From contig JAUHYL010000015.1 in assembly GCA_030426545.1 (NCBI GenBank), positions 1-64,000 on the forward strand: a stretch of DNA of 64,000 bases, in the 5' to 3' direction. This stretch comes from Gammaproteobacteria bacterium. Lineage in GTDB: Bacteria; Pseudomonadota; Gammaproteobacteria; Pseudomonadales; Halieaceae. Below are positions 1 through 64,000 of the stretch, one piece after another (the stretch's first letter is position 1; each line of letters starts with the position of its first letter). A model generated the notes under the pieces. That model saw only the letters and a list, made by a program, of their open reading frames with translations, did not search any database and was not told the origin of the DNA. The position numbers and the translations under genes are program-made.

Positions 1-554
1 TCGAATCCATCTACTGCCTGAAAGGCGTCTTTTCTAACCGCGCCACAACCCGACCAGAACGTAGAGGCTTCCTCTTTCGCACGCTGATGATAGTAGTGAT
101 GCACCAGGTTTTTGTACTGGGAAAAGAAGTTCTGCCCCGGTGGCCGATCATCATAGGAGCCGAACACTGCCACCACACTCGCGTCGTCAAAACTGGCATG
201 GATGGCACGCGCAGCATCATCGTGCACGACCACGTCCGCATCGACAAACCACAGAATATCGCCCAGCGCCTGCTCCGCCGCGCGGTTGCGCGCGCCTCCC
301 GGGCCAAGGCGGCCGCCGGAATCCAGTACCCGGGCACCCAGTTCCTGTGCCATCTGCACGGTGTTGTCTGTAGAACCGTCGTCCACAACCAGCACTTCTG
401 CGATCTCATCACGCTGCAGCATGGCAATCAACGGCGGCAGGCTGAGACCGATAAAGTCGACGCCATTGTATACGGGCATTACCACGCTGATGCCGCGTGT
501 TTCACCGGCGGTGCCGGCAGACGATGTTACATTTTCACTCGATGGCTCAGTCAC
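1..554 (-). CDS. Glycosyltransferase family 2, partial (C-terminus off the window)
   Basis: GT-A fold glycosyltransferase that should transfer a sugar from a nucleotide or lipid donor in envelope glycan synthesis; donor and acceptor are unknown. It is absent from the ORF track because it has no stop inside the window. My reading of the minus strand gives GISVVMPVYNG near residue 25, then VLVVDDGSTDNT (nucleotide-binding DDGS) and ILWFVDADVVV (the DxD metal motif), the usual GT2 order. I chose the GTG at 554 because GGAG lies five bases upstream. It follows the stop of the GT4 gene by 46 nt, so it is the last visible gene of this glycan operon. The family is clear; the function is not. Confidence 0.85.
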   Translation of the reverse strand, partial: MTEPSSENVTSSAGTAGETRGISVVMPVYNGVDFIGLSLPPLIAMLQRDEIAEVLVVDDGSTDNTVQMAQELGARVLDSGGRLGPGGARNRAAEQALGDILWFVDADVVVHDDAARAIHASFDDASVVAVFGSYDDRPPGQNFFSQYKNLVHHYYHQRAKEEASTFWSGCGAVRKDAFQAVDGF

Positions 555-600
555 GCTGACTCCAGGCACTGTAGCGTTGCAATGTCATAATCCAGCGCCC

Positions 601-1779
601 TCACGCCGCCGACATGTCTTCCAGGTAATCCAGCGCCAGACGCGCCGCCCGCGGCCAGGTGTATTCCATGGCGCGGGTCAAACCATTTTTCGCCAGCCGG
701 TTCCGCAACTGCTCGTCACAGACAACCCGCACAATGGCATCGCTGATGCTGGCAGGATCGAAAGGGTCAAAGTAGATACCCGCGTCGCCAGCCACCTCGG
801 CAAACGCGGTGTTCTGGCTGGCCAGCAATGGTGTATTGCAGGCCAGCGCCTCGATAGCGGGCAGCCCGAAACCTTCAGAAAACGACGGCATGGCCGCTGC
901 AGTCGCATCGCTGTACAGGGCGACGAGATCCTCGTCCGGCACAAACCCGGTGAAGTGAACGCGTTGAGACAGTACATCGCTCGCATTAACCCGTGCCACC
1001 AGGCTTTCGTAATTGGAGTGGAACCCTCCGCCATCAAAATCGCCGACGATCGCCAGCCGGATATCCCCCAGATCACGCGCGGCCAACGCCTTTTCAAAAC
1101 CTTCGAGCAACCCAAGCAAGTTCTTGTGCGGCGCGAGACCGCCGACATAAAGAAGAAACGGTGCGCCCAGCGGCAAGCCCGCGCGACCGCGAGCCTCATC
1201 CATACAGGTGCGATCGGTGATGTGGCGAAAATCGGGGCTGGGAGCAGCACTGCAGACATCAATACGATCAGCATCCACACCGATGTATTCCATGACTTCA
1301 GCTTTGGCAGCGTTGGAGATTGTCAAAATTCTCTGGCTGGTGAGTACCGCGCCTTTGACTTTTATGTTCCAGAACAGGCGACTTTTCCAGTGCGGAAAAA
1401 TCAGGCGCGGATAACGCTCGGCGATAGCATCCATGAGCGTCAACATCGTCGGCAACTTCCATGGTACCGGGTACCAGGAATACACCGTTGGAAAAAACAT
1501 CAGGTCAAGCGGGGCGGCTGCTACGGCGCGACTCATACGCCACATATCCCGCGGCGACCGGTTGCCATCTGCCACCGCAGCGACGGTTGTTGGCCGTGAG
1601 GCAGGCACTTCAATAACGCGCACGTTGCCGTAGGTGGCCAGCGCGGGGATAGATTGATCCGTGAATACGTAGTAAGTGTGTGGCGATTCGAGTTCGAAAA
1701 GCGCGGTCAACAGTTCGCGCGTAAAACGGCCAAATCCGCGATTGTTCCACCAGCAGGTCGCGTCTATGCCGATATTCAT
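601..1779 (-). CDS. Glycosyltransferase family 4 (GT-B)
   Basis: GT-B retaining glycosyltransferase, probably cytoplasmic, acting in assembly of a surface glycan. The C-terminal half has the donor-site pattern of GT4 enzymes: FLLYVGGLAPHKN opens the second Rossmann lobe and SFSEGFGLPAIEALACN carries the E(x7)E signature. The ORF track begins at 1845. I prefer the ATG at 1779 because MNIGIDATCWWNN is the normal first strand of the fold; neither start has a strong ribosome site. It lies between the FAD oxidoreductase upstream and a GT2 gene downstream on the same strand. The sugar cannot be deduced from the sequence. Confidence 0.88.
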   Translation of the reverse strand: MNIGIDATCWWNNRGFGRFTRELLTALFELESPHTYYVFTDQSIPALATYGNVRVIEVPASRPTTVAAVADGNRSPRDMWRMSRAVAAAPLDLMFFPTVYSWYPVPWKLPTMLTLMDAIAERYPRLIFPHWKSRLFWNIKVKGAVLTSQRILTISNAAKAEVMEYIGVDADRIDVCSAAPSPDFRHITDRTCMDEARGRAGLPLGAPFLLYVGGLAPHKNLLGLLEGFEKALAARDLGDIRLAIVGDFDGGGFHSNYESLVARVNASDVLSQRVHFTGFVPDEDLVALYSDATAAAMPSFSEGFGLPAIEALACNTPLLASQNTAFAEVAGDAGIYFDPFDPASISDAIVRVVCDEQLRNRLAKNGLTRAMEYTWPRAARLALDYLEDMSAA

Positions 1780-1870
1780 GGAAAGTCGCCTACTCGCTGA
1801 ATCGTTGGCTGTGGCGCTCGGAGTCAGCTGCTTCTCGGCTTTCATCGGTAGGGAGCAGCGGGTGAAACCC

Positions 1871-3388
1871 TCAGGCCTCTTCCTCTACCTTGTAGTGGTC
1901 GCGCTTCAAATCCTTGGAGGTCTTGATCTCGTGATACTCCGGCTCGGTGTTCACGTCCATGTAGTCGACGTCGTATCCCAGGATCTTACGGCCCAGCAGC
2001 AGCCCCATCTCAATGGAGTGATCGGCGTTGTTGTAGCGATGCGTGCCACCACGCCCAACAATATGCAGGCCCTCGAAGCCCGCCAGGAAATCGTTAATGA
2101 CCTTGATATTGTCGCCATAATCGAGATCGTAGACCGGGTAAGCCTGCAGCGACCGCACGCACTGAAAATCGATAACTTCGTCGGCCTTGATGAAACCAAG
2201 CTTGTGCTCAAGATCTTCAGCACAGCGCTTGCCGATTTCTTCGTCTGTCATATTCCAGATATGATCGCCGCGCGTACAGAAACACTCCAGTACCAGTGAA
2301 GTGGTGCTCTGGTCGGGCACCATCGCCTTGCTCCAGTTTTTTGGCTCGTGGAGGCGGCCAAACAGAATATCCTCGTCCTGCACGTACAGCCAGGTATCGA
2401 TCGATACCCGCTCTTTCTTCAATACGATATTGACGGTAATCAGGTCGCGGAAGCTGAGACTCTTCGCGGCATCGATCACTTCCTGGGGCGCCCCCGGGTT
2501 TAGAATACGCGGCAGTACACCCAGCGGAATCGTTGAAACGACCGAGGTTGCGTCGGTGCTACTTTCATTGCCCGCCGTGTCGGTGTAAATGACCTCGAAG
2601 TCGTTGGGACCCCGGTAATTGATACCGGTAACTGTAGACTCAAGGTGAATCTTGTTTCCCTCACTGGCGTCGACAATATCCTCCGCCATGCGCTGCGGTA
2701 TGCGCACATAGCCGTCGCGCGGATACATGAACTCCTCGATCAGGCTTTCGTTGTCCGACTTGGTTTTCAGCAGCGATTCCTGGATAACGGTCCAGATGGA
2801 GAGTCCGGCGCTGCGCTGGGACACCCAGTCTGCGGAAAGCTTTTCACAGGGCAAGCCCCATACCTTCTCGCTGTAGCGACGGAAAAACATGTCGTACAGT
2901 TTATGGCCGAACTGTGCGGTGTAGGCGTCCTTCATATTGTTGATGGACTTATTGAATATCGAATACTGCAGCGCAGACAGCAGGTACGTGATACCTGCGT
3001 ACATGATGGTGGGCAGGCCTGCATTCTTGATGACATTCAGGATGCTGATCGGGTAAGTGTAATAACCGCCGTCATAGTAAATTCTGCTGATCCGCTCAAC
3101 CCAGACGATTTCCTCGCCCATCAGGCGGCGAAACCAGTTGTTCAGATCTTCGTTCTTGGTAAACCAGCGGTGCCCGCCCAGGTCGAACTTGTACCCGTTG
3201 GCCTCGTTGGTGTTGCACAGACCACCGACAAAGTCATTGCGCTCTACAACCGTAACCTTAACGCCATGCTCGCAAATCTCGTGACCTGTAGCGAGCCCGG
3301 CAGGACCTGCTCCAAGAATGACCACGTGCTCTTGTCCGTTCATTTCTTTCACGTCTTTCACATCTCTCACGCTGTTCACGACCTTCAA
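1871..3388 (-). CDS. FAD-dependent amine-oxidase-like oxidoreductase
   Basis: Flavoprotein of the protoporphyrinogen-oxidase / UDP-galactopyranose-mutase-like group (COG1232 type). The Rossmann motif VVILGAGPAGLATG with the ribose-binding VVERN acid and the GGL segment are near the N-terminus; a second FAD-contact region near the C-terminus reads GRGGTHRYNNADHS. Members often sit in polysaccharide loci and may act on a nucleotide sugar or a lipid; that is inference here. The start appears to be TTG at 3388 with GGAG four bases upstream. An ATG 45 nt further in (MNGQEHVV) lacks a good site. Between them the DNA carries short repeats of GTGAAAGA type giving the odd N-terminus VNSVRDVKDVKE. It follows the 217-residue membrane protein by 12 nt. 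Confidence 0.82.
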   Translation of the reverse strand: MKVVNSVRDVKDVKEMNGQEHVVILGAGPAGLATGHEICEHGVKVTVVERNDFVGGLCNTNEANGYKFDLGGHRWFTKNEDLNNWFRRLMGEEIVWVERISRIYYDGGYYTYPISILNVIKNAGLPTIMYAGITYLLSALQYSIFNKSINNMKDAYTAQFGHKLYDMFFRRYSEKVWGLPCEKLSADWVSQRSAGLSIWTVIQESLLKTKSDNESLIEEFMYPRDGYVRIPQRMAEDIVDASEGNKIHLESTVTGINYRGPNDFEVIYTDTAGNESSTDATSVVSTIPLGVLPRILNPGAPQEVIDAAKSLSFRDLITVNIVLKKERVSIDTWLYVQDEDILFGRLHEPKNWSKAMVPDQSTTSLVLECFCTRGDHIWNMTDEEIGKRCAEDLEHKLGFIKADEVIDFQCVRSLQAYPVYDLDYGDNIKVINDFLAGFEGLHIVGRGGTHRYNNADHSIEMGLLLGRKILGYDVDYMDVNTEPEYHEIKTSKDLKRDHYKVEEEA

Positions 3389-3400
3389 GTAGCTCCGCTG

Positions 3401-4054
3401 TTATCCGTGTCGCATCGCTACGACTTTGTTATATACCGCAGCGAGCAACAGACAGCCGACGAATGCCAGAACGAACAGCTCCGCTGCGCCCAACAAACCG
3501 CCAAGAATACTGACGCTATAGCCCGGGATGTAATTCGCCAGCAGAGCCGCGTGCACGCTTTCCTCCGCTGTGCCACGCACCACCAGCCATGCCGTCGAGC
3601 AGAACAGGCCCAAACCCGCCATCGCACCGATCGCAAGACCGAGGCTCATGCCGTGCAAGCGCATAATAGAAGGCTTCAGTACCGGGTTTTCGGTTGGTGT
3701 AGTGCTGAGCAGAATTTCCGAAATCCGTGTTCCCAGTACCTTTCCATACAATCGATAGCTGAGGGAACTGAAAACGCCGATATATAGAAATGCCCAGAAA
3801 GCACCGATCCAGGCGCCGGCTGGCGACACCGAGTAGCCGGGGAAAAATACCGCGAGCAGGCCGAGATAATTCCCGGAGTCTGCCCCCCACTTACCCAGCG
3901 ATACCTGCGTGGCAAAATAAATGATCAGCGCTGCCATGGTGCCGCCGGTCAGGCCAAGTATCATTGAGTTGAACCGGATTGCGGCGTGCAACAGCTTGAG
4001 ATTGATGCCGCTTTCGTCTTGTTTTACTGCCTGCATATTCTGGTAGTTCCCCAT
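3401..4054 (-). CDS. Membrane protein with two PGYSVS modules
   Basis: Unrecognised 217-residue integral membrane protein with about four hydrophobic segments. It has an internal duplication: each half has a hydrophobic helix, then a motif of type LLAxYxPGYSVS, then a glycine-rich second helix. FFPGYSVSPAG is near residue 70 and YIPGYSVSILGG near residue 175. The next upstream gene carries a third copy, so the module has multiplied within this operon. It lies 12-13 nt from both neighbours, which implies cotranscription with the FAD oxidoreductase and glycosyltransferases. A role in glycan or lipid handling is guilt by association only. I know of no named family for it. Confidence 0.75.
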   Translation of the reverse strand: MGNYQNMQAVKQDESGINLKLLHAAIRFNSMILGLTGGTMAALIIYFATQVSLGKWGADSGNYLGLLAVFFPGYSVSPAGAWIGAFWAFLYIGVFSSLSYRLYGKVLGTRISEILLSTTPTENPVLKPSIMRLHGMSLGLAIGAMAGLGLFCSTAWLVVRGTAEESVHAALLANYIPGYSVSILGGLLGAAELFVLAFVGCLLLAAVYNKVVAMRHG

Positions 4055-4067
4055 GCTGTGGTGCCCG

Positions 4068-4418
4068 TCAATCTGCCAGCTCTGCAGAGCTGATCAGCAT
4101 CACACCCAATGCCACGTAATGTGCAATATTCCAGTAAACTGCGGCGGCGAAGCCCGCCAAACCCCCTATAAGGAAGCCGTAGACCCCGCCGACCATCACG
4201 CCCGACCAACTGACGCTGTAACCCGGCAGATACTCGGCCAACAAACTCAAATGAGGGCCAACAGGGTAGTTTTCAGGCACTGTCTGCAGCAACAGAATAG
4301 ACGTAGCGAGTATGAGGATAATGGCGCCCAGGACGCCCGAGGCCAGGGTCAATGCCAGCGCGTCCATTTTCGCAAAAACGGCAGATAGTATCTCGTGGTC
4401 CTGTATCGGGCGGGTCAT
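4068..4418 (-). CDS. Small membrane protein with one PGYSVS module
   Basis: Unrecognised 116-residue membrane protein and first gene of the minus-strand glycan operon. A hydrophobic helix at about residues 22-46 is followed by LLAEYLPGYSVSWSG and a second, glycine- and alanine-rich helix at about 75-98. This matches each half of the 217-residue protein encoded 13 nt downstream, so the two genes look like products of duplication. A likely sigma-70 promoter lies about 95 nt upstream. Possible roles are a membrane scaffold or a subunit of a complex with its paralogue; no catalytic residues are evident. Confidence 0.72.
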   Translation of the reverse strand: MTRPIQDHEILSAVFAKMDALALTLASGVLGAIILILATSILLLQTVPENYPVGPHLSLLAEYLPGYSVSWSGVMVGGVYGFLIGGLAGFAAAVYWNIAHYVALGVMLISSAELAD

Positions 4419-4881
4419 CGCTGGCTTATCCTCCGCTGCATGGTGCGTCGACTGGTCTTTTTAGTTATTCAGCGCCCGATCCCATGGCCAGGCACTTTCT
4501 CCTTGCACTCTGATTAATGGTACGACTCAAAGTGTTTTCAATCTCGGGCTGCGATTCATGTAGCACGACCCTTGTATAACGTGCCACTGTAGTCTAAAAA
4601 TCTATCTCTGGCGAAGCGTTACAGCCCCAATTATTTACTGCTAGTTTTAGGGTATTCAAGTAAGGGGTATGCCTGTACCTTATGGGCTGCTTCAGGCATT
4701 ACGGCATGCCCCCAGTCTGCTTTTTCCGCTGTCATGGCCGGCGCTTTTTCGACTTGAGCGCACCATGACATATTAGAACCGGAATATGAAGCTTTAGAAC
4801 ACGAACCGGCGCGACTGTGCCTGCCGGGACGGGTAATCTGTGAATCGTGTCACGCAAGAACTGTGGCGCAGCTTATTCTAA
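4419..4881. other. Divergent intergenic region, no gene seen
   Basis: This 463-bp stretch separates the minus-strand glycan operon from the plus-strand MFS gene. It is more AT-rich than its surroundings. It holds the minus-strand promoter listed separately and short imperfect inverted repeats such as TAAGG...CCTTA near 4660-4682. I found no ORF with family resemblance, no tRNA and no convincing promoter for the MFS gene. Confidence 0.5.
4513..4541 (-). promoter_or_regulatory. Predicted sigma-70 promoter of the glycan/PGYSVS operon
   Basis: On the minus strand TTGAAA is followed after 17 bp by ATTAAT. The -35 box matches five of six consensus positions and the -10 box four of six. It would start RNA near 4506 and leave a leader of roughly 90 nt before the 116-residue membrane protein. 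Sequence inspection only. Confidence 0.4.
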
Positions 4882-4896
4882 GTGCTTGTACTAACA

Positions 4897-6186
4897 ATGA
4901 AAAAAAACTCTGAAACCGCCTTTTCTACACCCTCCTCCCGGTACTACGCACTGGGCTTGCTGACCGTTGTCTACGCCTTCAACTTCATTGACCGGCAACT
5001 GCTGGCCATACTGCAGGAGTCCATCAAAGAAGAACTCCTGCTCAGCGACGGGCAACTGGGGCTGCTGGCAGGTTTTGCCTTCGCCGTATTCTATGTCACC
5101 GCCGGCATTCCGATCGCTCGCTGGGCGGATCGCTCCAATCGGCGCAACATCGTGTCGTTGTCACTGTTTGTCTGGAGCTTCATGACAGCTCTCAGCGGCT
5201 TCGTACAGAACTACGCGCAGTTGGTGATGGCGCGCATCGGCGTTGGTATCGGCGAGGCGGGTGGAAGTCCGCCCTCTCACTCCATCATCTCGGACATATT
5301 CCCACCCGAAAAGCGCGCTGGTGCGCTGGGCTTTTACTCCACCGGGGTCAACATCGGCATTTTGTTCGGGTTCCTTCTCGGCGGCTGGCTGAACGAGTTC
5401 TTCGGCTGGCGCGTTGCCTTTATGGTCGTTGGCGCTCCGGGCATCCTGCTGGCAATTGTCGTCCGGTTCACCCTGCGCGAGCCAATAAGAGGCCTGGTCG
5501 AAAACCGTGCCACCGGTGACGACACCGCCGTTCCCTTCTCGTCCGTCATGCGCATCCTGTGGACCCGGCGCTCCTTCCGGCACATGGCGCTGGGCGCCGC
5601 TCTCAATGCCTTTTGCGGCTACAGCATCGCCAGCTGGACCGCGTCATTCATGATCCGCAGTCACGGCATGTCGACGGGCGAACTGGGCACCTGGCTGGCT
5701 ATGATCAGCGGCCTGTGCGGCGCAATCGGCGTTTTCCTGGGCGGCATGCTCGCCGACCGGCTGGGCCAGAAGGACCGGCGCTGGTACATGTGGGTACCGG
5801 CGCTGGCGGGCGCCGTATGCGTGCCCTTCATGGCGAGTGTTTATCTGGTCGGTAGCGCGATACCGGCACTGCTGTTGTCCATCGTGCCGGGGCTACTGCA
5901 CAACGTGTACCTTGGCAGCACGCTGGCCTGCACCCACGGGTTGGTGGGTCTGCGCATGCGCGCGCTGGCCAGCGCAATTTTGTTCCTGATCCTGAACCTG
6001 ATCGGACTGGGGATGGGCCCCCTGCTGGTTGGCATGCTCAGCGATCAGTTGCAGCCTGTACACGCTGAGCATTCCCTGCGGCAGGCCATGCTCTACCTGT
6101 TGCCGGGTGTAATGGTGTGGTCAACAATCCACTTTATTCTGGCTGCACGCTCACTGCCGGAGGATCTGGCACAAGCACCGGACTGA
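4897..6186 (+). CDS. MFS transporter, spinster-like
   Basis: Inner-membrane secondary transporter of the major facilitator superfamily with about twelve hydrophobic segments. FIDRQLLAILQESIKEEL in the first helix and loop, the cytoplasmic loop ARWADRSNRRNIV (motif A) and RIGVGIGEAGGSPPSHSII are typical of the spinster-type clade, which exports lipids, organic anions or drugs. The substrate is unknown. The track starts at GTG 4882; I prefer ATG 4897, though neither has a clear Shine-Dalgarno. It is convergent with trpS, 30 bp away, and has no same-strand partner. Confidence 0.85.
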   Translation: MKKNSETAFSTPSSRYYALGLLTVVYAFNFIDRQLLAILQESIKEELLLSDGQLGLLAGFAFAVFYVTAGIPIARWADRSNRRNIVSLSLFVWSFMTALSGFVQNYAQLVMARIGVGIGEAGGSPPSHSIISDIFPPEKRAGALGFYSTGVNIGILFGFLLGGWLNEFFGWRVAFMVVGAPGILLAIVVRFTLREPIRGLVENRATGDDTAVPFSSVMRILWTRRSFRHMALGAALNAFCGYSIASWTASFMIRSHGMSTGELGTWLAMISGLCGAIGVFLGGMLADRLGQKDRRWYMWVPALAGAVCVPFMASVYLVGSAIPALLLSIVPGLLHNVYLGSTLACTHGLVGLRMRALASAILFLILNLIGLGMGPLLVGMLSDQLQPVHAEHSLRQAMLYLLPGVMVWSTIHFILAARSLPEDLAQAPD

Positions 6187-6216
6187 TCAAGCCCACCCGG
6201 AGAGGCGCCTGACGAC

Positions 6217-7224
6217 TCAGGAGATGGGAGAAATTCCCACAGCCTCGCGAACTTTACTCAACAGCTGAGCGCTGTGCTCGCGCGCTCTCTCCGCGCCCTG
6301 CTGCAGCACCTGCTCGATGTGGCCCGGATCATCCATCAATGCCTGATAGCGTTCACGCGGCGCGCTGAGCTCTGCATCGATTAGTTCAAACAGGCGCTTC
6401 TTCGCCTCGCCCCAGGCGATACCGTTTTCGAATTCGCGACGCATTTCCGCCACCTGGTCCGCAGACGCAAATGCCGCCCAGATCTGAAAGACAGCGGAGT
6501 CGTCAGCATCCTTTGGCTCTCCCGGCTCCAACAGATTGGTCTTGATCTTGTTGATCGCCTTGCGCAACTGCTTGGCGCTGCCAAAGAGCGGAATGGTGTT
6601 GTTATAACTCTTGCTCATTTTGCGGCCATCCAGGCCCTGCAGCACAGCGACGTCATCCTCCAATACAGCCTCTGGCAGCGTGAAGACGTCGGCAAAATTG
6701 TGGTTGAAGCGCTGTGCAATATCGCGCGCCATTTCCACGTGCTGAATCTGGTCGCGGCCCACGGGAATCTGGCCTGCATTGAACATGAGAATGTCCGCGG
6801 CCATGAGCACAGGGTAGCTGAACAGGCCCATGGTCACGCCAAAGTCGGGATCTTCACCGGCCTCCTCGTTCGCCTGCACAGCGGCCTTATAGGCATGCGC
6901 CCGATTCATCAACCCCTTGGCGGCATTGCAACACAGTATCCAGGTCAACTCCGGAATCTCGGAAATATCCGACTGCCGATAGAACATTGCATTCTCGGTA
7001 TCAAGCCCCAGCGCCAGCCAGGTGGCGGCGATTTCCTTGCTCGACTGACGCACCAGCTCGGGATCCTGACACTTGATCAGCGCATGGTAGTCCGCGAGAA
7101 AGAAAAAGGACTGCACAGACTCATCGCGAGAAGCAACCACCGCCGGCCGGATAGCGCCTACATAGTTGCCCAGATGCGGCGTGCCCGTTGTCGTAATGCC
7201 GGTAAGAACGCGTTGCTTGCTCAT
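6217..7224 (-). CDS. trpS: Tryptophanyl-tRNA synthetase
   Basis: Class I aminoacyl-tRNA synthetase that charges tRNA-Trp in the cytoplasm. The HIGH-type motif appears as [11 protein letters not shown] near the N-terminus and the KMSKS loop as [10 protein letters not shown]. The start at 7224 ([14 protein letters not shown]) gives 335 residues, the usual bacterial length, with AGAG just upstream. The track's 7293 start adds a 23-residue tail that runs into the next gene and is unlikely. It lies 58 nt downstream of a glycosyltransferase thought to modify queuosine in tRNA, so two tRNA-related genes are adjacent. Confidence 0.97.
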
Positions 7225-7282
7225 GTCATCTCTATTCAATACGGTCGCTGAAAAAAGTGGCCAATCATACTGATAATGCCCG

Positions 7283-8422
7283 CTAGTGGCCATCCCGCCC
7301 GATCAGTGCACTGCGCATCAAGCGCTCGTAGTCGCGGGCCAGGTGCTGTGGTGAGAAGCGCGCCAGATCCGGCAGTTCGCGCTGAAACCGGGTGCGGTCC
7401 GCAGTCACAGCTTCAATCAACTTCGCGGCTGCCTCCGCCTCTCGCATAGGGTCTTCGGGGCTGGAGGCGTAGCGAAAACACGCCGGGTAGAACTCCCGGT
7501 ACGCCAGCCGGTCCGGCACCACTGGAATGCATCCGGCGGCAACGGCTTCCATGGGGGCCAGACCCTGGAATTCATGCAGTGACGTGGACAGCACAATGTC
7601 TGCGCCGCGCAACAGACCACGGTAGTGTGCCGCGACATCCACGTAACCGAAATGCACCAGACGATGGGAAAATTCGGTGGCGATTATCTGGAATTGATCC
7701 GGCATTTTTCTGAATTGCTGACCCACCAGCGCAAGTTCGTAGTCGAGACCGCGTCGCTCCACCGCGCGCAGCGTGCACAGCAGTTGCTCCGGGCCTTTGT
7801 CGTACTCAAAGCGACCGCACCACAGCAGGCGTAGTCTGCGAGCACGGGAGGCGCTTTCGGACTCTGGCCAGCGGGCACTGCCGCGCCCCAACTGCTCGAC
7901 CGGGACAGACAGAACATCACTCTTGCTGCGCAGCAGCCCGTCCACGTTCGCGGGAACATAATCGGGCAAGCGGGACATCAGCGTGGCCACACCGCCCACA
8001 AACGTCTCCAGATTGTAACGGGAATTGAACAGCAGCCGATCCGCCGCGAGCGCTGCATAGAGACTGACCATTTGCGCTTCCAGCAAGTTTTGCCCTGCCT
8101 CAGCATTGCGTTGATTGGGCGGGTAGTCGAACTGATTTTCGTGGAAATACAGTACCAGCGGCAGCTCTGCAAGAGCCGGCACCAGGCCACGCAGTGTCGC
8201 TACATCCACCATCGAAGTAACCAGCAACAGATCGGCCGGGCTCTCCAACCGTTCGCGCTCGGCAAGTGCCCAGTGCAGCGGGTTACCCCGCACACGCCAG
8301 CTGAAGTGCCGCGGTGGAAGCTCCAGCACAGTCCACTGCCAGTGTGGGAACATCGACTGCAGCGCTTTGCGCCACTGTACATGGCTGTAAGCTGCATAGG
8401 CAGACAGCAGCAGAACGCGCAC
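7283..8422 (-). CDS. tRNA-queuosine alpha-mannosyltransferase-like glycosyltransferase (DUF3524)
   Basis: GT-B glycosyltransferase resembling the GTDC1/DUF3524 group, whose animal members mannosylate queuosine in tRNA-Asp. Recognition rests on the N-terminal [18 protein letters not shown] and on FHENQFDYP, the hallmark of the DUF3524 domain; a GT4-like C-terminal lobe contains [13 protein letters not shown] and [17 protein letters not shown]. The GTG at 8422 lies 4 nt after the aminopeptidase stop and gives 379 residues. The track's 8551 start only adds low-complexity sequence overlapping that gene. Queuosine mannosylation in this bacterium is inference from family and from the nearby trpS. 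Confidence 0.8.
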
Positions 8423-8426
8423 AGGC

Positions 8427-9734
8427 TCAGCCGGGCGCCAGGGAACCGGAGTAATTACAGAAGCCGCGCAGCACGCGGCACAGGCGCCAACCGTCGTCGG
8501 AGCCAGCGAGTTCGCGTACCGAGTGCATGGCGAAAGTAGGCACGCCCACATCGAGCGTTGGCATGCCGATCACACCGGCCGTAATCGGCCCGATCGTACT
8601 GCCACAGGCCATGTCGCTACGCACCACAAACGCCTGCACGGGCACGCTCTCTCGTGCACACAACAACCTGAACAGCGCACTGGTTTCACTGTTCGTAGCA
8701 TAGCGCTGGCTGGCGTTGACCTTGATAACAGGCCCCTCATTGAGCAAGGGTCCGTGGTTTTCATCGTGACGATCGGCGAAATTCGGGTGCACACCGTGGG
8801 CGTTGTCCGCCGAGATCAGCATTGAGCGCCGAATCATGGCAGCATGCGTCTCTTCTGACTGGGCCAGGCGGCGCAGTACTGAACCCAGAAATGGCCCCTG
8901 TGCCCCCACCGCTGACTGACTGCCCACTTCCTCGTGATCATTGCATACCAGCATCGCTGTCTGCGTGGCGTCGGCTTCAATCAAGGCCTGCAATGCACAA
9001 AAGCAGCTGAGCAGATTGTCCAGCCGCGCCGAAGCGATAAATTCCTCGTGCAGACCCACCAGCGACGGCGGCTGCACATCGTAGAAGCTCAGCTCGTAAT
9101 CCAGCACTTCTTTGACAGCCAGTGCGGGCTGGTCCGCTTCAATCTGTTGCCGTAACAGCGTGCGCAGATCAACCTCTTCATCTTCATCGACGCGGCACAA
9201 TATGGGCACGACATCCTGCTGCGGATTGACGCTGCGCTGCTTGTTCGCCTCACGGTCAAGATGGATGGCGAGGCTGGGTATACAGGCGATGGGCCGCAGA
9301 AAATTGACCCGGGTTGAGCCGATGGCGCCTTCGCCATCCAGATAGGTAACCCGGCCGGCCAACGACAGATCGCGGTCAAACCAGGGGTTGAGCAACGCGC
9401 CTCCGTATACCTGCACACCCAACTGGAAATAGCCGTTGCTGACCACTTCCGGCGAGGGTTTCACCATCAGGCACGGACTATCGGTGTGCGCGCCAATCAC
9501 TCGCACGCCACCCGAAGGCGGTGCTTCACTACCGTTGACGAAGGCGACGATGGCACTGTCGTTGCGCGTCACGTAGTACTTCCCGCCTGGCTCAAGTTGC
9601 CATGTAGCCTCCTCAGAGAGTCGCTGGAAGCCAGCACCGTCCAATTGTTCAGCCATTGTCGCTACGGCATGAAACGGCGTCGGCGAACGCCCGAGGAAGT
9701 CAAACAACTGTGCGTTAAATTCGCCTTTATCCAT
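8427..9734 (-). CDS. apeB: M18 family aminopeptidase
   Basis: Cytoplasmic zinc aminopeptidase of the aspartyl aminopeptidase family; it removes N-terminal residues, often acidic ones, in peptide turnover. The metal ligands are visible in order: GAHTDSPCL (His and Asp), HEEVGSQSA (the catalytic Glu pair) and [10 protein letters not shown] near the C-terminus (His). The length of 435 residues is normal. The start [17 protein letters not shown] fits the family. The gene is immediately upstream of the queuosine glycosyltransferase with a 4-nt gap, suggesting coupled translation. Confidence 0.95.
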
Positions 9735-9774
9735 GTGTTTAGCGCCCCTGCACTATCGATAAGTTATGATGCGT

Positions 9775-10641
9775 TCAGCTTTGCTGCATACGTACCAGCA
9801 GGCTGGACGTGTCCCAGCGACCGCCGCCCATCGCCTGTACTTCACCATAGAAACCGTTGACCAGTTCGGCCACCGGCAATGCCAGGTTCAAACGCGACGC
9901 TTCTTCGAGCACGATGGCCAGATCCTTGCGCATCCAGTCTACGGCAAAGCCGTGCTCATAATTTCCCGCGAGCATGGTTTCATAGCGATTTTCCATCTGC
10001 CAGGATTGCGCAGCGCCCTGGGAAATTACCTCAATGACTGCCGCGCCATCCAGGCCTGCCCGCTCTGCAAAGGCGAGCCCCTCGGCCAGGCCCTGCACCA
10101 CACCGGCAATACAAATCTGGTTGACCATCTTGGCTAACTGGCCGCTACCGGCGTCGCCGAGTCGCCTGGCGCAGCGCGCGTAGCAGTCCATTACCGGCAG
10201 CGCGCGCTGGAACGCATCGATCTCGCCGCCGGCCATTATGGTGAGTGTGCCATTCTCTGCGCCCGCCTGACCGCCGGAAACCGGCGCGTCGAGAAACTGA
10301 ATACCCTGCTCGCTCAGTGCAGCACTCAACTCCCGCGCCAGTGCTGCCGAGGTCGTTGTATGATCCACCAGCAGTGCACCAGCGGTTAGCCCCTTCGCCA
10401 TGCCCTCCTCGCCGAGCACAACTGCTCGCACGTCGTCGTCATTACCGACGCAGGCAAAGACAATTTCAGCGCCACTGGCAGCCTGTGCCGGAGTGGCCGC
10501 GCTGCGGCCAGCGTAGTCAGCCAACCAGCGCTCTACCTTGGCCGGGCTGCGATTATAAACGCACACATCGTGGCCTGCGGATTGCAGGTGGCCCGCCATG
10601 GGGTAACCCATCACGCCCAACCCGACAAAAGCGACCTTCAT
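9775..10641 (-). CDS. NAD(P)-dependent 3-hydroxyisobutyrate-dehydrogenase-family oxidoreductase
   Basis: Beta-hydroxyacid dehydrogenase. The N-terminal KVAFVGLGVMGYPMAGHL is the NAD(P)-binding fold, LDAPVSGGQAGA the substrate-binding strand, and GQLAKMVNQ contains the catalytic lysine. Family substrates include 3-hydroxyisobutyrate, tartronate semialdehyde and glyoxylate; nothing in the context decides between them. I moved the start to ATG 10641 because AGGGAG lies just upstream; the track start at 10680 adds an unsupported 13 residues. It lies 19 nt downstream of uppP. Confidence 0.9.
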   Translation of the reverse strand: MKVAFVGLGVMGYPMAGHLQSAGHDVCVYNRSPAKVERWLADYAGRSAATPAQAASGAEIVFACVGNDDDVRAVVLGEEGMAKGLTAGALLVDHTTTSAALARELSAALSEQGIQFLDAPVSGGQAGAENGTLTIMAGGEIDAFQRALPVMDCYARCARRLGDAGSGQLAKMVNQICIAGVVQGLAEGLAFAERAGLDGAAVIEVISQGAAQSWQMENRYETMLAGNYEHGFAVDWMRKDLAIVLEEASRLNLALPVAELVNGFYGEVQAMGGGRWDTSSLLVRMQQS

Positions 10642-10660
10642 GGCAATCTCCCTGATTCCC

Positions 10661-11464
10661 TCAATTGATCCAGATGACAAACAGCACCAATGCCAGCGCG
10701 ATGCGGTAATACACGAACGGCATCAGCCCGACCCGGTCGAGCAGGCGCAGGAAAACCGCTATGCACAAATACGCAGTGATTGCTGAGAGCACCGTGCCCA
10801 GCGCGACGATGGCCCAGTTTACCGCCGCTTCCTGCTGCGCCAGATCGACCAGCATCAGCGACCCTGCGGCGGTAATGATTGGTATCGACAATAAAAAGGA
10901 GAAACGCGCGGACTGCTGCCTGTTCAGGCCAAGCAGCAGGGCTGCCGTCATGGTAACGCCCGACCGCGAAACGCCCGGTACTGGCGCCGCCGCCTGTGCC
11001 AGGCCTATTAGCAGCGCCACGGGAAGACTCAGCACCCGTCCGGAACCCGCTGACGACGTGCGGCGATCCGCCAGCCCCAGCAGCAGGCCGAACAGCAGCG
11101 TGGTGGTGATGAGAACAGGCAGGGTGCGCAAGTGTGACTCAATCAAATCGCCGGCCAGCAGCCCAACCAGTCCAGCGGGTACGGTGGCCACTGCCAGGTA
11201 CCAGACCAGCCGACTGTCGTCACTCCCCCCGCCGCCAGTTAAACTGCGCAACCAGGCAACCGCCATGGTCTGCAAATCCTTGCGGTAGTACAGCAACACC
11301 GCTGCTAGCGTGCCCACATGCACTGCTACGTCGAACGCTAGCCCCTGGTCCGGCCAACCCAGAACCAGGGTGGGTATTACCAGGTGCGCCGAACTTGATA
11401 TAGGAAGAAACTCCGTCAAGCCCTGCAACACGGCCAGCAACGCCGCCTGCCACCATTCGATCAC
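10661..11464 (-). CDS. uppP: Undecaprenyl-diphosphatase UppP/BacA
   Basis: Polytopic inner-membrane phosphatase that converts undecaprenyl diphosphate to the monophosphate, recycling the lipid carrier for peptidoglycan and O-antigen; it also gives bacitracin tolerance. The two signature regions are GLTEFLPISSSAHL near the N-terminus and PGVSRSGVTMTAALLLGL in the second half. The GTG at 11464 overlaps the tsaB stop as GTGA and is preceded by AGGGGAAAG, giving 267 residues, the normal size. The track's longer ORF adds about 50 residues out of tsaB and is rejected. Confidence 0.95.
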   Translation of the reverse strand: MIEWWQAALLAVLQGLTEFLPISSSAHLVIPTLVLGWPDQGLAFDVAVHVGTLAAVLLYYRKDLQTMAVAWLRSLTGGGGSDDSRLVWYLAVATVPAGLVGLLAGDLIESHLRTLPVLITTTLLFGLLLGLADRRTSSAGSGRVLSLPVALLIGLAQAAAPVPGVSRSGVTMTAALLLGLNRQQSARFSFLLSIPIITAAGSLMLVDLAQQEAAVNWAIVALGTVLSAITAYLCIAVFLRLLDRVGLMPFVYYRIALALVLFVIWIN

Positions 11465-12171
11465 GACGCTTTCCCCTGCTCGGCGATTTTCTTCCAGGAT
11501 ACCTGGTCTCTGACATACACAGGGCTGGCCTGCATTGCCGACTGCGTATCGCCACTTTCGATCGCTGAGAAGGCAAGGGGTATCATGCACGCGGCACGAG
11601 GCAACACGCTGGCGTGGCATCGATCACCCAGCGCCGTCGTCCATTCCCGCGGTAAACGCTCGGCATAGTAACAGCCCGTACCGACCGCAATCTTGCAGGT
11701 ACCGGGTTGCAGCGGGAGTTTCTCGGGGGGCGCTACACACGGCCCCTCCTGCAGAACAGCCAGGCCGTTATCGAATCGGTATAGCGCAGCGTAAAGCTCA
11801 TCGACGCTGGCATCGATAGTTGCCAGAACCGACTCATGCGGCTCAAGCAGCCCTTCGGCAAGTGCAGTTTGCGCGACTGCCGCGAGGGACGGCACGGCAA
11901 CCACCCGCAGCTCGCTGGCGAAGGCCAGCCCCTGCACGGCACTAACTGCAACGCGCAAACCGGTAAAGGAACCAGGACCGCTGCCATAGGCGATATGGGT
12001 GACACCCGCTGCGCCCAGATCCCGTTCACCCAGTAAGTCATCCAACATCTGGAACAGGCGTTGATTGTGACGCCGTGGCACAACCTCGTGGCGCTCGGTT
12101 ACGCTTTCGTTGATGGCAAGTGCAACCGAGCACGCCTCGGTGCTGGTCTCAATGGCAAGAATGCCTGTCAT
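11461..12171 (-). CDS. tsaB: tRNA threonylcarbamoyladenosine biosynthesis protein TsaB
   Basis: Partner of TsaD in the cytoplasmic complex that makes t6A37 on ANN-decoding tRNAs. The N-terminal ILAIETSTEACSVAL and the segment AYGSGPGSFTGLRVAVSAVQG are diagnostic of the ASKHA-fold TsaB family. MTGILAIETST at 12171 is the better start on homology; the track begins five codons earlier. The stop overlaps the uppP start by 4 bp. mobA is transcribed divergently from about 135 bp away. Confidence 0.95.
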   Translation of the reverse strand: MTGILAIETSTEACSVALAINESVTERHEVVPRRHNQRLFQMLDDLLGERDLGAAGVTHIAYGSGPGSFTGLRVAVSAVQGLAFASELRVVAVPSLAAVAQTALAEGLLEPHESVLATIDASVDELYAALYRFDNGLAVLQEGPCVAPPEKLPLQPGTCKIAVGTGCYYAERLPREWTTALGDRCHASVLPRAACMIPLAFSAIESGDTQSAMQASPVYVRDQVSWKKIAEQGKAS

Positions 12172-12305
12172 AGAATGTGCATCCACGCTGCAGCTTCAAT
12201 CAGAGCGCGTACCCGGCAGGTAGGCAAGCTCGTACGAGGATGCCATTATCACACAGTGATCAAAGAGAGCGTACTGGTGGCCATTCGGGAGACACGGGGA
12301 GCGTT

Positions 12306-12905
12306 GTGGGAACAGCCAGAGAAGCATCGGTAACCGGCCTGATACTCGCAGGTGGTGCGGGCAGGCGAGTATCCGGGCAGGACAAGGGACTGCTGGACTA
12401 CCGCGGCGCTCCCCTGGTGGAGCACGTTGTTAAACGATTGCGGCCCCAGGTGGATCACCTGCTTATCAGCTGCAACCGAAATCACGGTGCCTACCGGCGG
12501 TATGCGGAGGCGGTTGCCACGGATCTTCGCGCCGACTTTCAGGGGCCACTTGCCGGGATAGAAGCGGCACTGCCCTTACTGCACACAGCGATCGTGGTGA
12601 TTGCGCCCTGCGATGCGCCTTTAATTCCGCCGGATATGGTTTCGCGGCTGGTGCAGCCGCTGTTGGCGGGCACTGACGCCTGTGAGCTGTGTTATGCCCA
12701 TGACGGACAGCGCGATCAATACCTGTTTGCCGCGTGCAAGGTTGCCGGCCTCGCGACGTTGGGCGAATTTCTGGACTCGGGTGGCCGGGCGGTGCGGGAC
12801 TGGTTCAGCTTACGACACGCCATTCCCATCGATTTTTCTGATCAGCGCGAAGCGTTCTCTAACCACAATACGCTGCGCGCGATAAACCACGGCGATCGCG
12901 CATAG
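12306..12905 (+). CDS. mobA: Molybdenum cofactor guanylyltransferase
   Basis: Transfers GMP from GTP to molybdopterin to form the guanine dinucleotide cofactor of DMSO-reductase-type enzymes, in the cytoplasm. TGLILAGGAGRRVSGQDKG is the nucleotide-binding start motif and VVIAPCDAPLIPP carries the metal-binding Asp. The GTG at 12306 with GGGGAG four bases upstream gives 199 residues, typical for MobA; the track's 12177 start adds a low-complexity leader. It stands alone on the plus strand and ends at a bidirectional terminator shared with the histone-like gene. Confidence 0.92.
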   Translation: MGTAREASVTGLILAGGAGRRVSGQDKGLLDYRGAPLVEHVVKRLRPQVDHLLISCNRNHGAYRRYAEAVATDLRADFQGPLAGIEAALPLLHTAIVVIAPCDAPLIPPDMVSRLVQPLLAGTDACELCYAHDGQRDQYLFAACKVAGLATLGEFLDSGGRAVRDWFSLRHAIPIDFSDQREAFSNHNTLRAINHGDRA

Positions 12906-12933
12906 CGCGACCGCCGGGTTCTGTCACAATCAA

Positions 12934-12966
12934 AAAACCCGCCGGGATTTCTCGCGGCGGGTTTTC
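12934..12966. terminator. Bidirectional rho-independent terminator between mobA and the histone-like gene
   Basis: A 10-bp perfect stem AAACCCGCCG / CGGCGGGTTT encloses a 10-nt loop. A-rich sequence on the left and T-rich sequence on the right let it end transcription from both convergent genes. Confidence 0.85.
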
Positions 12967-12972
12967 AACTGG

Positions 12973-14097
12973 CTAGCGCTTTTTACGCCTTGCCGGGGTT
13001 TTGCGCTTTGCCTTGGCCTTGGGTCTGGCTTTAGCCTTGGCTTTCTTTGGCCTTGCCTTCGCTTTTGACTTGGCTTTTGACTTCGCCTTCGGCTTAGCTC
13101 TGGCTTTAGACTTCGCCTTCGCCCGCGTCTTGGGCTTTGCCCTGGACTTGGCTTTGGACTTGGTCCTGGCTTTGGACTTGGGCTTGGCCTTCGCCCGGGT
13201 TTTAGCCTTGGCCCTGGTCTTCTTCCTGGCTTTTGGCTTCGCCTTGGACTTGGCTTTGGCCTTCGTCTTCTTCTTGGGCTTGGCTTTCTTACCCGCCGCT
13301 TTCTTCAGCTTCGCTTCCGCCTTGCGCGCAGCCGCGCGGGCCTTGGCCTCTGCTTTGCGTTCAGCCGCGGCCAGCTGCTTGGCGAGCTTCTTCTCCAGCG
13401 CAGCGAGCTTCTTGGCATCTGCCTTGGCGCGTTTCTTCAGCCACTGTTCCGCATGCTTGGCCAATGCAGCGGCCTTATCAGCCTCCGCCTTGGCTGCAAG
13501 CTCCGCCTTCTTCGCCAGCACGCGTTCCCGGGCAGCCAGCTTCGCAGCTTGACGCTTGGCAACATCACTTGCCTTGGCCAGGCGATCCTTTGCCGCCGAT
13601 GCCCGAGAGCGCAGGCCCTTGAGCTTCGCTGATACGCGAGCCGCCGCATTCGATGCCGCTTTGGATGCGCGCTTATTCGCAGCGGTGGATTTTCTGGCAG
13701 CCGCTTTCCGTGCCTTCGCTACCTTTTTACGGGCAGCTGCGAGAGCTTTCTTCTCGCTGTCGATGGCCTTTTGAACCTTCGCCAGAGCCTCTTCCGCCTT
13801 CTGCACTGCAGGAGACGAAGGTGCTTTCTTGGCTACGGACTTCTTGGCAGCTTTCTTTTTGGTGGCTTTGCGCTTGGCGGGAGCCTTGCGCTTGGTTGCT
13901 GCTTTACGCTTGGCGGGTGCCTTGCGCTTTGTTGCAGCTTTGCGTTTTGCCGGTGCTTTACGCTTGGCGGCTGCCTTGCGTTTTGCGGGTGCTTTTTTCC
14001 GACTGACTTTCTTTGCTGACGCTTTACGTTTTGCAGGCGCCTTTTTTCGAGCAGCCTTCGCTCGCTTTGCTGGGGCTTTTTTCTTAGCAGTTGCCAT
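12973..14097 (-). CDS. Histone H1-like / AlgP-like Lys-Ala-rich DNA-binding protein
   Basis: Very basic 374-residue protein in three parts. Residues about 1-90 are repeats of the type KRKAPAKRKAAT; about 95-255 are a charged Ala/Lys/Glu region likely to form a long coiled coil; the rest is a Lys-Ala-Pro-Arg tail of the type KAKSKAKPKAR. It resembles Pseudomonas AlgP and bacterial H1-like proteins, which bind DNA non-specifically and compact the nucleoid. The ATG at 14097 with GGAG upstream is preferred to the track's TTG at 14112. Low complexity makes family assignment compositional rather than by conserved sites. It is monocistronic, ending at the terminator shared with mobA. Confidence 0.8.
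   Translation of the reverse strand: MATAKKKAPAKRAKAARKKAPAKRKASAKKVSRKKAPAKRKAAAKRKAPAKRKAATKRKAPAKRKAATKRKAPAKRKATKKKAAKKSVAKKAPSSPAVQKAEEALAKVQKAIDSEKKALAAARKKVAKARKAAARKSTAANKRASKAASNAAARVSAKLKGLRSRASAAKDRLAKASDVAKRQAAKLAARERVLAKKAELAAKAEADKAAALAKHAEQWLKKRAKADAKKLAALEKKLAKQLAAAERKAEAKARAAARKAEAKLKKAAGKKAKPKKKTKAKAKSKAKPKARKKTRAKAKTRAKAKPKSKARTKSKAKSRAKPKTRAKAKSKARAKPKAKSKAKSKAKARPKKAKAKARPKAKAKRKTPARRKKR
13865..14000 (-). repeat. In-gene tandem repeat, ~18-nt unit
   Basis: Imperfect head-to-tail copies of a unit encoding KRKAPA or KRKAAT. The third-base differences between copies suggest protein-level selection on the repeat rather than a fresh DNA expansion. A second, less regular repetitive block encodes the C-terminal tail at about 13000-13290. 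Confidence 0.7.
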
Positions 14098-14248
14098 CTC
14101 GCAAGTCTCCAAGAGTAGTTACCGGGTACCGCGACTTCAAAACTAGCAACATTGTCAATCAGTTACAATAGCGTAAGCATGAGAAAAACTGTGCAAACTA
14201 ACAGTCCGCACAGCGCGATTTCGAGAACGTTTTTGTCGTTGAGCAAAG

Positions 14249-14280
14249 TTGGCGCAAATTACCGAAGCGGATTGCGCCAA
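14249..14280. repeat. 9-bp perfect inverted repeat downstream of adk
   Basis: TTGGCGCAA and TTGCGCCAA flank a 14-nt spacer, just past the adk stop. On the minus strand it is followed by CTTTGC rather than a T-run, so it would be a weak terminator at best. It could instead be an operator upstream of the histone-like gene. Confidence 0.4.
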
Positions 14281-14289
14281 AATATACTC

Positions 14290-14967
<678 letters not shown>

Positions 14968-15062
14968 TCATTGACCGGGGCTGGCGGTGGAAGTGGCGGA
15001 AGAGATTCCGCGTGAATTGGGTAGCTTGAGAGGGCGCTAAAGATACACAGCGCTTCCGGCGC

Positions 15063-15884
15063 TTACAACCCCTCACCCTCGGCCGACTTGGCGGCACGCC
15101 ACAGGCCATCGAGCGCGTCGGAGTCCAGTGCCTCCAGCGCCAGGCCCTGCTGTTCGGCGATGAACTCCATGGTGCGAAACCGAGACTCGAACTTGCTCGA
15201 TGCCTGGCGCAGGCTGCCCTCGGCATCTCGCCTCAGGTGTCGGGCCAGATTGACGCAGGTAAACAGAACATCTCCGAGTTCGTCACCGATGGCCGCTTCG
15301 TTACCCTCGGCCAGCGCAGAGCGCAGTTCAGCCACTTCTTCGGACAGCTTGTCCAACACACCGGCCACGTTCTCCCAGTCAAATCCTGCCTGGGCCGCTC
15401 GTTTTTGCAGTTTCTGGGCCCGCGGCAGAGCGGGCAGTGCAAGCGGTACATCCGCCAACAGGCCTGCCTGGTTTTTGCGTTTACGTTCAGATTGCTTTAT
15501 AGCCTCCCAACTCTGCGCAACTGACGCCAGGCTTTCTCGCGTCCCGACGACGCCCTCGATGGTGCCGTCGGCAAATACGTGCGGATGACGCCTCACCAGT
15601 TTCTCAACCAGGCTATCGACCACGGACTCGAAGGAAAACAACCCCTGCTCGCGGCCCAGTTGGCTGTAAAAAACTACCTGAAAAAGCACATCACCCAGCT
15701 CTTCGGCCATATGCGGGTAATCGCCCGATTCGATGGTAGCGGCTAGCTCGTAACACTCTTCAAGCGTGGAGGGCACAATACTCTGGAAGGTCTGACGCAG
15801 ATCCCAGGGGCAACCGTGCTCGGGATCTCTCAGTCGCTGCATCACGCGCAGCAAATCGTCTATCGCATAGCGGTCAGCGTCCAC
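15063..15884 (-). CDS. mazG: Nucleoside triphosphate pyrophosphohydrolase MazG
   Basis: Hydrolyses NTPs and dNTPs to monophosphates and pyrophosphate; in E. coli it opposes the (p)ppGpp-linked stress response. Two tandem MazG domains are visible: the first has the metal-binding EECYELAATIE and EELGDVLFQVVF, the second EEVAELRSAL and DELGDVLFTCVN. The GTG start lies 3 nt after the relA stop, so translation is probably coupled and the alarmone synthase and its antagonist are made together. The length of 273 residues is usual. Confidence 0.96.
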   Translation of the reverse strand: MDADRYAIDDLLRVMQRLRDPEHGCPWDLRQTFQSIVPSTLEECYELAATIESGDYPHMAEELGDVLFQVVFYSQLGREQGLFSFESVVDSLVEKLVRRHPHVFADGTIEGVVGTRESLASVAQSWEAIKQSERKRKNQAGLLADVPLALPALPRAQKLQKRAAQAGFDWENVAGVLDKLSEEVAELRSALAEGNEAAIGDELGDVLFTCVNLARHLRRDAEGSLRQASSKFESRFRTMEFIAEQQGLALEALDSDALDGLWRAAKSAEGEGL

Positions 15885-15887
15885 GGC

Positions 15888-18170
15888 CTAGTCCGAAATG
15901 CGCCGTGCGCTCATGACATTACCCAGCCGATTGATGCGCTCGAGCAGCTTTTCCAGCGCGCTGAGGTTGGGAATTTCCACACGCAGGCGCATGGTTGCGG
16001 TATTGCTGTTCCTGTGGGTTTGCGTATGAATGGCCAATACGTTGAGGCGGGCGTTGGCGAAAAGCCCGGTGATATCGCGCAGCAGACCCTGCCTGTCCTG
16101 GGCTTCTATGACCACGTCCACTGCATAGCGGCGCGCGTCTAAATCGCGCCGCGCATCGGTGTCAGAACCCGCCCTGGCATCGCCCGGTGCATCGCTCTCG
16201 TTCCACTGCACGGCAATCAGACGATCGGGCGCACGCTGCCGCAATCCCACGAGCCGCGAACAGTCCGCACGGTGAATACTCACCCCCCTGCCGCGGGTGG
16301 CGAAGCCGGTGATGCTGTCGCCGGGGAGCGGATGGCAACAACCCGCCAGATGCGTCATCTGGGTGCCGCGTCCACTCACCTGCACCAGGCCAGAGTGCTG
16401 CGTATCAATGGCTCGCACTGGCCGCAATTGGGGCTCTCGCGGGCGCTCCAACAGCGCCTGCGCAATGTTCTTGACCTGCGCAGAGGTGGTATCACCCGAT
16501 CCCAGCGACGCGTACATATCTTCCACCGAATTGAACTGCAGCTTGGTGGCAATGCGCTGGTAGTCGACACTGGTCAGCGGCAGGCGACGCAGTGCTTTTT
16601 CCAACAGGTGACGGCCGGCATCGACGTTCTCCTCGCGGGCCTGGCCGCGAAACCAGTTTTGCACCCTGGCGCGGGCGCGTGAGGTGCGCAGATAGCCCAG
16701 GCCCGGCTGCATCCAGTCACGGCGCGGCATCGGCTCTTTACTGGTCAACACCTCTACTCTTTCACCGGTCTTCAGCACGTAAGTCAGCGGTACGATGGCA
16801 CCGTTGACCTTGGCGCCGCGACAGCGATGACCGATTTCAGTATGCACGTGGTAGGCGAAGTCCAGCGGCGTTGCTCCCTGTGCAAGGTTGACCACATCGC
16901 CGTCCGGGGTGAACACGTAGACCCGGTCCTGGGTTGCCTCAAATCGAAATTGCTCCGAGATACCCTGGGCGTCTCCCGTCTCTTCATGCCAGTCCAGAAC
17001 CTGGCGTAACCAGGCGATTTTTTCCTCATAGGTGCTGGCCATCGTGGCGCCTTGATCGGAGCCCTTGTAGCGCCAATGCGCGCAAACGCCCAGTTCCGCC
17101 TCCTCGTGCATCTGCCGGGTACGAATCTGAACTTCCAGCACTTTACCCTCGGGCCCAATAACCGCCGTGTGCAGTGATCGATAGCCGTTTTCCTTTGGAT
17201 TGGCGATGTAATCGTCGAACTCATTGGCAATGTTGCGCCACAGTCCGTGCACCACGCCCAGCGTTGTGTAGCAGTCCCTGTTTTCAGGCACCAGGATGCG
17301 CACCGCGCGCACATCATAGACCTGCGAAAACCCGATACCCTTGTGCTGCATTTTGCGCCAGATGCTGTAGATGTGTTTCGCACGACCAGCGATTTCAAAA
17401 CTCAGACCCGCCTCGCTGAGCGCGCTGCTCACCTCCGCGATTACCCGTTCGATGAACTGGTCGCGCTCCAGCCGCTTGCCGTCCAGCAGGCGAGCAATCT
17501 TGCGATAGGCATCTGGATACAGGTAACGGAAGGAAAGGTCCTCGAGCTCCCATTTGAGATGGCCGATACCCAGGCGGTGTGCCAGCGGCGCGTAGATATC
17601 GAACACCTCTCGCCCTACCCTGCGGCGACGCGCTTCGTCATCCTTGACGGTGCGGATTGCACAGGTCCGCTCCGCCAACTTGATCAGGGCCACGCGTACG
17701 TCATCGACCATGGCGATCAGCATTTTGCGTACATTGTCTTTCTGATCCGTGGCCTGCCCGAGCACCGGGCTATCCGACTGCAGCGGCAGGGCGCCGATAG
17801 ACGCCATGCGCAGTACGCTTTCGATCAATGTCGCCACCTCGACACCGAAGCGCTGTTCGATGTCAGCTAACGCGGCTTTTTCCTCGCAGACGGCACGGTA
17901 TAGCAGCCCCGCCATGATGCAGGGGGGATCGACATGCAGGTCAGCGAGAATCTGCGCGATATCAAGCCCTGCCAGGAAGCAGTCACTGTTCGCCGCCCAG
18001 TCGCCGCTGTCCAGACCCGGCTGCCTGGCGACGGACTCAAGGAATTCGGCCGCACTGAGCAGGGACTTCCCCTGTTCGCTATCAGCGCGCACGGCGAGCA
18101 ACTCCAGCCAGCGTGCGACGTCCACACTACCGTGCGCATCGATATGGTGTTGCTGTCTTACCCTGACCAA
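15888..18170 (-). CDS. relA: GTP pyrophosphokinase RelA
   Basis: Ribosome-associated synthase of pppGpp/ppGpp, the stringent-response alarmone. Order of parts: a pseudo-hydrolase domain (about 40-200) in which the HD pair is replaced (LLYRAVCEEK); a synthetase domain containing ANPKENGYRSLHTAV; a TGS domain with FAYHVHTEIGHRC; a zinc-finger segment with AGCCHPLPGD; and a C-terminal ACT domain. Loss of the hydrolase residues is normal for gammaproteobacterial RelA. The start is a TTG aligned with the conserved MVRVRQQH opening, with GGAGG upstream. It follows cysM by 18 nt. The rlmD gene found between cysM and relA in Pseudomonas is absent. Confidence 0.97.
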   Translation of the reverse strand: MVRVRQQHHIDAHGSVDVARWLELLAVRADSEQGKSLLSAAEFLESVARQPGLDSGDWAANSDCFLAGLDIAQILADLHVDPPCIMAGLLYRAVCEEKAALADIEQRFGVEVATLIESVLRMASIGALPLQSDSPVLGQATDQKDNVRKMLIAMVDDVRVALIKLAERTCAIRTVKDDEARRRRVGREVFDIYAPLAHRLGIGHLKWELEDLSFRYLYPDAYRKIARLLDGKRLERDQFIERVIAEVSSALSEAGLSFEIAGRAKHIYSIWRKMQHKGIGFSQVYDVRAVRILVPENRDCYTTLGVVHGLWRNIANEFDDYIANPKENGYRSLHTAVIGPEGKVLEVQIRTRQMHEEAELGVCAHWRYKGSDQGATMASTYEEKIAWLRQVLDWHEETGDAQGISEQFRFEATQDRVYVFTPDGDVVNLAQGATPLDFAYHVHTEIGHRCRGAKVNGAIVPLTYVLKTGERVEVLTSKEPMPRRDWMQPGLGYLRTSRARARVQNWFRGQAREENVDAGRHLLEKALRRLPLTSVDYQRIATKLQFNSVEDMYASLGSGDTTSAQVKNIAQALLERPREPQLRPVRAIDTQHSGLVQVSGRGTQMTHLAGCCHPLPGDSITGFATRGRGVSIHRADCSRLVGLRQRAPDRLIAVQWNESDAPGDARAGSDTDARRDLDARRYAVDVVIEAQDRQGLLRDITGLFANARLNVLAIHTQTHRNSNTATMRLRVEIPNLSALEKLLERINRLGNVMSARRISD

Positions 18171-18188
18171 AGTACTACACCTCCAGGG

Positions 18189-19085
18189 TCAACCCGGACT
18201 GAAAACGCCGGTCGACAAGTAGCGATCGCCCCGATCACAAATAATGGTGGCGATTACCGCGTTCTCAACTTCACTCGACAGCCGTAGCGCCGCCGCTACC
18301 GCGCCACCAGAAGACACGCCACAGAAGATGCCCTCCTCTGCCGCCAGGCGGCGCATGGTAACTTCCGACTCCTCCTGACCGATATCCATCACCCTGTCGA
18401 CCCGGGCGGCATCATAGATTTTGGGTAGGTAGGCCTCTGGCCAGCGCCGAATACCGGGGATGCTGGAGCCTTCAAGCGGCTGCAGGCCAACAATCTGGAT
18501 AGCCGGATTCTGTGACTTTAGGTAAGCGGAGCAGCCCATAATCGTACCCGTGGTACCCATGGAGCTCACCAGGTGAGTGATAGTGCCTTCGGTCTGGCGC
18601 CATAGCTCGGGACCTGTGCCCTCAAAATGCGCGCGCGGATTATCGGGGTTGGCGAACTGGTCGAGCACCCTGCCCTTGCCCTCGGCCTGCATGGCAAGGG
18701 CCAGATCACGGGCGCCTTCCATGCCGTCGTCCTGGGACACCTCCACCAGCTGCGCACCGTAGGCAGACATGGCCTGCTTGCGCTCGTCACTCATATGCGC
18801 CGGCATAATGAGGATAAGGCGATAACCCCGGATGGCTGCGGCCATCGCCAGAGCGATGCCGGTGTTGCCACTGGTCGCCTCGATCAGGGTATCCCCAGGG
18901 CTTATCTCGCCTCGGGCCTGCGCCTGGGCGATCATGCTGAGTGCGGGACGATCCTTCACGGAGCCGGCCGGGTTGGTGCCCTCCAGTTTCGCCAGCAGCG
19001 TATTGGAGGTGGCGCCAGGCATACGCTGCAGGCGCACCAGCGGCGTATTGCCAATGCAGGATTCTATCGTTGGATATTCGGGCAT
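18189..19085 (-). CDS. cysM: Cysteine synthase B
   Basis: PLP enzyme that makes cysteine from O-acetylserine and sulfide or thiosulfate. It opens with TIESCIGNTPLVRLQRM; the PLP lysine is in NPAGSVKDRPALSMI, the phosphate-binding loop is EATSGNTGIALAM, and CGVSSGGAVAAAL is near the end. The shorter length (298 residues) and overall pattern match CysM rather than CysK. Being next to relA is the conserved Pseudomonas-type arrangement. Confidence 0.95.
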   Translation of the reverse strand: MPEYPTIESCIGNTPLVRLQRMPGATSNTLLAKLEGTNPAGSVKDRPALSMIAQAQARGEISPGDTLIEATSGNTGIALAMAAAIRGYRLILIMPAHMSDERKQAMSAYGAQLVEVSQDDGMEGARDLALAMQAEGKGRVLDQFANPDNPRAHFEGTGPELWRQTEGTITHLVSSMGTTGTIMGCSAYLKSQNPAIQIVGLQPLEGSSIPGIRRWPEAYLPKIYDAARVDRVMDIGQEESEVTMRRLAAEEGIFCGVSSGGAVAAALRLSSEVENAVIATIICDRGDRYLSTGVFSPG

Positions 19086-19166
19086 CGCTCGTGGAAAGTA
19101 CTGCCAAGGGGTTGCAGATTATATACCGGATCACCCTGCGCAGCAGGTGCCTGTCTTGTGCTCAGA

Positions 19167-19547
19167 CTACTGCCTTGAATCAATCAGCGCGAAAGCGACG
19201 ACATAGTCCATTTCATCCGCCAGGCTGAGCTGAACCGCAGCGCCGCCTCGGGCATCAACCAGCCTCCTGGCGCCGCCACTCAATTCCACGATCGGCGCGC
19301 CCGCCGCGTTGTGGTCAATCCGAATGTCCTGCCAGCTCACATCGCGCCCAATGCCCGTGCCCAGCGCTTTGGCCAATGCTTCTTTGGCGGCGAATCGTTT
19401 GGCCAGTAGGCGGTGGCCCAACCGGGACACGCGATACTCCTCGATCTCCTGCGGCGTGAGAATACGCTTCACGAACCGCTCCCCCTGGCGTTGCAGCACG
19501 GCCTGAACACGCTCAATCTGCACAATATCCGTACCGATTGAAATCAC
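19167..19547 (-). CDS. acpS: Holo-[acyl-carrier-protein] synthase
   Basis: Transfers 4'-phosphopantetheine from CoA to apo-ACP for fatty-acid synthesis. IGTDIVQIERV at the N-terminus carries the magnesium-binding Asp, and RFAAKEALAKALGTG is the family signature with the catalytic Glu. The GTG start overlaps the recO stop. In many relatives pdxJ lies between recO and acpS; here they are fused directly. Confidence 0.97.
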   Translation of the reverse strand: MISIGTDIVQIERVQAVLQRQGERFVKRILTPQEIEEYRVSRLGHRLLAKRFAAKEALAKALGTGIGRDVSWQDIRIDHNAAGAPIVELSGGARRLVDARGGAAVQLSLADEMDYVVAFALIDSRQ

Positions 19548-20335
19548 TCACTGCCTCCCGGGGACCCGTCTCTGTCATCACTCGCAGCGGCAGGGCTACG
19601 ATGCCGCATCATTGCGTCGCCGCCCGGCCTGGAACCGCGCGCACCACCCAGAAACAATTCGCGGCTGCGCAGGGGTTCACTACCGAGATGCTCTGCCAGC
19701 GCCTCGCGCAGCAAACGCTTGGCATGTGGAGCCACCGCGCCACCAAACTCCCCCACCGCCATCGCCAGAAGATCCCGACCACTATACCCCCCCTCAGCCT
19801 GCAGCGCAGGGTACAGCCCGTGGCCCGGCTCATAGCGATAGCGGGCGTCAGCTTCGACCCTTGCCCCGCTGACAGCCTCGTGCGTGAGGGAAAAGCTGTA
19901 GCCCAGTTCATCGAGCAGCAACAACTCGAAAGCACGCAGCGTTGGTGCTGCTGGCAGCGGCAATGCCAGCTGTTGCAATGCATCACCGTAGGCGGCGAAT
20001 AACCGCGGGTGTGGATCGTGACGATGCATGAGCCGCACCAACAGCTCGTTCAGGTACATACCGCTATAGAGGCGCTCACCTGCCAGGCCGTAGGGTGGCG
20101 CCGCGCTCTCGGTGGCAGTCAGCGTTTTCAGATCCGACCGGCCCGTGAAGGACACCAGTAGCGGTGAAAAGGGCTGCAACAAGGTGCCCACTGAGCCCCG
20201 CCGCGAGCGATTACGCGCGCCCCTGGCCACGACCGACACAATTCCCTTTTGCGCGACAAACAGTTCTATCAGCAGGCTGGTGTCTCGGTAGGGCCGACGG
20301 TGCAACACGTAGCCTGGTTGCAGATCAGTGCGCAG
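19544..20335 (-). CDS. recO: DNA repair protein RecO, probable CTG start
   Basis: Mediator that loads RecA at gaps with RecR; it has an N-terminal OB fold, a helical bundle and a variable zinc region. The track begins at GTG 20308 (MLHRRPYRDTS), which cuts off the first OB strand. Reading upstream in frame gives RTDLQPGYVLHRRPYR, the usual RecO opening, starting from CTG at 20335 exactly six bases after AGGAGG. No ATG, GTG or TTG occupies that position, so a rare CTG start is the best explanation. The length becomes 263 residues, normal for the family. Its stop overlaps acpS, and era lies 23 nt upstream. Confidence 0.9.
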   Translation of the reverse strand: MRTDLQPGYVLHRRPYRDTSLLIELFVAQKGIVSVVARGARNRSRRGSVGTLLQPFSPLLVSFTGRSDLKTLTATESAAPPYGLAGERLYSGMYLNELLVRLMHRHDPHPRLFAAYGDALQQLALPLPAAPTLRAFELLLLDELGYSFSLTHEAVSGARVEADARYRYEPGHGLYPALQAEGGYSGRDLLAMAVGEFGGAVAPHAKRLLREALAEHLGSEPLRSRELFLGGARGSRPGGDAMMRHRSPAAASDDRDGSPGGSE

Positions 20336-20341
20336 GGGACA

Positions 20342-20347
20342 CCTCCT
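20342..20347 (-). promoter_or_regulatory. Strong Shine-Dalgarno that sets the recO CTG start
   Basis: AGGAGG on the minus strand, a full match to the anti-Shine-Dalgarno core, lies six bases before CTG 20335 and 33 bases before the track's GTG at 20308. The spacing decides for the CTG. Confidence 0.75.
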
Positions 20348-20358
20348 GCCGGGCGCCG

Positions 20359-21276
20359 TTAGCGATCATCGTAACCCAGGCTGCGCAGGGCACGTTCATC
20401 GTCGGACCAGCCGGACCTGACCTTTACCCACAGTCGCAGCATTACCTTGGCATCAAACAGCGACTCCATATCCTGGCGTGCCTCGGTGCCGATCGAGCGC
20501 AGGCGTGCACCCTTGTCACCAATAAGAATCTTCTTCTGGCCCTTGCGCTCTACCAGTATCAGAGCCGATATGTGGAGTACGGCATCTTGCGCCGCAAACT
20601 CTTCAATTTCGACGGTGACCGCATAGGGCAATTCCTCACCCAACTGGCGCATTATCTTCTCACGCACGATTTCCGCCGCCAGAAAGCGCTGGCTGCGATC
20701 GGTAATCTGCTCTTCGGGGAAAAAGTGCTCTGCCCTGGGCAGCCGCCGAATAATCTGCCGCTCCAGCTCATCCACGTTGTGGCGTTGCAATGCTGAGACG
20801 GGCAGAATCTCCTGAAAGCCTTGCTCCCCGTCACACTGACTCGAAAGGAATTCAAGGTGCGGCAACAGAACACCCTTGTCCTCCAGCAGGTCTACCTTAT
20901 TCACCACGACAATGAATGGCAGGCCGGAACGCTTGACCTGCTGCAAAACCATTTCATCTTCGGCAGTCCAGGCTGTTCGATCGAGCACGAACAGGATGAG
21001 GTCCACATCCCGAATGGCGGCGCTGGCGGCGCGATTCATGAAGCGATTGATAGCACGCTCCTCCGCCTGGTGCAGGCCGGGCGTATCCACGTAAACAATC
21101 TGGTATGGCCCCTCGGTTTTAATGCCGAGCAACTGATGCCGGGTTGTCTGTGGCTTGCGGGAGGTAATGCTGATTTTCTGGCCCAGCAGGTAGTTGAGCA
21201 GTGTCGACTTGCCTACATTGGGCCGCCCAACGATCGCTACATAGCCGCTGAAGCTGTCGGTTTCAGCTGGCATCAT
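20359..21276 (-). CDS. era: GTPase Era
   Basis: Essential GTPase that binds the 3' end of 16S rRNA and checks 30S maturation. The G1 motif [12 protein letters not shown]3 DTPGLHQ and G4 NKVDLL are followed by a C-terminal KH domain ending in [17 protein letters not shown] start at the tandem ATGs at 21276/21273, which overlap the rnc 3' end by up to 14 bp. The track's longer ORF runs into rnc and is not supported. The rnc-era coupling is conserved and joins rRNA processing to assembly. Confidence 0.97.
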
Positions 21277-21943
21277 CAAGCAGCCGATCGAGTGCAGTGG
21301 CAGCCGCCGCCTGCTCGGCGCGTCGCCGGCTGGAACCGCTGCCTTCGACAACCAGGGCAGGCGTCTCTATAGAGCATTGCACGAAAAACGTCTGCGCGTG
21401 ATCCTTGCCATCCACGCGTACCAGCTCGTAGTCCGGCAAAGGGTTGCTGCGGCCCTGCAGATACTCCTGCAGCCGCGTCTTGGCATCCTTATTGGAAGAT
21501 TTGGAAGAAATTTTCTCCAGCCGTGAGGCGAGCAGTGCCAGCACTTTCGCGCGGCAGTGTTCCACATCACTGTCCAGCAATATCGCACCGAACAACGCTT
21601 CAACCCCATCCGCCAGGATGGAACTGCGACGATGGCCTCCACTCTTTCGTTCCCCGGAGCCCAGGCGCATATACTCACCCAGCTCAAGCTCGCGCGCCAG
21701 ATCGGCCAGCGTTTCGCCATTGACCAGCCTGGAGCGCATTCGACTGAGCTCTCCCTCGGTGGCCCGGGGGAAGCGCTGGTAAAGATCCTCGGCGATAATG
21801 TGATTCAAAATGGAGTCGCCCAGAAACTCGAGGCGTTCATTGTTGCGACTGCCGGCGCTGCGGTGCGTCAGCGCCAGCTGCAGCAGCGCGCTATCACTAA
21901 AGGTGTGGTCCAGCGCCTTCTGCAGGCGTTTCAGGTCTGTCAT
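21263..21943 (-). CDS. rnc: Ribonuclease III
   Basis: Double-stranded RNA endonuclease for rRNA and mRNA processing. The signature [13 protein letters not shown] is near residues 36-48, and the second acidic site is in [13 protein letters not shown] double-stranded-RNA-binding domain begins at [18 protein letters not shown]. The length of 226 residues is typical. It lies 22 nt downstream of the DUF4845 gene and overlaps era. Confidence 0.97.
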
Positions 21944-21965
21944 CTATCAGCGCGAGCACTGCCTG

Positions 21966-22379
21966 TCACTTCGGCTTTTTCGCTTGCTCGGGATCCAGCG
22001 GCTCGGCTACCCCCACCTGGTACTTGAGGTCATCGAAACGAATTATCCCGTCAAATCGCCAGAAGAGCGGCACACGCACTTCGTAACTGGCATCGATATA
22101 CATCTTGCCATCCCTGCGGTAGATCTGTACCTGGCGCGGATCCAACTCGTAAATCTGGTTGGTATTAAAAATGACAGAGATGTCCCTGCGGATATCACCA
22201 ATGCTTGATTCGGGTGTTTCCGGATCAAGCACGATGCGCTCGATAATATCGCGTATGGAGAGGGACTCGAAGTACGCTGGCGACATCTTGATGATACACA
22301 TGGCGAAAAACCCCACCATGATCAGTATCGCCAGTATGCCCAGTGCTGACATCCCCGATTGCTTGCTGCGCGTTTTCAT
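21966..22379 (-). CDS. DUF4845 membrane-anchored protein
   Basis: Small protein of unknown function with one N-terminal transmembrane helix (about residues 9-31, ALGILAILIMVGFFAMCII) and a periplasmic domain. The tail VPLFWRFDGIIRFDDLKYQV is typical of the DUF4845 family, which in many gammaproteobacteria sits exactly here, between lepB and rnc. The conserved position suggests a role linked to signal peptidase or membrane protein handling, but no activity has been established that I know of. Confidence 0.88.
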   Translation of the reverse strand: MKTRSKQSGMSALGILAILIMVGFFAMCIIKMSPAYFESLSIRDIIERIVLDPETPESSIGDIRRDISVIFNTNQIYELDPRQVQIYRRDGKMYIDASYEVRVPLFWRFDGIIRFDDLKYQVGVAEPLDPEQAKKPK

Positions 22380-22438
22380 CCCACTCCCTCCTGCAACACT
22401 CTCTATTGTTATTCGATTTTGACAAATTGTGCTGTGCG

Positions 22439-23278
22439 CTACTCTATGCGCCCGACGCGGTCAAAACTGGGCAGACTGGTGAAAGACTGCCAGTGCATCC
22501 ACACCGCGAAGGCCTTGCCTACTATATCCTTTTCCGGCACCTGACCCCAAATCCGGCTATCGCTGCTGTTGTCGCGATTATCGCCCATCATGAAATAGTG
22601 GCCGGGCTTCACGACGACCTCAAAATTGAGATTGGGTGCCAACATATCGATCTGCCTCAGGTGCTCGGCGTCGCCCAGCGTTTCACTGGCGAGGCGGTAG
22701 CGCGGCGATGCGCTGACGCCGCCGGGCAGGGGCTCAAATGCAACCGCCTCTCCATTGATGAATAACTGCTTGTTGCGGTACGCAACGCGGTCGCCTGGAA
22801 GCCCCACCACGCGCTTGATGAAATAGGTATCGTTCATGTGCGGCGGAAAGAAAACCATGACATCGCCACGCTGTGGCTCGTTCAAATCCAGCACCTTGGT
22901 ACGCAGCACAGGGAGGCGCAGGCCGTAAGTGTATTTATTTACCAGAATGTAGTCGCCGACTTCCAGGGTGGGCACCATCGACGAAGAGGGTATCTGGAAT
23001 GGCTCAACTACGAAGGAACGCAGTACAAAAACGAACAGCAGCACCGGGAAGAATGAACGGGCGTACTCGGTGATAACCGGCTCACGCGCCGATTGTGCCG
23101 CCTGCTCCGAAAAACGCTGACTGTCTGGACTGCCCTCTTCCTGCCAACGTGGAAACTCCTGCTGCAGCCCCTGTAGGGTTTTACGCCTGGAGGGCGCCAG
23201 AAACAGGGCGTCGAGCAGCCAGAGTAAACCGCTACCAAAAACGAGGAGAAAGAGAATTAGGGGGAAATCGATTGTCAC
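22439..23278 (-). CDS. lepB: Signal peptidase I
   Basis: Inner-membrane serine/lysine protease that cleaves signal peptides. Two N-terminal helices (about 4-24 and 77-95) precede the catalytic Ser in QIPSSSMVPTL and the general-base Lys in YFIKRVVGLPGDRV; GDNRDNSSDSR is box E. The length of 279 residues matches the Pseudomonas-type enzyme. It is preceded by lepA with a 24-nt gap, the conserved pair. Confidence 0.97.
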   Translation of the reverse strand: MTIDFPLILFLLVFGSGLLWLLDALFLAPSRRKTLQGLQQEFPRWQEEGSPDSQRFSEQAAQSAREPVITEYARSFFPVLLFVFVLRSFVVEPFQIPSSSMVPTLEVGDYILVNKYTYGLRLPVLRTKVLDLNEPQRGDVMVFFPPHMNDTYFIKRVVGLPGDRVAYRNKQLFINGEAVAFEPLPGGVSASPRYRLASETLGDAEHLRQIDMLAPNLNFEVVVKPGHYFMMGDNRDNSSDSRIWGQVPEKDIVGKAFAVWMHWQSFTSLPSFDRVGRIE

Positions 23279-23302
23279 GTTGTCTATTGCCCTGCTGTTT
23301 GT

Positions 23303-25102
23303 CTAGTTATCTACTTTGAGCACCGCCAGGAAGGCAGATTGGGGTATCTCTACACTTCCCACCTGCTTCATGCGCTTTTTGCCCGCCTTTTGCTTTTCCA
23401 GCAGTTTCTTTTTCCGGGTTACGTCACCGCCATAACATTTGGCGGTGACGTTCTTGCGCAACGCCTTCACCGTTTGGCGTGCAACGATCTTGCCACCCAC
23501 CGCTGCCTGGATGGCGACGTCGAACATCTGCCTGGGTATCAGCTCTTTCATTTTCTCCGTCAGCTGACGGCCGCGGTGCTGAACGTGATCCCTGTGCACA
23601 ATGGTCGCCAGCGCATCCACCCGGTCACCGTTGATCAACACATCCAGGCGCGCCAACTGCGCCGCCTGAAAATGCTCAAACGAGTAGTCCAGGGACGCGT
23701 ATCCTCGACTGACAGACTTCAGCCGATCAAAGAAATCCAGCACGACTTCCGCCATCGGGATATCGTAAACAACGGAAACCTGTGCGCCAAGGAACTGCAT
23801 ATCCTTTTGAACTCCGCGTTTCTCAACGCAGAGCGTAATTACATTGCCCAGGTATTCTTGCGGCACGAGGATATTGCAACGCGCTATGGGCTCGCGCATC
23901 TCCTCAATTTCACCCACATCGGGTAACGCTGAGGGGTTGTCGACCTGCACGACATCACCGTTGCTCTTCACCACCTCGTAGATCACCGTTGGCGCCGTGG
24001 TGATCAGATCCAGGTCGTATTCGCGCTCAAGCCGCTCCTGGATAATTTCCATGTGGAGCATGCCCAAAAACCCGCAGCGAAAGCCAAAGCCGAGCGCATC
24101 TGAGGTTTCCGGCTCGTAAAATAAGGAGGCGTCGTTGAGTGTCAGCTTGGCCAGAGCGTCGCGAAAATCCTCATAGTCGTCTGAGGAAATGGTGAATATC
24201 CCGGCATACACCTGCGGCTTGATGGTCTGAAAACCGGGCAACGCCGCCACGTCCGGCTGTGACGCATGAATCAGGGTGTCGCCCACCGGGGCGCCGTGGA
24301 TATCCTTGATGCCGGCAACCACAAAACCCACTTCACCCGCGCCGAGCTTGCCGGTCTCCACACGCTTGGGTGTAAAAATTCCCACGCTGTCGACCTGGTG
24401 TGCGCGGCCGATCGATTTGGCCACAATCTTGTCGCGTGTCTTCAGCACGCCCTGCTTTACCCTTACCAGCGAGACAACACCGAGGTAGTTGTCGAACCAG
24501 GAATCAATAATCAACGCCTGCAAGGGCGCATCCAGATCGCCTTCCGGTGGGGGTATTTCGCGCACCAGGTATTCCAGCGCGTCTTCGATACCCTGGCCCG
24601 ACTTGGCACTGACCTGACAGGCCTCTGTGGCATCGATGCCGATGATCTCCTCGATCTCCAGCTTGACGCGATCGGGATCCGCCTGCGGCAGATCCATTTT
24701 GTTGAGGATGGGCAACACCTCCAACCCCTGCTCGATCGCAGTGTAACAATTGGCAACCGACTGGGCCTCGACACCCTGTCCTGCATCGACTACCAGCAAC
24801 GCGCCTTCGCAGGCAGCCAGCGAGCGCGATACCTCGTAGGAAAAGTCGACGTGGCCGGGCGTATCTATAAAGTTCAGTTGGTAGGTGTTGCCATCGCTGG
24901 CTTTGTAGTCCAGCGTAACGCTTTGCGCCTTGATGGTGATGCCGCGCTCGCGTTCGATATCCATGGAATCGAGCACCTGCTCGTCCATCTCGCGCGCAGT
25001 CAGGCCACCACAGTGCTGGATAAAACGGTCAGCAAGCGTCGACTTGCCGTGGTCAATGTGGGCAATGATGGAAAAGTTACGGATAAATCGCAGGTCGCTC
25101 AC
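23303..25102 (-). CDS. lepA: Elongation factor 4 (LepA)
   Basis: Translational GTPase that back-translocates or remodels stalled ribosomes. The GTPase motifs [25 protein letters not shown] and [10 protein letters not shown] lie in the first domain, and the C-terminal LepA-specific domain ends with [18 protein letters not shown]. The 599-residue length and [17 protein letters not shown] start are standard. It lies between mucD upstream and lepB downstream. Confidence 0.98.
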
Positions 25103-25195
25103 GGGAAGACCGGTTCTCAGGTTACGTCGCTGGTGACATCGGGAGACAGCTCAGCGCGCGGCCAGCCCAGAAGACGCGCGATTGTAACCTAATGG

Positions 25196-25229
25196 GGGAG
25201 CGATCGTCACGGAATGACGATGCGCTCCC
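25196..25229. terminator. Strong hairpin between mucD and lepA
   Basis: GGGAGCGATCGTCA pairs with TGACGATGCGCTCCC around a 5-nt loop, with one bulged base. Neither strand has a following T-run. It may be a partial terminator, an RNase processing site, or a stabiliser that separates expression of the sigma-E operon from lepA. Confidence 0.5.
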
Positions 25230-25289
25230 GACAACCCTTTCCATGGGGCAACCCGGCGCTATTTCGCTGCGCCCGGTTCGCTCGACGGA

Positions 25290-26699
25290 CTAATCTTCGA
25301 CCCGAAGGCCAATAAACATCGGGTTGCCACGGCGGATCAGCCGAACCGGCACGGAACTGCCGCTTTTCAGGGACTTCACCGCCTTGTTGAAGGCACTGCT
25401 CGATTTCACCGGTGTATCCCCGATCAGCGTGATCACATCGCCGTTCAGCACTCCGGCCTCGGCTGCCGCCGAACCCGGCAACACCTCGCGCACCACCACG
25501 CCGCCACTGATGCCGTAGCGCTCGAGGTTACCCTCCGGAACGTCCTCCACGACCAGGCCCAGTCTGCCGCCTCGATCGCCGTTGCTCGACGGTGAACTCA
25601 GGGAGTAGCTATCCTCGGCGCCCAGCCCCCCTACTTCAACGTCGATGCGCTTGCGCTTTTTATCGCGCAGAATTTCCACCTCGACCCGGGCATCCGGCGC
25701 GATGAGACCGACCACGTGCGGCAAATCGCCAGAGGTACGAATGTCGTGGCCATCAAACCGCGTGATGATGTCGCCGGCCTTGAGCCCTGCTTTATCCGCC
25801 GGGCCATCGTCGGCGAGCTGGGTTACCAGGGCACCGCGTGGCTTGTCCAGGCCAAAGGACTCCGCCAGGTTGCGATCCACATCCTGGATCGTCACGCCCA
25901 GCCAACCGCGCGTGACACGCCCCTCGGTTTTCAGTTGATCGACCACATTGCGCACCACGCTGACCGGGATGGCGAAGGACAGGCCAATAGACCCTCCGCT
26001 GCGTGTGTAGATCTGGGAATTGACTCCCACCACTTCGCCGCGCAGGTTAAACAGGGGGCCACCCGAGTTGCCCGGGTTGATGGCCACGTCAGTCTGAATG
26101 AAGGGCACGTAGTTTTCTCCGCGCTCCGTCGGCAGGCTGCGCCCCTTGGCGCTGACGATTCCCGCGGTGACGGAGTAGTCCAAACCGAAAGGAGAACCGA
26201 TAGCCAGCACCCATTCGCCCACCTCCAACTCGTCGTTGGAGGCCAACTTCAGCACAGGCAAACCCGAGGCCTCGATGCGCAGCAGCGCCAGGTCGGAGCG
26301 CGGGTCGGTACCGACGATTTCGGCGTCAAACTCGCGCCGATCGCTCATGCGCACCAGTACGCTATCCGCACCGTCCACCACGTGATTGTTGGTGACGATG
26401 TAACCGTCCCCGGAAAGGATAAAACCCGAGCCCATGCCCATACGCGGATTGCGTGAGGGCGGCCCGCCGCGAAACTCGAAAAAGCGCCGCAGGTACTCGG
26501 GAATCTCCTCGGGCACCTGTCCCTGGCCCTGGTCCACGGCGCGAGCGGTCTTCTGCTCCACGATGATTTTGACCACGGCGGGTGAACTTTCACGCACAAT
26601 CTGCTTGAAATCAGGCAGCTCCGCAGCAGAGGCCAGCAGAGGCAGTGACAGTGCGAGCATTACGGTGAACGAACGGAGAAAGCGTGCTACATCAGTCAT
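25290..26699 (-). CDS. mucD: Periplasmic serine endoprotease MucD/DegQ (Do family)
   Basis: Envelope protease and chaperone that degrades misfolded periplasmic proteins and tempers the sigma-E response. A signal peptide ends around LLASAAE. In my numbering from ATG 26699 the triad is His106 (TNNHVVDGAD), Asp136 (RSDLALLRIE) and Ser212 (GNSGGPLF), followed by two PDZ domains. The length of 469 residues is usual for MucD. The track's 571-residue ORF extends 102 residues into rseC and lacks any signal peptide, so I reject it. It is the last gene of the rpoE operon, with a 101-nt gap from rseC. Confidence 0.95.
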   Translation of the reverse strand: MTDVARFLRSFTVMLALSLPLLASAAELPDFKQIVRESSPAVVKIIVEQKTARAVDQGQGQVPEEIPEYLRRFFEFRGGPPSRNPRMGMGSGFILSGDGYIVTNNHVVDGADSVLVRMSDRREFDAEIVGTDPRSDLALLRIEASGLPVLKLASNDELEVGEWVLAIGSPFGLDYSVTAGIVSAKGRSLPTERGENYVPFIQTDVAINPGNSGGPLFNLRGEVVGVNSQIYTRSGGSIGLSFAIPVSVVRNVVDQLKTEGRVTRGWLGVTIQDVDRNLAESFGLDKPRGALVTQLADDGPADKAGLKAGDIITRFDGHDIRTSGDLPHVVGLIAPDARVEVEILRDKKRKRIDVEVGGLGAEDSYSLSSPSSNGDRGGRLGLVVEDVPEGNLERYGISGGVVVREVLPGSAAAEAGVLNGDVITLIGDTPVKSSSAFNKAVKSLKSGSSVPVRLIRRGNPMFIGLRVED

Positions 26700-26800
26700 T
26701 CTTGATATCCAATCTATTGCTTTGTCAGTTGATAAACTCGGAGAAAAACACGGTCTGAGCCTGTTGCCAGACCATCCACTTCCGGTCGCCGGGATCGACG

Positions 26801-27277
26801 CTAGATCGCCGTTGCCGCAAGCCGCGTGGAACGATTGACCGCCATCAGGCTGGGCTGGAAACCGCGATCGTCCCGGTGGGCGACGCCGTGCCAGCGCAAC
26901 AACAAAAAGCCCACGGCCAGCCCCACGGTAGCGCCCAGCGCCGCCATGGCATCCTGCCCCCCCGGAAGCAGGGCAACCGCCAGTGCGGCGCCACCGAGCA
27001 TGCACAGTAAGGGCATGAGGTACGCCAGAAACGAGCCACGCAAAACAACGTCTTCCGGGATTGCAATCACCACTTCATCATCGACCCGGCATTCTTGCGG
27101 GTCGATGTCACCGGGCAGCACCCGCACGAGATTGCGCCTGCCGGGATAGATCTGGTTTAGCAGGCCGTGGCCACAGCCCTTTTGCACCGCACAGCTGCCG
27201 CAGGTGCTCTTGCGGATGCTCTCCACCCACAGGCTGTCGGCCTCTATCGCTACGACCCGGGCTACCTCTGTCAGCAT
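26801..27277 (-). CDS. rseC: RseC/MucC family protein
   Basis: Inner-membrane modulator of sigma-E and, in E. coli, part of the SoxR-reducing system. The N-terminal soluble part has a cysteine cluster STCGSCAVQKGCGHG (residues about 24-38), likely to bind an iron-sulfur cluster, followed by two transmembrane helices around residues 83-103 and 108-127. The length of 158 residues is typical. It starts 1 nt after the mucB stop. Confidence 0.9.
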   Translation of the reverse strand: MLTEVARVVAIEADSLWVESIRKSTCGSCAVQKGCGHGLLNQIYPGRRNLVRVLPGDIDPQECRVDDEVVIAIPEDVVLRGSFLAYLMPLLCMLGGAALAVALLPGGQDAMAALGATVGLAVGFLLLRWHGVAHRDDRGFQPSLMAVNRSTRLAATAI

Positions 27278-27278
27278 G

Positions 27279-28238
27279 TCACTCCATCCAACTCAGGGAA
27301 TCCGCAACCATTCTAGCGGTGTTGATCGGCACTTCGCCAATCACGGTCACCAGCACCGGCTGATCGCCCAGGCGCATGCCGCGGGTATAGGACAGAGTAC
27401 CTCCCTCCCGCACGACGCCTTCACCGGCGCGGATTTCGCGATCAAAGTTCTCAAGAAACACGGAAAATACGGCAAGGCCATCGGTAAACGACTGTCGCCC
27501 GGATTCGCCGTCGGAGGCATCTGTCAGCGTGAAGCCACGCGGTAGCCAACTGACCCGCCAGGGCCGCATCACCCTGCGGACATCGTTGCCGTGTGCGGGG
27601 TGCGGGTGCGCGGCCTCGTGCACAATATCGACTTCTGTGGTACCGGGTACACTGTCGCCATAGGAGAGGTTGGCGTACTGAAACTTCTCCAACACCTTGC
27701 CTCCCTGGGCAAACGTCTCAGTCTTGAGCAGCAGGCCCGTTTCGCGGTCCAGCGCCAACCGATAGCCATATCGGTACATGTCACGCGGCTCCACAGTGAT
27801 CTTCACAGCCGGGCGTCCGGCGATGCGTTCAGCGCCATCAACCCGGAACTGGTACTGCTCTGCCAGGCCACAGCGACCGGCCTGCAACTCCTCGCTGACA
27901 CGCAGCAGCTGATGACCGGGGTGTACACACTCCAGGGGATGGGCTTTGCGACTGACGCCGGCACCCTGCCCCGTGAGCTGTATCAGTCGCTCTGAACTCG
28001 CGCCACGCTTCACCAGGTGAGACACCTGGATCACCTGCATGTCGTCGCCACGCTGCAGGGTGACCACGCCATGGTAGCTATGGCGCCGCACGCTGTGGGA
28101 CATTTTGTCCAGCCACGACACTGCGACAGCGTCCGCCTTCGCACAACTGTCGACCGCATTGACGGCGGCAGACAGCGCCAGCAGCAACGCGCCCAGCAGG
28201 GGGTACACGAAAACACTGAGTCGAATGGGCGTCACCAC
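27279..28238 (-). CDS. mucB: Sigma-E factor regulatory protein MucB/RseB
   Basis: Periplasmic sensor that binds the anti-sigma factor MucA and shields it from DegS/AlgW cleavage until lipoprotein or LPS signals arrive. A signal peptide (LLGALLLALSAAVNA) precedes the LolA-like domain with MSHSVRRHSYHGVVTLQRGD and a C-terminal MucB/RseB domain containing SWLPRGFTL. The length of 319 residues is normal. It starts 5 nt after mucA and ends 1 nt before rseC. Confidence 0.94.
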   Translation of the reverse strand: MVTPIRLSVFVYPLLGALLLALSAAVNAVDSCAKADAVAVSWLDKMSHSVRRHSYHGVVTLQRGDDMQVIQVSHLVKRGASSERLIQLTGQGAGVSRKAHPLECVHPGHQLLRVSEELQAGRCGLAEQYQFRVDGAERIAGRPAVKITVEPRDMYRYGYRLALDRETGLLLKTETFAQGGKVLEKFQYANLSYGDSVPGTTEVDIVHEAAHPHPAHGNDVRRVMRPWRVSWLPRGFTLTDASDGESGRQSFTDGLAVFSVFLENFDREIRAGEGVVREGGTLSYTRGMRLGDQPVLVTVIGEVPINTARMVADSLSWME

Positions 28239-28243
28239 CGTGT

Positions 28244-28864
28244 CTACTTCTGAATCTCGTCCACCCGCGCAAAGGGGATGAGGCCCTGCGGGGAATTGAG
28301 CGCGGCGTGTTCAGCGTGTACCTGTATGTAGCGGCCCATGCGCTGTCGCGCCAGTTGCTCGTAGGCGGTGCGCGTGGCTGGCTGCAGCACGGGCACGGAT
28401 TGCGTGCCGTAGCTGGCCTGAACCGGCGTCGCCCCCAGACTGTTGATCATGCCGACCGGCGAAGCGCTGGCCGCCACCGCATTGTCGCGGTCATAGGCGT
28501 CGGGTACTCCCAACTGTGCCAGTTGCTGACCGCTGACAATCACGGCGGCGGCCACGGATGCCGCCACGGCGAAGCTGGCCACCGGGCGCAACAGGCGCTG
28601 GCGCAGGCCTGCGGCTGGCACTTTTGATTGCTCGCTGCCGTCCGCAGGCAGATCCTGCAGTGCGTCGCTGACCCGACGGGAGATATCCGCCAGGGGCAGG
28701 GCCTGCCCTGAGCCCGCGACCGGGCCGCGTGCCATGTTGTAGCGCACCCACGACTGCCGCAGGTTTTCGTCTGCGCCGATGCGCGACAGCAGTCGCTCCA
28801 ACTCCAACTCATTGGCCTCGTCGTCCATCAACGCTGACAGCGACTCCCGCAGTTTCTCACTCAT
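28244..28864 (-). CDS. mucA: Anti-sigma-E factor MucA/RseA
   Basis: Single-pass inner-membrane anti-sigma factor that sequesters RpoE until regulated proteolysis. The cytoplasmic N-terminal domain begins SEKLRESLSALMDDEANELELERLL and includes RQSWVRYNMARG, the sigma-binding helices. A transmembrane segment is at about 100-118 (SFAVAASVAAAVIV), followed by a periplasmic tail for MucB binding. It lies between rpoE and mucB. Confidence 0.93.
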   Translation of the reverse strand: MSEKLRESLSALMDDEANELELERLLSRIGADENLRQSWVRYNMARGPVAGSGQALPLADISRRVSDALQDLPADGSEQSKVPAAGLRQRLLRPVASFAVAASVAAAVIVSGQQLAQLGVPDAYDRDNAVAASASPVGMINSLGATPVQASYGTQSVPVLQPATRTAYEQLARQRMGRYIQVHAEHAALNSPQGLIPFARVDEIQK

Positions 28865-28922
28865 TGTTCTCGCCCTGCTTTGACTGGCATGCAGTCGTGT
28901 TGGTTAACCTGATCACTGGCGT

Positions 28923-29507
28923 TCATTGCTCCCCGTCCAATTGCTTGCGCACCTGCGTATCTATCGCCTCGCGCGCGCGAAAGATCCTGGATCGCACGGT
29001 GCCTACCGGACAGTCCATTATCTCGGCGATATCCTCGTAGCTGAGACCATCAAATTCGCGCAACGTTACCGCGGTGCGCAGATCATCTGGAAGGTCTGCC
29101 ATCGCATTTTCAACCACAGCCTTCAGTTCCTCGCCAAACAGCGCATTTTCAGGATTCTCAAGGTCGCGTAGCGCGCCCCCGGCCTCATAGTATTCGGCGT
29201 CCTCGACGTCCACATCGGAACCGGGCGGCCGGCGCGAGCGAGACACGAGGTGATTCTTGGCAGTGTTGATCGCAATGCGGTACAGCCAGGTGTAAAACGC
29301 GGAGTCGCCGCGAAACTTCGGCAGTGCCCGGTAGGCCTTGATAAATGCTTCCTGCGCCACATCCTGAACTTCATCCGCATCGCGTACATACCGGCTGATA
29401 AGGCCAAAAATCTTGTGCTGATACTTCAGTACCAACATATCGAAAGCTCGGGAATCGCCCTTTTGTACCCTGGCGACCAGTTGCTGATCCGTCTCCGCGG
29501 CTGTCAC
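28923..29507 (-). CDS. rpoE: RNA polymerase sigma factor RpoE/AlgU
   Basis: Group 4 (ECF) sigma factor for envelope stress. Region 2 includes RAFDMLVLKYQHKIFGLI and VAQEAFIKAYRALPKFRGDS; region 4 includes LREFDGLSYEDIAEIMDCP and VGTVRSRIFRAREAI, which contact the -10 and -35 elements. The 194-residue length matches AlgU. It heads the operon rpoE-mucA-mucB-rseC-mucD and probably drives itself from the sigma-E-like promoter 86 bp upstream. Confidence 0.97.
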   Translation of the reverse strand: MTAAETDQQLVARVQKGDSRAFDMLVLKYQHKIFGLISRYVRDADEVQDVAQEAFIKAYRALPKFRGDSAFYTWLYRIAINTAKNHLVSRSRRPPGSDVDVEDAEYYEAGGALRDLENPENALFGEELKAVVENAMADLPDDLRTAVTLREFDGLSYEDIAEIMDCPVGTVRSRIFRAREAIDTQVRKQLDGEQ

Positions 29508-29592
29508 GCCTGGTTCTCCTTGCTGTCCCCGGGCGCCCCAACGCCAAGCGGATGGTTCAGGCTACAAGCCGCAAACTCTCCAATCTGAAGCG

Positions 29593-29619
29593 ATAGACAG
29601 CAGATAGAAAACTTAGTTC
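29593..29619 (-). promoter_or_regulatory. Predicted autoregulatory sigma-E promoter of rpoE
   Basis: On the minus strand GAACTA is followed after 16 bases by TCTAT (GTCTAT if counted at 15). This is close to the GAACTT-N16-TCTGA consensus of RpoE/AlgU promoters. It lies 86 bp before the rpoE start, where autoregulation is usual in this family. Confidence 0.65.
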
Positions 29620-29755
29620 GCATTAGTTTCGCACTTTGCCGGGTAATTGACGGCTTGGGGTCAGATTCACGTCACAGACGCCGCCGACCCCTGCCGTCGG
29701 GATCAATGGGGCGACATAATATAGTCCGCGAGCCACCGAGAACAACGGCAATGCT

Positions 29756-29780
29756 ACCGGGAACGGCTGCCCGTCCCGGT
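29756..29780 (+). other. Hairpin in the nadB leader; rest of the 373-bp divergent region
   Basis: ACCGGGA and TCCCGGT form a 7-bp perfect stem about 100 nt before nadB, with extra weak pairing inside. The surrounding 29508-29880 holds the rpoE promoter and an AT-rich CATAATATAGT near 29715 that could be a nadB -10 box, without a good -35. I could not match the leader to a known NAD riboswitch. Confidence 0.35.
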
Positions 29781-29880
29781 TGTCAGCTTGTGGCGGTTGA
29801 GTATTGCGCTGGCGGGCTGCTCTGAGTACTGTTGGCTTATCTCAAGCTGACCCGGTCGCCACGCAACACGCCCTACTGCC

Positions 29881-31488
29881 ATGACGAATGGTTACACCCA
29901 CGATGTGCTGGTGATAGGCAGCGGTGCCGCCGGCCTGAGCCTCGCCCTGCACCTGCCCCCCGATTGCCGTGTAGCACTGCTCACCAAGGGAGAGCTTAAC
30001 CAGGGCTCCACGTACTATGCACAAGGCGGCATGGCCGCGGTGCTGCACGATCGGGATACCGTGGATTCCCACGTGGAGGACACGCTCGCCGCCGGCGCCG
30101 GCCTGTGCAAACGCGAGGCAGTGGAATTCACTGTGCGCAACAGCCGACGCTGCGTGGAGTGGCTGGTGTCACAGGGCGTGGATTTCGACCTGCGGGAGGA
30201 TCAACCCGGCTCCGGCGACCGGGAGTTTCACCTAACGCGTGAGGGCGGCCACAGCCACCGGCGAATTATCCACGCAGCGGATCGCACCGGCAGCGCTATT
30301 TCAGAGGTGCTGACCGAGCGCGCACTCGCGGCGCCCAATATCGAGATATTCACCCATCGCACCGCGGTCGACCTGGTCGTCAAACAGGGCCGCTGCCAGG
30401 GCGCCTACATTCTCAACCAGCAAACGGGGCACGTGGAGCTATTCCAATCGCGTGCCGTTGTCCTGGCCACCGGCGGTGCCAGCAAGGCCTATCTGTACAC
30501 CAGCAACCCGGACGGCGCGAGCGGCGATGGCATTGCCATGGCCTGGCGTGCTGGTTGCCGCGTTGCAAACCTCGAGTTCAACCAGTTCCACCCTACCTGC
30601 CTGTACCACCCGCGCGCCAAGTCTTTCCTGATTACAGAAGCTATCCGCGGCGAGGGAGGCCGGTTGTTGCTGCCTGACGGCGAGCGTTTTATGACACGCT
30701 TTGATGACCGTGGCGAGCTGGCGTCCCGGGACGTCGTGGCGCGCGCCATCGACCATGAAATGAAGCGTCTGGGTGCTGACTGCGTATTCCTGGATATATC
30801 GCACCAGCCGCGCTCGTTTCTGGAAAGTCACTTTCCCACCGTGATGTCGCGCTGCCTGGAGTTCGGCATCGATATAAGCGCAGAGCCCATACCGGTGGTT
30901 CCCGCGGCTCACTACACCTGTGGCGGCATATTGGTGGACACCGATAGCCGAACCGACCTGCACGGTCTGTACGCGGTAGGCGAGGCCTCCTGTACCGGCC
31001 TGCACGGGGCCAATCGGATGGCCAGCAACTCCCTGCTCGAATGCCTGGTCTTCGCAGAATCGGCTGCGAAACATATAACAGCGGGATTATCCAAACTGGC
31101 AGCGCCACATGACGCACCGCCCTGGGATGAAAGCCAGGTCACGGATTCAGACGAGGACGTGATCATCTCCCACAACTGGGACGAACTGCGGCGCTTCATG
31201 TGGGACTACGTGGGTATTGTGCGCACCAATAAACGACTACAGCGCGCGCAACACCGGGTACAACTGCTGCAGGCGGAAATCGCCGAGTACTACGGCAACT
31301 ACAAGGTGAGCAACGACCTGCTGGAACTGCGCAACCTGGCCATGGTCGCGGAGTTGATGATCCGTTGCGCCATTTCGCGCCGCGAGAGTCGCGGCCTGCA
31401 CTACACACTGGACTATCCGGACCTGCTGCCCGAAGCCGAGGACACCGTGCTCAGGCCCGACAACGCGCCGCGCCGTGTCGCCGCCTGA
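29881..31488 (+). CDS. nadB: L-aspartate oxidase
   Basis: FAD enzyme that oxidises L-aspartate to iminoaspartate, the first step of de novo NAD synthesis; NadA uses the product. The dinucleotide motif [17 protein letters not shown] is near the N-terminus; the fumarate-reductase-family active site is visible in [13 protein letters not shown] and [17 protein letters not shown]-terminal helical domain starts after residue about 430. The 535-residue length is standard. It is divergent from rpoE, as in Pseudomonas, and converges on ygfX with 20 bp between stops. Confidence 0.97.
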
Positions 31489-31508
31489 TTCCAGCGGCCA
31501 CCGCCGGC

Positions 31509-31946
31509 TTACCCGGACGCCGCTGGCACGACAGTAAGGCGGGCACGCAGGCGGCGATAATCTTCAGTACCCAGCGCATCGCGAAACAGCCACAGCCGCT
31601 GCACGGTGCCGCCCCGGGTTGGCCGCAGTCTGACAAACACCAGCCAGGGCAGCGTTGTACTGCTGTGCAGCAAGGCCGCGGGCTGCAGCTGGCCCTGCCG
31701 GCCAAAATGCCAGCCGCCCTGGTGGCAGCGCAATTCCAACTCGTTCAGGGTGTCGCGCCAGCAATGGGCAAGCCGCAGGGTTGCCGGCAGCGCCAGAACC
31801 ACCGCGAGGGCCAGGTGTCCTCTGATTGCGACTAACGCAAGCGCCACAGCACACAGCAGCAGCGCCATCCACCAGCACCGCTTGCGCCAGCGCGATTTAC
31901 CGAAGCGCAGGCGGAGTTCGGGCGTGCTCCAAAACGAGATTGACAA
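31509..31946 (-). CDS. YgfX-like membrane protein
   Basis: 145-residue protein with two adjacent transmembrane helices (about 27-42 and 44-58: WMALLLCAVALALVAI and LALAVVLALPATLRL), then a short soluble domain with WLVFVRLRPTRGG. Position and architecture match YgfX (CptA), encoded beside sdhE in gammaproteobacteria. In E. coli it has been described as a toxin acting on the cytoskeleton, though the main biological role is debated. Its start overlaps the sdhE 3' end by 50 bp, implying translational coupling. Assignment rests mainly on context. Confidence 0.72.
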   Translation of the reverse strand: MSISFWSTPELRLRFGKSRWRKRCWWMALLLCAVALALVAIRGHLALAVVLALPATLRLAHCWRDTLNELELRCHQGGWHFGRQGQLQPAALLHSSTTLPWLVFVRLRPTRGGTVQRLWLFRDALGTEDYRRLRARLTVVPAASG

Positions 31947-32163
31947 TGGCGCTCAATTCCTCATCTGCCGGTTGCTCGCGTTGCAAGAGCCAGGCGAACA
32001 GATCCTGGTCTTCACACAACATCAGCGCCTGAAAGCGCTGGCGGTCGGCGTCATCCAGTTGCGCATAACGCTCACGTACGAAGGGCTCCAATACCAGATC
32101 CAGCTCCAGCATCCCCCTGCGCGCCGCCCAGCGCATGCGATTGATTTCCTCTCTACCCAGCAT
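31897..32163 (-). CDS. sdhE: FAD assembly factor SdhE
   Basis: Small cytoplasmic protein that helps attach FAD covalently to SdhA and FrdA. The RGxxE signature is present as RRGMLELD at residues about 13-20, with the conserved DQDLFAWLL helix further on. I start at ATG 32163 (MLGREEINRMRWAARRGM), giving 88 residues, the family size. The track's 155-residue ORF includes a 67-residue N-terminal stretch unlike SdhE. It overlaps ygfX downstream. Confidence 0.92.
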   Translation of the reverse strand: MLGREEINRMRWAARRGMLELDLVLEPFVRERYAQLDDADRQRFQALMLCEDQDLFAWLLQREQPADEELSAIVNLVLEHARTPPALR

Positions 32164-32382
32164 TACGCGGATCAGCCCCCATGACGACATCAAAGCCGCA
32201 CAGTATAACGTCAATTGTGCGCACAGGACGGACCTGGCGCGGTTTGCCGAGAATCTGAACAAGATGAAAACGTGTCGCGGGGAAATGCGGGCAGCACTAC
32301 TGACAGAGGGAAGCGCAGCGCCTATCATTCCGCGCTGACACGCCGTGCCGCAAGGCCCGGCCAAAAAAAAGAGGAAACGACA

Positions 32383-33312
32383 TTGGCCACTCGCTACTGC
32401 CCCCTTGCCGCAGAGGCTCTACTGCATATTGAAGGACCCGACAGTCTGACCTTTCTGCAGGGCCAGACAAGCTGCGACACCCGTGAAATCTCTCCTGAAC
32501 AGGCCGCACTGGGTGTCTACTGCACGCCGCAGGGTCGCGTGGTGTGTGACTTCCTTCTGAGCCAACTGGGCCCGGATCACTACGCCCTGCGCCTGCGCCG
32601 GACACTGCGCGAGCAGGCCGCCGCGGTGTTTGCCAAGTACATCGTTTTTTCCAAAGCGGAACTGGACGACAAACGTGACGACTGGCGCGCTTTCGGCATC
32701 TGGGGAGACGAGGCTGCGCAGGATCTACGAGCGATTTTCCCGCAGCTTCCTGCAGGGGCACTCGCCTGCACCAGTGGCGAGGACTTCCTGCTGGTACAAC
32801 TTGATCCCGCCGGCGAGCGCTTCGAATGTTACCTCAAAAACGACTCACCACTGCTGCACAACATGACTGCAGAGCTTGCGCTGCAACAGGAAAGTGAGTG
32901 GCAGCGCCTGGACATAGTAAGTGGTATCGCGCGCATCGAATTGCCCATCGTCGAAAGTGAGGTTCCGCAGGTGCTGAACTATGACCTGACCGGCCATGTG
33001 CGCTTCGACAAGGGCTGTTACACCGGCCAGGAGGTGGTCGCGCGCCTGCATTACCGCGGCAAATCCAAGCGCCGCAGCTACCTGGTGCACTTATCCGCAG
33101 AGGCCGCCAGCGGTGAGCCTGTCTTTGTGGCGGGTAACAGCCAGAGCACAGGCACCATTATTAACACCGTGTCTGAGGAACCGTTTATTGCGCTGGCCGC
33201 CCTGACCACGGCATCGCTCGAAGACGATCTGCGGGTGGGCGACCCACAGGGGCCACGCCTGGAAGTTGGCCAGTTGCCCTACTCCGTGGCAGACGCGCCA
33301 GAGGCGAGCTGA
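32383..33312 (+). CDS. ygfZ: Folate-binding protein YgfZ
   Basis: Tetrahydrofolate-dependent protein related to the glycine-cleavage T protein; it supports certain iron-sulfur enzymes such as MiaB. The diagnostic motif K-G-C-Y-x-G-Q-E is present as [15 protein letters not shown]. The start is TTG 32383 with GAGG seven bases upstream, giving 309 residues; the track adds 56 residues of low-quality leader. Its 3' end overlaps the ung gene on the other strand by 34 bp. Confidence 0.92.
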
Positions 33313-34013
33313 TCACCCGCCGGGATATCGGGCAGGCGCCAGTCTATTGGCGGTACGCCCCGCTCCTGGAAATATTCAGCGGCGCGCTGAAAATGCCCGC
33401 AACCGAAAAATCCGCGATGCGCACTCAGGGGTGAGGGATGCGGGGCCTTCAACACGCAGTGCCGTGACGCATCTATCATCGCGCCCTTGCGCTGCGCATA
33501 GCTGCCCCACAGCATGAATACCACGCCCTCGCGTTGCTCGTTCACCACCTCGATCACACGGTCCGTAAAGGTCTCCCAGCCCTTGCCGCGATGGGAGGCT
33601 GCGTTGGCGCATTCGACTGACAGGACGCTGTTGAGCAGCAGCACACCCTGGTCAGCCCAGGCGGTGAGATTGCCGTGGCGAGGCACGGGCAGCCCGAGTT
33701 CATCGTGTAATTCGCGGTAAATGTTCTGCAAGGACGGCGGCACGGCAACGCCGGGACGCACAGAAAAACAGAGACCATGTGCCTGTCCGGGGCCGTGGTA
33801 CGGATCCTGCCCCAGGATAACCACCTTTACCCTGTCCAGCGGGGTATGCGAGAACGCATTGAAGAACTCGTCACCGCGGGGAAAAATGCGCTTCCCCGCC
33901 TGCTTCTCAGCGCGCAGAAATTCGCGCAGATTGCGCATGTAGGGTTGTTCAAATTCGTCCTTGAGAAAAGCCAGCCAACTGGGCTCCAGCTGTATCCCGC
34001 GCGCATCGGTCAT
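33279..34013 (-). CDS. ung: Uracil-DNA glycosylase
   Basis: Removes uracil from DNA to begin base excision repair. Family 1 motifs are present: [20 protein letters not shown] (catalytic Asp), [10 protein letters not shown] (uracil-contact Asn) and [15 protein letters not shown] (His and DNA-intercalating loop). The length of 244 residues is slightly above the E. coli protein. It starts 7 nt after the cofGH stop, so it is likely the last gene of the F420 operon, with no obvious functional link to F420. It is tail-to-tail with ygfZ. Confidence 0.97.
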
Positions 34014-34020
34014 GTGCGCG

Positions 34021-36600
34021 TCAGTTACAGGCGGCCATCAGTACCACACTGGCATAGAGATCTGACTCCGTCTCTTTGGACAGTAAAGCCGACGCAGCAG
34101 GAGACGGTGGCGGGAACATGGTGACGACGTCGCCGGAATTAGCGGAGGCGCAAAGTTTGGGACGTTGCCGCTTGCCAGCGGGTGCATTGTGCACATCGCG
34201 CAGCGGCAATGTGCTACGTGCCGCCTGTTGCCGCTCAGCCGGCGCTTCGCCATACAGCGTTGTGCGCATGACAGGCTCCCGGCCCAGACGACGAATGTGC
34301 GCGTCCATCTCGGCCGGCGACCATTCCTGACCATGATGTGAACCGGCGGCACGGGTAATGCTTTCGTTCATCAACGAACCACCCAGGTCATTGGCCCCGG
34401 CCGCCAGGCAAACAGCGACGCCTTCACGCCCCATCTTCACCCAGGAGGCCTGGATATTCGGCACCTGACCGTGCAGGACCAATCTCGCAACAGCGTGCAT
34501 CAATACGGCCTCCCTGAACGTGGGCCCGCGTCGAGCGCGGCCCTTCAGATACAGCGGCGCCTCCATGTGCACGAAGGGCAACGGCACAAACTCGGTAAAC
34601 ATCCCGCCGCGCTCCTGCACGCGGCGTATTCCCAGCAGGTGCGCCGCCCAGTGCCGCGGCCGGTCGATGTGGCCATACATGATCGTGGCCGTGGTCGACA
34701 ATCCCTGGCGGTGCGCCGCTTCAATGACACTGAACCACTGTGCAGTGCTGAGCTTGTCCGGGCACAGTACGTCGCGAACCTCGTCGTGGAGAACTTCCGC
34801 CGCCGTTCCGGGCAGGGTATCCAGACCCGCTTCTTTGAGCCTGCCAAGAAAGGTATCAATATCAACGCCCAGAGTGTGGGCGCCCTGCGAAACTTCCAGT
34901 GGCGAGAAGGCGTGCACGTGCATTTCCGGCGTGGCAGCTTTCACCGTGCGCACAATATCCAGGTAGGTCTGGCCGGTGTAATCCGGATGGATACCGCCCT
35001 GCATGCAGACTTCGGTCGCGCCCCGGGCCCAGGCTTCTTCACAGCGCCGCGCGATTTCCTCGCCGCTGATATCGTAGGGCTTGCCGCGCAGATTCTCGCT
35101 CGCCTTGCCCTTGGAAAAGGCGCAAAACTGGCACTTGAAGTAGCACACGTTGGTGTAGTTGATATTGCGATTGACGACGTAGCTGACGCGCTCGCCGTTC
35201 GTTTCACGGCGCAGCGTATCGGCAGACTGGGCAACGTAGGCAAAGTCTTCACCACGGGCCTGGAACAGGCGTTCAACCTGGGGCTCGCTGAGGGCTGTGC
35301 CGGCACGACAGGCTTCGACTATCGACCTGATGTCCGCGCTGACCCGCGCGGCGGGTGCGGGCCGCGACAACAGGCGCGCTTCAATCGCCGGCACCGGGCG
35401 CTCCTCACCCGGCACCCAGGCATCGCGCCGGGCAAAGCCACAGGCGTCGGACTGGCGCAAAACGGCCGGACGCACGGCAGCATCAAGCCACCGTTCGGCT
35501 TCCCGGACGTACGCCGGATACACCGTCAGGCGTTGTTCCAGGAATTTGCCGGCGACGGCGGTCTCCTCGGCCAGGCGTTCAAGGTGTGGCCAGGGCGCTT
35601 CGGGGTTAACGTGATCCGGGGTCAGCGGCGAAACGCCGCCCCAATCGTTGATACCGGCCTTCACCAGTTGCGGCAACACACCGGGACTGAGATTGGGCGG
35701 CGCCTGTATGCTCATCTGCCCACCAAAAATCAGGCGCGCCACGGCAATCGTCCACAGCAAATCCTCCAGATCAGGCTCAGGCGCTGCCGCCATCAGCGTG
35801 CCGGGTTTGGCACGAAAGTTCTGGATGATGACTTCCTGCAGGTGGCCGTGTTGCAGGTGCACCCTGCGCAGTTCGAGCAGCGATTCGATGCGCTCCAGGC
35901 GTGTCTCGCCTATCCCGATCAGAATACCGGACGTAAACGGCACGGCGGCTTCGCCACACAACTGCAGGGTCTGCAGGCGGCGCGCCGGCTCCTTGTCGGG
36001 CGAGCCATAGTGCGGCATGCCCTTCTGGCACAAGCGCTCGGATGCAGACTCCAGCATGATTCCCATCGAAGCGCTGACCGGCCGCAACACGGCGATTTCC
36101 TGCGCATCCATACAGCCGGCGTTGATGTGTGGCAACAAACCCGTTTCTTCGAGCACCCGCTCTGCGACCGCGGCGACATATTCCAGCGTGGTCGAGTAGC
36201 CAAGCGCTTCCAGCGCACGTCGTGCGGTGCTGTAACGCAACTCGGGGCGCTCACCCAGGGTAAACAGCGCTTCCTGGCAGCCCATCTCGGCGCCCGCATG
36301 ACACAGCTTCAGCACCTCGTCGACGGACAGGTAGGGCTGCTCAATCTTTTTCGGGGTCTGTGCGAAGGTGCAGTAATGGCAGACATCGCGGCACAAGTGC
36401 GTCAGTGGGATGAACACTTTGCGCGAGTAGGTGACAAGATTACCGTGCGCCGCATCGCGCAGTTCACTGGCAAGACTGGCCAGTGCAGCGCTGTCGGTGA
36501 ACGTGTGCAGCGCGAGCGCGGCCGCTTCACTGAGGCGTTCTCCCCGCCGGAGTGTTTCACGGTATTGCGACAGTTGAGAAGATTGCGACAGATCGCTCAT
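34021..36600 (-). CDS. cofGH: Fused Fo synthase, CofG-CofH (FbiC type)
   Basis: Makes 7,8-didemethyl-8-hydroxy-5-deazariboflavin (Fo), the deazaflavin of coenzyme F420, from tyrosine and a flavin precursor. It has two radical-SAM halves. The first (CofG) has cysteines at about 70, 74 and 77 in [13 protein letters not shown]; the second (CofH) at about 486, 490 and 493 in [13 protein letters not shown]. Their order matches actinobacterial FbiC. The last 60 or so residues form an Ala/Pro/Arg-rich tail of no clear role. The start overlaps cofC by 4 bp. I use cofGH because the halves are fused. Confidence 0.95.
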
Positions 36601-37430
36601 GGCTTCACAGTTTCCCCATCGACGACGGTGCCTGGCAGAAACGCGTCGCTTGCTTCAAGGCTGGCCAGCGCAAGTTCCATACGCGCCGCCAGGCCGTTAT
36701 TGAAAAGAACGTCCCGCGTGCGGCCAGCACGCAGCCGCCCGGGTTGCGCCAACAGCTGCGCCAAATCTTCGGGTTCGTCCACATCCAGTTCTATACCCGG
36801 GCGCTGCAGTACCTGCACCGGCCGGTTGGCCGCGTTTGCGTCACGCTCGTGCAGCTGGCGGCTATCTGGCCCGAATCGAAAAGCAGGAATGTGGCCGGGC
36901 GAAAAGGCCAGCAGGTTGGTGCCACGGCCGTGTCGGTCGGTGCCGATCACCAGTTCATGCGGCGCTCGCGGTAACAGCACCGCATCCAGGTCCGCCGCGC
37001 TCAACCACGGCAGGTCGGCATGCAATACCAATAGGGTTTGGGCCATTTCCGGTTCAGTTACTGAACCGGGCGCAACGCCGGGGCCAGGCTGCAACCTGGA
37101 GGCCGAATTGGAGTCCGTTGCAGCTGCTGTCGCCCCGGTCAGCTGCACCTGCAAATTATTGCAAACACGGGTCAGGACCGCGTTGAGCCCGCGACAGCCC
37201 AGTGCGCGCTCCGGCTGCCAACGCGCGCCATAGTGACTGGCGAGCAGCGCGGCGGCGGGATCGTCGGACACCAGCACCGTCTCCGCTATCGCGGCATGCT
37301 GCGTCAGCGTGGCCAGTACATCTTCGGCCATGGCCTGCGCCAGTTCGCGCCGCTCGGCGGGCGATAGCAGCCCCGCGAGGCGCGACTTGGCCTGCACGAG
37401 ATCCTTCAGCGGTACAACGGCAATGGCCAC
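36597..37430 (-). CDS. cofC: 2-phospho-L-lactate (or related) guanylyltransferase CofC
   Basis: Activates the small phospho-acid (phospholactate, phosphoenolpyruvate or 3-phosphoglycerate, depending on species) with GTP for transfer to Fo. AIAVVPLKDLVQAKSRLAG is the nucleotide-binding start, and LVLHADLPWLSAADLDAVL carries the acidic metal site. A Ser/Ala/Pro-rich insert of about 30 residues (ATDSNSASRLQPGPG region) separates the first half from the metal strand. The GTG start lies 3 nt after the cofD stop. Which acid it uses cannot be told from sequence alone. Confidence 0.88.
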   Translation of the reverse strand: MAIAVVPLKDLVQAKSRLAGLLSPAERRELAQAMAEDVLATLTQHAAIAETVLVSDDPAAALLASHYGARWQPERALGCRGLNAVLTRVCNNLQVQLTGATAAATDSNSASRLQPGPGVAPGSVTEPEMAQTLLVLHADLPWLSAADLDAVLLPRAPHELVIGTDRHGRGTNLLAFSPGHIPAFRFGPDSRQLHERDANAANRPVQVLQRPGIELDVDEPEDLAQLLAQPGRLRAGRTRDVLFNNGLAARMELALASLEASDAFLPGTVVDGETVKP

Positions 37431-37433
37431 CGG

Positions 37434-38396
37434 TCAGCGTTCCGCCAGGTCGAGTGCGAACTGCGCCAGGCGCTGCTTGTCCTCGCGCGTTTTCATTACC
37501 GTTGAAGTCACTGCCACCTGCATGCCTAATTCGCCAATCGATTGCGCCAGTGTAGCGTCACTTGCGTCGATCAGGAACCAGTCTATAAGGCCCGGATACT
37601 GCGCAGCATAGTGTTGCGCCACACCCAGGGCCGTCACGGGAACACCGAGTTCGGACATCATCTTGGCGGCAGGCCCCTTCAACGCCGTACCGGCGACAAT
37701 TGGCGACACCAGGCTGACTGGCGCAGCAGCGTCACGCAACGCCTGCCACAGGCCTGGCAGTTGCAGTATGGGATCGATGCTGACGAACGGGTTTGAGGGG
37801 CAGATCACGATGTCGGTGTAACGCTGCGCCTGCAGGGCCTCCATGACCGCCGCATTTGGCCGAGCCTGTTCGACGCCTTCAAAAGTAAAGCCCGTCACCG
37901 CAGGCTCACATCGCTCACGCACGAAATAATGCTGGAACGGGAGACTCCCTTCACTGGTCTGCACTGTGGTTCGCACCGCCTCATCCGACATCGGGTGAAT
38001 AACAACGGGCACGCCCAGGCGTTGTGCAAGCTCGCGCGTCACATGCGACAGGCTGTTGCCTGCCCGCAGCGCCGCTGAGCGCCACAGGTGCGTGGCCATG
38101 TCCCTGTCGCCCAGGCGAAACCAGACCTCACCGCCCAGTCTTTCCAGCGCGTCCAGCGTATGAAAGCTCTCACCGGCAATGCCCCAGCCCTGCACCGGGT
38201 CCGCCAGCCCCGACAATGTGTACAGGAGCGTGTCAATATCGGGACTGATATGCAGGCCCAGGTGTTCGAAATCATCACCTGTGTTGACCAGTACCTGCAG
38301 CGCCTCCGGCGGCAGCACAGCGGCCAACCCCAGAGCGAGTTTGGCACCGCCCACGCCTCCGCTGATGGCCAGTACCGCAGGCTCGGCAGACGACAT
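37434..38396 (-). CDS. cofD: 2-phospho-L-lactate transferase CofD
   Basis: Joins the activated phospho-acid to Fo, giving F420-0 or its dehydro precursor. VLAISGGVGGAKLALGLA is the nucleotide-binding opening, followed by VNTGDDFEHLGLHISPDIDT, the CofD signature, and CPSNPFVSIDPIL. I start at ATG 38396, which overlaps the cofE stop as TGATG, giving 320 residues. The track's 398-residue ORF reads 78 residues into cofE out of frame and is rejected. Confidence 0.95.
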   Translation of the reverse strand: MSSAEPAVLAISGGVGGAKLALGLAAVLPPEALQVLVNTGDDFEHLGLHISPDIDTLLYTLSGLADPVQGWGIAGESFHTLDALERLGGEVWFRLGDRDMATHLWRSAALRAGNSLSHVTRELAQRLGVPVVIHPMSDEAVRTTVQTSEGSLPFQHYFVRERCEPAVTGFTFEGVEQARPNAAVMEALQAQRYTDIVICPSNPFVSIDPILQLPGLWQALRDAAAPVSLVSPIVAGTALKGPAAKMMSELGVPVTALGVAQHYAAQYPGLIDWFLIDASDATLAQSIGELGMQVAVTSTVMKTREDKQRLAQFALDLAER

Positions 38397-39268
38397 CAGC
38401 GAAACAGGTCCATATCGCGCTCGCGCAGCAGGGCCTCGCTGCCGGTCTCCGCGCGGGCGAGTTCCAAACCACGGGCAAGCACGACCGGACAGCCCTCCGC
38501 TGCCTGCCCCATCAACAGCGAGGCGGCAGCCGCCAGTTCGTCGGCCACGGCAGGTTCGGTCACCTCCAGCACATTTCCGAACAAATCGCGCTCGCCGACC
38601 TGGTTGTGCAGCGGCTGCAATCCCGCACAACCAATGGCGACACCCACGGTACCGTTGCGCCAGGCGCGCCCGAAACTGTCGTTGATAATGACCTGCGGCC
38701 GAACGCCGGTGGCAGAGGCTAGCTGCTCGCGCAGTTGCGCCGCAGACTGGTCCGGGTTTTCCGGCAGCAACAGGACGCGGGGATTGTCAGTGTCTGACTG
38801 GATATTGGAGCGATCAATACCGGCATTGGCATGCACATAGCCATTGCGATGCTCAACGATGATCACGCCGGGGCGCACGCGCAGCACTTCGCGGCTCTCC
38901 TGGAGCACAAGCTGCACCTGGCGCGGATCCTTGTCGGCCCGGGTGGCCAGCTCCCTGGCCTGGGCACTCACCTCGACAGCGTTCAGATAGGCGTAGCGAT
39001 TCTCTGCCTTGGACACCACCTTCTGTGCCACGATGATGACATCGCTCTGACGCAAGGCGATATCCGCGGACTTCAGCGCAGCTAAGATCATCGCAACCAG
39101 GTCGTCTCCCGGCTCAACCGGAGGCAAACCCCGTAGAGCAATCAGCTCGAGTTTGCCCGACGTTGTTGTGGCAGAGATGTCTGCTGCGGACTTATCCGCT
39201 GCGCTGTGTCGTTTTCCCGGCATGGCCTGGCCGCCCGCTCTGCACTCGAGATCAGCCGTCTGACTCAC
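38396..39268 (-). CDS. cofE: F420-0:gamma-L-glutamate ligase CofE
   Basis: Adds gamma-linked glutamates to F420-0 using GTP, forming the polyglutamate tail. After a poorly conserved 38-residue N-terminal extension rich in Ala, Ser and Lys, the domain begins LELIALRGLPPVEPGDDL; VIIVAQKVVSKAENR, HANAGIDRSNI and INDSFGRAWRNGTVGVAIG are typical CofE segments with metal-binding acids. It stands alone, without the FbiB flavin-reductase domain of actinobacteria. The GTG start overlaps npdG by 17 bp; an internal ATG at codon 16 is a possible alternative. Confidence 0.93.
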   Translation of the reverse strand: MSQTADLECRAGGQAMPGKRHSAADKSAADISATTTSGKLELIALRGLPPVEPGDDLVAMILAALKSADIALRQSDVIIVAQKVVSKAENRYAYLNAVEVSAQARELATRADKDPRQVQLVLQESREVLRVRPGVIIVEHRNGYVHANAGIDRSNIQSDTDNPRVLLLPENPDQSAAQLREQLASATGVRPQVIINDSFGRAWRNGTVGVAIGCAGLQPLHNQVGERDLFGNVLEVTEPAVADELAAAASLLMGQAAEGCPVVLARGLELARAETGSEALLRERDMDLFR

Positions 39269-39941
39269 CCAGACCAGAGATCTTGATGCCCGCGTGACAA
39301 CCGTATTGCTTGTTAATGACGATCAACACCGAGGTGAGCGCTTCGGCGGCGGCGGCATTATTGATCATGCCTGCGTGGAAGCCGCGCATCCCCGCCGCCT
39401 CGACCAGTTTGATGACTTCTTCCCGCGCGGCCTTTTTGTTGCCGCAAACCAGCACGTCGCATTCAACACCGTGACCTTCCTGCAAATGCGCCGCCGCGAC
39501 GTTCTGGAAAGCCGATACGACGGACACGTCCTCGCCGAGAATGTCCTGGGCAATCTGTCCAGCGCTGCCCGCTTCAGGCAGTTGCACCCTGGCCACCTTG
39601 GGCGGCACCAGCGGTACCGTAACGTCAATAAGAATTTTGCCCTGCAGTGCCGGTTTCACCAGCTCAAGGGTGCTTGCCTGGTGACTGAAAGGCACCGTTA
39701 TGGCAACGATGTCGGCCGCCGTGGCTGCCGCCAGGTTCTCCATGGCGCGCACGCTCACCGCCTCGATGCCGCGCTCGGCCATCACTTCCTTCAGATCCGC
39801 GATGGCAGCATCGGCTTTCTCCTGCGTCCGTGAGCCGATAATGACTTCGTAACCGGCTTGCGCCCAGCGTCGAGCCAAACCCGTTCCAAGGTCCCCGGTG
39901 CCTCCCAGAATGGCAAGCACAGGCAATGATTCAGTCGTCAT
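39252..39941 (-). CDS. npdG: NADPH-dependent F420 reductase
   Basis: Reduces F420 to F420H2 with NADPH, supplying the cofactor's low-potential hydride. The Rossmann motif LAILGGTGDLGTGLARRW followed by GSRTQEKA (phosphate-binding for NADPH) and the segment SAFQNVAAAHLQ identify the family. It resembles archaeal Fno and bacterial equivalents, 229 residues. It is the first gene of the operon npdG-cofE-cofD-cofC-cofGH-ung, linking cofactor supply to its reduction. Confidence 0.92.
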   Translation of the reverse strand: MTTESLPVLAILGGTGDLGTGLARRWAQAGYEVIIGSRTQEKADAAIADLKEVMAERGIEAVSVRAMENLAAATAADIVAITVPFSHQASTLELVKPALQGKILIDVTVPLVPPKVARVQLPEAGSAGQIAQDILGEDVSVVSAFQNVAAAHLQEGHGVECDVLVCGNKKAAREEVIKLVEAAGMRGFHAGMINNAAAAEALTSVLIVINKQYGCHAGIKISGLGESDG

Positions 39942-40239
39942 AATAGCTATTTCCCAATGGATGAATGCGGATTACCGGTAGTCGAACGTGGCTGGACGCG
40001 AACTTGCCTACCTTATATCACGACGCCAGGTACGTGCAGTACAACCAGTACAGTATGTGCAACCGGTGATGGATTGTCCGGGATACCCGCGCGCGCAGTA
40101 CTGGCATGGCGTTGCTGCCGCGGATATTTCAGTTAGGATAGCCGCAGCCCGAGCATCTTAGGGAAAACACCCCTTTAGCTCAAGCGTGAACGCAGGCCGA
40201 CGCCCTTCGTTCCGTCACATTACACAGGGAGAACACGTC
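39942..40239. other. Divergent spacer between the F420 operon and an SDR gene
   Basis: No gene seen in 298 bp. It should hold promoters for both directions. Around 40030-40065 there are short overlapping copies of the kind CAGTAC-AAC-CAGTAC that could be an operator. AGGGAG just before 40240 is the ribosome site of the SDR gene. I could not assign -35/-10 pairs with confidence. Confidence 0.45.
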
Positions 40240-41016
40240 ATGGATAAGCCACTGGATTTCAGCGGCAAAGTTGCCCTCGTCACCGGCGGCGGCAAGGGCG
40301 TAGGCCGCGGTATCACGGAGCGCTTCCTTGAGGCGGGTGCCGATGTGGTGATTTGCGGGCGCACCGAGCCGGACAGCCTGCCCACGGTGGGCGAAAAGCG
40401 CGCGCGCTTCATCACCTGCGACGTGCGCGACTTCGAACAAATCGAAGCCTGCGTGGCACAGACCGTGGCAGAGTTCGGACGACTGGACGTGCTGGTAAAC
40501 AACGCGGGCGGCGCGCCCTATGCCGAGGCCGCCACGGCTTCGCCGCGCTTTTCCGAGTCGATCATCCGTCTCAACCTGATCGCGCCACTCAATTTTTCAC
40601 AGGTAGCCAACCGCGTCATGCAGCAGCAGGATAGCGGCGGCAACATTATCAACATTGCCAGCGTCAGCACCATCCGGCCCTCCCCGGGCACCGCAGCCTA
40701 TGGCGCGGCCAAGGCAGGGCTGGTCAATCTCGGCACGTCACTGGCGGTGGAGTGGGCGCCGAAGGTCCGGGTGAATGCGCTGGTAGTGGGCCTGACGGTC
40801 ACGGAGCAGGCGCACCTGCACTATGGTGATGACGAGGGCATCGCTGCCGTCGGTGAAACCATACCGCTGGGACGCATGGCAGTGCCCGCAGATATAGGCA
40901 ACGCCTGCCTGTTTCTGGCATCACCCCTGGCTTCCTATGTCAGCGGTACCCATTTTGCCGTGCACGGGGGCGGCGAAAAACCCGCTTTTCTCGGCGCGGC
41001 CAATGCCAAGGAGTGA
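40240..41016 (+). CDS. SDR family oxidoreductase
   Basis: Classical short-chain dehydrogenase/reductase, NAD(P)-dependent. The cofactor motif TGGGKGVGRG is near residue 15, NNAGG near 88, and the catalytic Ser and Tyr-x3-Lys appear in NIASVSTIRPSPGTAAYGAAKAG. The start at 40240 is fixed by AGGGAG eight bases upstream; the track's 40186 start is too early. The length of 258 residues is normal. It is divergent from the F420 operon and may share regulation with it, but it binds nicotinamide rather than F420 as far as the fold shows. The substrate is unknown. Confidence 0.9.
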   Translation: MDKPLDFSGKVALVTGGGKGVGRGITERFLEAGADVVICGRTEPDSLPTVGEKRARFITCDVRDFEQIEACVAQTVAEFGRLDVLVNNAGGAPYAEAATASPRFSESIIRLNLIAPLNFSQVANRVMQQQDSGGNIINIASVSTIRPSPGTAAYGAAKAGLVNLGTSLAVEWAPKVRVNALVVGLTVTEQAHLHYGDDEGIAAVGETIPLGRMAVPADIGNACLFLASPLASYVSGTHFAVHGGGEKPAFLGAANAKE

Positions 41017-41118
41017 CCCCCCTTTAACAGAGGCCGATCTCGCCTGATCGCCGCCATGCTGACCACGCACCAACAGGCTGCCGCTGCCAATGGCCCAAGT
41101 GGGGCCACGACCGCTTTG

Positions 41119-41146
41119 TTGTCGACCCCGTTCATCGGGGTATAAT
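41119..41146 (+). promoter_or_regulatory. Predicted sigma-70 promoter of the DUF1631-GGDEF-EAL gene
   Basis: TTGTCG and a perfect TATAAT are separated by 16 bp. A small hairpin (ACCCCG/CGGGGT) lies in the spacer. Transcription would begin near 41153, giving a leader of about 120 nt. Confidence 0.6.
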
Positions 41147-41273
41147 CGAAAGGTTCCGTACCACTACCCACGTTGTGGCAGTTCTGGTTTTCGCGGCCCG
41201 TGTTGCGACAACCTGAGTTACAACAAGAATCGGCGGCGCAACGTACCGCCCCACAGCTGAAGCCATACAACGC

Positions 41274-44200
41274 ATGCCGGACGATCAGTCGCAGAAAATT
41301 CAAGGCATACTCTCCCTTGGCGAAGACTCGCGACTCACCGGCGAGCTGTCGCAGTTACTCGACGGTTCCGTGCAGCTCGATGCGGCCCGCCCCCTGGATG
41401 ACAAGCCCACGCTACAGCCCACACCCGGTGATTTCGCCACCTTGTCGCTACACACCGACCACGCCAGCGACGCCAGCCTGTCGGAAGCCCGCGTGCGCGT
41501 TACGGTGATCAACCATGACTGTATCACCCTGGAGTTTGCAGATTCGGCCTCGGAGCTCGCGGCCCGTTACCGGAAGGCCATCAGCGGCGGCGGGCTGCGG
41601 GCCAAATTCGATGTTGAGCCCAAATCGGAGCCCGCGCGCTTCGACGCACCGGAAACCATGGCCTCACAAGCGGCCAAGAAACCGCTGCCATCGTCCTCCC
41701 CGCAGGCAGCTACCGCGCCGAAAAGAGATCGCAAGCAGCGCAAGCGCGAGCCAGCGCAACCGACGTCTGCCGAGTTCGCCCAGCTGTTGGAAAGCGTAAA
41801 AGCGACCTCTGCAAAACTGCTCAGCGGAGGCCTTGCACCGTTCATCAAGGACTTGACTCGCCACCTCTTTGAGGAGAGCAGCAAGCTGGGTCAGAGCGGC
41901 AGCACCACCAACGCCCTGCGCGAGGCCTACCTGGTACTGCGCGAGACCGGCGACGCGGCACGGCACTTTTTTCTCGGACACGTCGACACCTATTTCCAGG
42001 ACCTGGTGCCAGAACACGACGATGACCAACTGTGGAATTACGAAGTCACCGACAACGTGGAGGAACTGGGCCTCATCGACCTGGAGGAGTACGACGAATT
42101 CCTGCTGATAGAGCGTACGGTCCAGATGGGAGAAGATTTGCATCACGTCCAGCTGGAAGCGCTGACCATCCGCCTGGCGACGCTCGTCGGCGCTGACCCG
42201 CTGACCCTGCGCAACCCCGTCCATGTACGCCAGATTTGCCGCGCCTTCCAGCACGCCCTGCAGGATGTCGAAATCCCGCACGAGATTCAGCCACAGATTT
42301 TTGACTTCTTCGCCAAGCAGTTCGTCCGACAATTGCAGCACTTCTACACGCCACTGAACGAAATACTGGCGAATAACCACGTCAACACGGATATCGAAAG
42401 TGAGATAGAAGAGAAAGGCTCGCTGCTTGTTCGGGCCAACCAGTTGGACCGGCCAGAGCGGCGCGAGCGCAAAGAGCGCGACAAGGAAGCGGCCAACGCG
42501 ACAGGTAACAGTGACCTGGACAACGCGCATAAAGAACTGGGCGAACAATTGGCCAATGCCACCGGCTCGTTCAACGCGGGCAGATTGTACAAGTCGGTTG
42601 TCGATGCGATGAACTTCAAGCGCGAGGCCGAGGGGTTGCTCGACAGCGAACTGCTGGAAAGCGGCGGGCCACTGAGTGGCACCTGGGAAGGGGAAACGGT
42701 TTCCAGCGAGAACATCGACCAGGACCGGCTCGCCGACGCCCAGGCGATCGCCCGCGCGCTGGGCGAACTGCAGCGTAGTTCGCAGGCTCGCGATGCAGTG
42801 ATGAACAGCGACTCGCTGCGCGCGTACCTGGCGGCAAACAAGGAAGACATGGGCGGCCTGCGCGGCAGCAGCGGCCTGACCGCAGAGAGCCTCAACCAGC
42901 TCGACATGGTCGACAACCTGTTCGACACCATCAAGTCGCAGCTGGACGTGTCAGAAGAACTCAAGCCCGCCCTGAGCAATCTGCAGATCCCACTGGCCAA
43001 GCTGGCATTGATGGACTCGCAGTTTTTCGTCGACCACGGCCACAGCGCACGGGCGGTGGTGGATAAACTGGCGCAACTGGCAACTTCGGCCAATTTCCCG
43101 AACAAGGCCCTGGAATCGCGTATAGGCGATATCGTCGATTCGATTATCGACGAGTACGAGTCTGACAGCGCCGTGTTCGATATGGCACTGGAGAAAATTG
43201 ACCAGCTGGTGACACAGCAGGAACGGGCCCTGTCGCGCAACATCGAACGCGTGGTGAAGACCCAGGAAGGGCAGGAAAAACTCGCCCAGGCACGACGCGC
43301 GGTCAATGTGCTGATTCACGACATCGTGCCCACAGAGAACACGCCGAAGGCGCTGGTTGAGCTGATAGAGAGCGGCTTGCGTGATCTGCTCGTGCTGACC
43401 CACGTCAAACAGGGGCCAGGCAGCGACACCTGGAAAGAACAGGTCCGCCATCTGGAACTTATCAGCACCTGGTTGGCAGAGCAGCAACGCGGCGATATCG
43501 AGGAAGACATCATCGTCCAGCGCAGTCTGGAAGCCGAATCATTGCTGGAAATGATCGGACAGCAAATCGCCAGCGCTCTGCCCACCAATATTTCCCACGA
43601 ACCGGTGCTCGAGGATCTGCGCGATATCTTTGCCGGCACCCTGGAGATTGAAACAGTCAATGCCCTCGACACCCTGTCCAGCATGGAGCCGGAGCCGGCC
43701 CAGCTGCGCGCGCGAATCGAGGATTTACCCCGCCTGCGGCGCTGGGTTAAACGCGTAGAGCAGTTAAACAAAGACCAGTGGTTGACGTACCAGGATAAAG
43801 ACAACAACAAAAAACGCATGCAGCTCGCCTGGATCAGCCCGGAGCGAGATCGCTACATCTTCGTCAACGAGCGGGGCCAGAAGGTTGCCGACCTCAGCGC
43901 CATACGGCTGGCGCGGCAGCTGAGTCGCGGCGTCAAACCCCCCGCCCCCGCGGATGCGCTGTCGGTTGTTGACCGCAGCATGTACAGCACGCTGGAGCAT
44001 GTGCAGAAAACGCTGAGCTTCGCGCGCAACCACGATTCACTGACCCGCCTGATTAACCGGGAGACCTTTCTCGACCAGATAGAACGCGCGCTTCGGCATG
44101 CCCGCACGCGGCGCAGTGAACACGCGGTGTTGTACATCAATATCGACCAGTTTCAGCTCGTCAACGAAGTGTACGATCGCATCAGCGGCGACCAGGTGTT

Positions 44201-45332
44201 ACTGGAGTTCGCCAGGTTACTGTCGCAATTACACGGCCGCAAATCGTCTTCAGCGCGCATCAAGGGCGACGAATTTGCAGTCCTGCTGATCGACCGGCCC
44301 GGCGACCTGGCGATGAAGGCCGCCGAAAAAATACGCGCAGATATCGAAGCCAGCAGCATGGACATCGATGGCGAAAACGTAACGTTCACTGTCTCTATCG
44401 GCGTTGCGGCGGTGCATGAACACAACGACAGCGTTGAAGGCATTCTGGAATCAGCGCGAGCGGCCATGCAACTGGCCAAGCAGGACGGCCGCAACCAGGT
44501 GGTGCGCTTCAAGGTCGATCAATCGGAGGCGCTGCAATACAAGTCTGCCAAAAAGCGCACCCGACAAAACCTGGAAGAAGCGCTGGCGACAGACCGGTTT
44601 GTACTGCGCGCGCAGCCGATAGTGCAGACCGAAGTCACCGGTACGGGCAACACCAGCCTGCACTACGAACTCCTGCTGGGCCTGAAGTCGAAAGACGGGG
44701 CACTGGTCTCCCCGGAGGAATTTATCAGCTCTGCCGAGCGCTACGGCTTCATGACGCTGGTAGACCGCTGGGTAGTCCGCGAGGCGTTCGCCTGGATCAG
44801 CGAGTTAATGGATCGCCAGAAGGTGGTACCCAGCCTGGCAATCAACCTGTCCGGCGCCAGTGTCACTGACGACGGGTTTCTTGATTACCTGTTGGAACAG
44901 ATATCAGAGTTCGGTGTTGGAACCAGTCGACTCTGCTTCGAGATTACCGAGGCCGGCACCATTTCCAACCTGGTAAAAGCAGCGGATTTTGTCCGCGCTT
45001 TCCGCAACATCGGCTGCAAATTCTCGATAGACGATTTCGGCACCGGTCTGGCTAGCCACAACTACCTGCGCGAATTACCGGTGGACTATGTCAAGATCGA
45101 CGGCAGTTTTATCACCGGGATCAACGACAATCGCAACGATTACGCCATGGCCCGCTCTATTAACGACCTTGCGCATTTTCTGGGCCAGCAAACCATCGCC
45201 GAATCGGTGGAAAACGAGGAAATCGTCGCCAAGCTTGAAGAGATAGGCGTGGACTACCTGCAGGGCTGGGGTGTGGGCAAACCCAAGTTGCTGCGGGAGG
45301 TCGCCGAGGACCTGTCCAGTATCGAAAAATGA
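41274..45332 (+). CDS. DUF1631 protein with degenerate GGDEF and EAL domains
   Basis: 1352-residue cytoplasmic protein. A variable N-terminal part (about 1-165, with a Lys-rich stretch near 155) is followed by a long alpha-helical DUF1631 region (roughly 165-860), a GGDEF domain (about 900-1080) and a C-terminal EAL domain (about 1100-1345). The cyclase signature reads RIKGDEF: the first Gly of GGDEF is Lys997, so synthesis of c-di-GMP is doubtful. The phosphodiesterase signature is ELL (Glu1132) instead of EAL, but FEITEAG, DDFGTG, KIDGSF and AESVE are intact, so hydrolysis or binding is possible. Its last codons overlap the following LuxR gene by 4 bp. Confidence 0.88.
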   Translation: MPDDQSQKIQGILSLGEDSRLTGELSQLLDGSVQLDAARPLDDKPTLQPTPGDFATLSLHTDHASDASLSEARVRVTVINHDCITLEFADSASELAARYRKAISGGGLRAKFDVEPKSEPARFDAPETMASQAAKKPLPSSSPQAATAPKRDRKQRKREPAQPTSAEFAQLLESVKATSAKLLSGGLAPFIKDLTRHLFEESSKLGQSGSTTNALREAYLVLRETGDAARHFFLGHVDTYFQDLVPEHDDDQLWNYEVTDNVEELGLIDLEEYDEFLLIERTVQMGEDLHHVQLEALTIRLATLVGADPLTLRNPVHVRQICRAFQHALQDVEIPHEIQPQIFDFFAKQFVRQLQHFYTPLNEILANNHVNTDIESEIEEKGSLLVRANQLDRPERRERKERDKEAANATGNSDLDNAHKELGEQLANATGSFNAGRLYKSVVDAMNFKREAEGLLDSELLESGGPLSGTWEGETVSSENIDQDRLADAQAIARALGELQRSSQARDAVMNSDSLRAYLAANKEDMGGLRGSSGLTAESLNQLDMVDNLFDTIKSQLDVSEELKPALSNLQIPLAKLALMDSQFFVDHGHSARAVVDKLAQLATSANFPNKALESRIGDIVDSIIDEYESDSAVFDMALEKIDQLVTQQERALSRNIERVVKTQEGQEKLAQARRAVNVLIHDIVPTENTPKALVELIESGLRDLLVLTHVKQGPGSDTWKEQVRHLELISTWLAEQQRGDIEEDIIVQRSLEAESLLEMIGQQIASALPTNISHEPVLEDLRDIFAGTLEIETVNALDTLSSMEPEPAQLRARIEDLPRLRRWVKRVEQLNKDQWLTYQDKDNNKKRMQLAWISPERDRYIFVNERGQKVADLSAIRLARQLSRGVKPPAPADALSVVDRSMYSTLEHVQKTLSFARNHDSLTRLINRETFLDQIERALRHARTRRSEHAVLYINIDQFQLVNEVYDRISGDQVLLEFARLLSQLHGRKSSSARIKGDEFAVLLIDRPGDLAMKAAEKIRADIEASSMDIDGENVTFTVSIGVAAVHEHNDSVEGILESARAAMQLAKQDGRNQVVRFKVDQSEALQYKSAKKRTRQNLEEALATDRFVLRAQPIVQTEVTGTGNTSLHYELLLGLKSKDGALVSPEEFISSAERYGFMTLVDRWVVREAFAWISELMDRQKVVPSLAINLSGASVTDDGFLDYLLEQISEFGVGTSRLCFEITEAGTISNLVKAADFVRAFRNIGCKFSIDDFGTGLASHNYLRELPVDYVKIDGSFITGINDNRNDYAMARSINDLAHFLGQQTIAESVENEEIVAKLEEIGVDYLQGWGVGKPKLLREVAEDLSSIEK

Positions 45333-46516
45333 CAACGCGATCCAGCCTGCAACCGGGCCGCATCGACCCCCGCTACGATGAACTGGTGGGCCGTATCTAC
45401 GCCGGCGCCATGGAAAAGCAGCCGTGGCACAGTACGCTGCCCGCGCTGCGTGAAGCGCTGGATGCACAGGTTGCAACACTCATCCTCCGCCCGCCGTCGC
45501 AGGATGACGAGGGCTTCATCCTCAACAGTGTGCGCCCTGACGCATCGCGTATAGACACCCCGACGCTGGCGGATCCGGACGACTGGGAAGCCAGTGCCTA
45601 CCGGGAACAATTCTTCTCCCTCGACCCATTCATCAACCTGCCGCAGGATCAGGTCATTACCCTGGATGACATCCTTCCCGACAAGGAACTGAAACAAAGC
45701 GACTATTACCTGCACTACCTGCAACCTATCAACCTGTTCAGGATTATGGGCGTGGACACCGCCGAGCCCGGGGGCATGCTCGCTCGTCTGCGCTTTGCCC
45801 GGCGCAGCACAGAACCGCGCTTTCTGAAGCGTGAACGACAACTGCTGGAGCGTCTGTTACCACACCTCGGGCGGGCCATCGAAATCTATGCCCGGCTCAA
45901 CCGCACGCTTTCCGAGCGCGATGTCTATGCCGGTGCGGTCGATCAACTGTCTGTTGCCACTATCATTCTCGATGAACAGGGTCGCGTGCTGACCACCAAC
46001 GCGGTGGGCAAGGCGCTGCTCGCCAACAGCCAGGGCCTGAGCCTGCAGGCTGGCCGCCTGCATATAGAAGGCCGCGACATCAACAAGGAACTGCAGCTGG
46101 CGCTCACCAATATCATTCGCGCGCAGCAGCGCGGCGAAACCGCCGTGGTGAAAGCGCTGCGCCTGCCGCGACCGGGGGGAAAATCCGACCTTGGCCTTGT
46201 CGTGCGCCCGGTGCCCTCCGGGCAGCGACACGAGAGCCAGGCCAGCCCGGCCGCCGCCGTGTTCATTTCCGACCCGGACTTGCAGGATTCCACTTCGCAG
46301 CAGTCGCTGCGCCAACTATTTGACCTGACCCCGGCGGAGGCGCGGCTCGCCACCCTGCTGGCTCGCGGCTTGAGCCTGGCAGAAGGATCAGAAGTACAGG
46401 GCATCTCGCCGCACACGGCGCGGGCGCAATTGAAGTCCATATTTGTCAAAACCGGCGTGTCACGTCAGGCGGAACTGGTGCGCCTGGTACTGAAGAGTGT
46501 TGCCTCCCTGGCTTAA
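45329..46516 (+). CDS. LuxR-type regulator with PAS-like domain
   Basis: 395-residue transcription factor. The first 180 residues are an unassigned sensor region, then a PAS-like segment starts at VDQLSVATIILDEQGRVL, and a C-terminal LuxR/GerE helix-turn-helix is seen in LTPAEARLATLLARGLSLAE and HTARAQLKSIFVKTGVSRQAELV. The start ATG overlaps the c-di-GMP protein stop as ATGA, implying coupled translation and perhaps a shared signal. It is a paralogue of the LuxR gene at 59360-60493. It has no receiver domain, so it is not a classical response regulator. Confidence 0.87.
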   Translation: MTTRSSLQPGRIDPRYDELVGRIYAGAMEKQPWHSTLPALREALDAQVATLILRPPSQDDEGFILNSVRPDASRIDTPTLADPDDWEASAYREQFFSLDPFINLPQDQVITLDDILPDKELKQSDYYLHYLQPINLFRIMGVDTAEPGGMLARLRFARRSTEPRFLKRERQLLERLLPHLGRAIEIYARLNRTLSERDVYAGAVDQLSVATIILDEQGRVLTTNAVGKALLANSQGLSLQAGRLHIEGRDINKELQLALTNIIRAQQRGETAVVKALRLPRPGGKSDLGLVVRPVPSGQRHESQASPAAAVFISDPDLQDSTSQQSLRQLFDLTPAEARLATLLARGLSLAEGSEVQGISPHTARAQLKSIFVKTGVSRQAELVRLVLKSVASLA

Positions 46517-46529
46517 GCTCCCGGCCGGC

Positions 46530-46571
46530 TTGACCTGCATCAACACACCCCGGGCCGCTGTGCCCTAGACT
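46530..46571 (+). promoter_or_regulatory. FNR box and -10 element of hemN
   Basis: TTGAC-CTGC-ATCAA (46530-46543) differs from the FNR/ANR consensus by one base. TAGACT at 46566-46571 fits a -10 box. The box centre is then 41.5 bp before the predicted start at about 46578, the classic class II activator geometry. hemN orthologues are known FNR/ANR targets. Confidence 0.75.
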
Positions 46572-46619
46572 GAGCGCTCTTTGCCAGTGTTGATCGCCAG
46601 AATTGAAGTTGGACAGCGC

Positions 46620-48062
46620 ATGATCGAATACGGTAGTCCAGTGCCCGCAGGTGCTGATAGCTTCGCACACCAGGGTTTCACGCCGATAGACAGCCTTGCG
46701 CTGAAGTACACTTGCCAGGGTCCGCGCTACACCTCCTACCCAACCGCCCCGCATTTTTCCGAGGGCGCTCCGGTGCAAAGCTATCTGGATGGACTGCACG
46801 ATAGCAAGGTGCAAAGCGTCGCCCCGCTCTCTCTCTACGTGCACATCCCCTTTTGTCACGATATCTGCTACTACTGCGCTTGCAACAAGATAGTCACGCG
46901 CAACGCGGAGACAGCCGTGGAGTATCTTGCCGTTTTACAACGGGAAATCGAATTGCAGTCTGCGTTGGCGGGCAAGAACCGACCGGTTACCCAGATGCAC
47001 TGGGGCGGCGGCACACCAACCTACCTGGACGACGCGCAGCTCACCCAGCTGATGCACCTGCTGGCCAGTCATTTTCAGCTGCTGGACAATGATTCTCGCG
47101 AGTACTCAATAGAGATCGATCCACGCACCGTCGATGTCGCCAGTATCGCCCTGTTGAAAGGGCTGGGCTTTAACCGCATCAGTCTCGGGATACAGGATTT
47201 CGACCCGCTGGTACAAAAGTCTGTCAACCGCATTCAGCCCTACCGACAGGTCGCCAGGCTGGTGGAGAGCATTCGGTCGCACGGCTTCAAATCCCTGAGT
47301 TTCGACCTGATTTACGGTCTGCCCCACCAGGACGAAGATTCCATTTTCCAGACGCTGCGCAAGGTGCTCAGTCTGGCACCCGACCGGATCGCCTGCTACA
47401 ACTATGCTCACCTGCCAGAGCGCTTCTCCAGCCAGCGTGCCATCGACCGGCTGACCCTGCCGCAGCCCATCGCCAAGCTGCGCATGCATGAAATTCTTTG
47501 CTCTACGCTGCGTGCAGCCGGCTACGTACACATTGGCATGGATCACTTTGTGCTACCTGAAGACGAACTGGCGAAGGCGCAGCAGATAGGCAAGCTGCAG
47601 CGCAATTTCCAGGGGTATTCCCTGAACATGGCCAGCGATCTACTCGGGCTCGGCGTGTCTGCTATCAGCCGGATGGGCGACTATTACCTGCAGAACGAGC
47701 GAGACGTCGACGCCTACTCTGCCCGCCTGAAGGCCGGGGAACTCGCCCTGGTGCGGGGCTACCGCATGACGCCTGAAGATAAGCTGCGTCACTTCGTTAT
47801 CATGAACCTGGCCTGCAACCTCCGGCTCGACTTCGCTGAATGCACGGCGCGATTCGGCATCGATTTCCACCAACATTTCAGTCGACAACTGGCAGCCCTG
47901 GATGCCATGGCCGCAGACGGGCTGCTGCGCCTGGACGCAGATTCATTGCGCGTTACCAGCCAGGGGCGGCCCTTCCTGCGCAATATCTGCATGGTTTTTG
48001 ACGAGTTTCTGGGTAAAGCCAGCCCGACGGCGGACCCGATCCGGTATTCTGCGACCCTGTAA
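46620..48062 (+). CDS. hemN: Oxygen-independent coproporphyrinogen III oxidase
   Basis: Radical-SAM enzyme that converts coproporphyrinogen III to protoporphyrinogen IX without oxygen, for haem synthesis at low oxygen. The cluster cysteines are in HIPFCHDICYYCACNK (C-x3-C-x2-C), followed by QMHWGGGTPTYL and the tyrosine-rich segment GPRYTSYPTAPHF near the N-terminus. The predicted transcription start near 46578 would make the track's TTG 46581 start leaderless, so I choose ATG 46620, giving 480 residues. It lies upstream of fnr, matching the Pseudomonas hemN-anr association. Confidence 0.96.
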   Translation: MIEYGSPVPAGADSFAHQGFTPIDSLALKYTCQGPRYTSYPTAPHFSEGAPVQSYLDGLHDSKVQSVAPLSLYVHIPFCHDICYYCACNKIVTRNAETAVEYLAVLQREIELQSALAGKNRPVTQMHWGGGTPTYLDDAQLTQLMHLLASHFQLLDNDSREYSIEIDPRTVDVASIALLKGLGFNRISLGIQDFDPLVQKSVNRIQPYRQVARLVESIRSHGFKSLSFDLIYGLPHQDEDSIFQTLRKVLSLAPDRIACYNYAHLPERFSSQRAIDRLTLPQPIAKLRMHEILCSTLRAAGYVHIGMDHFVLPEDELAKAQQIGKLQRNFQGYSLNMASDLLGLGVSAISRMGDYYLQNERDVDAYSARLKAGELALVRGYRMTPEDKLRHFVIMNLACNLRLDFAECTARFGIDFHQHFSRQLAALDAMAADGLLRLDADSLRVTSQGRPFLRNICMVFDEFLGKASPTADPIRYSATL

Positions 48063-48204
48063 GGCGCCACCGCCCACGCGGAGCCTATCCCCCCCCAAAA
48101 ACCAGCCCCGGCAGGCTGCACCACGGCGTGCAGGGAGACCTGCGGGCGCTACAGTTAAACCTGCTTTTGCATTATACTTTGGGGAGGCATACGGGAATTT
48201 TACG

Positions 48205-48963
48205 ATGACGATTTTTGTGACGCAGTCTGACGAGGAGCAGGGCTTTCGCCCCTGCACACACGATTTTCAGACCAACTGCGGCAATTGCCGCCTGAACAGC
48301 ATCTGCCTGCCGCTCGCACTCGAAAGCGATGACATCCAGCTGCTTGACGACATCATTCAGCGGGGCAAACCACTGCAGAAAAACCAGTTCCTGTACCGCG
48401 AAGGCGACGATTTTCAGTCGGTATTTGCCGTGCGCTCGGGCACCTTAAAGGCCTTTCGCACCACGGACGACGGGCGCGAGCAGGTAACGGGCTTCTATTT
48501 CCCCGGCGAAATTCTGGGCATGGACGGCATTAGCAACAATATGCACGCCTCCTCTGCGCGAGCGCTGGAGACGGCGGCTGTGTGCGAAATCCCCTTCTCC
48601 TCGCTGGAGAAGCTCAGCGCCGCGATGCCAAATTTGCAGCGTCACTTTTTTCAGCTCATGAGCCGTGAAATCACCGAGGACCAGCAATTGATTACGTTGC
48701 TGAGTAAAAATTCAGCAGAGGAGCGCGTTGCCGCCCTGATGCTGAGCATCTCCGCGCGGAATGCGCGGCGCAAACTCAGCGCTACCAAGTTCAGGTTACC
48801 CATGTCACGCGTCGATATCGGAAATTATCTCGGCCTCACAGTGGAGACCGTCAGCAGGGTCTTCAGCCGTATGCAAAAACTCGAGATGCTCGCGGTAGAC
48901 AACAAGGAAATCGAGATTCTGGATATTGACGGTGTGCGCAACCTCGCCAATGTGAGCAACTGA
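48205..48963 (+). CDS. fnr: FNR/ANR-type oxygen-sensing regulator
   Basis: CRP-family transcription factor whose 4Fe-4S cluster is lost in oxygen. Cluster ligands in this numbering are Cys25, Cys28 and Cys34 (NCGNCRLNSIC) and the distal Cys127 (AAVCEIP), the full FNR set. The recognition helix LTVETVSRVFSRM has the E-x2-S-R residues that read TTGAT. I start at ATG 48205 for 252 residues; the track ORF runs 101 codons back into hemN. It is flanked by its likely targets hemN and ccoNOQP. A TATACT -10-like element is at 48173. Confidence 0.95.
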   Translation: MTIFVTQSDEEQGFRPCTHDFQTNCGNCRLNSICLPLALESDDIQLLDDIIQRGKPLQKNQFLYREGDDFQSVFAVRSGTLKAFRTTDDGREQVTGFYFPGEILGMDGISNNMHASSARALETAAVCEIPFSSLEKLSAAMPNLQRHFFQLMSREITEDQQLITLLSKNSAEERVAALMLSISARNARRKLSATKFRLPMSRVDIGNYLGLTVETVSRVFSRMQKLEMLAVDNKEIEILDIDGVRNLANVSN

Positions 48964-49046
48964 TTTCGCCGTCTGCCGATTGAGCCCGGGGAGGCGTGGG
49001 AGAACGCCGGCTGGACTCGTCAGGGCGGCTGGACGCAAAGGCATTC

Positions 49047-49087
49047 TTGACACATATCAACGCATTGCTCCGGGCAGCCACTAAAAT
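49047..49087 (+). promoter_or_regulatory. FNR box and -10 element of the Yip1-ccoNOQP unit
   Basis: TTGAC-ACAT-ATCAA (49047-49060) has one mismatch to the FNR consensus, and TAAAAT lies at 49082-49087. The box centre falls about 41 bp before the inferred start near 49094. The ccoN operon is a standard FNR/ANR target, so activation at low oxygen is expected. Confidence 0.75.
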
Positions 49088-49217
49088 CTATCGCCAGTCA
49101 ATCGCCACCCGCATTTCGATAAGTGCTTCCTCCGGCAGGCTTCTCTGCGTAGCGGCGCTTCCAGTGGGCAGCCAGTAACAATTTGGGCGATTCAGTCAAT
49201 CAGGAGAACAGGGTCGA

Positions 49218-49820
49218 ATGATTCAACACGGATTGGGATTGCTGGTCAGGCCGCGCTCGCAATGGCGCACAATTGGCGATCTGCCGGAATCTTCCATGGT
49301 CACACTGGCCCTTTACCCCTGCCTGATGGCGATTTTGCCTGCCATTGCCTGGTATTACGGCACCAGCCAGGTGGGATGGATAGTCGGCGAGCACGGCACT
49401 CCCATCAAGCTGACCGAAGACAGCGCACTCATTATCTGCATTCTGTTCTACTTCACCATGATCGCCTGTGTGGGCGTCATCGGTTACTTTATTCACTGGA
49501 TGGCTGAAACCTATGGCGCTCAGTCCACCCTCTCCAAGGGCATAGTCATTTCGGGCTATACCGCAACCCCCCTCTTCCTGGCCGGCCTGGTCGGCTTTTA
49601 CCCCATACTCTGGCTGGACATGCTGGTCGGCGTCACGGCGATTAGCTGGTCCGTCTACCTGATGTACCTGGGCATTCCCATCGTCATGAAAATACCTACC
49701 GAGCGCGGCTTTCTGTTTTCCAGCGCCGTACTGGCAATCGCCCTGGTAATACTGATCTGCCTGATGGTCGGCTCCGTCATACTCTGGGACTTCGGCGCTG
49801 CCCCAGCATTTACCGATTAA
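49218..49820 (+). CDS. Yip1-family membrane protein
   Basis: 200-residue integral membrane protein with about five hydrophobic segments (roughly 28-47, 70-92, 107-127, 129-151 and 166-190). It has the general features of the Yip1 domain group (RPRSQWRTIGDLPES before the first helix, SGYTATPLFLAGLVGF in the middle). Bacterial members lack a defined activity. It is the first gene downstream of the FNR box, 49 nt before ccoN, so it is probably made under low oxygen and could help cbb3 oxidase assembly or membrane organisation; that is inference from position. Confidence 0.78.
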   Translation: MIQHGLGLLVRPRSQWRTIGDLPESSMVTLALYPCLMAILPAIAWYYGTSQVGWIVGEHGTPIKLTEDSALIICILFYFTMIACVGVIGYFIHWMAETYGAQSTLSKGIVISGYTATPLFLAGLVGFYPILWLDMLVGVTAISWSVYLMYLGIPIVMKIPTERGFLFSSAVLAIALVILICLMVGSVILWDFGAAPAFTD

Positions 49821-49869
49821 AGCGCGGCCCACCTTGGTCCGAGCACTGAAACCTTACTGGAACTGAACA

Positions 49870-51309
49870 ATGAGCGAGTTAAATCCAGCCCTGGAACACC
49901 CCACCTATAACTACAAGGTGGTACGGCAGTTCACGGTGATGACCGTGGTCTGGGGTATTGTCGGCATGCTGGTGGGCGTCATTATCGCCGCGCAGCTGGC
50001 CTGGCCGGCATTGAATTTCGATCTGCCCTGGCTGCATTTTGGCCGGCTGCGCCCGCTGCATACCAATGCCGTGATCTTCGCCTTCGGCGGTAGCGCACTC
50101 TTTGGAACCTCCTATTATGTTGTACAACGCACCTGCCAGGTACGACTTGCCTTCGAGAAACTCGCCGCCTTCACATTCTGGGGCTGGCAGCTGGTTATTG
50201 TCAGCGCCGCCATCACACTCCCACTTGGCCTAACCAGCAGCAAAGAGTACGCAGAGCTGGAGTGGCCCATCGATATCCTGATTGCAGTAGTGTGGGTGTC
50301 CTACGCCATCGTCTTCTTTGGCACAGTGATGCGCCGCAAGATGGGGCACATTTACGTGGCAAACTGGTTCTACGGCGCATTCATTGTTGCCGTGGCAGTA
50401 CTGCACATCATTAACAGCCTGGCCATTCCGGTATCGCTGACCAAGTCCTACTCCATCTACGCGGGCACGGTCGATGCCATGGTGCAGTGGTGGTACGGCC
50501 ACAATGCCGTGGGCTTTTTCCTCACTGCCGGATTCCTGGGCATGATGTACTACTTTGTACCCAAACAGGCTGAGCGGCCGGTCTACTCCTATCGACTCAG
50601 CATCGTGCACTTCTGGGCACTGGTAGCAGTGTATATCTGGGCGGGGCCTCACCACCTGCACTACACCGCACTGCCTGACTGGGCACAGAGCCTGGGCATG
50701 GTGATGTCAGTCATCCTGCTGGCGCCCTCCTGGGGTGGCATGATCAACGGCATGATGACCCTGTCCGGCGCCTGGGACAAACTGCGCACCGACCCCATCC
50801 TGCGCTTCCTGGTGGTAAGCCTGTCGTTCTACGGTATGTCCACGTTCGAAGGACCGATGATGTCCATCAAGACGGTCAATGCCCTGTCGCACTACACAGA
50901 CTGGACGATCGGGCACGTGCACTCTGGCGCACTGGGCTGGGTGGCCATGATCTCCATCGGCGCGACCTATCATCTGATACCGATACTGTTCGGCAAGGAG
51001 CGCATGTACAGCACGGCGCTCATCAACACCCATTTCTGGATGTCCACCATCGGCACGGTTCTGTACATCGCCTCCATGTGGGTGAACGGCATCATGCAGG
51101 GGCTCATGTGGCGCGCCTACAACCAGGACGGCACGCTGACCTATACCTTTGCAGAATCTGTCATGGCCAGTTACCCGGGCTACGTTGTGCGCGCCCTGGG
51201 CGGCACGATCTTCTTCCTCGGCATGCTGATCATGGCCTACAACATGTACATGACGACTCGACGTGACGTCGAGCCGAAGGCGGTTCCTGCCACCGCCGGT
51301 GCAGCGTAA
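49870..51309 (+). CDS. ccoN: cbb3-type cytochrome c oxidase subunit I
   Basis: Catalytic subunit of the high-affinity terminal oxidase: twelve transmembrane helices holding haem b, haem b3 and CuB. Conserved histidines for these centres appear in [31 protein letters not shown] and [14 protein letters not shown]. The 479-residue length and ATG with preceding ACTGGAAC context fit. It begins ccoNOQP; the ccoO ribosome site AAGGAG begins at its last base. Confidence 0.97.
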
Positions 51310-51321
51310 GGAGTGGCGAGC

Positions 51322-51930
51322 ATGAAGCACGATGCAGTAGAAAAGAACATTGGTTTGATGATCGTCCTGATCATCGTCGCGCTCAGCTTCGGCACACTGG
51401 TGGAATTGCTGCCACTAATGTTTTCCAAGCAGACCAACGAACCGATTGCCGGCCTCAAGCCACTGCCGGCACTGGAACTGGAGGGGCGCGATATCTACAT
51501 CCGCGAGGGCTGCAATACCTGTCATTCACAGATGATCAGGCCATTGCGCGCGGAGACCGAACGCTACGGTCACTACACCGTTGCCGGCGAACTTGTTTAC
51601 AACCACCCCTTTCTGTGGGGATCAAAGCGTACCGGGCCGGATCTGGCGCGCGTGGGCAAGCGCTATACCGATGCATGGCACCGCGCGCACCTGCTCAATC
51701 CGCGCGACGTGGTACCGGAATCCAATATGCCGGGATTTCCCTGGCTGTTTGACAACGAAGTTAACAGCGCCAAAACAGGCAAAAAAATGGCTGCACTGCG
51801 CATGGTAGGCGTGCCCTACACCGACGAGGATATCGCCGGCGCCGCAGCGGCTGTTGAAGGCAAGAAAGAAATTGACGCCCTGGTTGCATACCTGCAACAA
51901 CTGGGCACTCTGCTGCAAGCGAGGCGGTAA
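51322..51930 (+). CDS. ccoO: cbb3-type cytochrome c oxidase subunit II
   Basis: Membrane-anchored mono-haem cytochrome c of the cbb3 oxidase. One N-terminal helix (about 13-30) precedes the haem motif [12 protein letters not shown]; the axial Met is probably in [11 protein letters not shown] take ATG 51322, seven bases after AAGGAG; the track's GTG 51313 overlaps that site. 202 residues. Its stop overlaps the ccoQ start as TAATG. Confidence 0.97.
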
Positions 51931-52109
51931 TGGATATCAACGATTTGCGCGGACTCAGCACGTTAATGCTGATGATCGCTTTTCTGGGTGTGTGCTTCTG
52001 GGCCTATAGCAAGAAGCGTCACAAGGCGTTTGAAGAGGCGGCCAACCTGCCCTTCGCCGACGAGCAAATGAACCGCAACACGCAGCAGAAGGAGGCGCAC
52101 AATGACTGA
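51930..52109 (+). CDS. ccoQ: cbb3-type oxidase subunit CcoQ
   Basis: Short subunit of 59 residues, missing from the ORF track because of its size. One transmembrane helix (about 11-25, TLMLMIAFLGVCFWAY) is followed by a basic patch YSKKRHKAFEEAANLPF. Family members stabilise the CcoNOP complex. It overlaps ccoO at its start by one base and ccoP at its end by 8 bp. Confidence 0.93.
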   Translation: MDINDLRGLSTLMLMIAFLGVCFWAYSKKRHKAFEEAANLPFADEQMNRNTQQKEAHND

Positions 52110-52983
52110 CTTCTGGAGCACCTGGATCATCGTCCTGACGGCCATCAGCTTTGTGCTGATGATCTGGATTCTGTTTGCCAACCGCAAGCGCGAACAGGGT
52201 ACGACCGAGGAGACTACCGGGCACAACTACGACGGCATTGAAGAGTACGACAATCCCCTGCCCGCCTGGTGGTTCAATATGTTCTTCCTGACCATCGTCT
52301 GGGGCATCGGCTACCTTATCGTCTATCCCGGCATGGGCAATTTTGCCGGCGTGCTCGGCTGGACACAGCTGACACAGTATGAGGAGCGTGTCGCTGACGC
52401 GGAAGCTCGCTTTGGCGCCATCCGTGCTGCCTACCTGGAAAAACCGGTCGAAGAAATAGCCAGTGATCCCGCCCTGCGCAAAATGGGTCAGCGCATGTTT
52501 GGCAACAACTGCGCGCAGTGCCACGGCGCTGACGCCAAGGGCAGCTATGGTTTCCCCAACCTCACCGATGACGAGTGGATTTACGGCTTCACACCCGAGT
52601 CGATCAAGGCCACCCTGACGCACGGCCGCGTGGCGGCGATGCCCGCCTGGGGCGACGTTATAGGCGAGGATGGCGTAAAGCAGGTCACTGCCTACGTGCA
52701 ATCTCTGGGCGACGGTGGCAATGCCGACGAGGCAACGCTGAAGGCGGGTGCGCAGGTTTATCAGAATTTTTGTGTCGCCTGTCACGGCGCAAATGGCGAA
52801 GGCAATGTGGCGCTGGGTTCACCAAACCTGAGCAACGATATCTGGCTGTACGGTGGCAGCGCAGAGCAGATCGCACACAGCGTAAGGGCGGGTCGCAATG
52901 GTGCCATGCCCGCGTTTGGCAATCTGCTCAGCGAGGACAAGATCCACATCCTCACGGCCTACGTGTACGGCCTGAAGCAGTAG
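52102..52983 (+). CDS. ccoP: cbb3-type cytochrome c oxidase subunit III
   Basis: Di-haem cytochrome c that feeds electrons to CcoN. Two N-terminal helices (about 10-28 and 55-75) anchor it; the haem motifs are NNCAQCHGADAKG and FCVACHGANGEG, each in a cytochrome c domain with a distal Met (GRVAAMPAWGD and GRNGAMPAFGN). The 293-residue length is normal. It completes the ccoNOQP set. Confidence 0.97.
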   Translation: MTDFWSTWIIVLTAISFVLMIWILFANRKREQGTTEETTGHNYDGIEEYDNPLPAWWFNMFFLTIVWGIGYLIVYPGMGNFAGVLGWTQLTQYEERVADAEARFGAIRAAYLEKPVEEIASDPALRKMGQRMFGNNCAQCHGADAKGSYGFPNLTDDEWIYGFTPESIKATLTHGRVAAMPAWGDVIGEDGVKQVTAYVQSLGDGGNADEATLKAGAQVYQNFCVACHGANGEGNVALGSPNLSNDIWLYGGSAEQIAHSVRAGRNGAMPAFGNLLSEDKIHILTAYVYGLKQ

Positions 52984-53056
52984 GCTAGCGCAGTTGCACC
53001 CCTACCCCATTTGCTGAATGAGCCCGCCACACGGGCCAGCCTGTACGGAATGAAAC

Positions 53057-54466
53057 ATGTCTGACCCCGATCTCATAGATGTAGAGGAGATCGCGCCCGC
53101 GGAAGTTGCGGAGATCGATCTCTACCAACGCCGCGAAAAGATTTATACGCGCAAAATCGAGGGCTTTTTTCAGCGCATACGCCTGTTCACGGGGTGGCCC
53201 TTACTGGTCGGCTATTTTCTACTGCCGTGGCTGTCCTGGGACGGCCGCCAGATGATCCTGTTCGACCTTCCCGAACGAAAATTCCATATTGTGGGCCTCA
53301 CCTTCTGGCCGCAGGACTTTCCCATGCTGGCCTGGCTGCTGATCATCGCGGCCTTCGCCCTGTTCACTGTCACCACGTTCGCCGGTCGCATCTGGTGCGG
53401 TTATACCTGCCCGCAAACCGTGTGGACAAGTATTTTCATGTGGCTGGAGCAGCGCACCGAGGGCAGCAGAAATCAGCGCATACGCCTCGACAAGGCACCC
53501 TTCTCGGCCGAAAAACTGCGCAAGAAAGTTTTCAAACACGGCTCATGGCTGTTTGTTGCGTACTGCACGGGCTTTACGTTCGTCGGCTACTTCTACCCCG
53601 TCCGCGAATTGCTAGTGGATTTGTGGACCTTCAACATCACCTTGCTGCCGCTGTCATGGATCACCTTTTTTACGCTGGCAACCTATATTAACGCGGGCTG
53701 GATGCGTGAACAGGTGTGCATGTATATGTGCCCCTATGCCCGCTTCCAGTCTGTAATGTTTGATCACGATACGCTGATTGTGTCTTACGATCCCAGCCGC
53801 GGCGAGCCGCGGGGCTCACGCAAGCGTAACGCCGACCTGAGTGAATCCAACCTTGGACACTGCATTGACTGCGAACTCTGCATACAGGTTTGTCCCACCG
53901 GTATCGATATCCGCGACGGCCTGCAGTACCAGTGCATCGGCTGCGCGCTGTGCATAGACGCCTGCAACTCGGTAATGGACAAAATGGATTACCCCCAGGG
54001 GCTGATACGCTACACCAGCGAACGCGAGCTCGAAGGGGGTAAAACTCATTGGCTGCGCCCGCGCATACTCGGCTACTCGATTGTATTGCTACTGATGCTG
54101 TCACTGTTCAGCTACACCATGATCAGCCGAGTGCCGGTGGAGCTCAGCGTCATTCGTGATCGAAGCCAGCTTTTCGTCACTACCGACAGCGGCGCTGTTG
54201 AGAACATTTATACCCTGCAATTGGCCAATCAGGATGAGACACCACACGAATTTGCCATCAGTCTGGAGTTTACGGCCGATGCCGCAATTGTCGGTGATAC
54301 CCTGCACACCCTGGAAGCCGGTGAGATACGCGCCATCAATCTACGCGTGCGCGCGGAGCCGGAAGTACTGGACAAGCCCAGTAGCGTTATTTACTTTGCG
54401 GTAGAATCCACCGATGATCCCAGCCTGCAGGCACGCGCTGAGTCGCGCTTCATGAAACCACTATGA
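53057..54466 (+). CDS. ccoG: Cytochrome c oxidase accessory protein CcoG
   Basis: Membrane iron-sulfur protein (RdxA/FixG) required for cbb3 copper handling, thought to reduce Cu(II). About five hydrophobic helices surround WCGYTCPQTVWTSIFMWLEQ and a ferredoxin-like cytoplasmic segment with two 4Fe-4S cysteine sets, CIDCELCIQVCPTGID and CIGCALCIDACNSVMD. A periplasmic immunoglobulin-like tail follows. The 469-residue length is typical. It overlaps ccoH by 4 bp. Confidence 0.96.
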   Translation: MSDPDLIDVEEIAPAEVAEIDLYQRREKIYTRKIEGFFQRIRLFTGWPLLVGYFLLPWLSWDGRQMILFDLPERKFHIVGLTFWPQDFPMLAWLLIIAAFALFTVTTFAGRIWCGYTCPQTVWTSIFMWLEQRTEGSRNQRIRLDKAPFSAEKLRKKVFKHGSWLFVAYCTGFTFVGYFYPVRELLVDLWTFNITLLPLSWITFFTLATYINAGWMREQVCMYMCPYARFQSVMFDHDTLIVSYDPSRGEPRGSRKRNADLSESNLGHCIDCELCIQVCPTGIDIRDGLQYQCIGCALCIDACNSVMDKMDYPQGLIRYTSERELEGGKTHWLRPRILGYSIVLLLMLSLFSYTMISRVPVELSVIRDRSQLFVTTDSGAVENIYTLQLANQDETPHEFAISLEFTADAAIVGDTLHTLEAGEIRAINLRVRAEPEVLDKPSSVIYFAVESTDDPSLQARAESRFMKPL

Positions 54467-54969
54467 CTGAACAAGTACAGCCGCTGAACCGGATCGACAC
54501 GCTACCCTGGTACCGCCAGTTCTGGCCGTGGTTCCTGATTATTCTTCCGGCCAGCGTGGTCATCGCAGCATTTATCACCCTGTTCATAGCCAATCGGGGC
54601 GCGGATGATCTCGTGGTTTCGGAATACTACAAGGATGGGCTGGCCATCAATCAGCGCCTGGAACTGGAACAAAGGGCAGCCGCGCTGGGCCTGACTGCAG
54701 GCCTGCAGTTCTCCTCCACGGCGGTCACGGTAACGCTGCAGGACGCTTCACCCTCACAGCGATTGCAGCTGACACTCTCGCACCCCATGGAAGCAAACCA
54801 GGATTTTGAACTGCCCCTGATGCGGGCAGCCACCGGCGTTTACACCGCGGCCCTGCCGCATCCTGTTGGCGAGCGCTGGCACTGGTCGCTGCAGCCGCTG
54901 GAAGGAGAACCGTGGCGGCTCACCGGCGTGGTCGGCAAGCGTGAACTCGCCTCTCATCACAACCCCTGA
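54463..54969 (+). CDS. ccoH: cbb3 oxidase assembly protein CcoH/FixH
   Basis: Single-pass membrane protein that stabilises assembling cbb3 oxidase. The helix WPWFLIILPASVVIAAFI is at about 23-45; SEYYKDGLAINQRLE just after it is the FixH hallmark, followed by a periplasmic beta domain. 168 residues. Its end overlaps the start chosen for ccoI by 29 bp. Confidence 0.93.
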   Translation: MTEQVQPLNRIDTLPWYRQFWPWFLIILPASVVIAAFITLFIANRGADDLVVSEYYKDGLAINQRLELEQRAAALGLTAGLQFSSTAVTVTLQDASPSQRLQLTLSHPMEANQDFELPLMRAATGVYTAALPHPVGERWHWSLQPLEGEPWRLTGVVGKRELASHHNP

Positions 54970-57388
54970 GCTCCAGGCCCGTCTGGCCTGCTTTCACTGC
55001 GGGGAGTCCGTACCCCCCGGAGCTGATTTCAGTGTGGAGCTCGAAGGCGAACTGCGCCCCATGTGCTGCCCCGGCTGCAGCGCCGTGGCGCGCATGATCG
55101 CGGGCAGCGGGCTGGAGAGCTTCTACCGCCAGCGCACAGCCTTCAGCCAACGTCCCGATGAACACACCACCGCAGCGGCACACTTTGCGATCTATGACGA
55201 CCCGCAGCTGGCCAGCACGTTTTGTGAAAGCGACGCTCAGGGCCTGCAACACGCCGCGATCCTGGTCGGGGGCATTACCTGTGCCGCCTGCACCTGGCTG
55301 ATCGAACAGGCGCTAACCAGCACACCGGGCGTAGAGCGCGCGCAGGTCAACCTCGGCCGCAGTCGACTGGACGTCACATTCGACCCTGAACAGCTGCGCA
55401 TCAGTGACATGTTCTCGCGTCTGGATCAGCTGGGATACCGCCCGCTGCCCTTCGAGGAAAGCACGCGTCGGGAACAGGCGCGCAGGGAGTACAGCCAGGA
55501 CCTGCGCCGACTCGGCGTGGCTGGCCTGGGCATGATGCAGGTAGGCATGTTTGCTATCGCGCTACATGCCGGAGACATCCAGGGCATGGATGCGCGCTAC
55601 GAGTCCCTGTTGCGCTGGGTCAGCCTGCCCGTGGCCGCCTTCGTTGTCGTGTACTCGGCGCGGCCCTTTTTTACTGCCGCCTGGCGTCATCTGCGCGTCG
55701 GTGCACTGGTCATGGATTTGCCTGTCGCGCTGGCGATCGGCCTGGCATTACTGGCCAGTGCCTGGGCCACGCTACGCGGCACGGGCCAGGTTTATTTCGA
55801 CTCGGTTGTCATGTTCACTTTTTTCCTGCTGCTGGGACGGTTCGTCGAAAAGCGCGTGCGGGAACGCGCTGAACCGAACTGGCAGAACTTTCAACGGCAG
55901 CTGCCGGATGCGGTCAAGGTAAAACGCGGCGACCAGTGGAGCAGCGTACCGCGGATCGCCGTGCGTGAAGGTGACGAACTGCTGGTGCGCAGCGGCGAGA
56001 TGGTTCCCATAGACGCTCGCATCAGCAGCGGCAGCAGTTCGATTCGCGAGGACGCCTTCACCGGAGAATCACTGCCCCGCGCCGTTTGTGGTGGCGACGT
56101 CATATACGCTGGCACGCTCAACCTTGAAGGGGTACTGCAGGCGCGGGCGCTCGGTGGCGTGCACAATTCCCGGCTGGCAACCCTGCAAAATCTGGTCGAC
56201 AGTCCGCTGGTGGAAAAACCTCAGCTGGTCAGACTGGCGGACCGTGTAGCCTCGTGGTTTGTCGCCGGCATGCTGTTGGTCGCCTCATTGACCGCGGTCT
56301 GGTGGTACCTGCAAGCACCCGGGCAAGCGTTCTGGGTAGTACTGTCGGTGTTGGTAATCAGCTGCCCCTGTGCGCTGGCGCTGGCAACGCCTGCGGCGCT
56401 GTCCGGCGCAGCCGGCGCCTTGCAGCGCAATGGTGTGCTGGTGCGAGGTGAGAATTCGCTGGAGTCGTTAACGCGTTGTACGCACCTGATTTTTGACAAG
56501 ACCGGTACACTGACGCGCGGCAGGCTCGCGCTCGCGCGTGTCAGTGTGTTGGAAACAGGCAGCGGCGAGGCCGATGTTCGAAGCATCTGCGCCACCTTGC
56601 AGCACCACTCCAGCCACCCGATCGCCGGCGCCTTTGCCCACGACATCGCCGACAACGGTATGACGGACATACGTCAACTACCTGGCGCCGGCATGGAAGG
56701 CCGCCACGGGAATGCGGTCTATCGCATGGGCAACGCCGCCTTCTGTCGCGAGCTTGCTCCTGCCTTCCCCGACGCACCCGATGAAGATCTGATCTGGGTA
56801 GCGCTTTGCCGCGATACCACGCCGTTAGCATGGCTGGGCCTCGCCGACGAGGTTAGACCGGAAGCCGCGGCAGTGGTGAGCGCAGCAAAACAGCAGGGTC
56901 TTACCGTGGAACTGCTGACCGGCGACAGCTCAGGCACCGGGCCAACCCTGGCGCGCGAACTGGACATCGCGAAATGCAGCAGCGGCCAGTCCCCGGAAGA
57001 CAAGCTGGCACACATCAGCAGCCTGCAGGCCCGGGGCGCCATCGTTTGCATGGTGGGCGACGGGGTCAACGACGGGCCGGTGCTGCGACGCGCCGATGCG
57101 TCCTTTGCCGTGGCCGGTGCGTCGGATCTCGCCAGGGCCCAGGCTGACTTCATCCTCCTGGGCGGCAATCTGCACGCCATTCTGCACACGTTCGCACTCG
57201 CGCGCCGGTGTCGCAGGATCATCAAGCAGAATATCGGCTGGGCACTTATCTACAATGTCTGCGCCATCCCTCTGGCGGCGATGGGCATGGTGCCGCCGTG
57301 GATAGCCGCCATCGGGATGTCCACCAGCTCGCTGTTGGTCGTGGGCAACTCCCTGCGTCTGACGCGCGCCTCGGCAACGAAGGACTGA
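54941..57388 (+). CDS. ccoI: Copper-exporting P1B-type ATPase CcoI/FixI
   Basis: P-type ATPase that moves Cu(I) across the inner membrane for cbb3 oxidase. It has an N-terminal cysteine-rich region (CFHCGE and CCPGCS), a heavy-metal domain with GGITCAACTWLIEQ, eight helices with the metal motif VISCPCALALATP, the phosphorylation site FDKTGTLTRG, SSHPIAGAFA (HP motif) and MVGDGVNDGPVLR. I use GTG 54941, giving 815 residues; the track's longer start reads further into ccoH. Neither start has a strong ribosome site, which fits translational coupling. Confidence 0.95.
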   Translation: MNSPLITTPELQARLACFHCGESVPPGADFSVELEGELRPMCCPGCSAVARMIAGSGLESFYRQRTAFSQRPDEHTTAAAHFAIYDDPQLASTFCESDAQGLQHAAILVGGITCAACTWLIEQALTSTPGVERAQVNLGRSRLDVTFDPEQLRISDMFSRLDQLGYRPLPFEESTRREQARREYSQDLRRLGVAGLGMMQVGMFAIALHAGDIQGMDARYESLLRWVSLPVAAFVVVYSARPFFTAAWRHLRVGALVMDLPVALAIGLALLASAWATLRGTGQVYFDSVVMFTFFLLLGRFVEKRVRERAEPNWQNFQRQLPDAVKVKRGDQWSSVPRIAVREGDELLVRSGEMVPIDARISSGSSSIREDAFTGESLPRAVCGGDVIYAGTLNLEGVLQARALGGVHNSRLATLQNLVDSPLVEKPQLVRLADRVASWFVAGMLLVASLTAVWWYLQAPGQAFWVVLSVLVISCPCALALATPAALSGAAGALQRNGVLVRGENSLESLTRCTHLIFDKTGTLTRGRLALARVSVLETGSGEADVRSICATLQHHSSHPIAGAFAHDIADNGMTDIRQLPGAGMEGRHGNAVYRMGNAAFCRELAPAFPDAPDEDLIWVALCRDTTPLAWLGLADEVRPEAAAVVSAAKQQGLTVELLTGDSSGTGPTLARELDIAKCSSGQSPEDKLAHISSLQARGAIVCMVGDGVNDGPVLRRADASFAVAGASDLARAQADFILLGGNLHAILHTFALARRCRRIIKQNIGWALIYNVCAIPLAAMGMVPPWIAAIGMSTSSLLVVGNSLRLTRASATKD

Positions 57389-57392
57389 AGTC

Positions 57393-57575
57393 ATGGAGAG
57401 CCTGTACCTGCTTATTCCGATTGCACTGGTGTTCTGCGTGGTGGCAATAAAGCTGTTGCTCTGGGCCATCAGCAGCGGCCAGTACGATGACCTGGACAAG
57501 GAGGCCTGGCGCATACTGGCCGACGACAATGTCCGGAAAAAGCCGTCGGTGCCTGATAAGGACGAACCGTCCTGA
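57393..57575 (+). CDS. ccoS: cbb3 oxidase assembly protein CcoS
   Basis: 60-residue protein with one N-terminal helix (about 5-27, YLLIPIALVFCVVAIKLLLW) and SGQYDDLDKEAWRILADDN, the conserved CcoS region. Family members are needed to insert haem and copper into CcoN. It follows ccoI by 4 nt and overlaps the next gene at TGATG. Confidence 0.93.
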   Translation: MESLYLLIPIALVFCVVAIKLLLWAISSGQYDDLDKEAWRILADDNVRKKPSVPDKDEPS

Positions 57576-58291
57576 TGGATTTTTCCCAACTGGGCAGCGC
57601 AGCATTGCTGGGCCTGGCCGGCGCCGGCCACTGCCTGGGGATGTGCGGCGGAATCGCCGCGGCACTGCAACTGGGTGGCGCCACCGGCCGCGGCATTACC
57701 CTCGCCTATCACACCGGTCGTATCGCCAGCTACAGCCTGCTCGGCGCCCTGTTGGGCTTGCTCACGGCCCTCGGTACCGGCACACAATGGTTGCTGGGGC
57801 TACGCTACGTCGCGGCCTTCCTCCTGATCGGCATGGGTCTGTACATCGCCAACTGGTGGCATGGGATGGCGCTGCTGGAGCGCGCCGGGGCTTTCCTGTT
57901 CGCACCCGTGCAACGTCTCACCTCGGGACTGTTGCCGCTGCGTCGCGTTCATCATGGTTTAGCGCTCGGGCTGTGCTGGGGACTGATGCCCTGCGGTCTG
58001 ATTTACAGCAGCCTGGCCTGGGCAGCAACCAGCGGGAATGCCCTGCACGCGGCCACGCTGATGCTGGTCTTCGGAATCGGCACCCTGCCGGCGATGCTCG
58101 CCGTCTCACTGGGTGCGGCGCGCCTGCAGGGCTTCCTGCGTCGCCGTGAACTGAAGACCGCTATCGGCATTGCGCTGATCCTGTCCGGTGTATGGACCCT
58201 GTACATCACCACACAGCACGCAGGCCATCTCGTGCACGCACAACACGGAGCGCAGCCAACAACGCACGACGATCACAGCCAGCATCATTAA
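57575..58291 (+). CDS. TauE/SafE-like membrane protein (UreH-like) with His-rich tail
   Basis: 238-residue protein with about six hydrophobic helices; GLAGAGHCLGMCGGIAAALQ is typical of the UreH/DsbD-like family found beside cco genes and sometimes implicated in copper or haem handling. The C-terminus is unusually histidine-rich (HAGHLVHAQHGAQPTTHDDH), which could bind copper or nickel. It is the last gene of the ccoGHIS run and is followed by a terminator. Confidence 0.85.
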   Translation: MDFSQLGSAALLGLAGAGHCLGMCGGIAAALQLGGATGRGITLAYHTGRIASYSLLGALLGLLTALGTGTQWLLGLRYVAAFLLIGMGLYIANWWHGMALLERAGAFLFAPVQRLTSGLLPLRRVHHGLALGLCWGLMPCGLIYSSLAWAATSGNALHAATLMLVFGIGTLPAMLAVSLGAARLQGFLRRRELKTAIGIALILSGVWTLYITTQHAGHLVHAQHGAQPTTHDDHSQHH

Positions 58292-58300
58292 TTGTTGGGC

Positions 58301-58333
58301 AAAAAAAAGGCCCCGCTGAAGTACAGCGAGGCC
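58301..58333 (-). terminator. Rho-independent terminator of ompW (minus strand)
   Basis: Hairpin GGCCcCGCTG / CAGCGaGGCC with a 5-nt loop and one mismatch. On the minus strand it is followed by eight T residues, so it ends transcription of ompW. Confidence 0.75.
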
Positions 58334-58338
58334 AGGCG

Positions 58339-58376
58339 CCGACTAGCCGTAGGTGAAACAGCTAATCGGGGTTTTT
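58339..58376 (+). terminator. Rho-independent terminator of the cco operon (plus strand)
   Basis: CCGAcTAGC and GCTAaTCGG pair around a 13-nt loop and are followed by GGTTTTT on the plus strand, shortly after the TauE/SafE-like gene. The two terminators are side by side and face opposite ways. Confidence 0.7.
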
Positions 58377-58386
58377 GCGTAATCGT

Positions 58387-59100
58387 CTAGAAGCGATAGG
58401 CAATCCCGAGGTTGAAGACCCAGGGATCGATGTCTACATCGAACTTGACCTTGGCCGCCTCCATACCGGACGCCATCGCGGTAATTTCGGCCCGGGTATC
58501 AATATCGATGTACCAGACCGCCAGGTTAATGCCCAGGTTCTCCGTCACGGGGATATCAACACCCGCCTGCGCCGAGAGGCCGAAGGAGTTTTCGAGATCA
58601 AGGTTGGCGTCTGTAACTGCACCGCCGGTCAAATCTCCCAGCAGGTCGATAAGTTCACTGTCGACATCCTCATCGAAAAACAGCGTGTAGTTCACGCCGA
58701 CGCCGATGTAGGGCTGCCATCCTGATTCACCACCGCGCGGGTAGTACTGCACAGACAGGGTCGGTGGCAGGTGTTTGGTTGAACCTGCGTCAAGCGTGGT
58801 ACCCGCGATAGCGCCCTTGCCTTTCGCTTCTATGTCATGCTCAAAAGGGGTTGCTGCGAGCAGTTCCACGCCCCAGTGCGAATCGACCATGTACACCGGG
58901 ATAATACCCAGCTGAATATCGTCATCAACATCCGCCTCGGCAACGAGCCCTGTGGGCAGATTGATATCGCCGCTCTTGGCTTCAGGTGCCACCATGGTTG
59001 CACCCAAACGCAACACAACGTCACCGGCTTCATAGGCATGGCCTGGCACCGCAGCGCCCAACAAGGCGATGGTCGCAGCCATCGTCATTACTTTGTTCAT
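58387..59100 (-). CDS. ompW: OmpW family outer-membrane protein
   Basis: Eight-stranded beta-barrel outer-membrane protein. The signal peptide MNKVMTMAATIALLGAAVPG is cleaved before YEAGD; the mature part has PTLSVQYYPRG, PYIGVGVNYTLFF and a final AYRF with terminal Phe, as in OmpW. The ATG at 59100 has AGGAG eight bases upstream; the track's longer start is rejected. 237 residues. An exact FNR consensus site lies about 90 bp upstream. OmpW is FNR-dependent in E. coli, where it helps the change from aerobic to anaerobic life. Confidence 0.93.
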   Translation of the reverse strand: MNKVMTMAATIALLGAAVPGHAYEAGDVVLRLGATMVAPEAKSGDINLPTGLVAEADVDDDIQLGIIPVYMVDSHWGVELLAATPFEHDIEAKGKGAIAGTTLDAGSTKHLPPTLSVQYYPRGGESGWQPYIGVGVNYTLFFDEDVDSELIDLLGDLTGGAVTDANLDLENSFGLSAQAGVDIPVTENLGINLAVWYIDIDTRAEITAMASGMEAAKVKFDVDIDPWVFNLGIAYRF

Positions 59101-59154
59101 TGAATCACTCCTGATTGTGGCGGTGGGCGGAATTCGCATGCCTCACCGCGACAC

Positions 59155-59196
59155 ATAGTAGTGAGCTGTCGTCATTGCCACATTGATGTCAATCAA
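59155..59196 (-). promoter_or_regulatory. Perfect FNR box and -10 element of ompW
   Basis: TTGAT-GTCA-ATCAA at 59183-59196 is an exact FNR consensus. On the minus strand TACTAT (59155-59160) is a plausible -10 box, which puts the box centre 41.5 bp upstream of the inferred start near 59148. The geometry matches the hemN and cco promoters. Confidence 0.82.
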
Positions 59197-59359
59197 TAAC
59201 CCGTGCCGGCGTGGGGACAAACATTACACAGTCAGGGAATACGACCCGATTGAAAGAAAACGACCGGCTCGAACGCAGCACCGGAATGTCGCTGTAAGCG
59301 CCCCGGGGAAGCACAACGCGTGCGAGGAAAAGCGTGAAACCGACGGGTGAAAAAGCTGT

Positions 59360-60493
59360 TCAGGTTTTATCGACACCCGCCAGTGGTGCGACACTGCGCA
59401 GGATAAGTCGCACGAGGCCAGCCTGGCGGCCCACGCCGGTTTTGGCAAAGACCGCCCGCAGGTGTGCGCGCGCGGTATTGCGACTGATTCCCAGTTCGCC
59501 TGAAACTTCATCGAGGCTCAGGCCCTTCGACAGCAACAGTGCGAGGCTGGCCTCCGTCGGCGTCAGATCGAACAATCGACCGATGACCTGCACCGCTGCC
59601 TCTGTCGACTGCTGGGGATCATTGATGAACAGCGCGATACTCGGAACGCCTCGCCCGGCGGCTGCCGCGGACGGCGGCAGCGCACGAGCCACCAGGCCCA
59701 GGTCGGTCTCTGCTTCGCTGGAGGGAATCTGCATCGCATCGGCGGGCAGCGGCGCACGATCGCGTCGAGCCGAGCGCACTCGCTCCAGCAAGGTAGAGAA
59801 TTCGCTGTCGGCGGGCTTGTCTGTCAGCTGCGGCCGCCCGTCGACAAGCTCGATTCCCCTACCCTCCTGCAACAGCGCCTCCGCAGTCGGGTTGGTCGAC
59901 AGCACGCGACCGTTCTCATCGAGAATAATCGTGGCCACCTGCAACTGTTCAACGACGCCAGCATAAACCGCACGCTCCTGTTCGCTGCGGTGCATCCTGC
60001 TGTGCAGACGGATGGAACGCTCCAGGTGGGTACGCAGGTCGCGCAACAGGCTTTTTTCCTTCGGGCCAAATGCCGGTTTGCCACCGTGCCGGCCGGCGCG
60101 AAAACGTACGTCCAGTTCATTCTCACGGCGCAAATCCAGCCCGATGAAATCGTACCAGCCCTGCGGCTCCAGGATGACGCGGTAGAACTCGCTTTTTTGC
60201 AACGCATCACCGGGGAAATACTCGCGCAGGGTGAATACCTCGCCGGCTGGCAGATCGACAAACGGGTCGAGAACAAACTGCCCCTCGTTGTAGCTGCGCA
60301 TCGCCGCGAGGGAGCCACCGTCGGCCAGCATCACGACCTGCTCCTCAAGACTGGGCGGACGCAGCAGCAACGTAACAAGATCCGCCCCCAGCCGTTCACG
60401 CACCAGCGCGAGAAAGGACTCCCAGGGTGAATCCTGCAGCGGCCCTTCGTAGAGCTCGCCGAGCAGCAAACTGTCAATCTTCGATACGGACAT
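59360..60493 (-). CDS. LuxR-type regulator with PAS-like domain (paralogue)
   Basis: 377-residue transcription factor with the same plan as the gene at 45329. It has an N-terminal sensor region with LVTLLLRPPSLEEQ, a PAS-like segment at VEQLQVATIILDENGRVLST, and a LuxR/GerE domain ending LTPTEASLALLLSKGLSLDE ... NTARAHLRAVFAKTGVGRQA. I take ATG 60493 (MSVSKIDSLLLGELYEG); the track's longer N-terminus is Cys-rich and unlike the paralogue. No receiver domain. Regulated genes are unknown. Confidence 0.86.
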   Translation of the reverse strand: MSVSKIDSLLLGELYEGPLQDSPWESFLALVRERLGADLVTLLLRPPSLEEQVVMLADGGSLAAMRSYNEGQFVLDPFVDLPAGEVFTLREYFPGDALQKSEFYRVILEPQGWYDFIGLDLRRENELDVRFRAGRHGGKPAFGPKEKSLLRDLRTHLERSIRLHSRMHRSEQERAVYAGVVEQLQVATIILDENGRVLSTNPTAEALLQEGRGIELVDGRPQLTDKPADSEFSTLLERVRSARRDRAPLPADAMQIPSSEAETDLGLVARALPPSAAAAGRGVPSIALFINDPQQSTEAAVQVIGRLFDLTPTEASLALLLSKGLSLDEVSGELGISRNTARAHLRAVFAKTGVGRQAGLVRLILRSVAPLAGVDKT

Positions 60494-60590
60494 ACTGCGC
60501 AGTATAGCGGTATGCACAGGCGCGCCGCTGCGCTTGCATTGCATAGTCAGACCAGCGCAAAACTTTTTGCACGGCGAGTGGGGATCAACC

Positions 60591-61307
60591 TCAGGACAGG
60601 AACGGCAGGACAATCATCCTGATCGCCAGCACGGTCACCAACCACTTGAACCAGCGCTGAAACTGCACCTGCCCCACGCCTGCCCGCAGCTTCGTGCCCA
60701 GCCACGAGCCAGCGATACTGGCGATGATCATGCCAAGCAGTAATTCCCACCACGCGGCAAAGCTGAACCCCATCACGAAAAAGGCGGCGACCCGCATGGC
60801 GTGTGCAAGCGTCATGTACGCGCCGGTGTTGACGACCAGCCAGTCCCTGTCGCGATTGCGCCGCAGCAATACCGCGGCCCCCAGCGGACCGGTTGCCCCG
60901 GCGATCATGCCAAGGCCCGTCTGGTAAAAGCCAAGCGCCACCAGTGCCCAGTGCCCTCCTCCGCCGACCCTGGGTGGCGGCAACCAGGCAAGATACAGAA
61001 TCAGCACGCCGATAATCGCCGGCAGCCAGTGCAGATTGAGACTCTGATAGATTTCCGATCCCAGCCAGGCACCGAGCAGCGCGCCCAGTGCAAACGCCGG
61101 CAGAATACGCAGATCGATGTGTCGCCAGCCGAAGATCGCACGCGAGGAATTGCTCGCCAGTTGGGTGGCGGCGTGCAGCGGGATAATCGCCCCCGGCGGC
61201 ACGAAACCGGGCATCAGTGCAATCAGCAGGATGCCACCGCCCATCCCCATCACACCCGCGACGGAGGAGGTCAGAAACGCAATGGGAAGCAACGCAAGCT
61301 CGTTCAC
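60591..61307 (-). CDS. TauE/SafE family sulfite/organosulfonate exporter
   Basis: Inner-membrane permease of the TauE (pfam01925) fold with about seven helices in two repeats. GVMGMGGGILLIALMPGF and GYSPA-equivalent GLGMIAGATGPLGAAVLL are the repeat motifs. Family members export sulfite, sulfoacetate or other anions; the substrate here is unknown. The GTG at 61307 with GGAG five bases upstream gives 238 residues. It is unrelated in fold to the UreH-like gene at 57575. Confidence 0.85.
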   Translation of the reverse strand: MNELALLPIAFLTSSVAGVMGMGGGILLIALMPGFVPPGAIIPLHAATQLASNSSRAIFGWRHIDLRILPAFALGALLGAWLGSEIYQSLNLHWLPAIIGVLILYLAWLPPPRVGGGGHWALVALGFYQTGLGMIAGATGPLGAAVLLRRNRDRDWLVVNTGAYMTLAHAMRVAAFFVMGFSFAAWWELLLGMIIASIAGSWLGTKLRAGVGQVQFQRWFKWLVTVLAIRMIVLPFLS

Positions 61308-61407
61308 GCAAACTCCGGCCCAGCCAAACTCAATGCGTAAATTTACCTGAGCGCGCATGCGACATACACTGGCCGCAACTTATAGCCGCTATTCAGCAGG
61401 GTGCACC

Positions 61408-62631
61408 ATGATTTCAAGGGGAACAACAGGCAGCATGGCGGTAACGCCTGGCTGGTACGGCGCAGATCCGACCCGCATGGATCTGAAAACCAATCCGCAC
61501 AGTCCCTATCGGCAATTGCGCGAGTCACAACCGGTGAACCTCACACCCAACGGTGACTGGCGCCTCAGTCGATACCAGGATGTGCAGAAGCTGCTCAAGC
61601 ACAGCCACAGCGGCATGCGTGACACCCAGGGCATTATTCCGGGGGAAACCGCAGAGGACAGCGCCAACAGCAAGTTCATGTTGCGCATGGATCCGCCCGA
61701 CCACGACCGCATCCGCAACCTGGTCAGTAAAGCGTTCACGCCGCGCGCCCTGAACGCCATCGGCCCGGCCATCGAACCGTTTGTGCAGCAGGAACTGGAG
61801 CGTGTCGCCGAACAGGGCGTGATGGACGTCGCCACCGATCTCTCGATCACGGCTCCCGCAGCGTCAATGTGCGCCATGCTGGGCGTCCCCTTCGAAGACA
61901 GGCATCGCCTTACGCGGCTGGTATCGCTAGCCACCAACCGGTTAGCCAAGCTTGCCGTTCCCGACATGCAGGAAGACGCTGAAGCCGCGATTTATGAGCT
62001 CGCCGGTTACATGCTGGAATTGATCGAGGAGCGCCGACGCAAACCCAGTGATGACATCCTCGGCCAACTGGTCACCGCAGAGGAAGCGGGCGACCGGCTG
62101 TCCAATGATGAATTACTGCAGCAAAGTATCGGCCTGTTGGGCGCAGGGCTGGAAACGACCATCGGCCTGATCGGCAACAGCATGATGGCATTCTCCCGCC
62201 ACCCGGAACAGTTTGAACGCCTTGCCGCCCATCCGGAGCTGACGCCGTCTGCCGTCGAGGAATGCCTGCGCTTTGAGCCGTCCATCCCGATGACGATGCG
62301 CGTGCTGTGGGAAGACACCGAATTTGGCGGTATCACCATCCCGAAAAACTCGCGCGTCATCGCGCTGATCATCGCCGCCAATCGCGACCCGGCGGTATTC
62401 ACGGCGCCGGACACCTTCGACATCGGTCGCCGCGAGGCAAAGCACTGCTCGTTTGGCGGCGGTATTCATTTCTGCCTGGGATCGCACCTGGCCAGACTGA
62501 ATACCGATATCACCTTCCGCGCGGTGGCTGCCAAATTTACCGACCTGCAGGTGGACGAGAGCAAACTGGAGTGGGCACCCTCATTGTTTCGGGTACCGGG
62601 CAAACTTCCGGCGACGTTTCGCCTGCGCTAG
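61408..62631 (+). CDS. Cytochrome P450
   Basis: Haem monooxygenase of the soluble bacterial type. The I-helix LLGAGLETTIGL carries the acid-alcohol pair region, ECLRFEPSIP the ExxR motif, and FGGGIHFCLGSHLARL the haem loop with the cysteine ligand. ATG 61408 with AGGG six bases upstream gives 407 residues. No ferredoxin or ferredoxin reductase is adjacent, so electron donors must be encoded elsewhere. The substrate is unknown; marine relatives oxidise fatty acids, terpenes or steroids. Confidence 0.94.
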   Translation: MISRGTTGSMAVTPGWYGADPTRMDLKTNPHSPYRQLRESQPVNLTPNGDWRLSRYQDVQKLLKHSHSGMRDTQGIIPGETAEDSANSKFMLRMDPPDHDRIRNLVSKAFTPRALNAIGPAIEPFVQQELERVAEQGVMDVATDLSITAPAASMCAMLGVPFEDRHRLTRLVSLATNRLAKLAVPDMQEDAEAAIYELAGYMLELIEERRRKPSDDILGQLVTAEEAGDRLSNDELLQQSIGLLGAGLETTIGLIGNSMMAFSRHPEQFERLAAHPELTPSAVEECLRFEPSIPMTMRVLWEDTEFGGITIPKNSRVIALIIAANRDPAVFTAPDTFDIGRREAKHCSFGGGIHFCLGSHLARLNTDITFRAVAAKFTDLQVDESKLEWAPSLFRVPGKLPATFRLR

Positions 62632-62652
62632 CAGGCGTCAACAGGCACGTAC

Positions 62653-63669
62653 TCAGCCCATGGGGTACTTGATCTCTCGCGATACGGCATCGATGCGCTG
62701 CAGTGTCTCGCTGTCCAGCGTGACATCAGCCGCCGCCAGCAAATCCGGCACCTGGTCTTCGCTGGTGGCGCCGACGATCGTTGACGCGACAAAATCATGC
62801 TGCTTGCTCCAGGCAATGGCCATGGTGACTACAGACATACCGATGTCTGCAGCGATCTCCTGGTAGCGTCGGGTGGACGCGATTGTGTGTTCGTTCACAA
62901 AGCGGTCGGCCATCACGCGCTGTCGGGGCGGCGCATTCTGGTAGTGGGTAAACCGCGCGCCCTCGGGGAATGCGCCATCGTTATACTTGCCGCTCAACAC
63001 ACCACCCGCCAGGGGTGAATAGGGAATCAGGCTGACCTGTTCCTCGCGACAGGCATGGGCCAGTTCATCTTCAAAACGGCGGTTGTTCATACTGAAGTTG
63101 TTCTGGATGGTGTCAAAGCGCGCCAGACCGTGAACATCAGATGCCCAGAGGTTTTTCATCAACCCCCAGGTATCTTCATTGCTGCAGCCGAGTATGCGCA
63201 CCTTACCGGATTGAACCAGTTCATCCAGCGCCCGCAGGGTCTCTTCCTGCGGATACTTCCAGTCGGGCCAGTGTGTCTGGTAAAGATCGATATAGTCGGT
63301 GTCCAGACGTTTCAGGCTGCTTTCGACGGCGCGTACGATGTGGTGCCGGTCCAGGCCGGTCTTGACGCCGCGCAGCGGCGCGCGTATCCAGACGTGACTG
63401 GGGCCAGCTACCTTGGTTGCAATGATCAGCGAATCGCGGTCCTTGGTCTTCATCCAGCGCCCGACAATCTCTTCGGTCTCACCGACATACTTGCTGTCTG
63501 GCGGTACGGGATACATCTCGGCGGTATCGTAGAAATCGATACCGGCGTCGTAGCTCATATCCAGTATCCGAAAGGCGGTCTGCTCATCGGCCTGGTTGCC
63601 AAAGGTCATGGTGCCCATACAGATATCGGAAACGACAATGCCACTGCGGCCGAGACGATTTTTCTTCAC
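62653..63669 (-). CDS. Aldo-keto reductase
   Basis: NADPH-dependent (beta/alpha)8 oxidoreductase. The catalytic tetrad can be followed: Asp and Tyr in DFYDTAEMYPV, Lys in LIIATKVAGPSHVW and His in DLYQTHWPDWKYP. The sequence resembles the Tas/YghZ group. The GTG at 63669 with GGGAGAAG upstream gives 338 residues; the track's 63708 start lacks a site. It is convergent with the P450 gene, whose stop is 21 nt away. Substrate unknown. Confidence 0.92.
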   Translation of the reverse strand: MKKNRLGRSGIVVSDICMGTMTFGNQADEQTAFRILDMSYDAGIDFYDTAEMYPVPPDSKYVGETEEIVGRWMKTKDRDSLIIATKVAGPSHVWIRAPLRGVKTGLDRHHIVRAVESSLKRLDTDYIDLYQTHWPDWKYPQEETLRALDELVQSGKVRILGCSNEDTWGLMKNLWASDVHGLARFDTIQNNFSMNNRRFEDELAHACREEQVSLIPYSPLAGGVLSGKYNDGAFPEGARFTHYQNAPPRQRVMADRFVNEHTIASTRRYQEIAADIGMSVVTMAIAWSKQHDFVASTIVGATSEDQVPDLLAAADVTLDSETLQRIDAVSREIKYPMG

Positions 63670-63708
63670 GATTTCTTCTCCCTGGGGGTGGAATGCAAAC
63701 TGTTGCAA

Positions 63709-64000
63709 CTATAGCTCAACCGGCGTTGGGTGCGGGGATTGTGTGGTTCTTGGCGCGGGGTAAGGGTGCGTACTGGTGATTGGGGGGGGGCATTGGCCTG
63801 ACGGTGCCAGGGGTACGAGGTTCGGAGGGCTGAGATACTCACCTCGTACCCCTGGCACCGTCAGGCCATTCGTGGCAATCGCTTGCTGGGGGGGATGACC
63901 AGGGTGATTTATCTGATGCGGGCGCCGGGTTGGCACGCGGTGTTAGTCGGTCGACTGGTGCGGAGCGGGGAGCGCTCCGTGCCAGGCCAGAGAATAACGG
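63709..64000. other. Gene-free end region
   Basis: Nothing coding is recognised here. It contains a run of nine G (63782-63790), the 28-bp inverted repeat listed separately, and a 7-bp hairpin CGGAGCG/CGCTCCG near 63961-63979. The 75-codon ORF in the track is low-complexity and unconvincing. Confidence 0.6.
63794..63868. repeat. 28-bp perfect inverted repeat with 19-nt loop
   Basis: Arms at 63794-63821 and 63841-63868 are exact reverse complements; the left arm begins TGGCCTGACGGTGCCAGG. There is no T-run after either arm, so it is not a simple terminator. It may be a short mobile or REP-like palindrome or a structured RNA. Confidence 0.9.

Follow-up and report, generated by a model that had tools for sequence, protein, structure and literature searches.

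The window, by which we mean the whole stretch of 64,000 nucleotides analysed here, raises the question of what M116 and M217, two adjacent membrane proteins that share a PGYSVS motif, do beside a flavoprotein and glycosyltransferase genes. On the minus strand, the genes follow each other in the order M116, M217, flavoprotein, GT4-type glycosyltransferase and GT2-type glycosyltransferase (Table 1). The GT4-type gene is kept in L011, L012, L015 and L016. Full-length relatives of the truncated GT2-type gene are present in L011-L013, L015 and L016, and the matches of the relative in L011 are of GT2 type. Elsewhere in the window (12973-14112, minus strand), a 379-aa Lys/Ala/Pro-repeat protein that resembles histone H1-like bacterial proteins is encoded; the long mirror ORFs opposite it on the plus strand look spurious.

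Table 1. Features of the M116-M217-flavoprotein locus, with positions in the window
Feature	Position	Strand	Evidence
M116, 116 aa, two-TM, one module unit	4068-4418	minus	ORF; NF037947 E 1.1e-4
Module unit of M116	about 4107-4394	minus	profile match
PGYSVS motif, M116 copy	4209-4226	minus	sequence
M217, 217 aa, four-TM, two module units	3401-4054	minus	ORF; NF037947 two stretches E 1.9e-11; AlphaFold
M217 module unit 1 (N-terminal)	3725-4000	minus	profile match; hhalign to other units
PGYSVS motif, first M217 copy	3824-3841	minus	sequence
M217 module unit 2 (C-terminal)	3410-3682	minus	profile match; hhalign
PGYSVS motif, second M217 copy	3509-3526	minus	sequence
FAD flavoprotein, PRK07208.1-4 family, UDP-galactopyranose mutase-like	1871-3343	minus	NF005548 446.9 bits; PDB UGM E 1e-17
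GT4-type glycosyltransferase, next gene in row	601-1845	minus	Pfam PF00534 E 9.1e-30
GT2-type glycosyltransferase, truncated by contig start	3-569	minus	open-ended ORF

The initial annotation described the pattern LLAxYxPGYSVSxxG, flanked by hydrophobic helices, twice in the 217-aa and once in the 116-aa protein, and proposed a duplicated two-helix module. This description holds, with F for Y in the first copy. The copies read LLAVFFPGYSVSPAG and LLANYIPGYSVSILG in M217 and LLAEYLPGYSVSWSG in M116, which gives the consensus LLA-x-[FY]-x-PGYSVS-xx-G, and every unit has two hydrophobic helices around the motif, both by sequence and in the AlphaFold model. When profiles of both M217 halves, M116 and both unit types of another genus were compared with hhalign, values of 96-99.5% were obtained, against ≤ 9% for reversed-sequence controls; the duplication is thus confirmed and all module copies are homologous. 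Both proteins are under purifying selection (dN/dS of 0.03-0.12 where dS was estimable). No further significant module match was found in the 4.35 Mb genome that carries the window.

Two-helix module relatives of about 90 aa were observed in two genomes of the genus in which the module is fused to the flavoprotein (see below), both remote from any flavoprotein. One (VLPGFKWLTWWGFVVG) is encoded at L110 1489-1761 and is followed by a multi-TM antiporter-like gene; the other is found at L076 / L081 (G725:C1:1079328-1079549). Weaker profile matches in other genomes have E values of 0.002-0.009. This band was read in part (L053 and L054, which by eye resemble chromate-transporter-type repeats) and its remainder was left aside.

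The module is kept together with the flavoprotein in three families. The order M116-M217-flavoprotein is retained in the six genomes compared and in other genomes of the genus, as far as contigs reach; the intergenic gaps that were measured span 3-57 bp. M217 is present in 16 of 97 relatives, every one within the genus. G562, a genome from another family, carries the same three genes, again with related GT4 and GT2 genes alongside. Fusion occurs in a third family: in G174, G725, G869 and G821, 4 of the 81 genomes of one genus, the flavoprotein runs through its usual C-terminal tail and on into a module, and the next gene encodes a free module about 110 aa long. This patchy presence suggests transfer of a glycan cassette. 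Among 245 genomes sampled from the order, the flavoprotein was detected at E ≤ 1e-60 in four, all of which have the module, and the two adjoin each other in 8/8 module genomes checked. The link between module and flavoprotein is therefore real. In the flavoprotein tree, the module-linked members fall into two clades, and the data neither establish a single origin of the link nor reject it (AU p 0.205). The proposal that the module operates with the downstream FAD oxidoreductase is accordingly supported by synteny in the genus, synteny in another family and fusion in a third. Its extension to the glycosyltransferases stands in part, as these are nearby in all three lineages while their identity varies.

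A ferric-reductase-like four-helix membrane protein was also seen at L078 7506-8168 (PF01794, just under cut-off) and L077 17623-18003; together with a UbiE-type methyltransferase, such a gene recurs near module-flavoprotein genes in two families.

The flavoprotein itself exceeds the NF005548 (PRK07208.1-4) cut-off of 389 bits, and the fused form scores 717.9 bits. Its nearest solved proteins are UDP-galactopyranose mutases (UGMs), and its residues H56, R175 and R328 align with His63, Arg182 and Arg327 in the UGM from Aspergillus (chain numbering counted with an offset of 3). In UGM, the histidine loop, Arg182 and Arg327 contact the flavin and the substrate diphosphate (PMC3624792). The flavoprotein thus shares with UGM the GGH loop and two phosphate-binding arginines, but it belongs to the uncharacterised PRK07208 group and has a membrane partner or a fused hairpin. 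As it scores 45 bits against a TIGR00031 mutase cut-off of 303.75 bits, mutase-like chemistry is what we infer for it. The AlphaFold model of the window flavoprotein (pLDDT 43, shallow alignment) was left out of this reading. The module, in turn, is real, conserved, present in multiple copies and functionally tied to this mutase-like flavoenzyme.

For M217, AlphaFold predicts four TM helices as a single chain with moderate confidence (pLDDT 72, pTM 0.58), and a Foldseek search of the model against the PDB gave no match at E ≤ 0.001. Positive-inside counts, which are uninformative for M116, indicate for M217 that both termini and the loop between the units face the cytoplasm, the side on which the fused flavin domain must sit. 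Across 28 units, the residues G, T, P, G, V, G and G are invariant, and Y and L nearly so. No charged residue is conserved inside the helices, the only conserved basic residue preceding helix 1; T39 is the sole conserved polar residue in the helices, and no His or Cys is conserved in the module. This G/T/P/V pattern without helix charges, combined with the predicted cytoplasmic termini, favours a packing and docking element over a transporter.

Relatives of the flavoprotein that lack the module often have a different membrane protein beside them. In a phylum-wide sample, 22 genomes with a flavoprotein relative at E ≤ 1e-50 and without the module were collected. A GtrA (PF04138) gene is directly adjacent on the same strand in 11 of these, and one more lies at 5.6 kb. 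Four of the adjacent GtrA calls were confirmed by hmmscan and the 11 were re-found in the flanks. By chance, about 0.03 adjacent GtrA genes would be expected (38 GtrA genes in the 22 genomes; approximately 3.3 kb per 3.9 Mb genome), although the 11 genomes are related and the counts are not independent events. In contrast, GtrA is near the flavoprotein in none of the eight module genomes checked, four of which are without any GtrA gene. In three flavoprotein relatives added later, neither the module nor GtrA adjoins the gene, so that an adjacent GtrA is missing in 14 of 25 module-less relatives (including the one with GtrA 5.6 kb off), and not every relative has a membrane partner of one type or the other. 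A different conserved setting was seen for the flavoprotein relatives at L117 5876-7306, L118 7468-8898 and L119 6514-7950: their neighbours, read by eye, are a YeeE/YedE-like membrane protein, a small TusA-like protein and a radical-SAM-type protein, and module and GtrA are not adjacent.

Module and GtrA share no homology: hhalign of the module against the 11 GtrA neighbours gave ≤ 1.4%, and M116 and M217 have no Pfam PF04138 match. The likeness to the GtrA / DPMS transmembrane family (PF04138; e.g. GtcA and Rv3789) is one of functional analogy only. Both are small multi-TM proteins in a glycan setting, and in 11 of the 22 module-less relatives sampled first GtrA is the neighbour of a flavoprotein of this family, but the module consists of hairpin repeats without the charged residues that are essential in GtcA.

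We prefer the explanation that M116 and M217 form a membrane dock for the mutase-like flavoenzyme in a glycan pathway, and give it about even chances. Between them, the two proteins contain the same glycine-rich two-helix hairpin three times, its termini being predicted to lie in the cytoplasm and its PGYSVS turn on the outer face. These hairpins may assemble in the inner membrane as a dock for the adjacent flavoprotein, which would keep it close to its glycosyltransferases and to a sugar substrate that is lipid-linked or membrane-bound. The dock would stand in for the small GtrA-type membrane proteins that accompany related flavoproteins.

The main rival to this dock is a flippase, in which the six helices of M116 and M217 move a polyprenyl-phosphate-linked sugar, produced or reworked with the help of the flavoprotein, to the periplasm, a role that has been proposed for GtrA, ArnE/F and Rv3789. 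We consider it rather unlikely. The modules do occupy the place of GtrA beside related flavoproteins, and flipping is the presumed activity of GtrA proteins (PMC7389260, PMC11127046). A duplicated four-TM protein with a two-TM partner also recalls small multidrug-resistance-like proteins, and some clusters contain GT-C-like or PMT_2-like genes and exporters. However, GtcA requires R95 and N132, located in TM3 and TM4 (PMC7389260), whereas the module helices conserve no charged or polar residue except T39, and fusion to a cytoplasmic enzyme suggests a scaffold. Moreover, flippase activity is unproven for GtrA proteins themselves (PMC11127046), and the role of Rv3789 is disputed between flippase and anchor, the latter having been proposed.

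It is improbable that the genes share no more than a neighbourhood, as unrelated envelope genes co-inherited in an operon. Long flanking gene blocks are indeed also conserved within one genus, but two other families retain the pair amid different flanking genes, one of them in fused form; these fusions largely refute the idea.

Because the mutase chemistry needs a reduced flavin, with which UGM works (PMC3624792), the modules could alternatively serve as an electron conduit linking quinone pool and flavin. The ferric-reductase-like four-helix protein that adjoins the fused form in L078, with a relative in the L077 cluster, would fit such a role, but the module conserves neither a His nor a Cys that could bind a cofactor, and the ferric-reductase-like gene was not found at the genus loci examined, the window contig being cut on that side. 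We therefore hold electron transfer to be highly improbable.

The initial annotation knew of no named family with this signature and called for a profile search. Pfam searches with M116 or M217 gave nothing of weight, a PDB sequence search with M217 and tblastn against plasmids and phages gave no match, and in a literature search we found no paper with PGYSVS and none linking holin, flavoprotein and glycosyltransferase. A named family does exist, though: NF037947 (holin_4, 'bacteriophage holin') matches M217 with 44.3 bits and M116 with 22.7 bits, both under its curated cut-off of 70 bits, where bona fide members score 76-89 bits. The homology was confirmed by hhalign of the units against three NF037947-kind proteins, two of which were scanned and both lie above the cut-off; the resulting 92-96% (reversed controls ≤ 9%) makes the units a divergent NF037947 branch. 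Both forms are two-helix hairpins of about 75-90 residues with a glycine-rich second helix, but the NF037947 motif is GYxPTxxGxxxG and that of the module PGYSVSxxGxxxG, and the module scores under the cut-off, is duplicated and multi-copy, has the PGYSVS form and is tied or fused to a flavoprotein. The search thus yielded a family match that does not explain the module away, since we know of no experimentally established function for NF037947.

We observed further NF037947-kind small proteins at L079 8150-8551, L080 7188-7433 and L018 8657-8968, all on the minus strand. Their neighbours, read by eye, are hydrogenase-maturation, cobalamin and lpxB-type (lipid A) genes, none of them phage genes.

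It is very improbable that the modules act as holins, or as pore or lysis proteins of holin descent: NF037947 is the only named family matched and the homology is real, but neither M217 nor a bona fide NF037947 member has a match in 50,697 phage records, the module profile has none in viral contigs, PHROGs returned only weak matches without function and no annotated match of weight, the module is chromosomal and kept with the flavoprotein, and the family members seen adjoin hydrogenase-maturation, cobalamin and lipid A genes. A phage link was thus found for neither the module form nor the NF037947 form, and for the members seen here, as distinct from the whole family, the name looks doubtful. 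The module is probably a new membrane partner of a sugar flavoenzyme rather than a phage holin. On a bolder reading, which is rather less likely than not, the PGYSVS hairpins could represent a family that has no relation to GtrA yet takes its place, as membrane partner, be it flippase or dock, of a mutase-like flavoenzyme whose substrate is a polyprenyl-linked sugar; NF037947 would then consist of misnamed bacterial membrane adaptors.

A parallel to this arrangement is the mycobacterial DprE1/DprE2-Rv3789-AftA set, in which a sugar flavoenzyme is likewise accompanied by a small membrane protein whose role, flippase or anchor, is disputed. DprE1 is a member of a different flavoprotein family, and Rv3789 is a GtrA protein that is unrelated to the module. 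Whether small membrane proteins beside sugar flavoenzymes, such as GtrA and Rv3789, serve as flippases or as anchors is a matter of dispute. A protein that stands where GtrA would, is not homologous to it and is naturally fused to the flavoenzyme would offer a direct way to separate the two roles, as a fused hairpin may anchor the enzyme and is unlikely to be a flippase on its own. The name 'bacteriophage holin', moreover, belongs to a family that is bacterial and chromosomal and bears no sign of phage origin here.
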